From Alphaproteobacteria bacterium (lineage in GTDB: Bacteria > Pseudomonadota > Alphaproteobacteria > Micavibrionales > Micavibrionaceae), in NCBI GenBank assembly GCA_009929775.1, contig RZZS01000018.1:1-38871 (forward strand): a stretch of 38,871 nucleotides of DNA, read 5' to 3'. Both the position numbers and the translations under genes were made by a program. The notes beneath the pieces are model-generated. The model made no database searches, had not been told where the DNA came from, and worked only from the letters and a program-made list of their open reading frames with translations. Positions within the stretch are counted from its first letter, which is position 1. Every line of letters starts with the position of its first letter. Of the stretch, positions 1 to 38,871 are shown piece after piece.

Positions 1-53
1 GTCCGCACGTACGGACAGCGCCTGAACGTTTTTCGTAAACCGTGAGCGTAACT

Positions 54-110
54 GCGGGGCGCCGTCCCCGCTTCTTCTTTACAAGAGGGCGGGGCCGGGC
101 GTTTTGTTTT
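54..110 (+). terminator. terminator-like hairpins ending the upstream transcript
   Basis: GCGGGG at 54-59 pairs perfectly with CCCCGC at 66-71 and is followed by a T/C-rich run. The second arm can instead pair with the G-rich stretch at 88-100, which is followed by GTTTTGTTTT at 101-110. These are two competing stems with T-rich tails, as expected of intrinsic termination after a gene that lies before the window. Bases 1-45 are open in frame 1 for 14 codons up to a TGA at 43-45. This could be the tail of that upstream gene (dnaE is common here in alphaproteobacteria), but it is too short to identify. Confidence 0.55.
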
Positions 111-122
111 CACGGAATTTCT

Positions 123-198
123 GTCATTTCGACCGAAGGTGAGAAATCTTTAACCGGTTGAGATTTCGAAGCGATCCCTCACATTCGTTCGGGATGAC
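123..198. repeat. imperfect palindrome, dispersed-repeat type
   Basis: A 27-base left arm beginning GTCATTTCGACCGAAGG and a right arm ending CATTCGTTCGGGATGAC are imperfect inverted repeats. By hand 20 of 27 positions match, separated by about 22 bases. Short palindromes of the form GTCAT-CGA-CGAA...TTCG-TCG-ATGAC are known as dispersed intergenic repeats in many bacterial genomes. Only one copy is seen in this window. It lies in the gap before rpsB and codes for nothing I can recognise. The rest of 199-426 holds the rpsB leader and promoter candidates and no convincing gene. Confidence 0.55.
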
Positions 199-280
199 GG
201 TCTTTCGAAACGATCTGTCTGGAGGAATCAGGCGCGGGTTTTTGTTTTCAGCCGATTGCCTTGCATGTGCAAGCTTTTTC

Positions 281-309
281 TTGCCAAAGGGCGGAAAAGT
301 GTGTAAATG
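281..309 (+). promoter_or_regulatory. possible rpsB promoter
   Basis: TTGCCA at 281-286 (5 of 6 to the sigma-70 -35 consensus) is followed after 17 bases by TAAATG at 304-309, which is a weak -10. It would give a leader of roughly 110 bases before rpsB. A perfect 6-base inverted repeat, CTTGCA-TG-TGCAAG at 260-273, lies just upstream and is followed by CTTTTTCTT. This is pattern matching only. Confidence 0.3.
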
Positions 310-426
310 GGCCCAACGTTCATTTCACATGCAGGTACGGGCGGTTAAGCCGCTCATCCGGTGTCGTTCAAAAAGTACGGGCGATCACAGACCTGCAGAG
401 GCATAACCGGAAAAGGAGAGACCACC

Positions 427-1242
427 ATGGCAATGCCTGAATTCAACATGCGCCAGCTGCTCGAGGCCGGCGTTCACTTCGGACACCACACCCGTCGCTG
501 GAACCCCAAGATGAAGCCGTATATTTTCGGTGTAAGGAACGGCGTCCATATCATTGACCTTCAGCAGACCGTCCCGATGCTGGATGGTGCCTTGCGCGAG
601 ATTCGCAACATTGCGGCGCACGGAGGCCGCATTCTGTTTGTCGGCACCAAGCGTCAGGCGCAGGAAAAGGTCCAGGAGTCCGCTCGTCGTTGTGGCCAGT
701 ATTACGTCAATCACAGATGGCTTGGCGGCATGCTGACGAACTGGAAGACGATTTCCAACTCTATCGCCCGGTTGCGCGAACTCGAGGAAATTCTCGGAGC
801 GGACGAGGTCAAGGGCTATACGAAAAAGGAAGTCCTGATGTTGACCCGCGAGCGCGACAAGCTCGATTTGTCGATTGGCGGTATCAAGGAAATGGGCGGC
901 CAGCCGGATGCGCTTTTCATCATTGACACCAACAAGGAAGAAATCGCCGTTCTAGAGGCCAACAAGCTCGGTATTCCGGTTTTTGCCGTTCTTGACACCA
1001 ACAGTGACCCGGCCGGTATCCAGTACCCGATCCCGGGGAACGACGACGCTCTTCGGGCCATTGAGTTCTACTGCGACCTCGTTTCCAGCGCGATCCTCGA
1101 CGGGATTCAGGCCGAAATGACGGCTAGCGGCACGGATATCGGTGCGTCCGAGCAGGTCGCTGTTGAGCTTCCGGCTGAGGAAAAAAGTGACAGCGCGGAA
1201 CCGTCCGCTGGTGAGGAGCCAAAGAAAGCGGCTCAGGCCTGA
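427..1242 (+). CDS. rpsB: 30S ribosomal protein S2
   Basis: Small-subunit ribosomal protein S2, bound near the head/body junction of the 30S subunit with S1. The 271-residue product begins [15 protein letters not shown] and carries the family hallmarks [33 protein letters not shown] and [11 protein letters not shown], with the usual domain up to about residue 230. The Ala/Glu/Lys-rich tail (about 230-271) is a disordered extension often seen in alphaproteobacteria. The ATG at 427 is chosen because AGGAG lies at 414-418. An upstream in-frame ATG at 361 would add 22 residues with no S2 similarity. It is followed 34 bases later by tsf, the classic rpsB-tsf pair. Confidence 0.98.
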
Positions 1243-1276
1243 TCCGAGCAAACCAATCGAACCGAAAGGAAAAGAC

Positions 1277-2200
1277 ATGGCTGAAATCAAGGCAGCAGAT
1301 GTAAAGGCGCTGCGCGACCAGACCGGCGCGGGCATGATGGATGCAAAGAAGGCATTGATCGAAACAAACGGAAATATCGAGGAAGCGGTTGACTGGCTGC
1401 GAACCAAGGGTCTTGCCAAGGCTGCCAAGAAGTCCAGCCGCACCGCGGCTGAAGGGCTTGTTGCTATCGCGCTTGGCGGTTGTGGAGGCGTTGTCGTTGA
1501 GGTGAACGCCGAAACGGACTTTGTCGCGCGCAACGACCAGTTTCAGGGGTTTGCGCGTCAGGTCGCGGATGTGGCGCTCGCCAGGGCGTCGACAGTCGAG
1601 GAACTGGCCGCAGCCGAATTTGGGAACGGCAAGTCCGTTCAGGATGAACTGACCGACAAGATTGCCACCATCGGCGAAAACATGATGCTCCGCCGGATGC
1701 AGAAACTGTCTGTCACGGATGGCGTCGTTGCCGGCTACATGCACAATCAGATCGCTGATAACCTCGGGAAGATCGGTGTCCTCGTCGCGCTCGAATCTAC
1801 CGGCGATAAGGAAAAGCTCGCCGATCTTGGCAAGAAAATCGCGATGCACGTCGCCGCTGCGTTCCCGCAGGCGCTGTCGCCCGCGGAGGTCGATCAGTCT
1901 GCGGCCGAGCGGGAACGGAATGTCCTGCGCGAGCAGGCCCTCGCCAGTGGAAAGCCTGCGGACATCGTCGAGAAGATGCTCGAGGGCAGGATGCGGAAGT
2001 GGTACGAGGAAGTCTGCCTGACAGAGCAGGTTTTCGTCATGGACGGCGAAACGAAAATAACGAAGCTTGTGGAAGACGCAAGCAAGGAAATTGGAGCACC
2101 GGTGAAGCTGACGGGCTATGCCCGCCTTCAACTCGGTGAAGGAATAGAGAAAGAGCAGTGTGACTTCGCTGCCGAAGTGGCTGCCGCCGTTAACGGCTAG
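1277..2200 (+). CDS. tsf: elongation factor Ts
   Basis: Guanine nucleotide exchange factor that releases GDP from EF-Tu. The 307-residue product has the N-terminal UBA-like domain ([20 protein letters not shown], with MMDAKKAL), then the exchange-domain signature TDFVARN at about residues 80-86, and the C-terminal module starting around NVLREQAL. The ATG at 1277 follows an AAGGAAAAG purine run. The length is typical for the non-mitochondrial form with both core subdomains. It is cotranscribed with rpsB, and a hairpin at 2226-2254 follows it. Confidence 0.98.
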
Positions 2201-2225
2201 GCGGAAGGACACGTAAAAAATTTCG

Positions 2226-2254
2226 ACAGCCGCGTTGCATGCCATCGCGGCTGT
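2226..2254 (+). terminator. hairpin after tsf
   Basis: ACAGCCGCG at 2226-2234 and CGCGGCTGT at 2246-2254 form a perfect 9-base stem with an 11-base loop, 26 bases after the tsf stop. The tail (TATTAC) is only weakly T-rich, so this may attenuate rather than fully stop transcription into pyrH. Confidence 0.5.
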
Positions 2255-2304
2255 TATTACAGTAAGGCTGCCTGATGTAACCCTCCCGAACGGAAGCGCC
2301 GATT

Positions 2305-3060
2305 ATGACTGAGTGTTGCGAGAAAAAAACGTCCCGTCCTGCCGCCGAGAACCTGCGTTTCAAGCGGGTGCTACTGAAGATGTCGGGGGAAGTGCTCATG
2401 GGTGAGCGCGAATACGGGATCGATCCCGCTTATATCGAGCGTATTGCCCGGGATATTCAGGAAGCGGTTGAGATGGGGGTGCAGGTCTGTATCGTCGTTG
2501 GGGCCGGGAATATCTTCCGGGGCGTTTCTGGCGCAGCCAACGGAATGGAGCGCGTGACGGCCGACTATATCGGCATGCTCGGTACGGTGATGAATGCGCT
2601 GGCGCTTCAGTCGGCGCTCGAGAAGATTGGCGTCGAGTCCCGCGTGCAGAGCGCCATCCCGATGCAGGCGGTTTGCGAGCCGTACATTCGGCGCCGCGCC
2701 CTTCGCCACATGGAAAAGGGTAGGGTCGTTGTCTTTGCAGGTGGTTCCGGCAATCCGTTTTTTACCACGGACACGCCGGCCGCCCTGCGCGCAACGGAAA
2801 TGGGTTGTGACGCGTTGATGAAGGGAACGAAAGTCGACGGCGTTTATGATGCCGATCCGGTAAAGGATCCGGAGGCGAAGCGTTACGAGTCGCTGACATA
2901 TCTCGATGTTTTGACGCAGGATTTGCGGGTCATGGACGCGACGGCGATTTCGCTCGCGCGCGACAACAATATCCCGGTCGTCGTCTTCTCGATCAGGGAA
3001 GAGGGCAATTTCGGGAAGGTATTGAGAGGCGAGGGTACGTCTACGATCGTTACGAACTGA
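2305..3060 (+). CDS. pyrH: UMP kinase
   Basis: Phosphorylates UMP to UDP with ATP in pyrimidine nucleotide synthesis. It is an amino-acid-kinase-fold hexamer unrelated to the eukaryotic enzyme. The 251 residues carry the family motifs [10 protein letters not shown] (phosphate loop, about 19-28), [10 protein letters not shown] (uridine/phosphate binding), [37 protein letters not shown] and [13 protein letters not shown]. The ATG at 2305 has GGAAG eight bases upstream. The first 17 residues are a non-conserved extension before the kinase core. In most alphaproteobacteria frr follows directly. Here a solute-binding protein gene intervenes. Confidence 0.98.
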
Positions 3061-3117
3061 TTATGAGCGATCTTGATTGTGTGTCCGTTGAAGCAATGGA
3101 TAAAGGGGATTGTCATT

Positions 3118-3987
3118 ATGGGGAACGTATTTTTTGCGGGCCGGGTTTTTCTTCAGTCATTTGCCGTCGCTGTCTGCCTGGTTTTTCCAGCTCTGGCGCA
3201 AGGGAATGGCGGTAAAACCACTTTCGACCGCGTGATGGAGAGCGGAAAAATCCGGTGCGGTTACGCATCGTGGGCTCCGTCGCTGATGATCGATCCGAAT
3301 ACGGGTGCGCTTTCCGGATATAGTTACGATGTGATGAACGCGGTCGGCGAGAAGCTTGGGCTGGAAGTCGAGTGGGCGGAGGAAGCAGGCTGGGGCGTCG
3401 CCGAGCAAGGAATTGAAAGTGGGCGTTACGATGCGTTCTGTGTCGATGTCTGTATGGAGCCGCACAGAACGAAAGTCGTGTGGTATTCGGCGCCCTTCAT
3501 CTATTTGCCGTTCTACGCCATCGTACGCGCGGACGACAATCGTTTCGACGCGAACAGGGATAGCCTTGACAGCGAATCGGTCACCTTCGCCATTATTCCC
3601 AATACATTGCTCGACTACGCCGTGAGGGATGTCTTTCCAGACTCAAAACGGGTGGATGTAAACGACCTTGCCGGAGACGGAAACGTGATGATGACGGTTG
3701 TCGGTGGGAAGGCCGATTCTGCGCTGAGCACGTATTATCCCGTTACGCGGTTTAACGAGAACAACGACAAAAAGGTCAAGACGGTCGGCGAGCCGGTCCG
3801 AACCTGTCCGGCCGGTTTCCTGCTTCCGCGCAGGGACACCGAACTGAAATATGTCGTCGACAGCGCGATCACGCAGCTTCGGTTGTCCGGGCGTCTGGAA
3901 GAGATATTTCAACGTTACGCGCCGAACGACGGACGTTACTGGCTTTTGCCGACGTTGCCGTACCAAAATCACGATCCGGTGCACTGA
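3118..3987 (+). CDS. periplasmic solute-binding protein, family 3 (amino-acid type)
   Basis: A secreted protein of 289 residues resembling the SBP_bac_3 receptors of amino-acid ABC transporters. The ATG at 3118 follows AAAGGGGA and gives a clean signal peptide, hydrophobic from about residue 9, ending near PALAQG. An earlier in-frame ATG at 3073 only adds a poor prefix. The mature part has MESGKIRCGYASWAPSLM, then SGYSYDVMNAVGEKLG, GIESGRYDAFCVDVCMEPHR and KADSALST. In this family an Arg after the T/E-x-x motif and an Asp in the second lobe usually hold the amino acid backbone, and both are present here. The C-terminal LRLSGRLEEIFQRY is typical. No permease or ATPase is nearby, so the partner transporter and ligand are unknown, and it could be a sensor or orphan binding protein. 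It sits between pyrH and frr, which are normally adjacent. Confidence 0.85.
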   Translation: MGNVFFAGRVFLQSFAVAVCLVFPALAQGNGGKTTFDRVMESGKIRCGYASWAPSLMIDPNTGALSGYSYDVMNAVGEKLGLEVEWAEEAGWGVAEQGIESGRYDAFCVDVCMEPHRTKVVWYSAPFIYLPFYAIVRADDNRFDANRDSLDSESVTFAIIPNTLLDYAVRDVFPDSKRVDVNDLAGDGNVMMTVVGGKADSALSTYYPVTRFNENNDKKVKTVGEPVRTCPAGFLLPRRDTELKYVVDSAITQLRLSGRLEEIFQRYAPNDGRYWLLPTLPYQNHDPVH

Positions 3988-4016
3988 ATGGTTAGACCAA
4001 CGAAAAGGAAAGCAAA

Positions 4017-4574
4017 ATGTCAGCCGCAAATCTCCCCGACCTGAGGCGCCGCATGGAAGGCGCGCTCGATATGCTTCAGAAGGAATTTTCCGGCCTGCGT
4101 ACGGGGCGCGCCTCGGTTAACATGCTCGAGCCGGTTCAGGTTTCAGTTTATGGCACGACGATGCCCCTCAATCAGGTTGCCAACGTTTCGGTGCCTGAGC
4201 CGCGCATGCTGGTCGTCAGCGTGTGGGACGGCGGGAACACCAAGGCCGTTGAGAAGGCCATCCGTGATTCCGGGCTGGGTCTTAATCCTCAGCCTGAAGG
4301 TTCGACGATCCGCGTGCCTGTGCCTGAACTCAACCAGGAACGCCGTGCCGAACTTACGAAGGTCGCCGGCAAGTATGCCGAGGCCGCGCGGGTTTCGGTG
4401 CGCAACGTGCGGCGGGACGGAATGGATTCGGTAAAAAAGGCCGAGAAAGACAGCGACATCTCCGAAGACGAAGCCAAGCGCGAATCGGACGAGGTTCAGA
4501 AGCTGACGGACCAGTACATTAAACGAATTGACGAGATGCTCGCCGACAAAGAAAAAGACATAATGACAGTCTAG
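4017..4574 (+). CDS. frr: ribosome recycling factor
   Basis: Splits post-termination ribosomes together with EF-G. The length of 185 residues is standard. Motifs visible are [16 protein letters not shown] (about 26-41), [45 protein letters not shown] and the C-terminal helix ending [14 protein letters not shown]. An AAAAGGAAAG ribosome-binding site lies just before the ATG. Eleven bases separate its stop from uppS, so it probably starts the isoprenoid/phospholipid/outer-membrane run that follows. Confidence 0.98.
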
Positions 4575-4585
4575 CCGGTAGCGTT

Positions 4586-5338
4586 ATGAACCAGTCCGAT
4601 CATAGAAACGTCCCGACACTGCCCCGCCATGTTGCGATTATCATGGATGGAAACGGGCGGTGGGCGAACACAAGAGGTCTGCCGCGCACGGCGGGTCACC
4701 AGCAGGGTGCGGAATCGGTTCGGCGTTGTGTCGAGGCAGCTTCGGAGCTCGGGATCAAGTATTTGACTCTATTCGGATTTTCGTCCGAAAACTGGAACCG
4801 TCCGAGGGACGAGGTGAAAGAGCTTATGCGGCTTTTACGCTTCTATCTGCGCTCCGAGACGGCGGATCTGCACCGGAACAATGTTCGCCTTCGGGTCATC
4901 GGGGAGCGCGAGGGCCTTGATCCTGATATTGTGAAGCTTATTGAAAATGCGGAATATTTGACGCGCCTCAACACCCGAATCAATGTGTCGATCGCCATAA
5001 ATTACGGGGGGCGCAATGACATCCTCCATGCGGCTTGCCGGCTCGCGAGCGATTTCCATGAGCGGGGTGTGCGACCGGAATTTTCGAGTTTCGAAGAGCT
5101 TTTCGGCGAATATCTGATGACGGCTGGCACGCCGGATCCCGACCTGCTGATCCGGACGAGCGGCGAGAAGCGAATCAGCAATTTTCTGCTTTGGCAGTGC
5201 GCCTACTCAGAGCTTGTGTTTACCGATCGGCTCTGGCCCGATTTTGGCAAGGCCGATCTCGAAGCCGCAATTGAAGAATTCCGGCGCAGAGACCGGAGAT
5301 TCGGAAGGGTCGGCGGCACGGCGGCAAGGAGAGAGTAA
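4586..5338 (+). CDS. uppS: isoprenyl transferase (undecaprenyl diphosphate synthase)
   Basis: Cis-prenyltransferase that extends farnesyl diphosphate with isopentenyl diphosphate to make the C55 lipid carrier for peptidoglycan and O-antigen. The 250 residues show all conserved blocks: AIIMDGNGRWA with catalytic Asp21, the GHQQGAESVRR phosphate-binding region, LTLFGFSSENWNRP, INYGGRNDI, and PDPDLLIRTSGEKRISNFLLWQ with the YSEL segment after it. The stop overlaps the cdsA start by one base (TAATG), implying translational coupling. Confidence 0.97.
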   Translation: MNQSDHRNVPTLPRHVAIIMDGNGRWANTRGLPRTAGHQQGAESVRRCVEAASELGIKYLTLFGFSSENWNRPRDEVKELMRLLRFYLRSETADLHRNNVRLRVIGEREGLDPDIVKLIENAEYLTRLNTRINVSIAINYGGRNDILHAACRLASDFHERGVRPEFSSFEELFGEYLMTAGTPDPDLLIRTSGEKRISNFLLWQCAYSELVFTDRLWPDFGKADLEAAIEEFRRRDRRFGRVGGTAARRE

Positions 5339-6024
5339 TGGCCGCAGGTGACCTCCTCGCCAGCAAGAGAGTGGTCTCCGGGGTCGTGCTTGGTCCCATT
5401 GTGCTGATTATCCTGGTGGCGGATGGTCTTCTTTTTGCGCTTTTCATGCTTGCCGCTTTCGGGGTCGCCTTGTACGAGTGGGCGAAGATGGCCATGGCCG
5501 GCAAAAATCCTGCTGTCGATCTGGTCGTCGGACTCGTTTACCTTCCCTTGTGCTTCATGTCGTTCTACGCGCTGCGCGAGTGGTTTGAATCCGGTCTGTT
5601 TTTGTCTCTTTCTCTCATTTTGACGGTCTGGGCCAGCGATTCAGGCGCCTATTTCACAGGCAAAGCCCTTGGCGGACCGAAGATGGCGCCTTATATAAGT
5701 CCGAACAAGACGTGGGCCGGGTTTTGGGGGTCTGTCGCGTCCAGCGGGGTGACCCTGTTTCTGTGTTTCGTGATGGCCGGGTTCCTGCCGGTTGCTCTTG
5801 AGCCGGGAATTCTTGACCTTGTCATCGCTTTTGTGGTGGGGTGTGTCATCGGTGCTGTCGGTCAGGCGGGAGATTTGTCTATTTCGGCCTTCAAGCGCCG
5901 GGTTGGTGTGAAGGATACGGGCCACCTGATTCCTGGGCATGGAGGGCTGCTTGACCGTATTGATGCCCTGTTGCTGGTTTCGCTGGTTTTCGCGTTCATT
6001 AATCTGATTTGGCCGTTGACATGA
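5338..6024 (+). CDS. cdsA: phosphatidate cytidylyltransferase
   Basis: Inner-membrane enzyme making CDP-diacylglycerol from phosphatidic acid and CTP, the branch point for bacterial phospholipids. The 228-residue protein is mostly hydrophobic, with about six or more membrane segments. It carries the family signature near the C terminus, S-A-F-K-R-R followed by KDTGHLIPGHGGLLDRIDA (about 181-209), with the KD and GHGG-DR residues that bind metal and substrate. It is somewhat shorter than E. coli CdsA, as in many alphaproteobacteria. It overlaps uppS by one base and dxr by four (ATGA). Confidence 0.96.
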   Translation: MAAGDLLASKRVVSGVVLGPIVLIILVADGLLFALFMLAAFGVALYEWAKMAMAGKNPAVDLVVGLVYLPLCFMSFYALREWFESGLFLSLSLILTVWASDSGAYFTGKALGGPKMAPYISPNKTWAGFWGSVASSGVTLFLCFVMAGFLPVALEPGILDLVIAFVVGCVIGAVGQAGDLSISAFKRRVGVKDTGHLIPGHGGLLDRIDALLLVSLVFAFINLIWPLT

Positions 6025-7178
6025 AAAAGGTATCAATTCTCGGATCTACGGGGTCCATCGGGCGGAATGCCATCGACGTTATCCTGTCGATGCCTGAGGC
6101 TTTTTCCATTCAGGCGCTTACGGCCAACAATGATGTCGCAGCGCTCGCCGAGCAGGCGATCCGGCTTGATGCGAAATATGTCGCTATAGGAAACCCGGAA
6201 CTTTACGGAGATCTGAAGGCGCGGCTTGCCGGAAAAGACATTGACGTTTATTGCGGCGAGGAAGGGATCGTCCAGGCGGCGCGACTCGAGGCGGATTGCG
6301 TGATTGCCGGTATTGTCGGTATGGCTGGGCTGAAGCCGATAATCGCGGCGCTGGAGCAGGGTAAGGTTGTCGCCATCGCCAACAAGGAGCCACTGGTCGC
6401 TGCTGGCGCGCTCGTGATGGAGACGATGCATCGCCACAATGCCAGGATTTTGCCGATCGACAGCGAACATAGCGCAATATTTCAGGTTTTCGACGCCCGG
6501 CATCCCGAGGGCATCCTTCGGGTCGTCCTTACCGCCTCGGGCGGGCCGTTTTTGCACTGGACCATGATGGACATGGCCGGAGCGACTCCGGAGCAGGCAG
6601 TCGCTCATCCGAACTGGAAAATGGGCAGGAAGATATCGGTCGACAGTGCGACCATGATGAACAAAGGTCTTGAAGTCATCGAGGCGCGCTACCTTTTTGA
6701 TCTGCCCCGCGAAAAGATTGACGTTCTTGTTCATCCCCAGTCCGTTGTTCATTCAATGGTGGAGTATATTGACGGGTCCGTGTTGGCCCAGATGGCGGTT
6801 GCGGATATGCGTGTGCCGATTTCGCACGCGCTGGCATGGCCAAGGCGTATGAAAGTTCCCGGAGCGCGCCTGCGATTTGAAACGATGCAAAACCTTAATT
6901 TCATGCAGCCGGATATCGACCGCTTTCCGGCGATTCCTCTCGCCTACGAAGCGTTGAAGGCCGGTCAGTACGCCTGTCTTGCCATGAATGCGGCGAACGA
7001 GATTGCGGTCCAGTCCTTCCTCTCACACAGGATCGGATTTACCCAGATTGTTGAAACCGTCAAGGCGGTTCTGGACAAAACATCGGCGCAGAACTTGAAA
7101 TCCCTTGAGGAAATCCTCAAATTAGACAGCGACACGCGTAAGCTTACAGAATCAATCATCGCGTCGAAGTGCGCCTGA
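6021..7178 (+). CDS. dxr: 1-deoxy-D-xylulose 5-phosphate reductoisomerase
   Basis: Second step of the MEP isoprenoid pathway, converting DXP to MEP with NADPH. The 385 residues begin MKKVSILGSTGSIG (NADPH-binding loop). ANKEPLVAAG, LPIDSEHSAIFQ (metal-binding Asp/Glu), LTASGGPF, the flexible-loop segment HPNWKMG, the metal/substrate block SVDSATMMNKGLEVIEA and HPQSVVHSMV follow. The ATG at 6021 overlaps the cdsA stop as ATGA. A longer reading from 6009 adds four residues and is less likely. Its product feeds UppS two genes upstream. Confidence 0.97.
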   Translation: MKKVSILGSTGSIGRNAIDVILSMPEAFSIQALTANNDVAALAEQAIRLDAKYVAIGNPELYGDLKARLAGKDIDVYCGEEGIVQAARLEADCVIAGIVGMAGLKPIIAALEQGKVVAIANKEPLVAAGALVMETMHRHNARILPIDSEHSAIFQVFDARHPEGILRVVLTASGGPFLHWTMMDMAGATPEQAVAHPNWKMGRKISVDSATMMNKGLEVIEARYLFDLPREKIDVLVHPQSVVHSMVEYIDGSVLAQMAVADMRVPISHALAWPRRMKVPGARLRFETMQNLNFMQPDIDRFPAIPLAYEALKAGQYACLAMNAANEIAVQSFLSHRIGFTQIVETVKAVLDKTSAQNLKSLEEILKLDSDTRKLTESIIASKCA

Positions 7179-7193
7179 AGCCCCGGAGTTTCT

Positions 7194-8597
7194 ATGAACA
7201 GTTTGTTTGACTATTTCAGCCTGATGGCGAGCAACGTCTGGCTTTACGGCGGGACATTCGTCCTTGTGCTCGGCATTCTGGTGTTTGTTCACGAATGGGG
7301 GCATTACATCGTCGCCCGGATGTGCGGCGTACGGGTTGAAACGTTTTCAATCGGATTCGGGAAGGAGATTTTTGGATTCAATGACCGGCATGGCACGCGC
7401 TGGAAAGTGTCCCTGTTCCCGCTTGGCGGTTACGTCAAGATGTTCGGTGACGTCGACCCGGCGAGCGCCCGGCATACCGAGAAGGTCGAGGAGGACGGTG
7501 GCGCGGTGCGCGAGTTGACGCCGCAGGAACGCAGTGTCGCGTTTTTCTCCAGGTCGGTGGCGCAGCGCAGCGCGATCGTTTTTGCCGGTCCCGCCATCAA
7601 TTTTCTTTTTGCTGTGGCCATTTTGGCGGGGCTCTATGTGTTTTACGGGCAACCGGTCACGCCACCGGTGGCCGCCGCCATCGTTGCCGACAGCGCCGCG
7701 CAGGAGGCTGGTTTTCTTCCGAACGACGAAGTGCTGACGATCAACGGTGACCCTGTTCGCCGGTTCGAAGATATCCGGCGTGAAGCGGCAATTGCCCTCG
7801 ACACGCCGCTCCGGATTACGATCCGGCGGGGTGACGAAACGATCGAGTTGACGGCGACGCCTCGCAGGCTTGAAGCCGAGGACAGATTTGGGTTCAGGCA
7901 TTCCCGCGGCGTTCTTGGCGTCATCGGGCCTCTCGGTCCCGGAAGCGCGTTCAGTCTCGAGACGATCAGGAGGATTGACGGTGTCGCATACGAAACCGTG
8001 GATGAGGCGAGAGAGGCGTTGATCCCGAAGCTCGGGAATATTGTCAGGATCGGCATCGATTACGGGCGCGAAGACGGGGCCCTCGACGAGTTCTTCGTTC
8101 GCCCTCTTCCGGCGCTCAATGAGGGGCTACTTGATCCCGATTCGGAAAACTATGCGGCTCTCGTCATCGACGCGCAGACCGGGGAGGGGCTAATTCGCCA
8201 CGGTTTGATTTCCGGAATATGGCAAGCTTTCCATGAGACCTGGGTTGTTACAGCCAGCACAATTGAGGCGCTCGGCCAGATGTTTACCGGCGTGCGCAGT
8301 GCCGAGGAGCTTGGCGGAATCATCCGGATCGGGGCCATCGCGGGCGATATGGCGCAGGCGGGTTTTATCGCCCTGATCACGTTTACGGCCCTGTTGTCGA
8401 TCAATCTCGGTCTTATCAATCTGTTCCCCATTCCGATGCTCGATGGGGGACATCTCGTGTTCTATTTCTTCGAAGCGATCAAGGGCTCTCCGGTTTCCGA
8501 ACAGATTCAGGAATATGCCTTTCGTTTGGGGCTGGTCATTCTGGTCGGAATCATGCTATTTGCTAATCTGAATGATGTCGTTCAACTTATCCGGTAA
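7194..8597 (+). CDS. rseP: site-2 zinc metalloprotease RseP
   Basis: Inner-membrane intramembrane protease that cleaves anti-sigma factors and leftover signal peptides after a first periplasmic cut. The 467-residue protein has the zinc site HEWGH at residues 33-37 inside the first membrane segment, the distal ligand motif LDGGH with Asp417, and GPAINF in the second membrane segment. There are two periplasmic PDZ-like regions: one near VADSAAQEAGFLPNDEVLTING and a more divergent one after GVLGVIGPLGPGS. It is slightly longer than the roughly 450 residues of E. coli RseP. It lies 15 bases after dxr and just before bamA, consistent with a role in envelope stress. Confidence 0.96.
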   Translation: MNSLFDYFSLMASNVWLYGGTFVLVLGILVFVHEWGHYIVARMCGVRVETFSIGFGKEIFGFNDRHGTRWKVSLFPLGGYVKMFGDVDPASARHTEKVEEDGGAVRELTPQERSVAFFSRSVAQRSAIVFAGPAINFLFAVAILAGLYVFYGQPVTPPVAAAIVADSAAQEAGFLPNDEVLTINGDPVRRFEDIRREAAIALDTPLRITIRRGDETIELTATPRRLEAEDRFGFRHSRGVLGVIGPLGPGSAFSLETIRRIDGVAYETVDEAREALIPKLGNIVRIGIDYGREDGALDEFFVRPLPALNEGLLDPDSENYAALVIDAQTGEGLIRHGLISGIWQAFHETWVVTASTIEALGQMFTGVRSAEELGGIIRIGAIAGDMAQAGFIALITFTALLSINLGLINLFPIPMLDGGHLVFYFFEAIKGSPVSEQIQEYAFRLGLVILVGIMLFANLNDVVQLIR

Positions 8598-8632
8598 CGG
8601 ATAGGAACCCCAAACAGAGTGGCTGGAATGCT

Positions 8633-10912
8633 ATGATCCGGAAAAGAATTTCTCTGGCGTTAACGTTCGTTTTCGGCCTTGCCGTTTTTGTCGTTTCGGG
8701 CGCTGCGGTTGCTCAGGAACGCGTTCGGGATATACGTGTAACAGGCGTCGAGCGGATCGAATCTTCAACGGTGATTTCCTATATGGATGTTCGTCCCGGT
8801 GACGCGATGTCTCAGGAAACGCTTGACCGCGCGCTCAAAAGCCTCTTCCGCACAGGTCTGTTTGCAGATGTGCGTCTCCGTCAGGACGGTGACGTGCTTG
8901 AGGTCCAGGTCGTGGAGAATCCCATCATCAACCAGATCGCTTTCGAGGGGAACGACGACATCGATGACGAGGAATTGCGTGCCGAGATACAGCTGCGGCC
9001 CCGTCAGGTCTTCACCCGTACGAAGGTTCAGTCGGATTTAAACCGTTTGCATCAGGTGTATCGTCGCAACGGTCGGTTTTCTGTTGAGATCGATCCCAAG
9101 GTGATTCGGCTTGACCAGAACCGTGTGAACCTTGTTTTTGAAATTAACGAGGGCGATGTTACGAAGGTCAAGTCTATCAAGTTCATTGGCAACGAGCGCT
9201 ATAACGACGATGCGCTTCGCAGCGAAATTTCGACGAAGGAAAGCCGCTGGTACCGCTTTCTGTCTACATCGGACCGCTATGACCCCGACCGTCTGGCTTA
9301 TGACGAGGAGTTGTTGCGCCGGTTTTATTTGTCACAGGGGTACGCCGACTTTCAGATTGCGTCTTCAGTTGCCGAGTTGTCGCAGGACCGCAAGCACTTC
9401 TTTATCACCTTTACGCTTGACGAGGGCGACCGGTATCGGGTCGGAGACATCACGGTTCGCTCCAGTTTGAGAGACTTCAATCCCGAGCGCCTTTCCGATC
9501 ATATTGTGATCAAGGAGGGTGACTGGTATGACGTCTCCGCGGTGCAACAATCGATCGACAACATGGTGACCGCCCTTGGGGACATGCAGTACGCGTTCGT
9601 GGACATCGATCCGTCGATAAAGCGCAATCCCGACGTCGATACGGTCGATCTGACCTTCTCGATAAACGAGTCGCCGCGCGTGTTCGTTGAGCGAATCGAT
9701 ATCAAGGGGAACGTCCGTACGCTCGACAAGGTCGTTCGCCGGGAGATCGAACTCGTCGAAGGAGATCCGTTCGTCCGTTCGAAGCTGCTCGAGTCGGAAA
9801 AGAACATCCGCAATCTTGACTATTTCGAGATGGTCGAACTGCGTGCCCGGCCGGGTACCGCCGCGGATCGCAGCGTCGTCGAGGTCGATGTCAGCGAGAA
9901 GTCGACCGGGGAGTTGTCGATCGGTGCCGGTTTCTCGACCAATGACGGTCCGCTCGCTGACTTGAGGATACGTGAGCGCAACCTCCTCGGGCGCGGGCAG
10001 GACATGTTGTTCGCCGCGACGATTGCGGGTGAGCGAACGGAATTCGATTTTTCGTTCACCGAGCCCTATTTCCTGAACCGGGATCTTTCAGCGGGATTCG
10101 ACCTGTTTCACATCACCCGTGACCTTCAGGACGAAGCTTCATTCGATCAGGAGCGGACCGGTGGCGCAGTGCGCATCGGCTATCCGCTGTCCGAGAGCTG
10201 GAACCAGACCGTTCGGTATCGGTATGAACGTAATATTATTGAAAATGTCAAGGAGGGGGCGTCGCGTTTCGTGTCCGAGCAGGCCGGGACCCGCCGCACG
10301 TCGGCCGTCTCCCAGCGTGTGACTTACGACGACCGCGACAGCCGCCTCTTCCCGACGGAGGGGACCTGGGCCTGGTTTGACACGGAAGTTGCGGGACTGG
10401 GCGGCGACGCTCAATACGTTTCCGGCAAGATCGGTGCCTCGTGGTATTACCCGGTCTTTGAAAGCGTCGTCTTCAATTTGCTTGGCGAAGGCGGGGCGAT
10501 CACCGGCTGGGGCGACGAGAACGTGGCCATTAACGAGCGTTTTTTCCTTGGAGGGTCGACCTTGCGCGGTTTCGAGCGCGCCGGTCTTGGTCCTCGCGAC
10601 GTTGTGACGGATGACTCGCTCGGTGGTAATTTGTTCTACCGTGGATCGGCGGAATTCTCCTTCCCGGTTGGATTGCCGGAAGAACTCGGCATCAAGGGGC
10701 ATACCTTCACCGATTTTGGCTCTGCCTGGGATGTCGATAACGCGACTGGTGCGGATGTTGTTGATGAAAGCAGCGTTCGCGCCGCTGCCGGTCTTGGCCT
10801 GTCGTGGCGTTCGCCGCTCGGGCCGATTCGCGTGGACTACGCTCTGCCTTACGTGAAGGAAGATTACGACAAGGAAGAGCATTTCCGCTTTAGCTTTGGC
10901 ACGCGGTTCTAG
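8633..10912 (+). CDS. bamA: outer membrane protein assembly factor BamA
   Basis: Central Omp85 barrel that folds and inserts outer-membrane proteins. The 759 residues start with a signal peptide (hydrophobic 6-26, likely cut after AVA before QERV). Five POTRA repeats follow from about 30 to 350, recognisable by paired GN/GNE openings such as FEGNDDIDDEEL, FIGNERYNDDAL and IKGNVRTLDKVV. The rest is a 16-strand barrel ending in the outer-membrane signal GTRF with a terminal Phe. The conserved loop-6 motif appears as LRGF after NERFFLGG. Its cofactor skp begins 22 bases after the stop. Confidence 0.98.
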   Translation: MIRKRISLALTFVFGLAVFVVSGAAVAQERVRDIRVTGVERIESSTVISYMDVRPGDAMSQETLDRALKSLFRTGLFADVRLRQDGDVLEVQVVENPIINQIAFEGNDDIDDEELRAEIQLRPRQVFTRTKVQSDLNRLHQVYRRNGRFSVEIDPKVIRLDQNRVNLVFEINEGDVTKVKSIKFIGNERYNDDALRSEISTKESRWYRFLSTSDRYDPDRLAYDEELLRRFYLSQGYADFQIASSVAELSQDRKHFFITFTLDEGDRYRVGDITVRSSLRDFNPERLSDHIVIKEGDWYDVSAVQQSIDNMVTALGDMQYAFVDIDPSIKRNPDVDTVDLTFSINESPRVFVERIDIKGNVRTLDKVVRREIELVEGDPFVRSKLLESEKNIRNLDYFEMVELRARPGTAADRSVVEVDVSEKSTGELSIGAGFSTNDGPLADLRIRERNLLGRGQDMLFAATIAGERTEFDFSFTEPYFLNRDLSAGFDLFHITRDLQDEASFDQERTGGAVRIGYPLSESWNQTVRYRYERNIIENVKEGASRFVSEQAGTRRTSAVSQRVTYDDRDSRLFPTEGTWAWFDTEVAGLGGDAQYVSGKIGASWYYPVFESVVFNLLGEGGAITGWGDENVAINERFFLGGSTLRGFERAGLGPRDVVTDDSLGGNLFYRGSAEFSFPVGLPEELGIKGHTFTDFGSAWDVDNATGADVVDESSVRAAAGLGLSWRSPLGPIRVDYALPYVKEDYDKEEHFRFSFGTRF

Positions 10913-10934
10913 GAAGTACTATTTGAGGATGATT

Positions 10935-11477
10935 ATGTCTCGTTTATGCGCTGTTGTATTCGTCGCACTCCTGCTGTTCGTCGGGCCTGTTGCCGTCGCT
11001 GAGGAAACGTCGGCCATTGCGGTAATCGACGTTCAGCGGCTCCTGAGTGACTCGAAGGCCGCCAGGACCTTGCAGGAGCAGCTTCTAGGCGAGCGGGAGA
11101 AATATCAGGCTGAATTCTCGAAGCACGAGCGCGAACTGCGGGAGGCGGATCAAAAGCTTGCCGGCGACAAGCCTGGTCTTTCTCCGGAAGCCTTTGAAAA
11201 GAGGAGGGAGGAGCTCGAAGGCCGTATTCTGGAGACTAACCGTCTTGCCAAGAAGCGCAAGCGCGAGCTTGACGAGGGATTTAACGCCGCCCTTAACGAG
11301 TTGCGCGGCGAGATTGTGAAAATTACTGCGCGCATTGCGGATGAGCGGGGGTTCGGTGTGGTCCTTACTCGTCAGAATGTCGTCATTGTGGCCAAGGAGA
11401 GAGATATTACGGACGAGGTTCTAGCCGAACTCGACAAAACGTTGCCGAAAGTCACGCTGAAGGTTTCCGCAAAGTAG
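10935..11477 (+). CDS. skp: periplasmic OmpH/Skp-family chaperone
   Basis: Holdase that keeps unfolded outer-membrane proteins soluble on the way to BamA. The ATG at 10935 lies six bases after TGAGG (10924-10928). It starts a 180-residue product with a signal peptide (hydrophobic through about residue 20, cut near AVAEE). An in-frame ATG at 10929 would add two residues. The mature part opens AIAVIDVQRLL, then has a long charged coiled-coil arm (EREKYQAEFSKHERELREADQKL onward, split by a KPGL turn) and closes with a beta segment VVLTRQNVVIVAK. This is the typical Skp plan. It sits between bamA and lpxD as in many Gram-negatives. Confidence 0.93.
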   Translation: MSRLCAVVFVALLLFVGPVAVAEETSAIAVIDVQRLLSDSKAARTLQEQLLGEREKYQAEFSKHERELREADQKLAGDKPGLSPEAFEKRREELEGRILETNRLAKKRKRELDEGFNAALNELRGEIVKITARIADERGFGVVLTRQNVVIVAKERDITDEVLAELDKTLPKVTLKVSAK

Positions 11478-11501
11478 CGGTCGAACGAACAGGCCGGAGA
11501 A

Positions 11502-12524
11502 ATGGCGGACGACAGATTTTTCAAGCGCGGAAAACCGCTCCCTCTCGCTCGGCTTGCCGAGCTCGCGGGGACGGCGCTGGTCAATGCGCCGGACGAAAAC
11601 CTTTTGATCCGGGACGTCGCGCCGGTTGACCGGGCTGGTCCTTGCGATATCACTTTTTTCGATAACCGAAAATACCGGCAGTCCTTTCAGGAAACCAGGG
11701 CGGGAGCCTGCCTTGTCTCGCCTGAATCTGTCAGGTACGCTCCGCCCGGCACGGCCTTGCTTGTCACGAAATATCCCTACAAGGCTTATGCCCATATCGC
11801 TTCGATCTTTTACGGGAGCGAGCGCCCGGATCCGTATATTTCGGACCGGGCATTTATCGACGAAACGGCGACGGTCGGTCGGGAATGTACAATTGAGCCC
11901 GGAGCTGTTATCGGTCCGGGTGCGGAAATCGGCAACGGGTGCTGGATTGAAGCAAATGCGGTGATCGGGCAGGGCGTCGTGGTCGGGGAACAGTGCCGGA
12001 TCGGTGCCGGAAGCACTCTAAGTCACTGCCTTATCGGTAAAAGCGTTCGGCTTTATCCGGGGGTACGTGTCGGTCAGGATGGTTTTGGCTTCGCAATTGA
12101 TCCCAATGGTCATATCAAAGTCCCCCAGCTTGGGCGCGTCATTATTGAGGATCGTTGCGAGATCGGCGCGAATACCTGCATTGACCGGGGCGCCGGGCCG
12201 GACACGGTTATAGGCGCGGGCACGTGGATCGACAATCTCGTGCAGATCGGCCATAACGTCCGGATCGGGCGCGGCTGTGTCATCGTTGCGCAGGCCGGGG
12301 TTGCGGGAAGTACAGTTCTTGAGGATTTTGCGGTTTTAGGGGGACAGGTTGGGGTTGCTGGCCACTTGACTGTTGGAAAAGGCGCTCGCATTGCGGCACA
12401 ATCCGGGATCATGCGCGATGTCCCGCCGGGCGATGAGATGATGGGGACTCCGGCCGTGCCCATCAGGCAGTTCATGAGGCAGGTTGCTTTTTTGGGGCGA
12501 ATGGTGAAAAAAGAAAGAAATTAA
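11502..12524 (+). CDS. lpxD: UDP-3-O-acylglucosamine N-acyltransferase
   Basis: Third step of lipid A synthesis: transfers a hydroxyacyl chain from acyl carrier protein to the glucosamine nitrogen. The 340 residues have an N-terminal uridine-binding domain (to about 105, including DITFFDNRKY) and then a left-handed beta-helix of hexapeptide repeats (about 110-315). The catalytic histidine sits in LVQIGHNVRIG at residue 251, and VGQDGFGFA is the conserved insertion. A C-terminal helix follows. The stop lies 15 bases before fabZ. Confidence 0.97.
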   Translation: MADDRFFKRGKPLPLARLAELAGTALVNAPDENLLIRDVAPVDRAGPCDITFFDNRKYRQSFQETRAGACLVSPESVRYAPPGTALLVTKYPYKAYAHIASIFYGSERPDPYISDRAFIDETATVGRECTIEPGAVIGPGAEIGNGCWIEANAVIGQGVVVGEQCRIGAGSTLSHCLIGKSVRLYPGVRVGQDGFGFAIDPNGHIKVPQLGRVIIEDRCEIGANTCIDRGAGPDTVIGAGTWIDNLVQIGHNVRIGRGCVIVAQAGVAGSTVLEDFAVLGGQVGVAGHLTVGKGARIAAQSGIMRDVPPGDEMMGTPAVPIRQFMRQVAFLGRMVKKERN

Positions 12525-12539
12525 TGAAGGCGGCGAGCC

Positions 12540-12989
12540 ATGAGTGAAATGAATCCAATTGACGTAGTCCGGATCATGGAAATGATCCCTCATCGGTATC
12601 CGATCCTGATGGTTGATCGCATTGTTGCGTTTGAGCCCGGTGAAAGCGCGGTTGGTCTTAAGAACGTCACGGCGAGTGAGCCGCATTTTCAGGGGCACTT
12701 CCCGTCGTTTCCCGTCATGCCGGGGGTGCTGATCGTCGAGGCGATGGCCCAGACATCGGCCATTCTCGTCGTCCAGACTCTTGGCAAGGACGCGGAGGGC
12801 AAGCTCGTTTACTTCATGACGATCGATGAAGCTCGTTTCCGCAAGCCTGTTACGCCCGGCGACTCTCTGTATATACACGTCCGCAAGATCCAGTCCCGCC
12901 GCAATGTCTGGAAATTCGAGGCGCAGGCGAAAGTCGACGACAAGGTCGTCGCAGAAGCCATTTACAGCGCGATGATTATGGACAAGTAG
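12540..12989 (+). CDS. fabZ: 3-hydroxyacyl-ACP dehydratase FabZ
   Basis: Hot-dog-fold dehydratase of type II fatty acid synthesis. The 149 residues carry IPHRYPILMVDRI, the active-site block HFQGHFP with His53, and PGVLIVEAMAQT with Glu67. It competes with LpxA and LpxD for hydroxyacyl-ACP, which is why fabZ is so often embedded between lpxD and lpxA, as here. Confidence 0.98.
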   Translation: MSEMNPIDVVRIMEMIPHRYPILMVDRIVAFEPGESAVGLKNVTASEPHFQGHFPSFPVMPGVLIVEAMAQTSAILVVQTLGKDAEGKLVYFMTIDEARFRKPVTPGDSLYIHVRKIQSRRNVWKFEAQAKVDDKVVAEAIYSAMIMDK

Positions 12990-13080
12990 ATCGTTCCGTC
13001 CGTAACGAATCGAAACAAAGCGTGACTTGTCCATCTGCCCGGTTCTTTCTAGAGTGAAAGCAGAACAACACAGAAGTGCT

Positions 13081-13884
13081 ATGCCTCCATCCATCCATCC
13101 CACCGCCATCGTCGATCCGGACGCGACCATCGGGATCGGGGTCGAGATCGGTCCATACTGCGTCATCGGTCCGAATGTAGCGCTGGGCGATCATTGCGTT
13201 CTCAAGGCGCATGTCGTCGTCGACGGACGGACGGCCATCGGCCCCGGAACAAAAATTTTTCCTTTCGCGTCGATTGGTTCTCCGCCGCAGGATCTCAAAT
13301 ATCGTGGGGAAGATTCGGAGCTGGTCATCGGTTCCGGCTGCGTGATCCGCGAACACGTGACGATCAATCCCGGCACCGAGGGCGGTGGAATGAAGACCGT
13401 GATTGGTGACAATTGCCTCCTTATGGTCGGGTCGCATGTCGGGCATGATTGCCATGTCGGCAATAACGTTATCCTCGCGAACAACGCCACGCTCGGCGGT
13501 CATGTGAGTGTGGGCAACTTCGCAGTCCTTGGTGGCCTCTCGGCCGTCCACCAATTTGTGAGGATCGGCGATTTCGCTATGATCGGCGGCATGTCCGGTG
13601 TCGAGGCGGACGTCATTCCCTTCGGTCTGGTCAAGGGCGAGCGGGCGTTTCTCGCCGGGCTCAATCTCATTGGCATGGAGCGCCGAGGCTTTGATCGCGG
13701 GCAGGTGCGGAAAGTTCAAAAGGCATTCGCAAGTCTTTTCTCCGGTGACGGCAATTACGAAGAGCGGCTCGAGCGGGTCGCTTCGGAATTTGCTGATGAC
13801 GAACTGGTGGAAAAAATTGTACAATTCGCTCGAGAGAAAACGAACTTCCCGCTATGTCAGCCGAAGAAAGCCAAGACCAGATAG
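13081..13884 (+). CDS. lpxA: UDP-N-acetylglucosamine O-acyltransferase
   Basis: First step of lipid A synthesis. The ATG at 13081 gives 267 residues starting MPPSIHPTAIVDPDA, which matches the family start. The longer reading from 13027 adds 18 unlike residues. The body is a hexapeptide-repeat beta-helix, with the catalytic region VGSHVGHDCHVGNN holding His119 and His122 (equivalents of E. coli His122 and His125) and then ILANNATLGGH. The C-terminal helical domain starts near residue 190. Ribosome-binding is weak. A 91-base gap separates it from fabZ, and its last 31 bases overlap lpxI. Confidence 0.97.
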   Translation: MPPSIHPTAIVDPDATIGIGVEIGPYCVIGPNVALGDHCVLKAHVVVDGRTAIGPGTKIFPFASIGSPPQDLKYRGEDSELVIGSGCVIREHVTINPGTEGGGMKTVIGDNCLLMVGSHVGHDCHVGNNVILANNATLGGHVSVGNFAVLGGLSAVHQFVRIGDFAMIGGMSGVEADVIPFGLVKGERAFLAGLNLIGMERRGFDRGQVRKVQKAFASLFSGDGNYEERLERVASEFADDELVEKIVQFAREKTNFPLCQPKKAKTR

Positions 13885-14714
13885 AGACTCTCGGCGTTAT
13901 CGCCGGGGGCGGTGTATTGCCCGAGCGGCTTCTGCATGCCTGCGACAAGCGGGGGATTGTGCCGTTCGTCATTGGCTTTGAAGGGCAGACGGATCCGTTA
14001 ATTTGCAAGGGGCGGAACCATCTATGGACCCGGATCGGGGCGGCGGGGCAGATCATCAATACCCTGAAGTCCCACGGAATCCGCGATCTCGTTCTCATTG
14101 GATCAATGCGACGCCCCTCAATCCACGAATTGAAGCCGGATATTCGAACAGCGCGTTTTTTTGCCCGGCTTGGCGTTCGCGCGCTCGGTGACGACAATCT
14201 CCTGCGCGCCATTCGTAGTGAACTGGAGGCAGAAGGGTTTGTTATCCACGGGGTCCAGGATTTCGCGCATGACCTTCTGGTCGGTGAAGGGCCCATCGGC
14301 CGCGTGCGACCGCGCAAGATTGACTGGATCGATATCGATAGGGGGATCGAGATTTCCCGGATGATGGGGGCGCTTGATGTCGGGCAGGCGACAGTCATTC
14401 AGGAGGGCATCGTCCTTGGCGTCGAGGCAATCGAAGGGACGGATGAACTGATTCGCCGCTGCGCGAAATACAAGCGTGCCGGGCGGGGCGGCGTTCTCGT
14501 CAAGACCTGCAAACCGCGTCAGGACGAGGATCTCGACCTGCCGACTGTTGGGCCGAATACGGTTCGTTTGTGCGCTGAAGCGGGTCTTTCCGGGGTCGTG
14601 ATCCAGGCGCATCGTTCGCTTTTGATTGATCCCCAGGAAGTTGCGGATATCGCGAACCGCCACAATATTTTCGTTATCGGTCTCGATATTCTCAAGGTTG
14701 CGCACAAAGTCTGA
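13854..14714 (+). CDS. lpxI: UDP-2,3-diacylglucosamine pyrophosphatase LpxI
   Basis: Cleaves UDP-2,3-diacylglucosamine to lipid X, replacing LpxH of gammaproteobacteria. The 286-residue sequence is of the former DUF1009 type: LGVIAGGGVLPERL at the N terminus, VLIGSMRRPS, GDDNLLRAI, a central linker, then ATVIQEGIVLGVEAIEGTDELIRR, VLVKTCKPRQDEDLDLPTVGP and the C-terminal IDPQEVADIANR. It starts inside lpxA (31-base overlap), with the only start codon before the conserved block at 13854, and ends five bases before lpxB. The choice of LpxI supports an alphaproteobacterial origin. Confidence 0.95.
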   Translation: MSAEESQDQIETLGVIAGGGVLPERLLHACDKRGIVPFVIGFEGQTDPLICKGRNHLWTRIGAAGQIINTLKSHGIRDLVLIGSMRRPSIHELKPDIRTARFFARLGVRALGDDNLLRAIRSELEAEGFVIHGVQDFAHDLLVGEGPIGRVRPRKIDWIDIDRGIEISRMMGALDVGQATVIQEGIVLGVEAIEGTDELIRRCAKYKRAGRGGVLVKTCKPRQDEDLDLPTVGPNTVRLCAEAGLSGVVIQAHRSLLIDPQEVADIANRHNIFVIGLDILKVAHKV

Positions 14715-14719
14715 GAAGG

Positions 14720-15883
14720 ATGAACTGTTATCTGATCGCAGGAGAGGCCTCCGGGGACGCTCTTGGCGCGCGGCTCATGGCCGCGTTGCGGGCGCTTGCG
14801 CCTGAACCGGTCGCGTTTGCCGGGATCGGCGGCGATGCAATGGCGGAGAGCGGACTTGAGGCGAGTCTGTTTCCGATGCAGGAACTGTCCCTGATGGGGA
14901 TCGCCGAGGTCGCGCCGAAGATTCTTGCAATCACTCGCCGGATTGAGGAAACGGTCGCCGATATTCTGGAACGCAAGCCGGACGTGCTGGTCACTATCGA
15001 CGCGCCGGATTTCTGTTTTCGCGTGGCGCGCGCGGTGCGCGAGCGAGCTTCATCGCGGCCCGTAATGATCCATTATGTTGCGCCCACGGTCTGGGCCTGG
15101 CGGCCTGGCCGAGCGAAGAAAGTCGCGGAATTTCTTGACGGAATCCTATGCCTGTTGCCGTTCGAGCCGCCCTATTTCGAGCGGGAAGGACTGTCGGCAG
15201 CCTTTGTCGGCCATTCGGTGATCGAGACGGGTATTCTCGATGCGGACCCGGCCCGGTTTCGCGCTGCGCGCGGCATACCGGACGGCGCGCCGGTTCTCGG
15301 GGTCATGCCGGGTAGCCGCGCAGGAGAGATTCGACGAACCGGCGCGGTGCTGTTCGAGGCGGCGCAGGCGGTCCTGGCTGCCAATCCCGGGATGCATGTG
15401 GTTGTTCCGACCCTGCCGCATTTGGTCCGAGATATCCACGCGCTATGGCCCGGCAGCAGCGGCACGGTCCACATTACGAACGCGCCGGCGCCCGCAAAAT
15501 GGGATGCCTTCGCGGCCTGCGATGTCGCAATGGCAACCAGTGGTACTGTTGGACTGGAGCTGGCGATCTGCGGCGTGCCGCACCTTATCGGCTACCGGAT
15601 GAACAGGGTGACCTGGGAGCTCGTGCGCCGGGCGGTGCGCGTGCGACACGCGCATCTCGCGAATATAATGCTCGACCGGGAACTGGTGTCCGAGTTTATT
15701 CAGGACCGGTGCACGGCAAAGGCTATGGCTCAAAAAATCCGGGAGCTGTTATCTTCGCCCGAGCTACGTAAGGCGCAGTCTCTTTCCTTCGAGACGGTAC
15801 GCGAGAAGATCGGGGCGGATGAGTCCGTCAGCCCGTCCGTGAAGGCAGCGCGGTTCGTTCTCGAAAAAACGTATTCGCCCTAA
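14720..15883 (+). CDS. lpxB: lipid-A-disaccharide synthase
   Basis: Glycosyltransferase (GT19) joining UDP-diacylglucosamine with lipid X, the product of LpxI next door. The 387 residues show the family opening [64 protein letters not shown] and the C-terminal donor-site region [15 protein letters not shown] and [12 protein letters not shown]. It ends the plus-strand run. The stop overlaps the gltA stop by four bases from the opposite strand, so there is no room for a separate terminator. Confidence 0.97.
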
Positions 15884-17196
15884 CGCTGTTCCATCGAAAC
15901 GTACGGTCGTTCCTTCGGTCCGGTATAAAGCTGGCGCGGGCGACCGATCCGGAGGGACGGTTCCTCAATCATTTCTTTCCACTGCGATATCCAGCCGATC
16001 GTTCGCGCAACCGCGAAGAGCGGTGTGAACATGGTCGTCGGGAAGCCCATGGCCTTGAGGATAATGCCGGAATAGAAATCGACGTTCGGGTAGAGTTTCT
16101 TTTCGATGAAATATTCGTCTTCGAGGGCGATACGTTCAAGTTCGAGGGCGATTGAAAGCAGCGGGTCGTTGTGAATGCCAAGATCGTCGAGAACCTGATC
16201 GCAGGAGTTTTTCAGAACCTGCGCGCGTGGATCGTAGTTCTTGTAAACCCGGTGTCCGAATCCCATCAGGCGGAACGGGTCGTCCTTGTCTTTGGCGCGC
16301 TTGATGAATTCCGGGATGCGGTCCTTGGTGCCGATTTCCCTAAGCATCTCAAGCACGGCCTGATTCGCCCCCCCGTGACTTGGGCCCCAGAGCGAAGCGA
16401 TCCCCGCAGCAACGCAGGCGAAAGGATTGGCTTGCGAGGATCCGGCGAGGCGTACGGTCGAGGTCGAGGCGTTCTGTTCGTGGTCCGCGTGCAGGATGAG
16501 GATCTTGTCCATCGCGTCCGCCAGAACCGGGTTCACGACATACGGTTCGGCGGGAACCGCGAAGCACATATGCAGGAAGTTCTCGGCGTAGTTCAGCTCA
16601 TTGCGCGGATACATGAACGGCTGGCCGAGGTTGTATTTCATCGCCATCGCGGCAAGGGTCGGGATCTTCGCAAGCATTCGGTGAGCGGATATCTCCCTTT
16701 GACGCGGGTCCCAGATATCCAGCGAGTCGTGGTAAAAGGCCGAAAGCGCGCCGACGATGCCGCAGAGCACAGCCATCGGGTGCGCGTCCCGGCGGAATCC
16801 GCGGAAGAAGTTATTCACCTGGTCGTTTACCATGGTGTGGTATTTGATGTTCCTCGTGAAGGAATCGAATTCGTCCTTGTTCGGCAGATCGCCGTTCAGA
16901 AGCAAATAACAGACTTCGAGAAAGTTGCTCTTCCCTGCCAGTTCTTTGATGTCGTAACCACGGTGCAGAAGTATCCCTTTCTCGCCATCGATATAGGTGA
17001 TGCGCGATTTACAGCTTCCGGTTGAGGTGAAGGCGGGGTCGAACGTGAAATGCCCGGTTTCGGCGTACAGGCTTCGTACGTCGATTACAGATGGTCCGAT
17101 GGTTCCGTCAAGAACAGGAAGCGTCCAGCTCTCGCCGGTCTGGTTGTTTGTAAGGGTAAAGGTCTTCGGTGCATCTTTGCGTTCGGGAGGGGTCAT
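15880..17196 (-). CDS. gltA: citrate synthase
   Basis: Condenses oxaloacetate and acetyl-CoA, the entry to the TCA cycle. The 438-residue product is the large, NADH-sensitive hexameric type by length. Catalytic residues are visible: His274 in GPSHGG, His315 in [15 protein letters not shown] and Asp373 in VDFYSG, plus [11 protein letters not shown] at 235-245. The start ATG at 17196 has GGAG eight bases upstream. A weak promoter (TTTCAA, 16 bases, TAGATT) lies at 17233-17260 on the minus strand. In relatives gltA and gltX are neighbours. Here a plus-strand gene lies between them. Confidence 0.98.
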
Positions 17197-17310
17197 CCGG
17201 GAACTCCGTGGTGGTAGGTCTTTGTAGCGATTAATCTAGCACGTTTGGAGGCGTTTGAAACCGGTGCGCGGAAAGTGACCGCAGGGTGGCCGATGTGTGT
17301 TTCCGTAAAG

Positions 17311-17340
17311 TTGGCGCCGGGTAGCGGATTCGTGTAAAAT
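17311..17340 (+). promoter_or_regulatory. promoter-like signal giving a leaderless message
   Basis: TTGGCG at 17311-17316 is followed by an 18-base spacer and TAAAAT at 17335-17340. The ATG of the next gene is at 17346, so transcription would start at or next to the start codon. No Shine-Dalgarno sequence is visible before that ATG. Strength and use are inferred from consensus only. Confidence 0.4.
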
Positions 17341-17345
17341 TCAGT

Positions 17346-18557
17346 ATGGCCGGTGTAAATATTCTCGTTTCCGAATCCACGCGTCGGATGCTTGGTCCGG
17401 AGATTGTCGCTTTCCTTGAGGAGCAGGCTGTTCGTCCCAAGGCCATATTCAGCAAGTACGATTTCAATAGTGCAAGCCTTGCGGGCCGACTGGGTGAGAA
17501 CGTACGGGTAGATAGTATGCTGAGGGAATCCGGAATCGAGGATGCCGGAAGACGAGAAACTTTAAAGCGGGCGTTCCGTGCTGCGACGTCACTTCCGGAC
17601 ATGGCGCTTGAGGCGGAGGGGCTGGTCGCGTTGCCGGATCCGAATGGAAAAAACGCGTCCCTTCTGTCCTCAATGGCCCGGATGCCGGTCGATTCATTCG
17701 ATCCGGTGGTCGAAACTCTTAATCGAAAGGACCTCTTGACGTATTCCCTGTTTCATGAGGCCGCGCATACGCGTCCTGAGCAAATGCATATGTCGGCGCA
17801 GGAAATGCGGGAAAATGACAGCGATCTGATTGCAAACGGGCTCTACGCGCGCGCCTATGAGCGTGGTCTTGTCAGCGACGTTCGGGTTCCAGAATTCGTG
17901 TCCTACGCGCGCGCCCTCGGGGTGGTCATGTCGGGCAACAATATTTCGCCTTACACCTTCAGCGGAACCATCGATCCGGACGAGACAACAAACTGGGTGC
18001 TTTCCGGGAACCCGGAGACACGGTTCTGGGCGATCAATAACGCGTTGGTTGACGTGTATCGCTCCATTGGGAGCGAGCATGACTCTAGTCGTATCCGCTT
18101 TTACGCTCTCGGCGAGATCGAAGGTAACGGGTTCCTGTCTGGCTCTCAGCGGGATCGCTTTGAAGAGCTGTCTCGTTCGGGGGAGGATGCTCCATTATCC
18201 GACATCAAGAGCTTCCTGGCAGAACTTGAGATTCCCGGGGAAGTTCAGCCGCGATACGCCATGGCGATTCGCGATGCCATGATCAATGAGGGTGTTCGGA
18301 TGGTAACCGAGCAGCCCGGATTGCTTTATGAATCACTCAAATCCAACCTTCTCAGGGGAGACTATGATTACGACGCCGGGCTTAAAACCCAGATGCAGAA
18401 CGCGGTTCTTGGTATGGAAAATCTGGCTTCGAACCATTTCGGCATAGAAGGCGCGCCGTATACGCGTTATTTAAGGCAATCAGGTGAAAACCTGACGTCA
18501 GGACTCGCGCCGAAGAGTCTGCGCGTGGCTCCGTCCTTTGGCGGAATTACGCCATAG
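17346..18557 (+). CDS. unrecognised protein with HEXXH zinc-peptidase-like motif
   Basis: I do not recognise the family of this 403-residue protein. It has no signal peptide or membrane segment, so it is probably cytoplasmic. Residues 137-141 read HEAAH, preceded by LTYSLF, the usual hydrophobic helix context of zincins. Fifteen residues later comes ENDSDLIANGLY (Glu156, Asp160), which fits the third-ligand helix (E-x-x-x-D-x-x-A) of gluzincin-type peptidases. The N-terminal 130 residues and the acidic C-terminal half show no motif I know. It has no nearby partner, and its end overlaps the gltX end by 11 bases on the other strand. Base usage is less GC-biased than that of its neighbours. The metallopeptidase role is an inference from one motif, and catalysis is unproven. 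Confidence 0.7.
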   Translation: MAGVNILVSESTRRMLGPEIVAFLEEQAVRPKAIFSKYDFNSASLAGRLGENVRVDSMLRESGIEDAGRRETLKRAFRAATSLPDMALEAEGLVALPDPNGKNASLLSSMARMPVDSFDPVVETLNRKDLLTYSLFHEAAHTRPEQMHMSAQEMRENDSDLIANGLYARAYERGLVSDVRVPEFVSYARALGVVMSGNNISPYTFSGTIDPDETTNWVLSGNPETRFWAINNALVDVYRSIGSEHDSSRIRFYALGEIEGNGFLSGSQRDRFEELSRSGEDAPLSDIKSFLAELEIPGEVQPRYAMAIRDAMINEGVRMVTEQPGLLYESLKSNLLRGDYDYDAGLKTQMQNAVLGMENLASNHFGIEGAPYTRYLRQSGENLTSGLAPKSLRVAPSFGGITP

Positions 18558-19947
18558 CCGCGTCCATCCGCGCGAGAGTCTCCTCCCTGCCCATGATTTC
18601 GGCAGCCTTGAAGATTGGCGGAGAGGTGGTTGCGCCGGTCAGGGCTGCCCGAAAGGGCATGATGACCTTGCCGAGCTTGCCGTCAGCCTGCCGTGCCGCG
18701 AAATCACGAAAGGCTTGCTCCAGCGGTTCCGCTGAGAAGTCGGGAGCGGATTCGATCAACGTCCGGATGCCGGGCAGGATCTCGGCGCTGTCCGCGAGCG
18801 CTTTTTGTGCCTTGTCGTTGAACGAACGGGGTGCAATCGCATAAAAGGAGGCTTCGTCAGCAAGCTGGACGATGGTTTTCGCCCGGTCTTTTAAATCATC
18901 AAGGCCCAAAAAGATCCATTTGAGGGTCACTGGGGTTAGTTTCAGTCCGCGCTTTTGATACTCCGTATCAAGCAGACCCATGAGACGCTCGTTGCTAGCG
19001 AGCTTGATGTAATGGGCATTAAGGCTCTCGAGCTTGGCAAAATCAAATTTTGCTGCCGCTTTGTTTATGCCGTCGAGCTCGAAGAGCTCAACGGCTCGGT
19101 CTGTTGGAATAATTTCCTCATCGCCGTGGCTCCAGCCCAGCCGAAGAAGGTAGTTACGCATCGCCTCAGGCAGGAAGCCCATTTCGCGGTATTCCGCGAC
19201 GCTCTGCGCGCCGTGGCGTTTGGAAAATTTGGATCCGTCGGGGCCGTGAATCAGGGGCAGGTGGGCGTAGGTCGGCTTTTCCCATTCGAGCGCGTCGTAG
19301 ATGACGTTCTGACGAAAGGTGTTGTTGAGGTGGTCGTCGCCGCGCAGGACGTGCGTGACGCCCATATCGTGATCGTCGACTACGACCGAGAGCATGTAGG
19401 TCGGCGTGCCGTCGGAGCGGAGCAGGATAAAGTCGTCGAGTTGTTTGTTTTCGACTTTGACGTCGCCCTGCACCTTGTCGTGGACCACGGTAAACCCGTC
19501 CACCGGAGCCTTGATCCGCACCACCGGCTTGACGCCTTCCGGCGCCTCCGACGGGCCGCGGTCGCGCCAGCGCCGGTCGTAGACGGCGCTGCGTCCTTCG
19601 GCGCGGGCGGTCTCGCGCATGCGCTCCAGTTCCTCCGGAGTGCAGTAGCAGTAATACGCCTTGCCCGCCGCAAGGAGTTCATTTGCGACGTCGATATGAC
19701 GCTGGCGGTTTTCGTATTGGGAATAAATCTCGCCCTTATTGTCCCAGTCGAGTTCGAGCCAGCGCAGACCGTCGAGAATAACCTCAACCGCTTCCTTCGA
19801 GTAACGCTCGCGGTCGGTGTCCTCGATGCGCATCAGGAAGGTTCCCCCGGTATGCCGGGCGTAAAGCCAGTTGAACAGCGCGGTGCGCGCGTTGCCGATA
19901 TGCATGAAGCCGGTCGGCGAGGGCGGAAAGCGGGTAACGACACTCAT
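18547..19947 (-). CDS. gltX: glutamyl-tRNA synthetase
   Basis: Class I aminoacyl-tRNA synthetase charging tRNA-Glu, and perhaps tRNA-Gln in organisms lacking GlnRS. The 466 residues hold the HIGH motif as HIGN (16-19) in FPPSPTGFMHIGNAR, the LMRIEDTDRERY block, a CYC pair at 100-102, LRGDDHLNNTFRQ, and the KMSKS-type loop KFSKR at 240-244. The C-terminal anticodon-binding helices follow. The start at 19947 is backed by an AAAGGATG ribosome-binding site. It is divergent from comEC with a 93-base gap. Confidence 0.97.
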   Translation of the reverse strand: MSVVTRFPPSPTGFMHIGNARTALFNWLYARHTGGTFLMRIEDTDRERYSKEAVEVILDGLRWLELDWDNKGEIYSQYENRQRHIDVANELLAAGKAYYCYCTPEELERMRETARAEGRSAVYDRRWRDRGPSEAPEGVKPVVRIKAPVDGFTVVHDKVQGDVKVENKQLDDFILLRSDGTPTYMLSVVVDDHDMGVTHVLRGDDHLNNTFRQNVIYDALEWEKPTYAHLPLIHGPDGSKFSKRHGAQSVAEYREMGFLPEAMRNYLLRLGWSHGDEEIIPTDRAVELFELDGINKAAAKFDFAKLESLNAHYIKLASNERLMGLLDTEYQKRGLKLTPVTLKWIFLGLDDLKDRAKTIVQLADEASFYAIAPRSFNDKAQKALADSAEILPGIRTLIESAPDFSAEPLEQAFRDFAARQADGKLGKVIMPFRAALTGATTSPPIFKAAEIMGREETLARMDAAMA

Positions 19948-20040
19948 AGGCAGACATCCTTTTTTAAGGCGATCCTTGTTTGGGCCTCAGTAATAAGTCA
20001 ATAATGCCGTTCGGTCAAAGATCAACGGATGTGACGGGCA

Positions 20041-22191
20041 GTGCGATCAGCGGTCCTTGCCAGATTATTCGATTCGCGCCCGCGCCTTCCGTCGGCGCGT
20101 GCGCTGTTGCTCGAGGAAATGGCGGCGCAGCAGGGGCGGCTTGTCTACTGGCTGCCGGTGTTTCTCGGGTGCGGGATTGCCGCTTATTTTCTTCTGACCG
20201 TCGAGCCGTCGATCGTTCCGGGCGTTTTTTCGGTGCTTCTCATCGGATCGGCCATAGCGGTGTTCTGGCCGTTCAGGAACGGTTCCGAGCGAAATCTCGT
20301 CACGTTCGCGGCCCTGACGGGTTTGTTCTGGGTCGCTTTGGGGTTTACGGCGGCGCAGATCCGTATGGACGTTCTCGCAGCGCCCGTGCTGGGCAAGGAA
20401 ATGCGCTATGCCGACGTCACCGGAACGATCCGCGACCTCGACCGGCTGGACGAGGAGGGGGCGGTGCGGATGACGCTCGGCAATCTCCTGATCGAGGACC
20501 TGAAGCCGGGGGAGACACCGCATCTGGTGCGGATCAAGGTTCACGACGGGGTCGGCTTGCGGAACGGCAAGCGGGTCAAGGTGCTCGCGGGGCTTCATCC
20601 GCCTTCGCCGCCGGTGTCGCCCGGCGCGTTCGACTTCCAGCGCTACAGTTTCTTCAAGCGTCTCGGTGCGGTCGGGTTTGCCTATAACCGGCCGGAGATC
20701 GTCGGCGCGGACAAGAGCGGCGTCCGCGAGTTGCTCGACAATCTGCGCCAGAGCGTGGCCGAGAGGGTGGCGGCGCGGGTTGCCTGGCCGGACGGGGCGA
20801 TCGTTACGGCGCTTTCGACGGGGGAGGTTGCCGCCATTCCCGAGGAGGATATGGAGGCGATGCGCGAGGCGGGTCTCGCGCACCTGCTGGCGCTTTCCGG
20901 GATGAATGTCGGGATGATCGCGGCCTGCGTGTTCTTCCTGAGCCGCCTGCTGATGGCGGCCTTTCCCGGATTTGCCCTGCGGCACCCGATCAAGAAATAC
21001 GCGGCCGTATTCGGGTTACTGGCGGCGATCGGGTATACGTTGTTCGTCGGGGCGAACGTTCCGGCGGTTCGGGCGGTATTGATGACCGGCGTTGTGATGA
21101 TCGCGATCATGCTTGATCGCTGGGCCTTGTCCTTGCGGCTTGTCGCTCTTTCGGCGCTCGCGATCCTCCTGGTCTCGCCGGAAGCGCTTGTCGGGGCAAG
21201 TTTCCAGATGTCCTTTGCCGCGGTCACGGCTCTTATCTGCTTTTACGAATCGGTTCATATAAAGGTCAAGGAGCTCTATCAGGCGGCCGGATGGTTCCGT
21301 CGGGGAGCGCTCTACATTCTGGGCGTGTGCGTGACGACGATTATCGCCACCGGCGCGACCGCGCCGTTCTCGCTTTTTCACTTCCAGCAACTGGCGATGT
21401 ATGGGGTGTTGGCGAACGCGCTCGCCGTGCCGATCATGTCGTTCATGGTCATGCCGTTTATTGTTCTCTCCTATATCACCATTCCGCTCGGGCTTGATTT
21501 TCTGACCCTGCCGGTTGCCGGACTTGGCGTTGAATGGACGCGGGCGATCGCGCACTGGACGACGGGAATGGACGGGGCTGTCTGGCTCGTTCCAGGCTGG
21601 CCGGTTTCGGCGTTCGCGCTTGTGCTTTCGGGAAGTCTCTTTATGCTTCTCTGGCGCGGGCGGCTGCGATTCGCGGGGCTCGTGCCATTGGTGTTCGGCG
21701 CGGGAATTGCCGTTTCGTCGCCGCCGCCGGACCTGCTCGTCTCGTCGTCAGGCAGGCTCGTGGCGTTTCGGGGGAGCGACGGAGAACTCTACGCCTCGAC
21801 GCTCCGCAGCGACCGCTTCGACCGGGAAAACTGGGCGCGCCAGCTCGGCGTTGACGAGGAAAGCGGCGTTACGCGCTGGCCCGCCGAGGGAAAAATAGAG
21901 GGGCGGGGGCTTGTGTGCGGTGAGCTGGGCTGCCGCCTTGAACTCAAAGGGCGCCGGATCGCCGTTCGGTTCTCGCCCTATGGATTGTCCGAGGACTGCG
22001 CGTGGGCGGATCTCGTGGTCTCGCGCGAGCCCGTCAAGCCATGGCTGTGCGGGGAAACGGCGGTCATCGATCGCTTCGACGTCTGGCGCGACGGTGCGCA
22101 CAGCGTACGCCTGAGCGGCGATGAGATCGTGGTGCACACCGTCGCGGAGGAGCGGGGGCAACGCCCCTGGACGGGGAGCAATTCGCGGTAG
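20041..22191 (+). CDS. comEC: ComEC/Rec2-family inner-membrane channel protein
   Basis: Predicted polytopic membrane protein of the competence family that carries DNA across the inner membrane in transformable bacteria. The 716 residues begin with a GTG at 20041. The first in-frame ATG, at 20119, has its purine run too close. After two membrane segments comes the soluble N-terminal OB-like domain (about 115-220, VTGTIRDLDRLDEEGAVRMTL). The Competence core with ALSTGEVAAIPEEDMEAMREAGLAHLLALSGMN is next, and many more membrane helices extend to about residue 560. The C-terminal 150 residues are the alphaproteobacterial form without the HxHxDH metallo-beta-lactamase motif. No other competence genes are in the window, so a role in DNA uptake is by family only. 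Confidence 0.92.
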   Translation: MRSAVLARLFDSRPRLPSARALLLEEMAAQQGRLVYWLPVFLGCGIAAYFLLTVEPSIVPGVFSVLLIGSAIAVFWPFRNGSERNLVTFAALTGLFWVALGFTAAQIRMDVLAAPVLGKEMRYADVTGTIRDLDRLDEEGAVRMTLGNLLIEDLKPGETPHLVRIKVHDGVGLRNGKRVKVLAGLHPPSPPVSPGAFDFQRYSFFKRLGAVGFAYNRPEIVGADKSGVRELLDNLRQSVAERVAARVAWPDGAIVTALSTGEVAAIPEEDMEAMREAGLAHLLALSGMNVGMIAACVFFLSRLLMAAFPGFALRHPIKKYAAVFGLLAAIGYTLFVGANVPAVRAVLMTGVVMIAIMLDRWALSLRLVALSALAILLVSPEALVGASFQMSFAAVTALICFYESVHIKVKELYQAAGWFRRGALYILGVCVTTIIATGATAPFSLFHFQQLAMYGVLANALAVPIMSFMVMPFIVLSYITIPLGLDFLTLPVAGLGVEWTRAIAHWTTGMDGAVWLVPGWPVSAFALVLSGSLFMLLWRGRLRFAGLVPLVFGAGIAVSSPPPDLLVSSSGRLVAFRGSDGELYASTLRSDRFDRENWARQLGVDEESGVTRWPAEGKIEGRGLVCGELGCRLELKGRRIAVRFSPYGLSEDCAWADLVVSREPVKPWLCGETAVIDRFDVWRDGAHSVRLSGDEIVVHTVAEERGQRPWTGSNSR

Positions 22192-22220
22192 CGGCGGCAC
22201 GGTCGCGGAGAGACGGAAGT

Positions 22221-22898
22221 TTACTGGTACGTTCGAAGCAGGCTCACAAGGCGGCCTTGAATCCGGACTTGCGCGGCATCGTATACCTGTTCTTCGAAAT
22301 CGTCGTTCTCGGGTTTCAGGACGATTTTGCCGCCACGCCGGTAAAGACGCTTGAGAGTGGCTTCCTCGCCGTCGACCAGCGCCACGACGATCTGGCCGTC
22401 TTCGGCGGAGTCGCAGCGGCGGATGATGACTATGTCTTCGTTGTTAATGCCCGCCTTGATCATCGAATCGCCGTCGACGGTCAGCGCGTAGTGTGCGCCG
22501 GAGCCGATGAATCCCGGCGGCAAATCGATGGTCTGGCCTTCGTCGCGCAGCGCCTCGATCGGCGTTCCGGCGGCGATTCGTCCGTACAATGGGACCGTGT
22601 CCAGTGCCGCGCTTGCGTAAACGGCATTGATGTTGCGCGACAGGTCGGCGACGTGTCCGTGGTCGTCGTCGTCCGGGCGGTACCCTTCGGGAAGGCGTTT
22701 GATCTCGAGCGCGCGGGCCCGGTGCGGGAGCCGTTCGAGATAACCGCGCTCCACAAGGCCGGTAATGAGGCGGTGCACGCCCGATTTCGACTTGAGGCCC
22801 AGAGCTTCCTTCATTTCGTCGAAGGAGGGGGCGATATCGCCGTCCTTCATGCGCTCATGAATGAAGAGGAGCAGGTCGCGCTGCTTCTTGGTTAACAT
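22221..22898 (-). CDS. lexA: LexA repressor
   Basis: SOS-response repressor that self-cleaves when RecA is activated. The 225 residues have an N-terminal winged helix (MLTKKQRDLLLFIHERM to about 65, recognition helix near SKSGVHRLITGL) and a linker. The cleavage site is Ala110-Gly111 in RIAAGTPIEA, with the catalytic dyad Ser145 (GDSMI) and Lys183 (EATLKRLY). The start at 22898 matches the family. An SOS box about 50 bases upstream indicates autoregulation. Upstream genes on the same strand are trpCDG. The comEC stop faces it 29 bases away. Confidence 0.97.
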   Translation of the reverse strand: MLTKKQRDLLLFIHERMKDGDIAPSFDEMKEALGLKSKSGVHRLITGLVERGYLERLPHRARALEIKRLPEGYRPDDDDHGHVADLSRNINAVYASAALDTVPLYGRIAAGTPIEALRDEGQTIDLPPGFIGSGAHYALTVDGDSMIKAGINNEDIVIIRRCDSAEDGQIVVALVDGEEATLKRLYRRGGKIVLKPENDDFEEQVYDAAQVRIQGRLVSLLRTYQ

Positions 22899-22947
22899 GG
22901 CCGTGTTTTCCGTCGTTATGGATCGCTTTTTCGAACTGTCTCTTTAT

Positions 22948-22962
22948 GTTCTACTTTGGTTC
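22948..22962. promoter_or_regulatory. SOS box (LexA operator)
   Basis: GTTC-TACTTTG-GTTC at 22948-22962 is an exact match to the alphaproteobacterial LexA operator GTTC-N7-GTTC. It lies 50 bases before the lexA start codon and 10 bases after the end of trpC, in the only gap available for a lexA promoter. LexA probably represses its own gene from here. Confidence 0.85.
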
Positions 22963-22972
22963 CCGTTTCGTG

Positions 22973-23767
22973 TCAATTCGTTCCGAGAAGATTGCGCATG
23001 GCGGCGCCAATATCGTTCTGGCGCATCAGCGATTCCCCGACGAGACAGGCGAGGAATCCGCCCCGAAGAAGGTGCAGGATGTCCTCGTTCGTCCGGATCC
23101 CGCTTTCGGCCACTTTGACGACATCACCGGGGATCAACATCCCAAGTTCATTACAGGTGTCAAGGTCGACTTCCAGTGTCTTGAGATTGCGGTTGTTAAT
23201 GCCGATCATGTACGGCGAGAGCTTCATAGCGCGCTCGAGTTCCGGGAGGTCGTGAACCTCGACAAGAACATCCATTTGGAGGTCATGCGCGGTTCGGTAA
23301 AGGGTCGCAGCGTCGGCGTCTGAAAGAGCGGCCATGATGAGAAGCACGCAATCCGCACCCATGATCCGCGATTCGAATATCTGGTAGGGCTCGAGCATGA
23401 AATCCTTGCGCAGGACGGGCAGGGCGCAGGCCTCGCGGGCCTCTTTCAGGTCTTCGTCCTGTCCGAGGAAAAAGTCCGGTTCCGTCAGGACCGAAAGGCA
23501 GGTCGCGCCGTTCTCTTCGTAGGTGCGCGCGATAGACCGTGGGTCAAAGTCCGCGCGGATAAGGCCCTTGCTGGGCGAGGCTTTCTTGACTTCTGCGATC
23601 AGGGCCGGGTGGCTGTGGGTTCCGTGGCGCCGGATCGCGCTGATGAACCCGCGGGGCGGCGCGGCAGAGGCGGTCTGGCGCTCGAGTTCCCGGAGAGAGA
23701 CGAAATCCGCCCGGCTTGCGGTGCGTTTGCGGGTGGATTCGCAGATGGCGGTGAGCGTATCAGTCAT
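22973..23767 (-). CDS. trpC: indole-3-glycerol phosphate synthase
   Basis: TIM-barrel enzyme closing the indole ring in tryptophan synthesis. With the ATG at 23767 it has 264 residues starting [15 protein letters not shown]. The longer reading from 23818 lies inside trpD and adds unrelated residues. Visible motifs are ALIAEVKKASPSKGLI (catalytic Lys), EENGATCLSVLTEPDFF, LRKDFMLEPYQIFESR, VEVHDLPELERA, IGINNRNLKTLEVDL and VAESGI. Its first eight bases overlap the trpD end (ATGACTGA), with GGAAG in front. It is a single-function enzyme, not fused to TrpF. Confidence 0.97.
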   Translation of the reverse strand: MTDTLTAICESTRKRTASRADFVSLRELERQTASAAPPRGFISAIRRHGTHSHPALIAEVKKASPSKGLIRADFDPRSIARTYEENGATCLSVLTEPDFFLGQDEDLKEAREACALPVLRKDFMLEPYQIFESRIMGADCVLLIMAALSDADAATLYRTAHDLQMDVLVEVHDLPELERAMKLSPYMIGINNRNLKTLEVDLDTCNELGMLIPGDVVKVAESGIRTNEDILHLLRGGFLACLVGESLMRQNDIGAAMRNLLGTN

Positions 23768-24782
23768 GACGACTTCCGCCTTGCTGCGAAAACCGCGCAT
23801 AGTTGTCGAGCACCTCAAGGGCGCGTCCGCTATCGACGGCGTCGGCGGCGCGCTCGACTCCCGCTTTCAGGTCGTCGGTCGATCCGTGAATTTTCAGGAC
23901 CGCTGCCGCGTTTGCGAGGACGACGTCGCGATAGGCGTTCCTTTCCCCTTTGAGAATGGCGAGCAGGGCTTGTGCGTTCGTTTCCGGAGAACCGCCCTTT
24001 AAATCGTCGGGTTTGCATCCGGGCAGACCGAAATCTGCGGGGGTCAGTACGTCTTCGCGCACCGTTCCCCCATCGAGTATCGCGATCCGGGTCGGGCCGG
24101 TCAGGGTTATTTCGTCCATGCCGTCGCTGCCGTGAACGATCCATGCGCGCTGGCTGCCAAGATTATACAGAGCCTGCGCGACAGGCAGGATCCAGCGTTC
24201 GTCGAAGACGCCGAGAAGCTGATAGCGCGTTCCCGCCGGGTTGGCGAGCGGGCCGAGGAGGTTGAAGATCGTTCGTACGCCGAGCTGTTGGCGGATCGGG
24301 ACGACATGTTTCACCGCAGAGTGGTGGCGCGGCGCCATCAGGAAGCAGTAATTGAAGCGCTCCAGCGCTTCCTCGAGCCGCTCAACCGGCATGTCGAGAT
24401 TGATCCCCAGTTTTTCCAGAACGTCGCCCGCTCCGGATTTCGAACTGGCAGCCCGGTTGCCGTGCTTGGCGACGGGCACGCCGCAGGCAGCGGCCACAAG
24501 GGCGACCGCGGTAGAGATATTATAAGAGCCAGAAAAATCTCCGCCGGTCCCGCAACAATCGACTGCGTCCTCCGGGGCAAGGATAGTCAGAGCCCGGTCG
24601 CGCAGGACGCTTGCCGCCCCGGTGATTTCCTCGGGTGTTTCCCCGCGGAGCGCGAGTGCCATAAGAAACGCGCCCGTCTGGGAATCGCTTGAGCCACCGG
24701 ACATGATGAGCTCCATGGCTTCAGCCATCTGGGCGGCAGTCAGGGGGGCGCCCGCATGTAGAATTTTCAGAAAGTTTTTCAT
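23760..24782 (-). CDS. trpD: anthranilate phosphoribosyltransferase
   Basis: Adds phosphoribosyl to anthranilate. With the ATG at 24782, overlapping the trpG stop as ATGA, the product is 340 residues starting MKNFLKIL, the normal length. The open frame extends to 25127, but those extra residues are antisense-like. Motifs: [16 protein letters not shown] (PRPP binding), [54 protein letters not shown], and the DEITLTGP loop. It is coupled to trpG upstream and trpC downstream. Confidence 0.97.
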
Positions 24783-25363
24783 CCAGCGGAAATTTTTGTC
24801 AGTTGAAGAAAATTGCTCAGGAGGCTGTGCCCGTTCTCGGTGGCATAGCTCTCGGGGTGGAACTGGACGCCGTAGACCGGCAGGGACCGGTGCGAAAGGC
24901 CCATGATGAGACCGTCGTCCGTTTCGGCGGTGACGACGAGTTCGTCCGGAAGGCTTTCCCGCTCGACAATGAGCGAGTGGTACCGCGTCGCAGAAAAGGG
25001 TGAGGGCAGGCTGCGGAATATGTCTTTGCCGGTGTGGTGGATATTTCGGACTTTGCCGTGAACCGGCTCTGGTGCGCGGATCACTTTGCCCCCGAAAACC
25101 TGCCCGATGGCCTGGTGTCCAAGACATACGCCGAAGAGCGGAACCCGCGCGGCGGCCGCTTTCTCGATCATCTCGAGACAGATGCCAGCATGATCCGGGT
25201 CGCTTGGGCCGGGAGAAATGATGATTCCATCGGGCTTCAGGCTCAGGACCTCGTTGGCGGTGATGTGGTCGTTCCGGAAGACATCGACCGTCTCGCCCAG
25301 ATCGCCGAAATACTGGACAAGGTTGTAGGTAAAGCTGTCGTAATTATCAATGAGTACGAGCAT
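24779..25363 (-). CDS. trpG: anthranilate synthase glutamine amidotransferase subunit
   Basis: Class I glutamine amidotransferase supplying ammonia to TrpE. With the ATG at 25363 it is 194 residues starting [20 protein letters not shown], the exact family start. A longer reading from 25441 adds 26 residues that run through the neighbouring gene on the other strand. Catalytic triad: Cys80 in GVCLGHQ, His169 and Glu171 in QFHPES. Also [13 protein letters not shown]. No ribosome-binding site is visible before the ATG. It can also serve p-aminobenzoate synthesis in some species. It heads the trpGDC unit, away from trpE. Confidence 0.96.
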
Positions 25364-25370
25364 ACACAGG

Positions 25371-25399
25371 TTTATGGCGTATGATTGCGTTGTCTGCAA
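25371..25399 (-). promoter_or_regulatory. possible trpGDC promoter
   Basis: On the minus strand, TTGCAG (25399-25394) is followed by a 17-base spacer and CATAAA (25376-25371). Transcription would begin at about 25364, directly before the trpG ATG at 25363, so it would be leaderless. It overlaps the first codons of the plus-strand deacetylase reading frame if that starts at 25381. This rests on weak consensus matches only. Confidence 0.3.
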
Positions 25400-26637
25400 C
25401 AATGATTCTGGGTATGTTTGCGGCCATGTCATCTGAGCCACCCCGGCGGGACCGCCTTACATTCATCGTTATTGGTATTGTGTTCCTGATCTTTCTTGAT
25501 CGGGTAGTTATGCAGGGCGACCGGCCGTACTTTCATCCGGAACAGCTTTACGGCCCGAAGGAAGCTGCGGAGACTTCTCCGCCCCTCGCTCTCCCTGTTG
25601 AGCCTGCACCGAAGTCAGTGGGTCCCGAGACTCTTCCCGACCCGATGACGCCCCACCAGTTTCACGAGGAGTTTCCGGAACTCGTGCCGGATCCTGTTCC
25701 GGAAGAAACTCTGCCCGTGGATCCAGGAGATCCGACCGGCCCGGATGTGCAGGAAATCGGTTTTACCGAAGTCGACGATTTGCGGATGTCGATCCGGATG
25801 ATCGACATCGCCCATCCGCCTGTGGATTCTGGCGTCAGAATTCAGATCCTTCCCGAGGCACCGGAGTCTGGCGCGGCCGCGTGGCAGCGCAACGCGGTGA
25901 AGGCGGATATTCCGAAGGGCATGCCCCGCATTGCGATAATTCTCGACGATGTCGGCGTGAACCGCTCGATGTCTGAGGCCGCGCTCGGATTGCCGGGGCC
26001 ACTCACGCTCGCGTTTTTGCCCTATGCGGAGGGTGTGGGAGCGATGGCAAGAGAGGCGCGCGGACGCGGGCATGAGCTTATGGTCCACATGCCGATGGAG
26101 CCGCTGAATGGCCATCTGGATCCCGGTCCGGGGGTTCTTCTCGCAGGGGCGGGCCGCGATTCCTTTATGGCAACGCTGGAAAAAAATCTCGGTGCCATCG
26201 AAGGGTATGTCGGAATCAACAACCATATGGGCAGCAAGCTGACGCAGGATCGCACGGCAATGGCGAACGTGATGGGCGAATTGCGTCGCCGCGGTCTTCT
26301 GTTTGTCGATTCAAAGACGATTCATTCGTCCTTAGCGGGGCAGACGGCGGCGGACTTCGAGGTACCATATGGCGTACGGGACGTGTTCCTTGACCATTAT
26401 CCCGATTTTCCATCCGTGATGGAGAGTCTGGCAAAACTTGAGGATATCGCTCTGGAACACGGCTCAGCGATCGGAATTGGTCATCCGAAGGCTGATACGA
26501 TCCGGGCGCTTTATGAATGGCTGCCGAGTCTGGAGGCGAAGGGCATCGCCCTCGCGCCGGTCAGCGCGGTCGTCAAGGCCCCGTCCCGCCCGGTCGTTGC
26601 CGCGAAAGTTCAAGAGCTTCCCTTGCCGCCCGAATGA
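25381..26637 (+). CDS. divergent polysaccharide deacetylase family protein (YibQ-type)
   Basis: A 418-residue protein with one N-terminal membrane anchor (about residues 26-38, after PRRDR), a long Pro/Glu-rich periplasmic linker to about 180 and a C-terminal NodB-like barrel. The family's variant motifs are seen: [10 protein letters not shown] (183-192), [52 protein letters not shown] and IGIGHPK. Relatives are thought to act on cell-wall or envelope polysaccharide, but the substrate is not established. An AGG ten bases before the ATG at 25381 is the only ribosome-binding hint. The ATG at 25426 (starting [10 protein letters not shown]) is a serious alternative start and would free the trpG promoter region. 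Its last 65 bases overlap the trpE end on the other strand. Confidence 0.85.
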
Positions 26638-28087
26638 GCGCCTGCGCCTTGTTGCGGCTTTCCTCAAATTCGGCTTCCGGAACGCTGTCGGCGACGATGC
26701 CGCCACTGGCCTGCACGGTCATTGTTCCGTTTCTGACGAGAGCAGTTCGCAGCGCGATGCAGGTGTCAAGGTCGCCGTCCGCCGAGAGGTAGCCGACACA
26801 GCCCGCGTAGTAGGATCGCCGGACGCTCTCAAGTTCATCGATGATTTCCATCGCCCGCACCTTTGGCGCTCCGCTGACCGTTCCCGCAGGAAATCCCGCG
26901 AAGAGAGCGTCCACCGCGTCGAAATCGGGCCGGAGACGACCCTCGACGTTGGACACGATGTGCATGACGTGAGAATAGTGCTCGATCTCAAACTCCTCAG
27001 TGACCTTGACCGAGCCGACTTCGGCGACCCGACCGACATCGTTGCGTCCGAGATCGAGCAGCATGAGGTGTTCGGCACGCTCCTTCGGGTCAGCGAGCAG
27101 GTCTTCGGCGAGTTCGCGGTCATCGGCGGGGGTCTTGCCGCGCGGGCGGGTCCCGGCGATGGGCCGGATCGTCACGGTGTGGTCGCGCACCCGAACCATG
27201 ATCTCCGGGCTTGAGCCGACGAGAGCGAAATCGTCCAGATTCAGGTAAAACAGGAACGGCGAGGGATTGACCCGCCGCAGGGCACGGTAGAGTTCGAATG
27301 CCGGTAAATCAAAGGGCATGGTGAAGCGCTGGCCGACGACGACCTGGAAAATTTCGCCCGCGCGGATGTAATCAATCGCCTTGCGGACCATGTCGCGGAA
27401 CGTTCCGGGTGCCATGTTCGAAGCAGCGGGCGGCTCGCCGGGCAGGGATGTTCTGCTTTCGGTCAGGGCGGGGTCGATAGCGCCTGCAAGTCGTGTCAAC
27501 GCTCCGTCGAGCTTCTCGCATGCCGTTTGATAGACTTGTTGCGCGCTCTCTGCCGAGCAGCCGGCGTGGCGGTACACGGGCGTCGCGAGGCAAACCATAT
27601 GTTTGACGTTGTCGAACATGACGAGCAATGTCGGGCGAACGAGGACGCTGTCCGGGATTCCAAGCGTGTCAGGATTGTCGTCCGGGATGTCTTCGATCAG
27701 CCGGACCATGTCGTAACCCATATAACCGAACAGGCCCGATTTTGCCATCGGCGGCAGACCATCCGGAACCGTATCGAGTTTCGATGCCGCCAAATGTGCG
27801 CGCAGGGACTCGAGCGGCGGAGAGGTTTCTTCCTTGCCGTTCACGCTGGCCTTGTCGTTCTCGCAGCTCCAGACGACGTCCGGGGCGAGCCCGATGGCAG
27901 AGTAGCGGCCAAGCATGGCACCGCCTTCCACAGACTCCAGCAGGAAGGAGTAGGGCTCGCGCCCGGCGAGCTTCAGGAAAGCGGATACGGTCGTTTCGAG
28001 GTCCGCCGCGACCCAGCGATAGACCAGCTGGGAACGCTTCGACCCGAAAGCCTGTTCAAATACCGGGAAATCCGGCTCGATTGACAC
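26573..28087 (-). CDS. trpE: anthranilate synthase component I
   Basis: Makes anthranilate from chorismate with ammonia from TrpG. The 504 residues comprise the N-terminal regulatory part, with the tryptophan-feedback element in FLLESVEGGAMLGRYS, and the chorismate-binding domain from about 230: IRAGEIFQVVVGQRF, NPSPFLFYLNL, VGSSPEIMV, RPIAGTRPRGKTPADDREL, LMLLDLGRNDVGRV, GTVSGAPKVRAMEIIDELE and VQASGGIVADSVPEAEF. The start at 28087 lies three bases after the PpiD-like stop, so both are probably one transcript. It is separated from trpGDC by the oppositely oriented deacetylase gene. No leader peptide with tandem Trp codons is evident. Confidence 0.97.
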   Translation of the reverse strand: MSIEPDFPVFEQAFGSKRSQLVYRWVAADLETTVSAFLKLAGREPYSFLLESVEGGAMLGRYSAIGLAPDVVWSCENDKASVNGKEETSPPLESLRAHLAASKLDTVPDGLPPMAKSGLFGYMGYDMVRLIEDIPDDNPDTLGIPDSVLVRPTLLVMFDNVKHMVCLATPVYRHAGCSAESAQQVYQTACEKLDGALTRLAGAIDPALTESRTSLPGEPPAASNMAPGTFRDMVRKAIDYIRAGEIFQVVVGQRFTMPFDLPAFELYRALRRVNPSPFLFYLNLDDFALVGSSPEIMVRVRDHTVTIRPIAGTRPRGKTPADDRELAEDLLADPKERAEHLMLLDLGRNDVGRVAEVGSVKVTEEFEIEHYSHVMHIVSNVEGRLRPDFDAVDALFAGFPAGTVSGAPKVRAMEIIDELESVRRSYYAGCVGYLSADGDLDTCIALRTALVRNGTMTVQASGGIVADSVPEAEFEESRNKAQALIRAAREALELSRQRPGGTGP

Positions 28088-28090
28088 GGG

Positions 28091-29875
28091 TCACTCCGTT
28101 TCGCCTTCGCCGCCATATGTCCGGCGAAGAAGATCTTCATTGACCTTGAGCTTGTAGTCTTCCGCCAATTTTCCGACCAGTGCGGTCAAAATTTCATTGG
28201 GAAGCTGTCGGGCAAGGTTCTGCTCCAGGGCGTCGAGCTGCTCGGTTTCGCTTTCATCCGGCTCGAGCAGATCGATCGCTGTTACACGGCCAAGAATGAA
28301 TCCGTCCTTCGATGGCGCCATGGCTGCCGTCCCGATCGGAACGTCGAAGAAACGGGCGCGAACCTGCGGGGTCAGCGATTCGCTGTCGCCGGTACGCGGA
28401 ACGCTTGCGGTCCGGACCTTGGCGCCGAAGCTTCCGGCTACTTCCTCCAGCGACTTTCCGGCCTCGAGAGAGACGAGGGCGGCATCGGCCTTGCTGGCGG
28501 CGGCGAGGCGTCTCTCGCGCTCGCGCCACTTTTCCGTGAGGTCTTTCCGCACGTCTTCAGGCGAGGGGTAATTGCGCGGCGCGACTTTGTCCGCGCGTAT
28601 GAAAATAAAACGCCCGTCAGACAGTTCGAGCACCGGGGCGACTTCGCCTTCCGTCAGGGAAAAGCCGGTTTCGAGAATTTTATCCCGATCGTTGGCGAAC
28701 CCGGATAGCGCGTCGTTTCCACTTGCATCTTTGCCGCTTGCGTCGGTCTCTGCGATCACCGTTGTTTCAAGCCCGTATTCCTCGATCGCGTCCTCCAGCG
28801 GCGCGCCGCCAGCGATCATGTCGTCGACGAGGTTGGCCTGTTCAAACATCTGGTCCGCGAGCAGGGTTTGAAGCCGCTCTTTCCCGAGTTCCTCCTTGAC
28901 CTCTTCGAACGGAGTGACCGATGGCGAGGTAATGCCGACGATCTCCAGGACGTGCCAGCCAAGTGGCGTTTCCAGGGGCCCGAGAATATCGCCTTCTCCG
29001 GCTGAGAACGCTGCGTCGGCGACGTCGTCCGGCAGTCCTCCACGTTCAAAACTCTGGGACTCGACATAGCCATCGGTCGAGCCGGTGACGTCTTTCACGG
29101 CCGTTTCCAGCGGGGTCCCCGCGTCCGCTTTTTCCTGAATCGCAAGGGCGTCGGCATGCGCGCCCACGATTGCCTGGGCTATGGAGCGGGTCTCCGGCTT
29201 CTCGAAGTAGGCGAGGCTTTCTTCGTACATCGCCTTTAACTCCTCTTCGCTGATGCCGATGGAACTCTCGACGTCTTCGGCGTCGATGAGGGCAACGGTG
29301 AACGAGCGTCGTTCGGGGATGGCGTAGCTTTCCATGACTGCCTGATAGAACAGTTCAAGGTCTTCGTCGGTCGGTTCATCGATGTCTTTTGCGTCGGCGT
29401 TTGCGACGGCAAAATATTCAACCTGTCGGACTTCATTTGAAAAGGCATAGAGATCCCGAACAAGCGGGTCGGGAATGACGCGCGCGCCGGCGAGAATTGC
29501 CTGCTGCAAGATCTGGTTCGTCATTTTTTGTGCTGCGACCTCTTTGTCCGATACGTAAATGCCGAATTTCTGAGCCTCTCGCCGAAGGAGGCGGTCTTGC
29601 GCCTCACTCATAAGAATCTGATGAATATAGCCTACGCGGTATGCCGTCTGCGGATCGAGACCCTGCTGGCGAAGGATTTGCGACACCGTGCGGTCGAAGT
29701 GACGAATGGAGATCGTCTCGCGCCCGATTTTGGCAACGTCTGTAGAAGCCACGCCCCCACGGAAATAGCCGCCCACATCCATCAGCACGAGTCCCGCAAC
29801 GTCCATGACGAGCAAACCGAAGAGAACGAATTTGATGATATGTGAATGTGCGCCGCTGCGCATTGCCTGCAACAT
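28091..29875 (-). CDS. PpiD/SurA-like membrane-anchored peptidyl-prolyl isomerase
   Basis: A periplasmic foldase of 594 residues anchored by one N-terminal helix (about 13-34). The SurA_N-type chaperone domain follows (RETISIRHFDRTVSQILRQQG, about 50-170), then a parvulin-like domain (about 225-325, closing LETPLGWHVLEIVGI) and a C-terminal chaperone part. Residues around the isomerase active site look degenerate, as in many PpiD proteins, so it may be mainly a chaperone. A short Ser/Gly/Asp repeat (DASGKDASGND, about 380) forms a linker. The start at 29875 has AGAGGAAG upstream. It shares a 140-base gap with tpiA, which faces away, and its stop is three bases before trpE, as in other alphaproteobacteria. 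Confidence 0.9.
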   Translation of the reverse strand: MLQAMRSGAHSHIIKFVLFGLLVMDVAGLVLMDVGGYFRGGVASTDVAKIGRETISIRHFDRTVSQILRQQGLDPQTAYRVGYIHQILMSEAQDRLLRREAQKFGIYVSDKEVAAQKMTNQILQQAILAGARVIPDPLVRDLYAFSNEVRQVEYFAVANADAKDIDEPTDEDLELFYQAVMESYAIPERRSFTVALIDAEDVESSIGISEEELKAMYEESLAYFEKPETRSIAQAIVGAHADALAIQEKADAGTPLETAVKDVTGSTDGYVESQSFERGGLPDDVADAAFSAGEGDILGPLETPLGWHVLEIVGITSPSVTPFEEVKEELGKERLQTLLADQMFEQANLVDDMIAGGAPLEDAIEEYGLETTVIAETDASGKDASGNDALSGFANDRDKILETGFSLTEGEVAPVLELSDGRFIFIRADKVAPRNYPSPEDVRKDLTEKWRERERRLAAASKADAALVSLEAGKSLEEVAGSFGAKVRTASVPRTGDSESLTPQVRARFFDVPIGTAAMAPSKDGFILGRVTAIDLLEPDESETEQLDALEQNLARQLPNEILTALVGKLAEDYKLKVNEDLLRRTYGGEGETE

Positions 29876-30015
29876 AGCCGGTTCTTCCTCTGGTAAAAAG
29901 CACAGGCAATATAAAGGCCCGGCAGGTATCGGGCAACAGGTGATTGCAATTCTTGCCCAATGGCGTTAAACATCACTGCGGCTTCCCGGACGGTACAAAC
30001 GAGACAGGCAGGACC

Positions 30016-30771
30016 ATGAAAAAACTGATCGCTGGAAACTGGAAAATGAACGGGTCGATATTGTCGGCTCAGGAGCTGACGAAGGCCGTGATCGACGGGA
30101 TCGAGAGGGATCAGTCGATCCTGTCCCGCGCCGATTTCGTCGTTTGTCCGCCGTTTCTGCATCTGGAGCGCGTCAAGACCGAGGTTCGTCACGGCGACCA
30201 GCCGGTTTCGATCGGGGCTCAAGACTGTGCGCTGACAGACGACGGCGCCTATACAGGCGACGTGTCGGCGGCCATGCTGAAGGATTTCGGTTGTGACTAT
30301 GTGATTCTGGGACATTCCGAGCGGCGTCAATACCACAAGGAAACCGACGAGGTCATCGCCGCCAAGGCGATCAAGGCCCATGAAAGCGGCCTGATTGCCA
30401 TTATCTGCGTCGGCGAGCTTGAGAGCGAACGCGAGGCGGGGCGCGAAAAGGACGTCGTAAGGGCGCAGCTTGCCAAAGCCGTTCCGGCGGGCGCGACGGC
30501 GGCCAATACGGTGATCGCCTACGAACCGGTCTGGGCGATCGGCACCGGCAAGACCGCGACGCCGGAAGACGTTAAAGAAATGCACAGCTTTATCCGGGCT
30601 GAACTTGCGGAAAAGATTGAAGATTCGACGCAGGTGCGTATTCTGTACGGTGGTTCTGTCAAACCGGATAATGCGAAGGAATTGTTTGCTGTTCCGAATG
30701 TCGACGGCGCTCTCATCGGAGGGGCGTCTCTCAAGGCGGAGCAATATCTGGCAATCGCGAAAGCTTCCTGA
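30016..30771 (+). CDS. tpiA: triosephosphate isomerase
   Basis: Interconverts dihydroxyacetone phosphate and glyceraldehyde 3-phosphate. With the ATG at 30016, preceded by AGGCAGG, it is 251 residues beginning MKKLIAGNWKMNGS (Asn8 and Lys10). The electrophilic His100 is in ILGHSERRQ, the catalytic base Glu170 in AYEPVWAIGTGK (flexible loop), and YGGSVKPDN binds phosphate. The longer reading from 29944 only adds leader sequence. It opens the tpiA-secG-pyrG group. Confidence 0.98.
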   Translation: MKKLIAGNWKMNGSILSAQELTKAVIDGIERDQSILSRADFVVCPPFLHLERVKTEVRHGDQPVSIGAQDCALTDDGAYTGDVSAAMLKDFGCDYVILGHSERRQYHKETDEVIAAKAIKAHESGLIAIICVGELESEREAGREKDVVRAQLAKAVPAGATAANTVIAYEPVWAIGTGKTATPEDVKEMHSFIRAELAEKIEDSTQVRILYGGSVKPDNAKELFAVPNVDGALIGGASLKAEQYLAIAKAS

Positions 30772-30787
30772 CAGGAATAAACGGTAA

Positions 30788-31156
30788 ATGGAACAGGTCG
30801 TACTCGTTATACATCTTATGCTGGCCCTTGCCATTATAGGGCTCGTTCTTATCCAGCGCTCCGAAGGGGGAGGGCTCGGCATTGGCGGAGGCGGTCTGGG
30901 CCAGTTCGCCAGCGCGCGGGCGACGGCGAACGTTCTTACACGGGCCACCGCGGTCTGCGCCGGTTGTTTCTTCGTGACGAGTTTAACGCTCGCCTGGCTT
31001 GCCGGGACGCACACGGGCGGGCAGGGGATTCTTGAGAATCTTCCCGAAGACAAGCCCGCCGCCGTTTCCATGGAAGGGGCGACAGACGACTCCGCGGCAC
31101 CCGCGGCGGAGGACGAAACCCAACCGAAGGCACCCTCGGCTCCCATATCGAACTAG
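30788..31156 (+). CDS. secG: protein translocase subunit SecG
   Basis: Small subunit of the SecYEG channel. The 122 residues have two membrane segments (about 3-21 and 52-72) joined by a Gly-rich cytoplasmic loop (QRSEGGGLGIGGGGLGQF), with the conserved RATANVLTRAT before the second helix. A long acidic, Ala/Pro-rich C-terminal tail follows, as in many alphaproteobacteria. It lies 16 bases after tpiA and 12 before pyrG. Confidence 0.95.
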   Translation: MEQVVLVIHLMLALAIIGLVLIQRSEGGGLGIGGGGLGQFASARATANVLTRATAVCAGCFFVTSLTLAWLAGTHTGGQGILENLPEDKPAAVSMEGATDDSAAPAAEDETQPKAPSAPISN

Positions 31157-32800
<1,644 letters not shown>

Positions 32801-32827
32801 GTGTGATTGCATATGTGCTTGCGTATT

Positions 32828-32845
32828 GCTATTTTATGTGATAGC
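32828..32845. promoter_or_regulatory. possible operator of the PIN/RHH module
   Basis: GCTAT at 32828-32832 and ATAGC at 32841-32845 are inverted repeats eight bases apart in an AT-rich patch 19 bases before the PIN gene. Just upstream TTGCATAT (32807-32814) and TTGCGTAT (32819-32826) repeat with a 12-base period. Ribbon-helix-helix antitoxins commonly bind such small repeats at their own promoters. The assignment is inference. Confidence 0.3.
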
Positions 32846-32863
32846 TTATAGGAAGATTGACCC

Positions 32864-33301
32864 ATGAAGGCCGTTATCGACACGAATATTTTTGTCGGGG
32901 CGATTATGAAATCCGGCGGCATTGATCGAAAGGTGCTCGAAGACTGCTTCAAGGGAGAAATCACGCCGCTCATGGGCGATGCCTTGTATTTCGAATACGA
33001 AAGTCTCCTTCACCGGGAGTGGCTGTATGAGAATTCATTGCTGTCGTCTTTCGAACGGGAAGCGTTTCTGGACGATCTGATGTCCATATGCCGCTGGGTG
33101 GATGTTCACTATCGCTGGCGGCCGAACCTGCGGGACGAAGGCGACAATCACGTCGTTGAACTCGCGCTTGCGGGCGGGGCGGAACGGATCGTTACATGGA
33201 ACCGGAAGGACTTCCGTGGCGGGGATTTGATGTTCGACCAGTTGCGCATCATCACACCGGCCGATTACTTGAAAGAAAGGGCAGGACAATGGCGACGCTG
33301 A
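32864..33301 (+). CDS. PIN-domain protein, probable toxin of a type II toxin-antitoxin pair
   Basis: A 145-residue PIN-domain protein, likely a metal-dependent ribonuclease. The family's acidic residues are seen: Asp6 in KAVIDTNIFVGA, Glu44/Glu46 in FEYESLL, and Asp94 with Glu99 in EGDNHVVELALAGGAERIVTWNRKDF, the last being the characteristic C-terminal signature. An AGGAAG ribosome-binding site precedes the ATG. Its last 13 bases overlap the ribbon-helix-helix gene, so the toxin would be translated first, the reverse of the most common order. The target RNA is unknown. A housekeeping nuclease is less likely given the paired partner. Confidence 0.85.
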   Translation: MKAVIDTNIFVGAIMKSGGIDRKVLEDCFKGEITPLMGDALYFEYESLLHREWLYENSLLSSFEREAFLDDLMSICRWVDVHYRWRPNLRDEGDNHVVELALAGGAERIVTWNRKDFRGGDLMFDQLRIITPADYLKERAGQWRR

Positions 33302-33582
33302 CCATACGGATACCGGAAGACAAGGCCGAACGGCTCAAGGAACTGGCGGCGCAACGCGGCATCAGTGTTAACAAGCTGTTCGACGAATGGGCGACGATGG
33401 CGATTTCCGAATTCGACGCGCATTCGCGGTTCCTCGCCCGCGCCGCGCGCGGATCGCGGGAAAGGGGGCTCTCGATGCTCGCGGAACTCGAGCGCCGTGA
33501 CGCGCAGGCCTCGACGCCGCAAGGGTTTCACGAGGCTGAAACGCCCTGGGATGCCGAAGGGTCACGCAATCCTTCAAAATAA
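33289..33582 (+). CDS. ribbon-helix-helix protein, probable antitoxin
   Basis: A 97-residue protein opening MATLTIRIPEDKAERLKEL. This is a beta strand and helix pattern typical of CopG/Arc-type ribbon-helix-helix DNA-binding proteins, followed by AAQRGISVNKLFDEWATMAI as the second helix. The C-terminal half is charged and probably wraps the toxin. The ATG at 33289 is inside the end of the PIN gene. An open frame from 33196 merely runs through that gene. It likely neutralises the PIN protein and represses the pair. Confidence 0.82.
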   Translation: MATLTIRIPEDKAERLKELAAQRGISVNKLFDEWATMAISEFDAHSRFLARAARGSRERGLSMLAELERRDAQASTPQGFHEAETPWDAEGSRNPSK

Positions 33583-33598
33583 TAACGGCTCGCGTTTT

Positions 33599-33628
33599 CG
33601 CGGAATCCGGTGTAGACCGGGTTCCGCG
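33599..33628. repeat. strong hairpin between antitoxin and hydrolase genes
   Basis: A 13-base stem (33599-33611 with 33616-33628) has one T:G wobble and a four-base loop GTAG. It is preceded by a small CGCG-TTTT-CGCG hairpin. There is no T tail on either strand, so it is not a textbook terminator. It may be a short palindromic repeat, a processing or barrier structure, or an end point for the toxin-antitoxin message. Confidence 0.5.
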
Positions 33629-33669
33629 GCTGAGATGGCGTTACCGTCCACTCTTTTCAGGAGAATCGT

Positions 33670-34575
33670 ATGTTGAGAGACGGGCTTACGCTCGCGCTTA
33701 AGGTCGTGGATCCGGGTTTTCCGGTTGCGTCGGCGGATGAAGTGCTTGCGCAACTTAAGGCGCGGATTCATGAAGCCGCCACCGACGGCGCGGATATTCT
33801 GGTGCTGCCGGAATATTTCTGCGAGCAATGGCTTCAATATGCGCCGTACGATTTGCCGAGAACCAGCCAGATCGCGTGGATGGCGGAAGAGGCGCTGCAA
33901 ATTCTTCCCGCTGTCGCGGGGGCCGCGCGTGCGGCGGGAATTGCCCTGCTCGCGGGAACCGTTCCCCACGCGACGGAACCGGGAACCTATGTCAATCGCG
34001 CCTGGATGTTCTTTCCGGATCGCGAGCCCGTTTATCATGATAAGCTCGAGCTCATCGGTTCGGAGACCGATCCGGCTTGCTGGCAGGTCGTGCGTGGAGA
34101 TTCGGTTTCTGTTTTCGAATGGCGCGGCTACCGGCTCGCCATACTCGTATGTCTGGATATCGAGCTTCCGGCCTTGTCGCCGATTCTCGCGCGCGAGGAC
34201 GTGGATTTGGTCCTCGTTCCTTCCCAGACGGAAATGCCCTCGGGGTTCTGCCGGGTCTTCGGCTGTGCGAGGGCGCGCGCCATCGAGCTTATGGCGGCGG
34301 TCGCCGTTGTCGGCGGGGCCGGTATTCCCGTTATTGCAGGCGATCCGGTGATTCCGGGCTATGTCGGCGGCGCGGCCGTCTACCTGCCCTGTGAGATGGA
34401 GCTCGGCGGCAACGGCGTGTTCGTTGAAACGGCCTCGATGAGTCAGGCGCCGGAGGGACTGGTCTACGCGGTCGACGTGCCGCTTGCGGCCATCCGTGCG
34501 TTGCGCCGGTCCGGGCGTGCCGAAGTCTGGCCGGGGAGCTGGGACGGGGCGCATATTCAGGTGAGGCGGTATTAG
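33670..34575 (+). CDS. nitrilase-superfamily carbon-nitrogen hydrolase
   Basis: A 301-residue hydrolase of the CN_hydrolase fold, which cleaves amides or nitriles through a Glu-Lys-Cys triad. These are Glu48 in ILVLPEYF, Lys125 in VYHDKLEL and Cys161 in LAILVCLDIELP. The rest of the core (GADILVLPEY, GIALLAGTVPH, DLVLVPSQTE, CARARAIELMAAVAVV) is normal. The ATG at 33670 follows AGGAG. It has no pathway neighbours: a toxin-antitoxin pair lies upstream and kdsA downstream. The substrate is therefore unknown. Candidates are an aliphatic amide, an omega-amide or a carbamoyl compound. Confidence 0.87.
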   Translation: MLRDGLTLALKVVDPGFPVASADEVLAQLKARIHEAATDGADILVLPEYFCEQWLQYAPYDLPRTSQIAWMAEEALQILPAVAGAARAAGIALLAGTVPHATEPGTYVNRAWMFFPDREPVYHDKLELIGSETDPACWQVVRGDSVSVFEWRGYRLAILVCLDIELPALSPILAREDVDLVLVPSQTEMPSGFCRVFGCARARAIELMAAVAVVGGAGIPVIAGDPVIPGYVGGAAVYLPCEMELGGNGVFVETASMSQAPEGLVYAVDVPLAAIRALRRSGRAEVWPGSWDGAHIQVRRY

Positions 34576-34661
34576 TTCAACCCCGGAAAATCTTTGCGGA
34601 CGCGCGCGGTTTGAATTACATCTAGAACCCGGGCATCGCTAACAAACAGGCTCGCTTACCC

Positions 34662-35510
34662 ATGACCACCACGCATCATACGATTCCGGTTGGCGGCATT
34701 AAAATCGCCAATAATCTCCCCTTCGCGCTCATCGCAGGGCCGTGCCAGCTTGAGGGCAGGGATCATGCGTTCGATATCTGCGGCGCTTTGAAGGAGCTCT
34801 GTCTGAAGCTGGGCGTGCCGTATGTATTCAAAGCGTCCTTCGACAAGGCGAACCGGACTTCGCTCAAGGGCAAGCGTGGTCTTGGCCTTGAGGCCAGCCT
34901 TTCAATTTTTCGGGACATTCGCAAGGAGTTCGGCGTTCCCGTCATTACGGACGTGCACCTGCCGGACCAGTGCGCGGAGGTCGCGCAGGCCGTCGATATT
35001 CTGCAGATCCCCGCTTTCCTGTGCCGTCAGACCGACCTGTTGTTGGCGGCGGGCGAGACCGGCAAGCCGATTAACGTCAAAAAAGGCCAGTTTCTTGCGC
35101 CGTGGGACATGAAGAACGTCGCCGAAAAAATCGCCAGTAGCGGAAACCGCGACATTATGCTCTGCGAGCGCGGGGCGAGTTTCGGCTATAACACCCTTGT
35201 CTCGGACATGCGCGCACTGCCGATCATGAAGGAGACCGGTTATCCGGTTGTGTTCGACGCCACCCATTCTGTCCAGCAACCGGGCGGCAAGGGATCCTCG
35301 AGCGGCGGCGACCGGACGATGGTCCCGGTTCTGGCGCGCGCGGCCGTGGCAATCGGTGTGGCCGCCGTCTTCATGGAAACCCACCCGGACCCGGACAACG
35401 CCCCTTCGGACGGGCCGAACATGGTGAAGCTTGCCGATATGCCGGGCGTTCTTGAGACGCTCAAGGCTTTTGATGAGGTGGCGAAGGCCGCAGTAGTCAG
35501 CAGGTTTTGA
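34662..35510 (+). CDS. kdsA: 3-deoxy-8-phosphooctulonate synthase
   Basis: Condenses arabinose 5-phosphate with phosphoenolpyruvate to Kdo 8-phosphate for the lipopolysaccharide inner core. The 282 residues contain [55 protein letters not shown] in pieces, [38 protein letters not shown] and [12 protein letters not shown] Cys at position 28 in GPC, where the E. coli enzyme has Asn, points to the metal-dependent class. In alphaproteobacteria it usually lies between pyrG and eno. Confidence 0.97.
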
Positions 35511-35514
35511 GTAG

Positions 35515-36213
35515 GTGGATAGGCCTCTTGTAATAATTACCGGAATAGACGGCGGTTTAGGCTCGGCTTTGCGCTCTTTGTTGTCTGATGATTTCGCTGT
35601 TGTCGGGATGGCGAGAAAGGCCGGGAAGGATGCTTGCGTACGCCGGTGCGATCTTTCCAGTCAGCAGGAGATCGAAGAAGCCTACTCCGATATAATCCAG
35701 AGTTACGGAGCCCCCTCCTTTCTGGTGAATTGCGCAGGCGTATACCATGCCAAGGGATGGGATGTCATAACCGTCGACGAGTTTGATTCGAGCTATAGCG
35801 TCAACATCCGGGCGCCTTTTCTGTTGTCAAGACTTTTTGCCCGGTCGTTCCCCTCTGACGGACGGAAAGGGGCTATCGTCAACGTGGCATCGATAAGTGG
35901 GCAGATCGGAAGCATCGATCCCGCCTATGCGTCGAGCAAGGCTGGGTTGATTATGCTGACAAGGACGCTTGCCAGGTCTTTTGCGGAGGACAATCTGGCG
36001 ATTCGGGTGAATGCTGTCGCGCCGGGACCGATAGAAGGTACAGCGATGGGAGATAGAATCCCGCACGAAAGAATGAAATCTTATCGTGAGAAAATTCCAA
36101 TGAAGCGTTTTGCAACAACCAATGAGGTTGCAAATGCCGTTAAATTCCTTCTCGGAGATGAAGCTTCATATATCACCGGTGCTGTATTGAATGTAGACGG
36201 CGGCCTCGTGTAA
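35515..36213 (+). CDS. short-chain dehydrogenase/reductase
   Basis: A 232-residue classical SDR resembling FabG-like oxidoreductases. It has the nucleotide loop TGIDGGLG (9-16), CDLSS, NCAG (72-75), NVASISG with Ser126 as the likely catalytic Ser, and Tyr138-x-x-x-Lys142 in YASSK. The APGPI and GAVLNVDGG ends are also typical. The substrate cannot be read from the sequence. It starts with GTG at 35515, four bases after kdsA. Codon use is visibly more AT-rich than in kdsA (runs of AAA, ATA and TTA codons, especially 36060-36190), suggesting separate acquisition. It is likely cotranscribed with kdsA and the VOC gene. Confidence 0.87.
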   Translation: MDRPLVIITGIDGGLGSALRSLLSDDFAVVGMARKAGKDACVRRCDLSSQQEIEEAYSDIIQSYGAPSFLVNCAGVYHAKGWDVITVDEFDSSYSVNIRAPFLLSRLFARSFPSDGRKGAIVNVASISGQIGSIDPAYASSKAGLIMLTRTLARSFAEDNLAIRVNAVAPGPIEGTAMGDRIPHERMKSYREKIPMKRFATTNEVANAVKFLLGDEASYITGAVLNVDGGLV

Positions 36214-36226
36214 AGGATGGTGCAAT

Positions 36227-36655
36227 TTGTTGATCGATCATGTGAATATCGTTGTTTCCGATCTCAATAAATCCGTTGCGTTTTACGAGCGGCTGGGGTT
36301 CGACACCGTCCATCGGGATATCCTTGAGGGACGCTGGATATCCGATATCGTCGGCCTGCCGGACGTCAAGGGGGAATACGCCAAACTGAAATTCCCCGGG
36401 ACCGAGACCGCGCTTGAGCTCATGCAGTATTTCCGCCCCGAAGGCGGCGCGGACCCGCAGGCCGGAGAGCCGAACCGCAAGGGCCTGCACCATATGGCGT
36501 TCCGCGTCGAGAATATCGAGGAAATCGTCGGCCGCCTGAAAGGCGCGAGCGTAACGTTCTTCAGCGACATTCAGGAATACGCCCCAGCGAAAAAGAAGCT
36601 CGTCTATTTCTACGGCCCGGACAATGTGGTTCTTGAGTTTTGCCAGTATGGGTAG
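36227..36655 (+). CDS. VOC-superfamily protein (glyoxalase/dioxygenase fold)
   Basis: A 142-residue metal-binding protein of the vicinal oxygen chelate fold, with two beta-alpha-beta-beta-beta modules. Candidate ligands are His5 in IDHVNIVVSDL, Glu64 in ALELMQY, His89 in LHHMAFRVENI and Glu137 in VVLEFCQYG. LNKSVAFYERLGF is the usual first-helix motif. It appears to start with TTG at 36227, with AAAGGA nine bases before; no in-frame ATG precedes the conserved start. The reaction is unknown (lyase, epimerase, dioxygenase or resistance protein). A second copy of its last codons lies at 37428-37484. Confidence 0.85.
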   Translation: MLIDHVNIVVSDLNKSVAFYERLGFDTVHRDILEGRWISDIVGLPDVKGEYAKLKFPGTETALELMQYFRPEGGADPQAGEPNRKGLHHMAFRVENIEEIVGRLKGASVTFFSDIQEYAPAKKKLVYFYGPDNVVLEFCQYG

Positions 36656-36686
36656 GTCCCCGCCTTCCCCCGGCCGGACCGCGTTC

Positions 36687-37337
36687 TCAGGGCGCAGAAG
36701 GGCCCGACACCAGCGGACAGTTATCTGGAGTCAAATTGGACGGCCCTCTCCAGACCTGATCCTGTCTCGCGATCTCGAACCGAAACATGTCCGCTTTGTT
36801 GTCCTGAAACTCTGCGGGGTGGCCGGTTTGTGCTGTGACGCAGATCTGCAGGGTTTCCAGAGTCTTGTTCATTACGGTTTCAACAACCTCCAGTGCGTCA
36901 TTTCTATTCATCAGCGCGTGCGCTTTATGGAATTTTTCGCCGACCGGAATGGATGTTTCGAAGAAGAAGCCATTAACTCCGAGCAGATTGAAAGAGCGAA
37001 AGAGTCCGTCCTCGGTTTCTAGCCTTTCCCAGCCCAGAGGACCATTCTTCAGCGGAACGCCTTCCGCCACCTTGTCTCTGATCGTCTCCTCGATAAGGCT
37101 GCGCATCCAGGCGTCGCGTCCGTCAAAATTTGCCAGAACCCTGTCAACGGGGACAGCGTTGATGTAACCGCTAAAATCAAAGGCATGTTTCTCGATGCCG
37201 TCGGTGCCCCCGCGGACAAGCGCCCCGGCCAGCGCGAGCGCCACCAGCGTGCACGTCGTTTCGACTTTATGGTACTCTATAAATTGTCCTACACGATCAA
37301 ATGATTTCGTCGGATGGCGCGTTTCTCTGTCGTTCAT
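36687..37337 (-). CDS. hypothetical protein
   Basis: I do not recognise this 216-residue product. The start at 37337 is chosen because GGGAGA lies seven bases upstream. The frame stays open to 37481, but the extra residues cross a VOC gene fragment on the other strand. The sequence begins MNDRETRHPTKSFDRVGQFIEYHK. It has one moderately hydrophobic stretch (about 25-43, TTCTLVALALAGALV) that could be a membrane segment, then a soluble region with an FDGRDAWMRSLIEETIRD helix. It is in opposite orientation to its neighbours, inside the kdsA-eno gap. Confidence 0.55.
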   Translation of the reverse strand: MNDRETRHPTKSFDRVGQFIEYHKVETTCTLVALALAGALVRGGTDGIEKHAFDFSGYINAVPVDRVLANFDGRDAWMRSLIEETIRDKVAEGVPLKNGPLGWERLETEDGLFRSFNLLGVNGFFFETSIPVGEKFHKAHALMNRNDALEVVETVMNKTLETLQICVTAQTGHPAEFQDNKADMFRFEIARQDQVWRGPSNLTPDNCPLVSGPSAP

Positions 37338-37427
37338 GAGGGTATCTCCCGGTTTCATCAGCGCCCATTCATACATGCGGCGCGGGATTATGTCAATAAA
37401 AATCGTTGCGGGCACAAATGCGCATAA

Positions 37428-37484
37428 TTCGATTTTTATGGTCCCGAGGATGTCGTTCTGGAGTTTTGCCAGTACGGTCAATGA
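37428..37484 (+). pseudogene. fragment of a VOC gene 3' end
   Basis: The plus strand reads FDFYGPEDVVLEFCQYGQ and a stop (TGA at 37482-37484). This is nearly the same as the last residues of the VOC gene at 36227-36655 (VYFYGPDNVVLEFCQYG). By hand, 14 of 17 aligned residues match, and GAGTTTTGCCAGTA is identical in DNA. A TAA at 37425-37427 closes the frame immediately upstream, so only the tail survives. It is a relic of a second, diverged VOC gene, with the hypothetical minus-strand gene lying between the intact gene and this piece. Confidence 0.7.
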
Positions 37485-37597
37485 TTGTCCTTGAGTTCAC
37501 AGCGTGAAGTCTGGAGGCTTGACGCCTCGGGGAGCTGTGGGCAACGCCGTTTTATTCACGGTCGCGGTCGGTTCACCATCGGTGGAGAGGATTGGGC

Positions 37598-37681
37598 TTA
37601 GCGCGTTTTCAGTTCCGTGGAAATGCTTTCGCGGATTTCGGCGTATCGTTTTATGTCCGGCGTATCGAGGAGTATTTTGTA
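37598..37681 (-). pseudogene. possible gene fragment
   Basis: Between a TAA at 37684-37682 and a TAA at 37600-37598 the minus strand is open for 27 codons reading YKILLDTPDIKRYAEIRE and on to ELKTR. This has protein-like composition and an amphipathic helix pattern, but there is no start codon. It may be the tail of a decayed gene or the displaced end of the frameshifted gene upstream. The rest of 37485-37702 shows a small GAGGC-TTGAC-GCCTC hairpin (37514-37528) and nothing else I can support. Confidence 0.25.
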
Positions 37682-37702
37682 TTATTCGTGCTCCGGTGCG
37701 TG

Positions 37703-38412
37703 CTAGGCGGCGGCAAGAGCGCGAAGTCTGCAGAATGTTTCGAAATTTCTGTCGCTGTACAGCGTGAATATGTCCACAGCAGCCCGCAATAATGTGAACT
37801 GTTCCCACAAATTCTCATCCAGGCCATGATTCTTCCAGTGGCGATTAGTGAAAACGCGCCATTCCCCTCCAATCGCCTCCATGTCGTTAAGTACTTTCTA
37901 TCGAGTTCTACGGCTTCCGAAGAGATCGCGGGCCTTATGAAGGCTGAATCTGCGGAGGGAAATGGTTCTTTGGAGTGTTTTTCTTGAACGTATTCGTCCT
38001 GATGGAGCAACGCATTGCGTATGCGCATCAGCAAATGGTACAAACGTATTGTTCCGCCTGACAGCTGCAACCGGATGGAAAGCTGGTCGTCGGAAGTGGC
38101 TTTTTCATCTTCCTGGGTCATTCCGGTAAGATATCCCGCTTCCGCCCAGGCATTCTTGAAATGCCGCATTTCCGGAAACAGCTTTGTTTCAAGGCTGTCG
38201 TCGGTCCCCTGGAATATGTCGGATGTGACGATCGTGTATGGAGGTGTGCAGTTCCCTCTCTTTAACGTTAGATGCCCTGTCTCGAGCAAGGCATCGACGT
38301 CCTCGTCGATCAATCGGCTTGCCAGTTCCGGGGCTCTTGCATTTAACTGCGTCTTGAGACCTTGCCGAACGGCTGTTTCTTCTGGGTTTGGTCCCACGCA
38401 CTCGCCGGTCAT
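37703..38412 (-). pseudogene. unknown gene with a frameshift
   Basis: I do not recognise the product. From the ATG at 38412 (AGGA upstream) the frame gives about 173 residues (MTGECVGPNPEETAVRQG to AVELDRK), rich in charged helix with LYHLLMRIRNALLHQDE. After that the frame becomes unnatural. Shifting by one base at the A-run near 37894-37899 restores a protein-like end, VLNDMEAIGGEWRVFTNRHW through NFETFCRLRALAAA, with a stop at 37705-37703. The repaired protein would have about 235 residues. The unrepaired frame runs to 37651 with low-complexity residues. Causes could be a real mutation, programmed slippage at the A-run, or a base-calling error. Confidence 0.55.
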
Positions 38413-38723
38413 TCATTCGAACATCCTGTTGCTGAGTTCGATGGTTTCCGGGTCGTCAGATTCGTAGCGAGTCGATCCATCAGGCGCTTGATGGAAACTG
38501 CATGGACGAGGCCTGTGCCAGTTGTGAATGACAATTAACGTATGCGGGTTTCTAGAAGGGTTTCAAGGCCGTTCGCCGTCTGCACATCGTCTATCCTGAG
38601 TATGCCTGTGTTAAAATGTTCTGGTCAGTGAGACTCGTAATCACTGCGCGTATTATGTCAATAAGCGGGATCGGAAAATCACGATTTCCCCGTTGCGGCG
38701 AGGCTATTCCTGATATATCTCAT
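38413..38723 (-). pseudogene. small gene broken by several frameshifts
   Basis: Four consecutive protein-like stretches lie on the minus strand in changing frames. They are MRYIRNSLAATGKS (from ATG at 38723, stop at 38681-38679), DFPIPLIDIIRAVITSLTDQ (from 38680), TGILRIDDVQTANGLETLLE (ending TAA 38537-38535), and NPHTLIVIHNWHRPRP continuing to SNRMFE with a TGA at 38415-38413. Shifts fall near 38681, 38611-38616 and 38541-38556. Joined they would make about 100 residues of unknown function. The final TGA directly abuts the ATG of the next minus-strand gene (TGAATG), as in an operon. Bases 38724-38772 hold the eno ribosome-binding region (GAGGAGAGGA) and perhaps its promoter. Confidence 0.5.
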
Positions 38724-38772
38724 AGGGGCGCGTTTTTAACCGCTATCAAGAGATTCGAGGAGAGGAAAAATC

Positions 38773-38871
38773 ATGACAGCAATCATAGACATCACCGGGC
38801 GCCAGATTCTGGACTCCCGCGGCAATCCCACCGTGGAGGTCGAGGTTTTGCTGGAGACCGGGGCGAAGGGC
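38773..38871 (+). CDS. eno: enolase, N-terminal part (runs off the window)
   Basis: Glycolytic enzyme converting 2-phosphoglycerate to phosphoenolpyruvate, which KdsA also uses. Only 33 codons are present: [27 protein letters not shown], the highly conserved enolase opening with the [10 protein letters not shown] block. GAGGAGAGGAAAAATC precedes the ATG. Its place after kdsA is usual in alphaproteobacteria, although an island of more than 3 kb separates them here. Confidence 0.96.

Follow-up and report, generated by a model that had tools for sequence, protein, structure and literature searches.

Gluzincins (MEROPS clan MA(E)) are recognised by an HExxH motif on a helix and a downstream glutamate of the ExxxD or ExxAD type on a second helix. 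In thermolysin (M4) the active-site residues follow the order H142/E143/H146 - E166 - D170 - R203 - H231. IrrE-like proteases cleave a repressor, and Lit cleaves EF-Tu in phage exclusion. Micavibrio-like bacteria include predators of other bacteria, and we know of hardly any enzymes with which Micavibrio and other epibiotic predators open and digest their prey. About half of the ORFs in the genome of M. aeruginosavorus ARL-13 are reported to lack an assigned function, and most of the genes with high expression in its attack phase to be hypothetical (PMC3189940). Here we describe P0001, a protein encoded in a contig of 38,871 nucleotides from a Micavibrionaceae bacterium (RZZS01000018.1, hereafter the window), which, as judged from the sequences of its homologues, is very probably a gluzincin-type metallopeptidase-like protein. 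The best explanation as a whole, to which we give about an even chance, is that P0001 is one of a family of zinc metallopeptidases of gluzincin type, undescribed and lineage-enriched, whose members act outside the producing cell.

An earlier note on this DNA had described a 403-residue protein with HEAAH at residues 137-141 and ENDSD downstream. The ORF was found at exactly the span given in Table 1, beginning with ATG, and E156 and D160 could be placed in it. The sigma-70-like -10 box of a promoter-like sequence stops 6 nt upstream of the ATG and the mRNA might be leaderless. Searches with P0001 gave no match of any weight in Pfam, NCBIfam, PHROG, PADLOC or PDB sequences, where PDB sequences returned noise only, as they did for the family profiles; the remark that no family was recognised for the protein therefore holds. 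Phages, plasmids and viral contigs, searched with one protein at a time, yielded nothing significant, so a mobile or viral origin of P0001 is without support. A literature search found no published data on genes of this family.

Table 1. Features at and around P0001, in window coordinates.
Feature	Position	Strand	Basis
gltA (citrate synthase), flank	15880..17196	-	synteny
Promoter-like TTGGCG-N18-TAAAAT	17311..17340	+	consensus match only; 2 found vs 0.8 expected
P0001, 403-aa putative gluzincin-type metallopeptidase	17346..18557 (stop included)	+	ORF; family membership by profile search; tree
HEAAH (137-141), with H137 and H141 as predicted zinc ligands and E138 as predicted general base	17754..17768	+	identical in 57/57 members; AlphaFold2 helix 127-140, block pLDDT 90/82
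ENDSD (156-160), with E156 as predicted third zinc ligand and D160 as predicted second-shell acid	17811..17825	+	conservation; predicted helix 150-172; block pLDDT 63; paired by hhalign with the ExxAD glutamate in M48, PF04228 and IrrE-like
R189, family arginine, likely active-site or second-shell	17910..17912	+	Arg in 54 of the 56 members not gapped at this column
Y203, possible stand-in for the family His (H-x-T)	17952..17954	+	column analysis; register by manual inference ('SPYTFSG' vs 'xHxTG'); model pLDDT <50 at 202-204
Disordered C-terminal tail, about residues 381-403, of the charge-poor, Pro/Ser/Thr/Asn/Gly-rich type found in members without a signal	18486..18554	+	pLDDT <50 at 380-403; tail composition
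gltX (glutamyl-tRNA synthetase), flank	18547..19947	-	synteny

As a first step, a single-sequence search of the order was performed, which gave weak collinear matches (1e-8 to 1e-2) in long ORFs, each with its own HExxH. The family was detected in 48 of the 142 genomes of the order by a six-member profile (A1) and in 70 by a 43-member profile (A5). With the latter, 57 of the 70 positive genomes belong to Micavibrionaceae, the bacterial family of P0001 itself, and up to seven copies per genome were found in the order. The profile searches gathered 57 members, whose pairwise identity has a median of 17%, and random halves of the family align over 297 columns at 100% in hhalign. The source genome holds four copies, in the window and on contigs C161, C175 and C177, the match on C177 being shorter and lower in score; three were detected in G077, which is taken as ARL-13, at C1 2249177-2250235, 2253165-2254280 and 2254293-2255645. 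Outside the order, one strong match (G843) was found in a phylum sample of 399 genomes and four genomes were positive in a class sample of 385. The other matches in the phylum sample are well-known HExxH peptidases (M48, PF04228 and IrrE-like, by reading), matched around HExxH and ExxAD only. The family is lineage-enriched, expanded and diversified in Micavibrionaceae and rare outside the order; it has no entry in the databases searched, and P0001 is not an orphan gene. The earlier suggestion of a new or lineage-restricted metallopeptidase agrees with a family that is largely confined to one bacterial family, has no library model and keeps its predicted ligands invariant.

HExxH arises in 0.43% of P0001 shuffles, hence the motif alone is unlikely by chance but is weak rather than decisive evidence. 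It is taken as real because it is kept in all homologues at so low an identity. That the motif arose by chance in an unreal or random ORF would fit the shuffle frequency and the lack of a close orthologue, but is ruled out, at a negligible probability, by homologues that extend over 400 residues and keep the active-site residues invariant. P0001 also has coding-like codon use in its frame, the reverse-complement frame 0 scoring slightly higher.

In the alignment of the 57 members H137, E138, H141 and E156 are invariant. Loss of the motif in homologues was looked for, and HExxH and the glutamate were found in every one. Column analysis places an acidic residue exactly at E+4 in all members (53 Asp and four Glu), while the spacing between the second His and the Glu varies from 6 to 37 (median 17). 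In an otherwise poorly conserved alignment, an invariant HExxH...ExxxD appears just as an active site is expected to look. H137, H141 and E156 are the predicted zinc ligands, zinc binding being what we infer from this pattern. The earlier note had left the third ligand open between E156 and D160; the former stands as the candidate, whereas D160 is not taken as a zinc ligand since its position varies between Asp and Glu.

Structural models were obtained with AlphaFold2 for P0001 (pLDDT 69.1, pTM 0.72) and for member L095 (pLDDT 70.1, pTM 0.71), using seven sequences per alignment though 57 members are known, and deeper alignments would probably improve them. Both models have a small N-terminal part of mixed alpha/beta structure, one helix each for HExxH, the Glu and the Arg, and an all-helical C-terminal part. 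In the P0001 model HExxH and E156 lie on consecutive helices (127-140 and 150-172), with the Arg helix at 181-195. The block pLDDT is 82-90 in the first site helix of P0001 and 63-79 in the second, the E156 helix, which starts at about 63. Both gluzincin hallmarks were thus found, the HExxH on a helix in the alignment and the model, and the downstream glutamate on a second helix by conservation and the predicted helix. Foldseek comparison of two moderate-confidence models with the PDB and of one with viral models gave no match at E 0.001, which a novel fold arrangement and an inaccurate model would explain equally well.

A further family residue, a His in H-x-T context, is present in 50 of the 57 members and absent from P0001, where Tyr203 may replace it. 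This absence raises the alternative that P0001 is a decaying or inactive copy, which has kept the zinc ligands, has lost the second catalytic His and is now a binder or drifting. Its codon adaptation is weaker (0.038, compared with 0.07-0.24 in the other window genes; 0.012 in paralogue L055) and its branch is long (1.74), both in favour of this reading. Nevertheless the 403-residue frame is intact with all four HExxH/E residues, D160 and R189. The His is likewise missing from L059, the sister of P0001 in the tree (support 99/86), which may mean that it was lost long ago and that this is tolerated, and a Tyr at or near the His position in some other members suggests substitution. Decay of P0001 is, on this evidence, quite improbable.

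Divergence within the family was studied in two close Micavibrio genomes, G077 and G022, the latter presumably Micavibrio strain EPB. Their pheS genes are 99.4% identical, while three pairs of family members are 87.8, 88.4 and 46.9% identical, with dN/dS of 0.15, 0.19 and 0.33, respectively. Given these ratios, and identities far below that of pheS, family members stay constrained yet change fast. The third pair (L072:8294-9646 and L073:7583-8938) lies in the pheS-pheT region and has a raised dS of 1.44 beside the 99.4% of pheS, which suggests that an allele or paralogue has likely been replaced at one locus.

P0001 was said to sit on the opposite strand in a highly conserved neighbourhood. 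Indeed both flanking genes run opposite to it, its 3' end overlapping that of gltX by 11 bp, and gltX is directly followed by gltA in 23 of the 29 relatives examined. The gap between them is 64-286 bp in 22 of these 23, 880 bp with unrelated small ORFs in the remaining one, and 1352 bp, holding P0001, in the window. As gltX and gltA adjoin directly in these relatives, P0001 has been inserted, in its lineage, at a gltX-gltA junction that is conserved otherwise. Other members also sit between housekeeping genes, and tandem occurrence is seen. Recurrent homes are pheS-pheT (including the C175 copy), a place next to the gene of an RluD-type pseudouridine synthase and the hisG/infA/maf region. The pheS-pheT interval or its flank hosts members in several genera (L056, L058, L066, L070, L072 and L073), often beside a GNAT-like gene.

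Clustering of 586 neighbouring ORFs identified housekeeping genes as the only recurrent neighbours, with no immunity, secretion or regulator partner, and no mobile element or secretion operon recurs beside members. P0001 itself adjoins housekeeping genes, and no secretion or toxin genes lie next to it. Elsewhere in the window, at 3073-3987, an ORF that reads as a periplasmic solute-binding-protein-like gene lies between pyrH and frr, and appears by reading to be another insertion, inside the usually tight rpsB-tsf-pyrH-frr cluster. At 32864-33582, after pyrG, a PIN-domain-like ORF (MKAVIDTNIFVGAIMKSG...) is overlapped by a frame with a ribbon-helix-helix-like protein (MATLTIRIPEDKAERLKELAAQRG...), by reading a probable toxin-antitoxin pair.

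By a hydropathy rule 13 of the 57 members, including L059, have a Sec-, Tat- or lipoprotein-like or anchored N-terminus. The same heuristic finds no Sec, Tat or lipoprotein N-terminus in P0001 and no export signal in 43 other members. The earlier note had named an effector-like protein as an alternative; export signals are thus present in some relatives, the closest one (L059) included, but absent from P0001 itself. When the tails of 39 complete signal-less members were compared with those of neighbouring genes they were rich in P/S/T/Q/N/A/G and poor in K/R (4% vs 12%, p=2e-6, a statistic formed after seeing the data and on related sequences). Such K/R-poor tails recall type I secretion signals, and ARL-13 is reported to encode type I secretion in full, with types III and IV not in evidence (PMC3189940). 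Signal-less members like P0001 might leave the cell by a C-terminal type-I-like route. We favour an external role directed at prey or competitors, tentatively, at a little less than an even chance, although the missing signal peptide of P0001 and its housekeeping neighbours speak against it.

The main rival is an intracellular regulatory or defence role, in which the metallopeptidase would be cytoplasmic and cut one cell protein on cue. P0001 and the 43 members without an export signal suit it, as does the IrrE-like protein, which at 94% is the best individual match in the HMM-HMM comparison, and one member matches Lit (PADLOC 3.4e-5; NCBIfam 0.0016). Patchy presence, tandem copies and fast divergence suit defence genes too. 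However, the Lit and IrrE-like matches are limited to the active-site helices or to one member, neither a partner gene nor a defence neighbour recurs among the housekeeping genes, and the 13 members named above are of exported type by the heuristic. We therefore consider the intracellular role rather unlikely.

For the externally acting family we propose the following mechanism, in which the peptidase activity, the export of P0001 and its target are what we infer. Zn2+ would be held by H137, H141 and E156, E138 would activate a water, and D160 would orient a ligand His. R189 and the family His, perhaps Tyr203 in P0001, would steady the substrate or transition state, and substrate choice would be set by the variable N-terminal part, disordered loops and the all-helical C-terminal part. 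Some members would be exported by Sec, Tat or lipoprotein signals and the signal-less ones by the C-terminal type-I-like route, to cleave proteins of prey or competitors outside the producing cell. A more far-reaching version, which we regard as unlikely, is a rapidly diversifying zinc-protease arsenal with several export routes, including an unrecognised C-terminal signal, and with each copy tuned to the proteins of certain prey, in which P0001 would be a lineage-specific copy inserted at gltX-gltA. The family is a testable gene set, with a defined candidate active site, invariant residues, signs of rapid diversification and three detected copies in the culturable ARL-13. If its members act on prey they would be natural bacterium-degrading enzymes; if intracellular, they would form an undescribed protease class with a part in regulation or defence.

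Among known families, DUF6782 (PF20573) could be the parent of P0001, being nearly universal and multi-copy in the order. These putative metallopeptidases abound in the same order and have the same HExxH plus EAD helices; two members match PF20573 (best E 0.02) and hhalign of the family with active DUF6782 proteins gives 61%. Yet P0001 has no match, and even the best member stays well short of significance, below the Pfam gathering cut-off of 27 bits. The hhalign alignment spans 48 of about 390 columns, that is only the active site, compared with the 297 columns of the random halves. The HExxH-to-Glu spacing is longer in DUF6782, and the family profile, run on a small library, scores the DUF6782 proteins of these genomes at E 2e-4 at best. 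Because of the scores below cut-off and the 48-column alignment this parentage is disfavoured and very improbable. DUF6782 itself matches 137 of the 142 genomes of the order, usually in at least two copies (nine in ARL-13, at least 17 in some genomes), and is above cut-off in one of 14 control genomes. A locus in the source genome is G000:C12:6489-7184 (L190); others are L141-L160 and L171-L181. A widespread version of about 450 aa has RELRRH where others read HELRHH, as though it had become non-catalytic. A full-text literature search for DUF6782 found no paper.

The earlier note had proposed HMM-HMM comparison as a check. By hhalign the family aligns with M48 at 88%, PF04228 at 84%, an IrrE-like protein at 94% and another HExxH protein at 82%, compared with 0.5% or less for four unrelated controls. 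These references were picked because the family profile met them, which biases the percentages upward, and the pairing of residues is the point: the HExxH and ExxAD glutamate of the family pair with those of M48, PF04228, the IrrE-like protein and the other HExxH protein. M48 (PF01435; Ste24/HtpX/BepA type) shares the HExxH helix and the third-ligand Glu in an ExxAD helix over 64 columns, but its Glu lies much farther from HExxH than the median of 17 in this family, its C-terminal motifs are distinct, and it often carries membrane helices or TPRs. The M48 scores stay below the Pfam gathering cut-off, with no match for P0001 and E 0.02 for one member. The single IrrE-like/ImmA protein (M78-type) shares HEIGH and an acidic ...AAD helix over 71 columns; nothing beyond the active-site region matches, and Pfam M78 has no match. 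PF04228 (neutral zinc metallopeptidase, YpfJ type) shares HE[IV]GHH ... ELQAD over 53 columns, but differs in its N-terminal anchor and C-terminal region and has no Pfam match.

Lit (Peptidase_U49, PF10463) resembles the family through the one A5 member mentioned above, a pointer to defence as the possible role of some members, whereas 42 of the 43 members scanned, including P0001, have no match. Pfam M4 domains have no match in P0001 or other members. Compared with thermolysin the spacings are shorter and variable and there is no fold match, making it a functional analogy at most, but the order HExxH - E - (E+4) D - Arg - His recalls that of thermolysin, with a Glu-to-Arg spacing of 33 here and 37 there.
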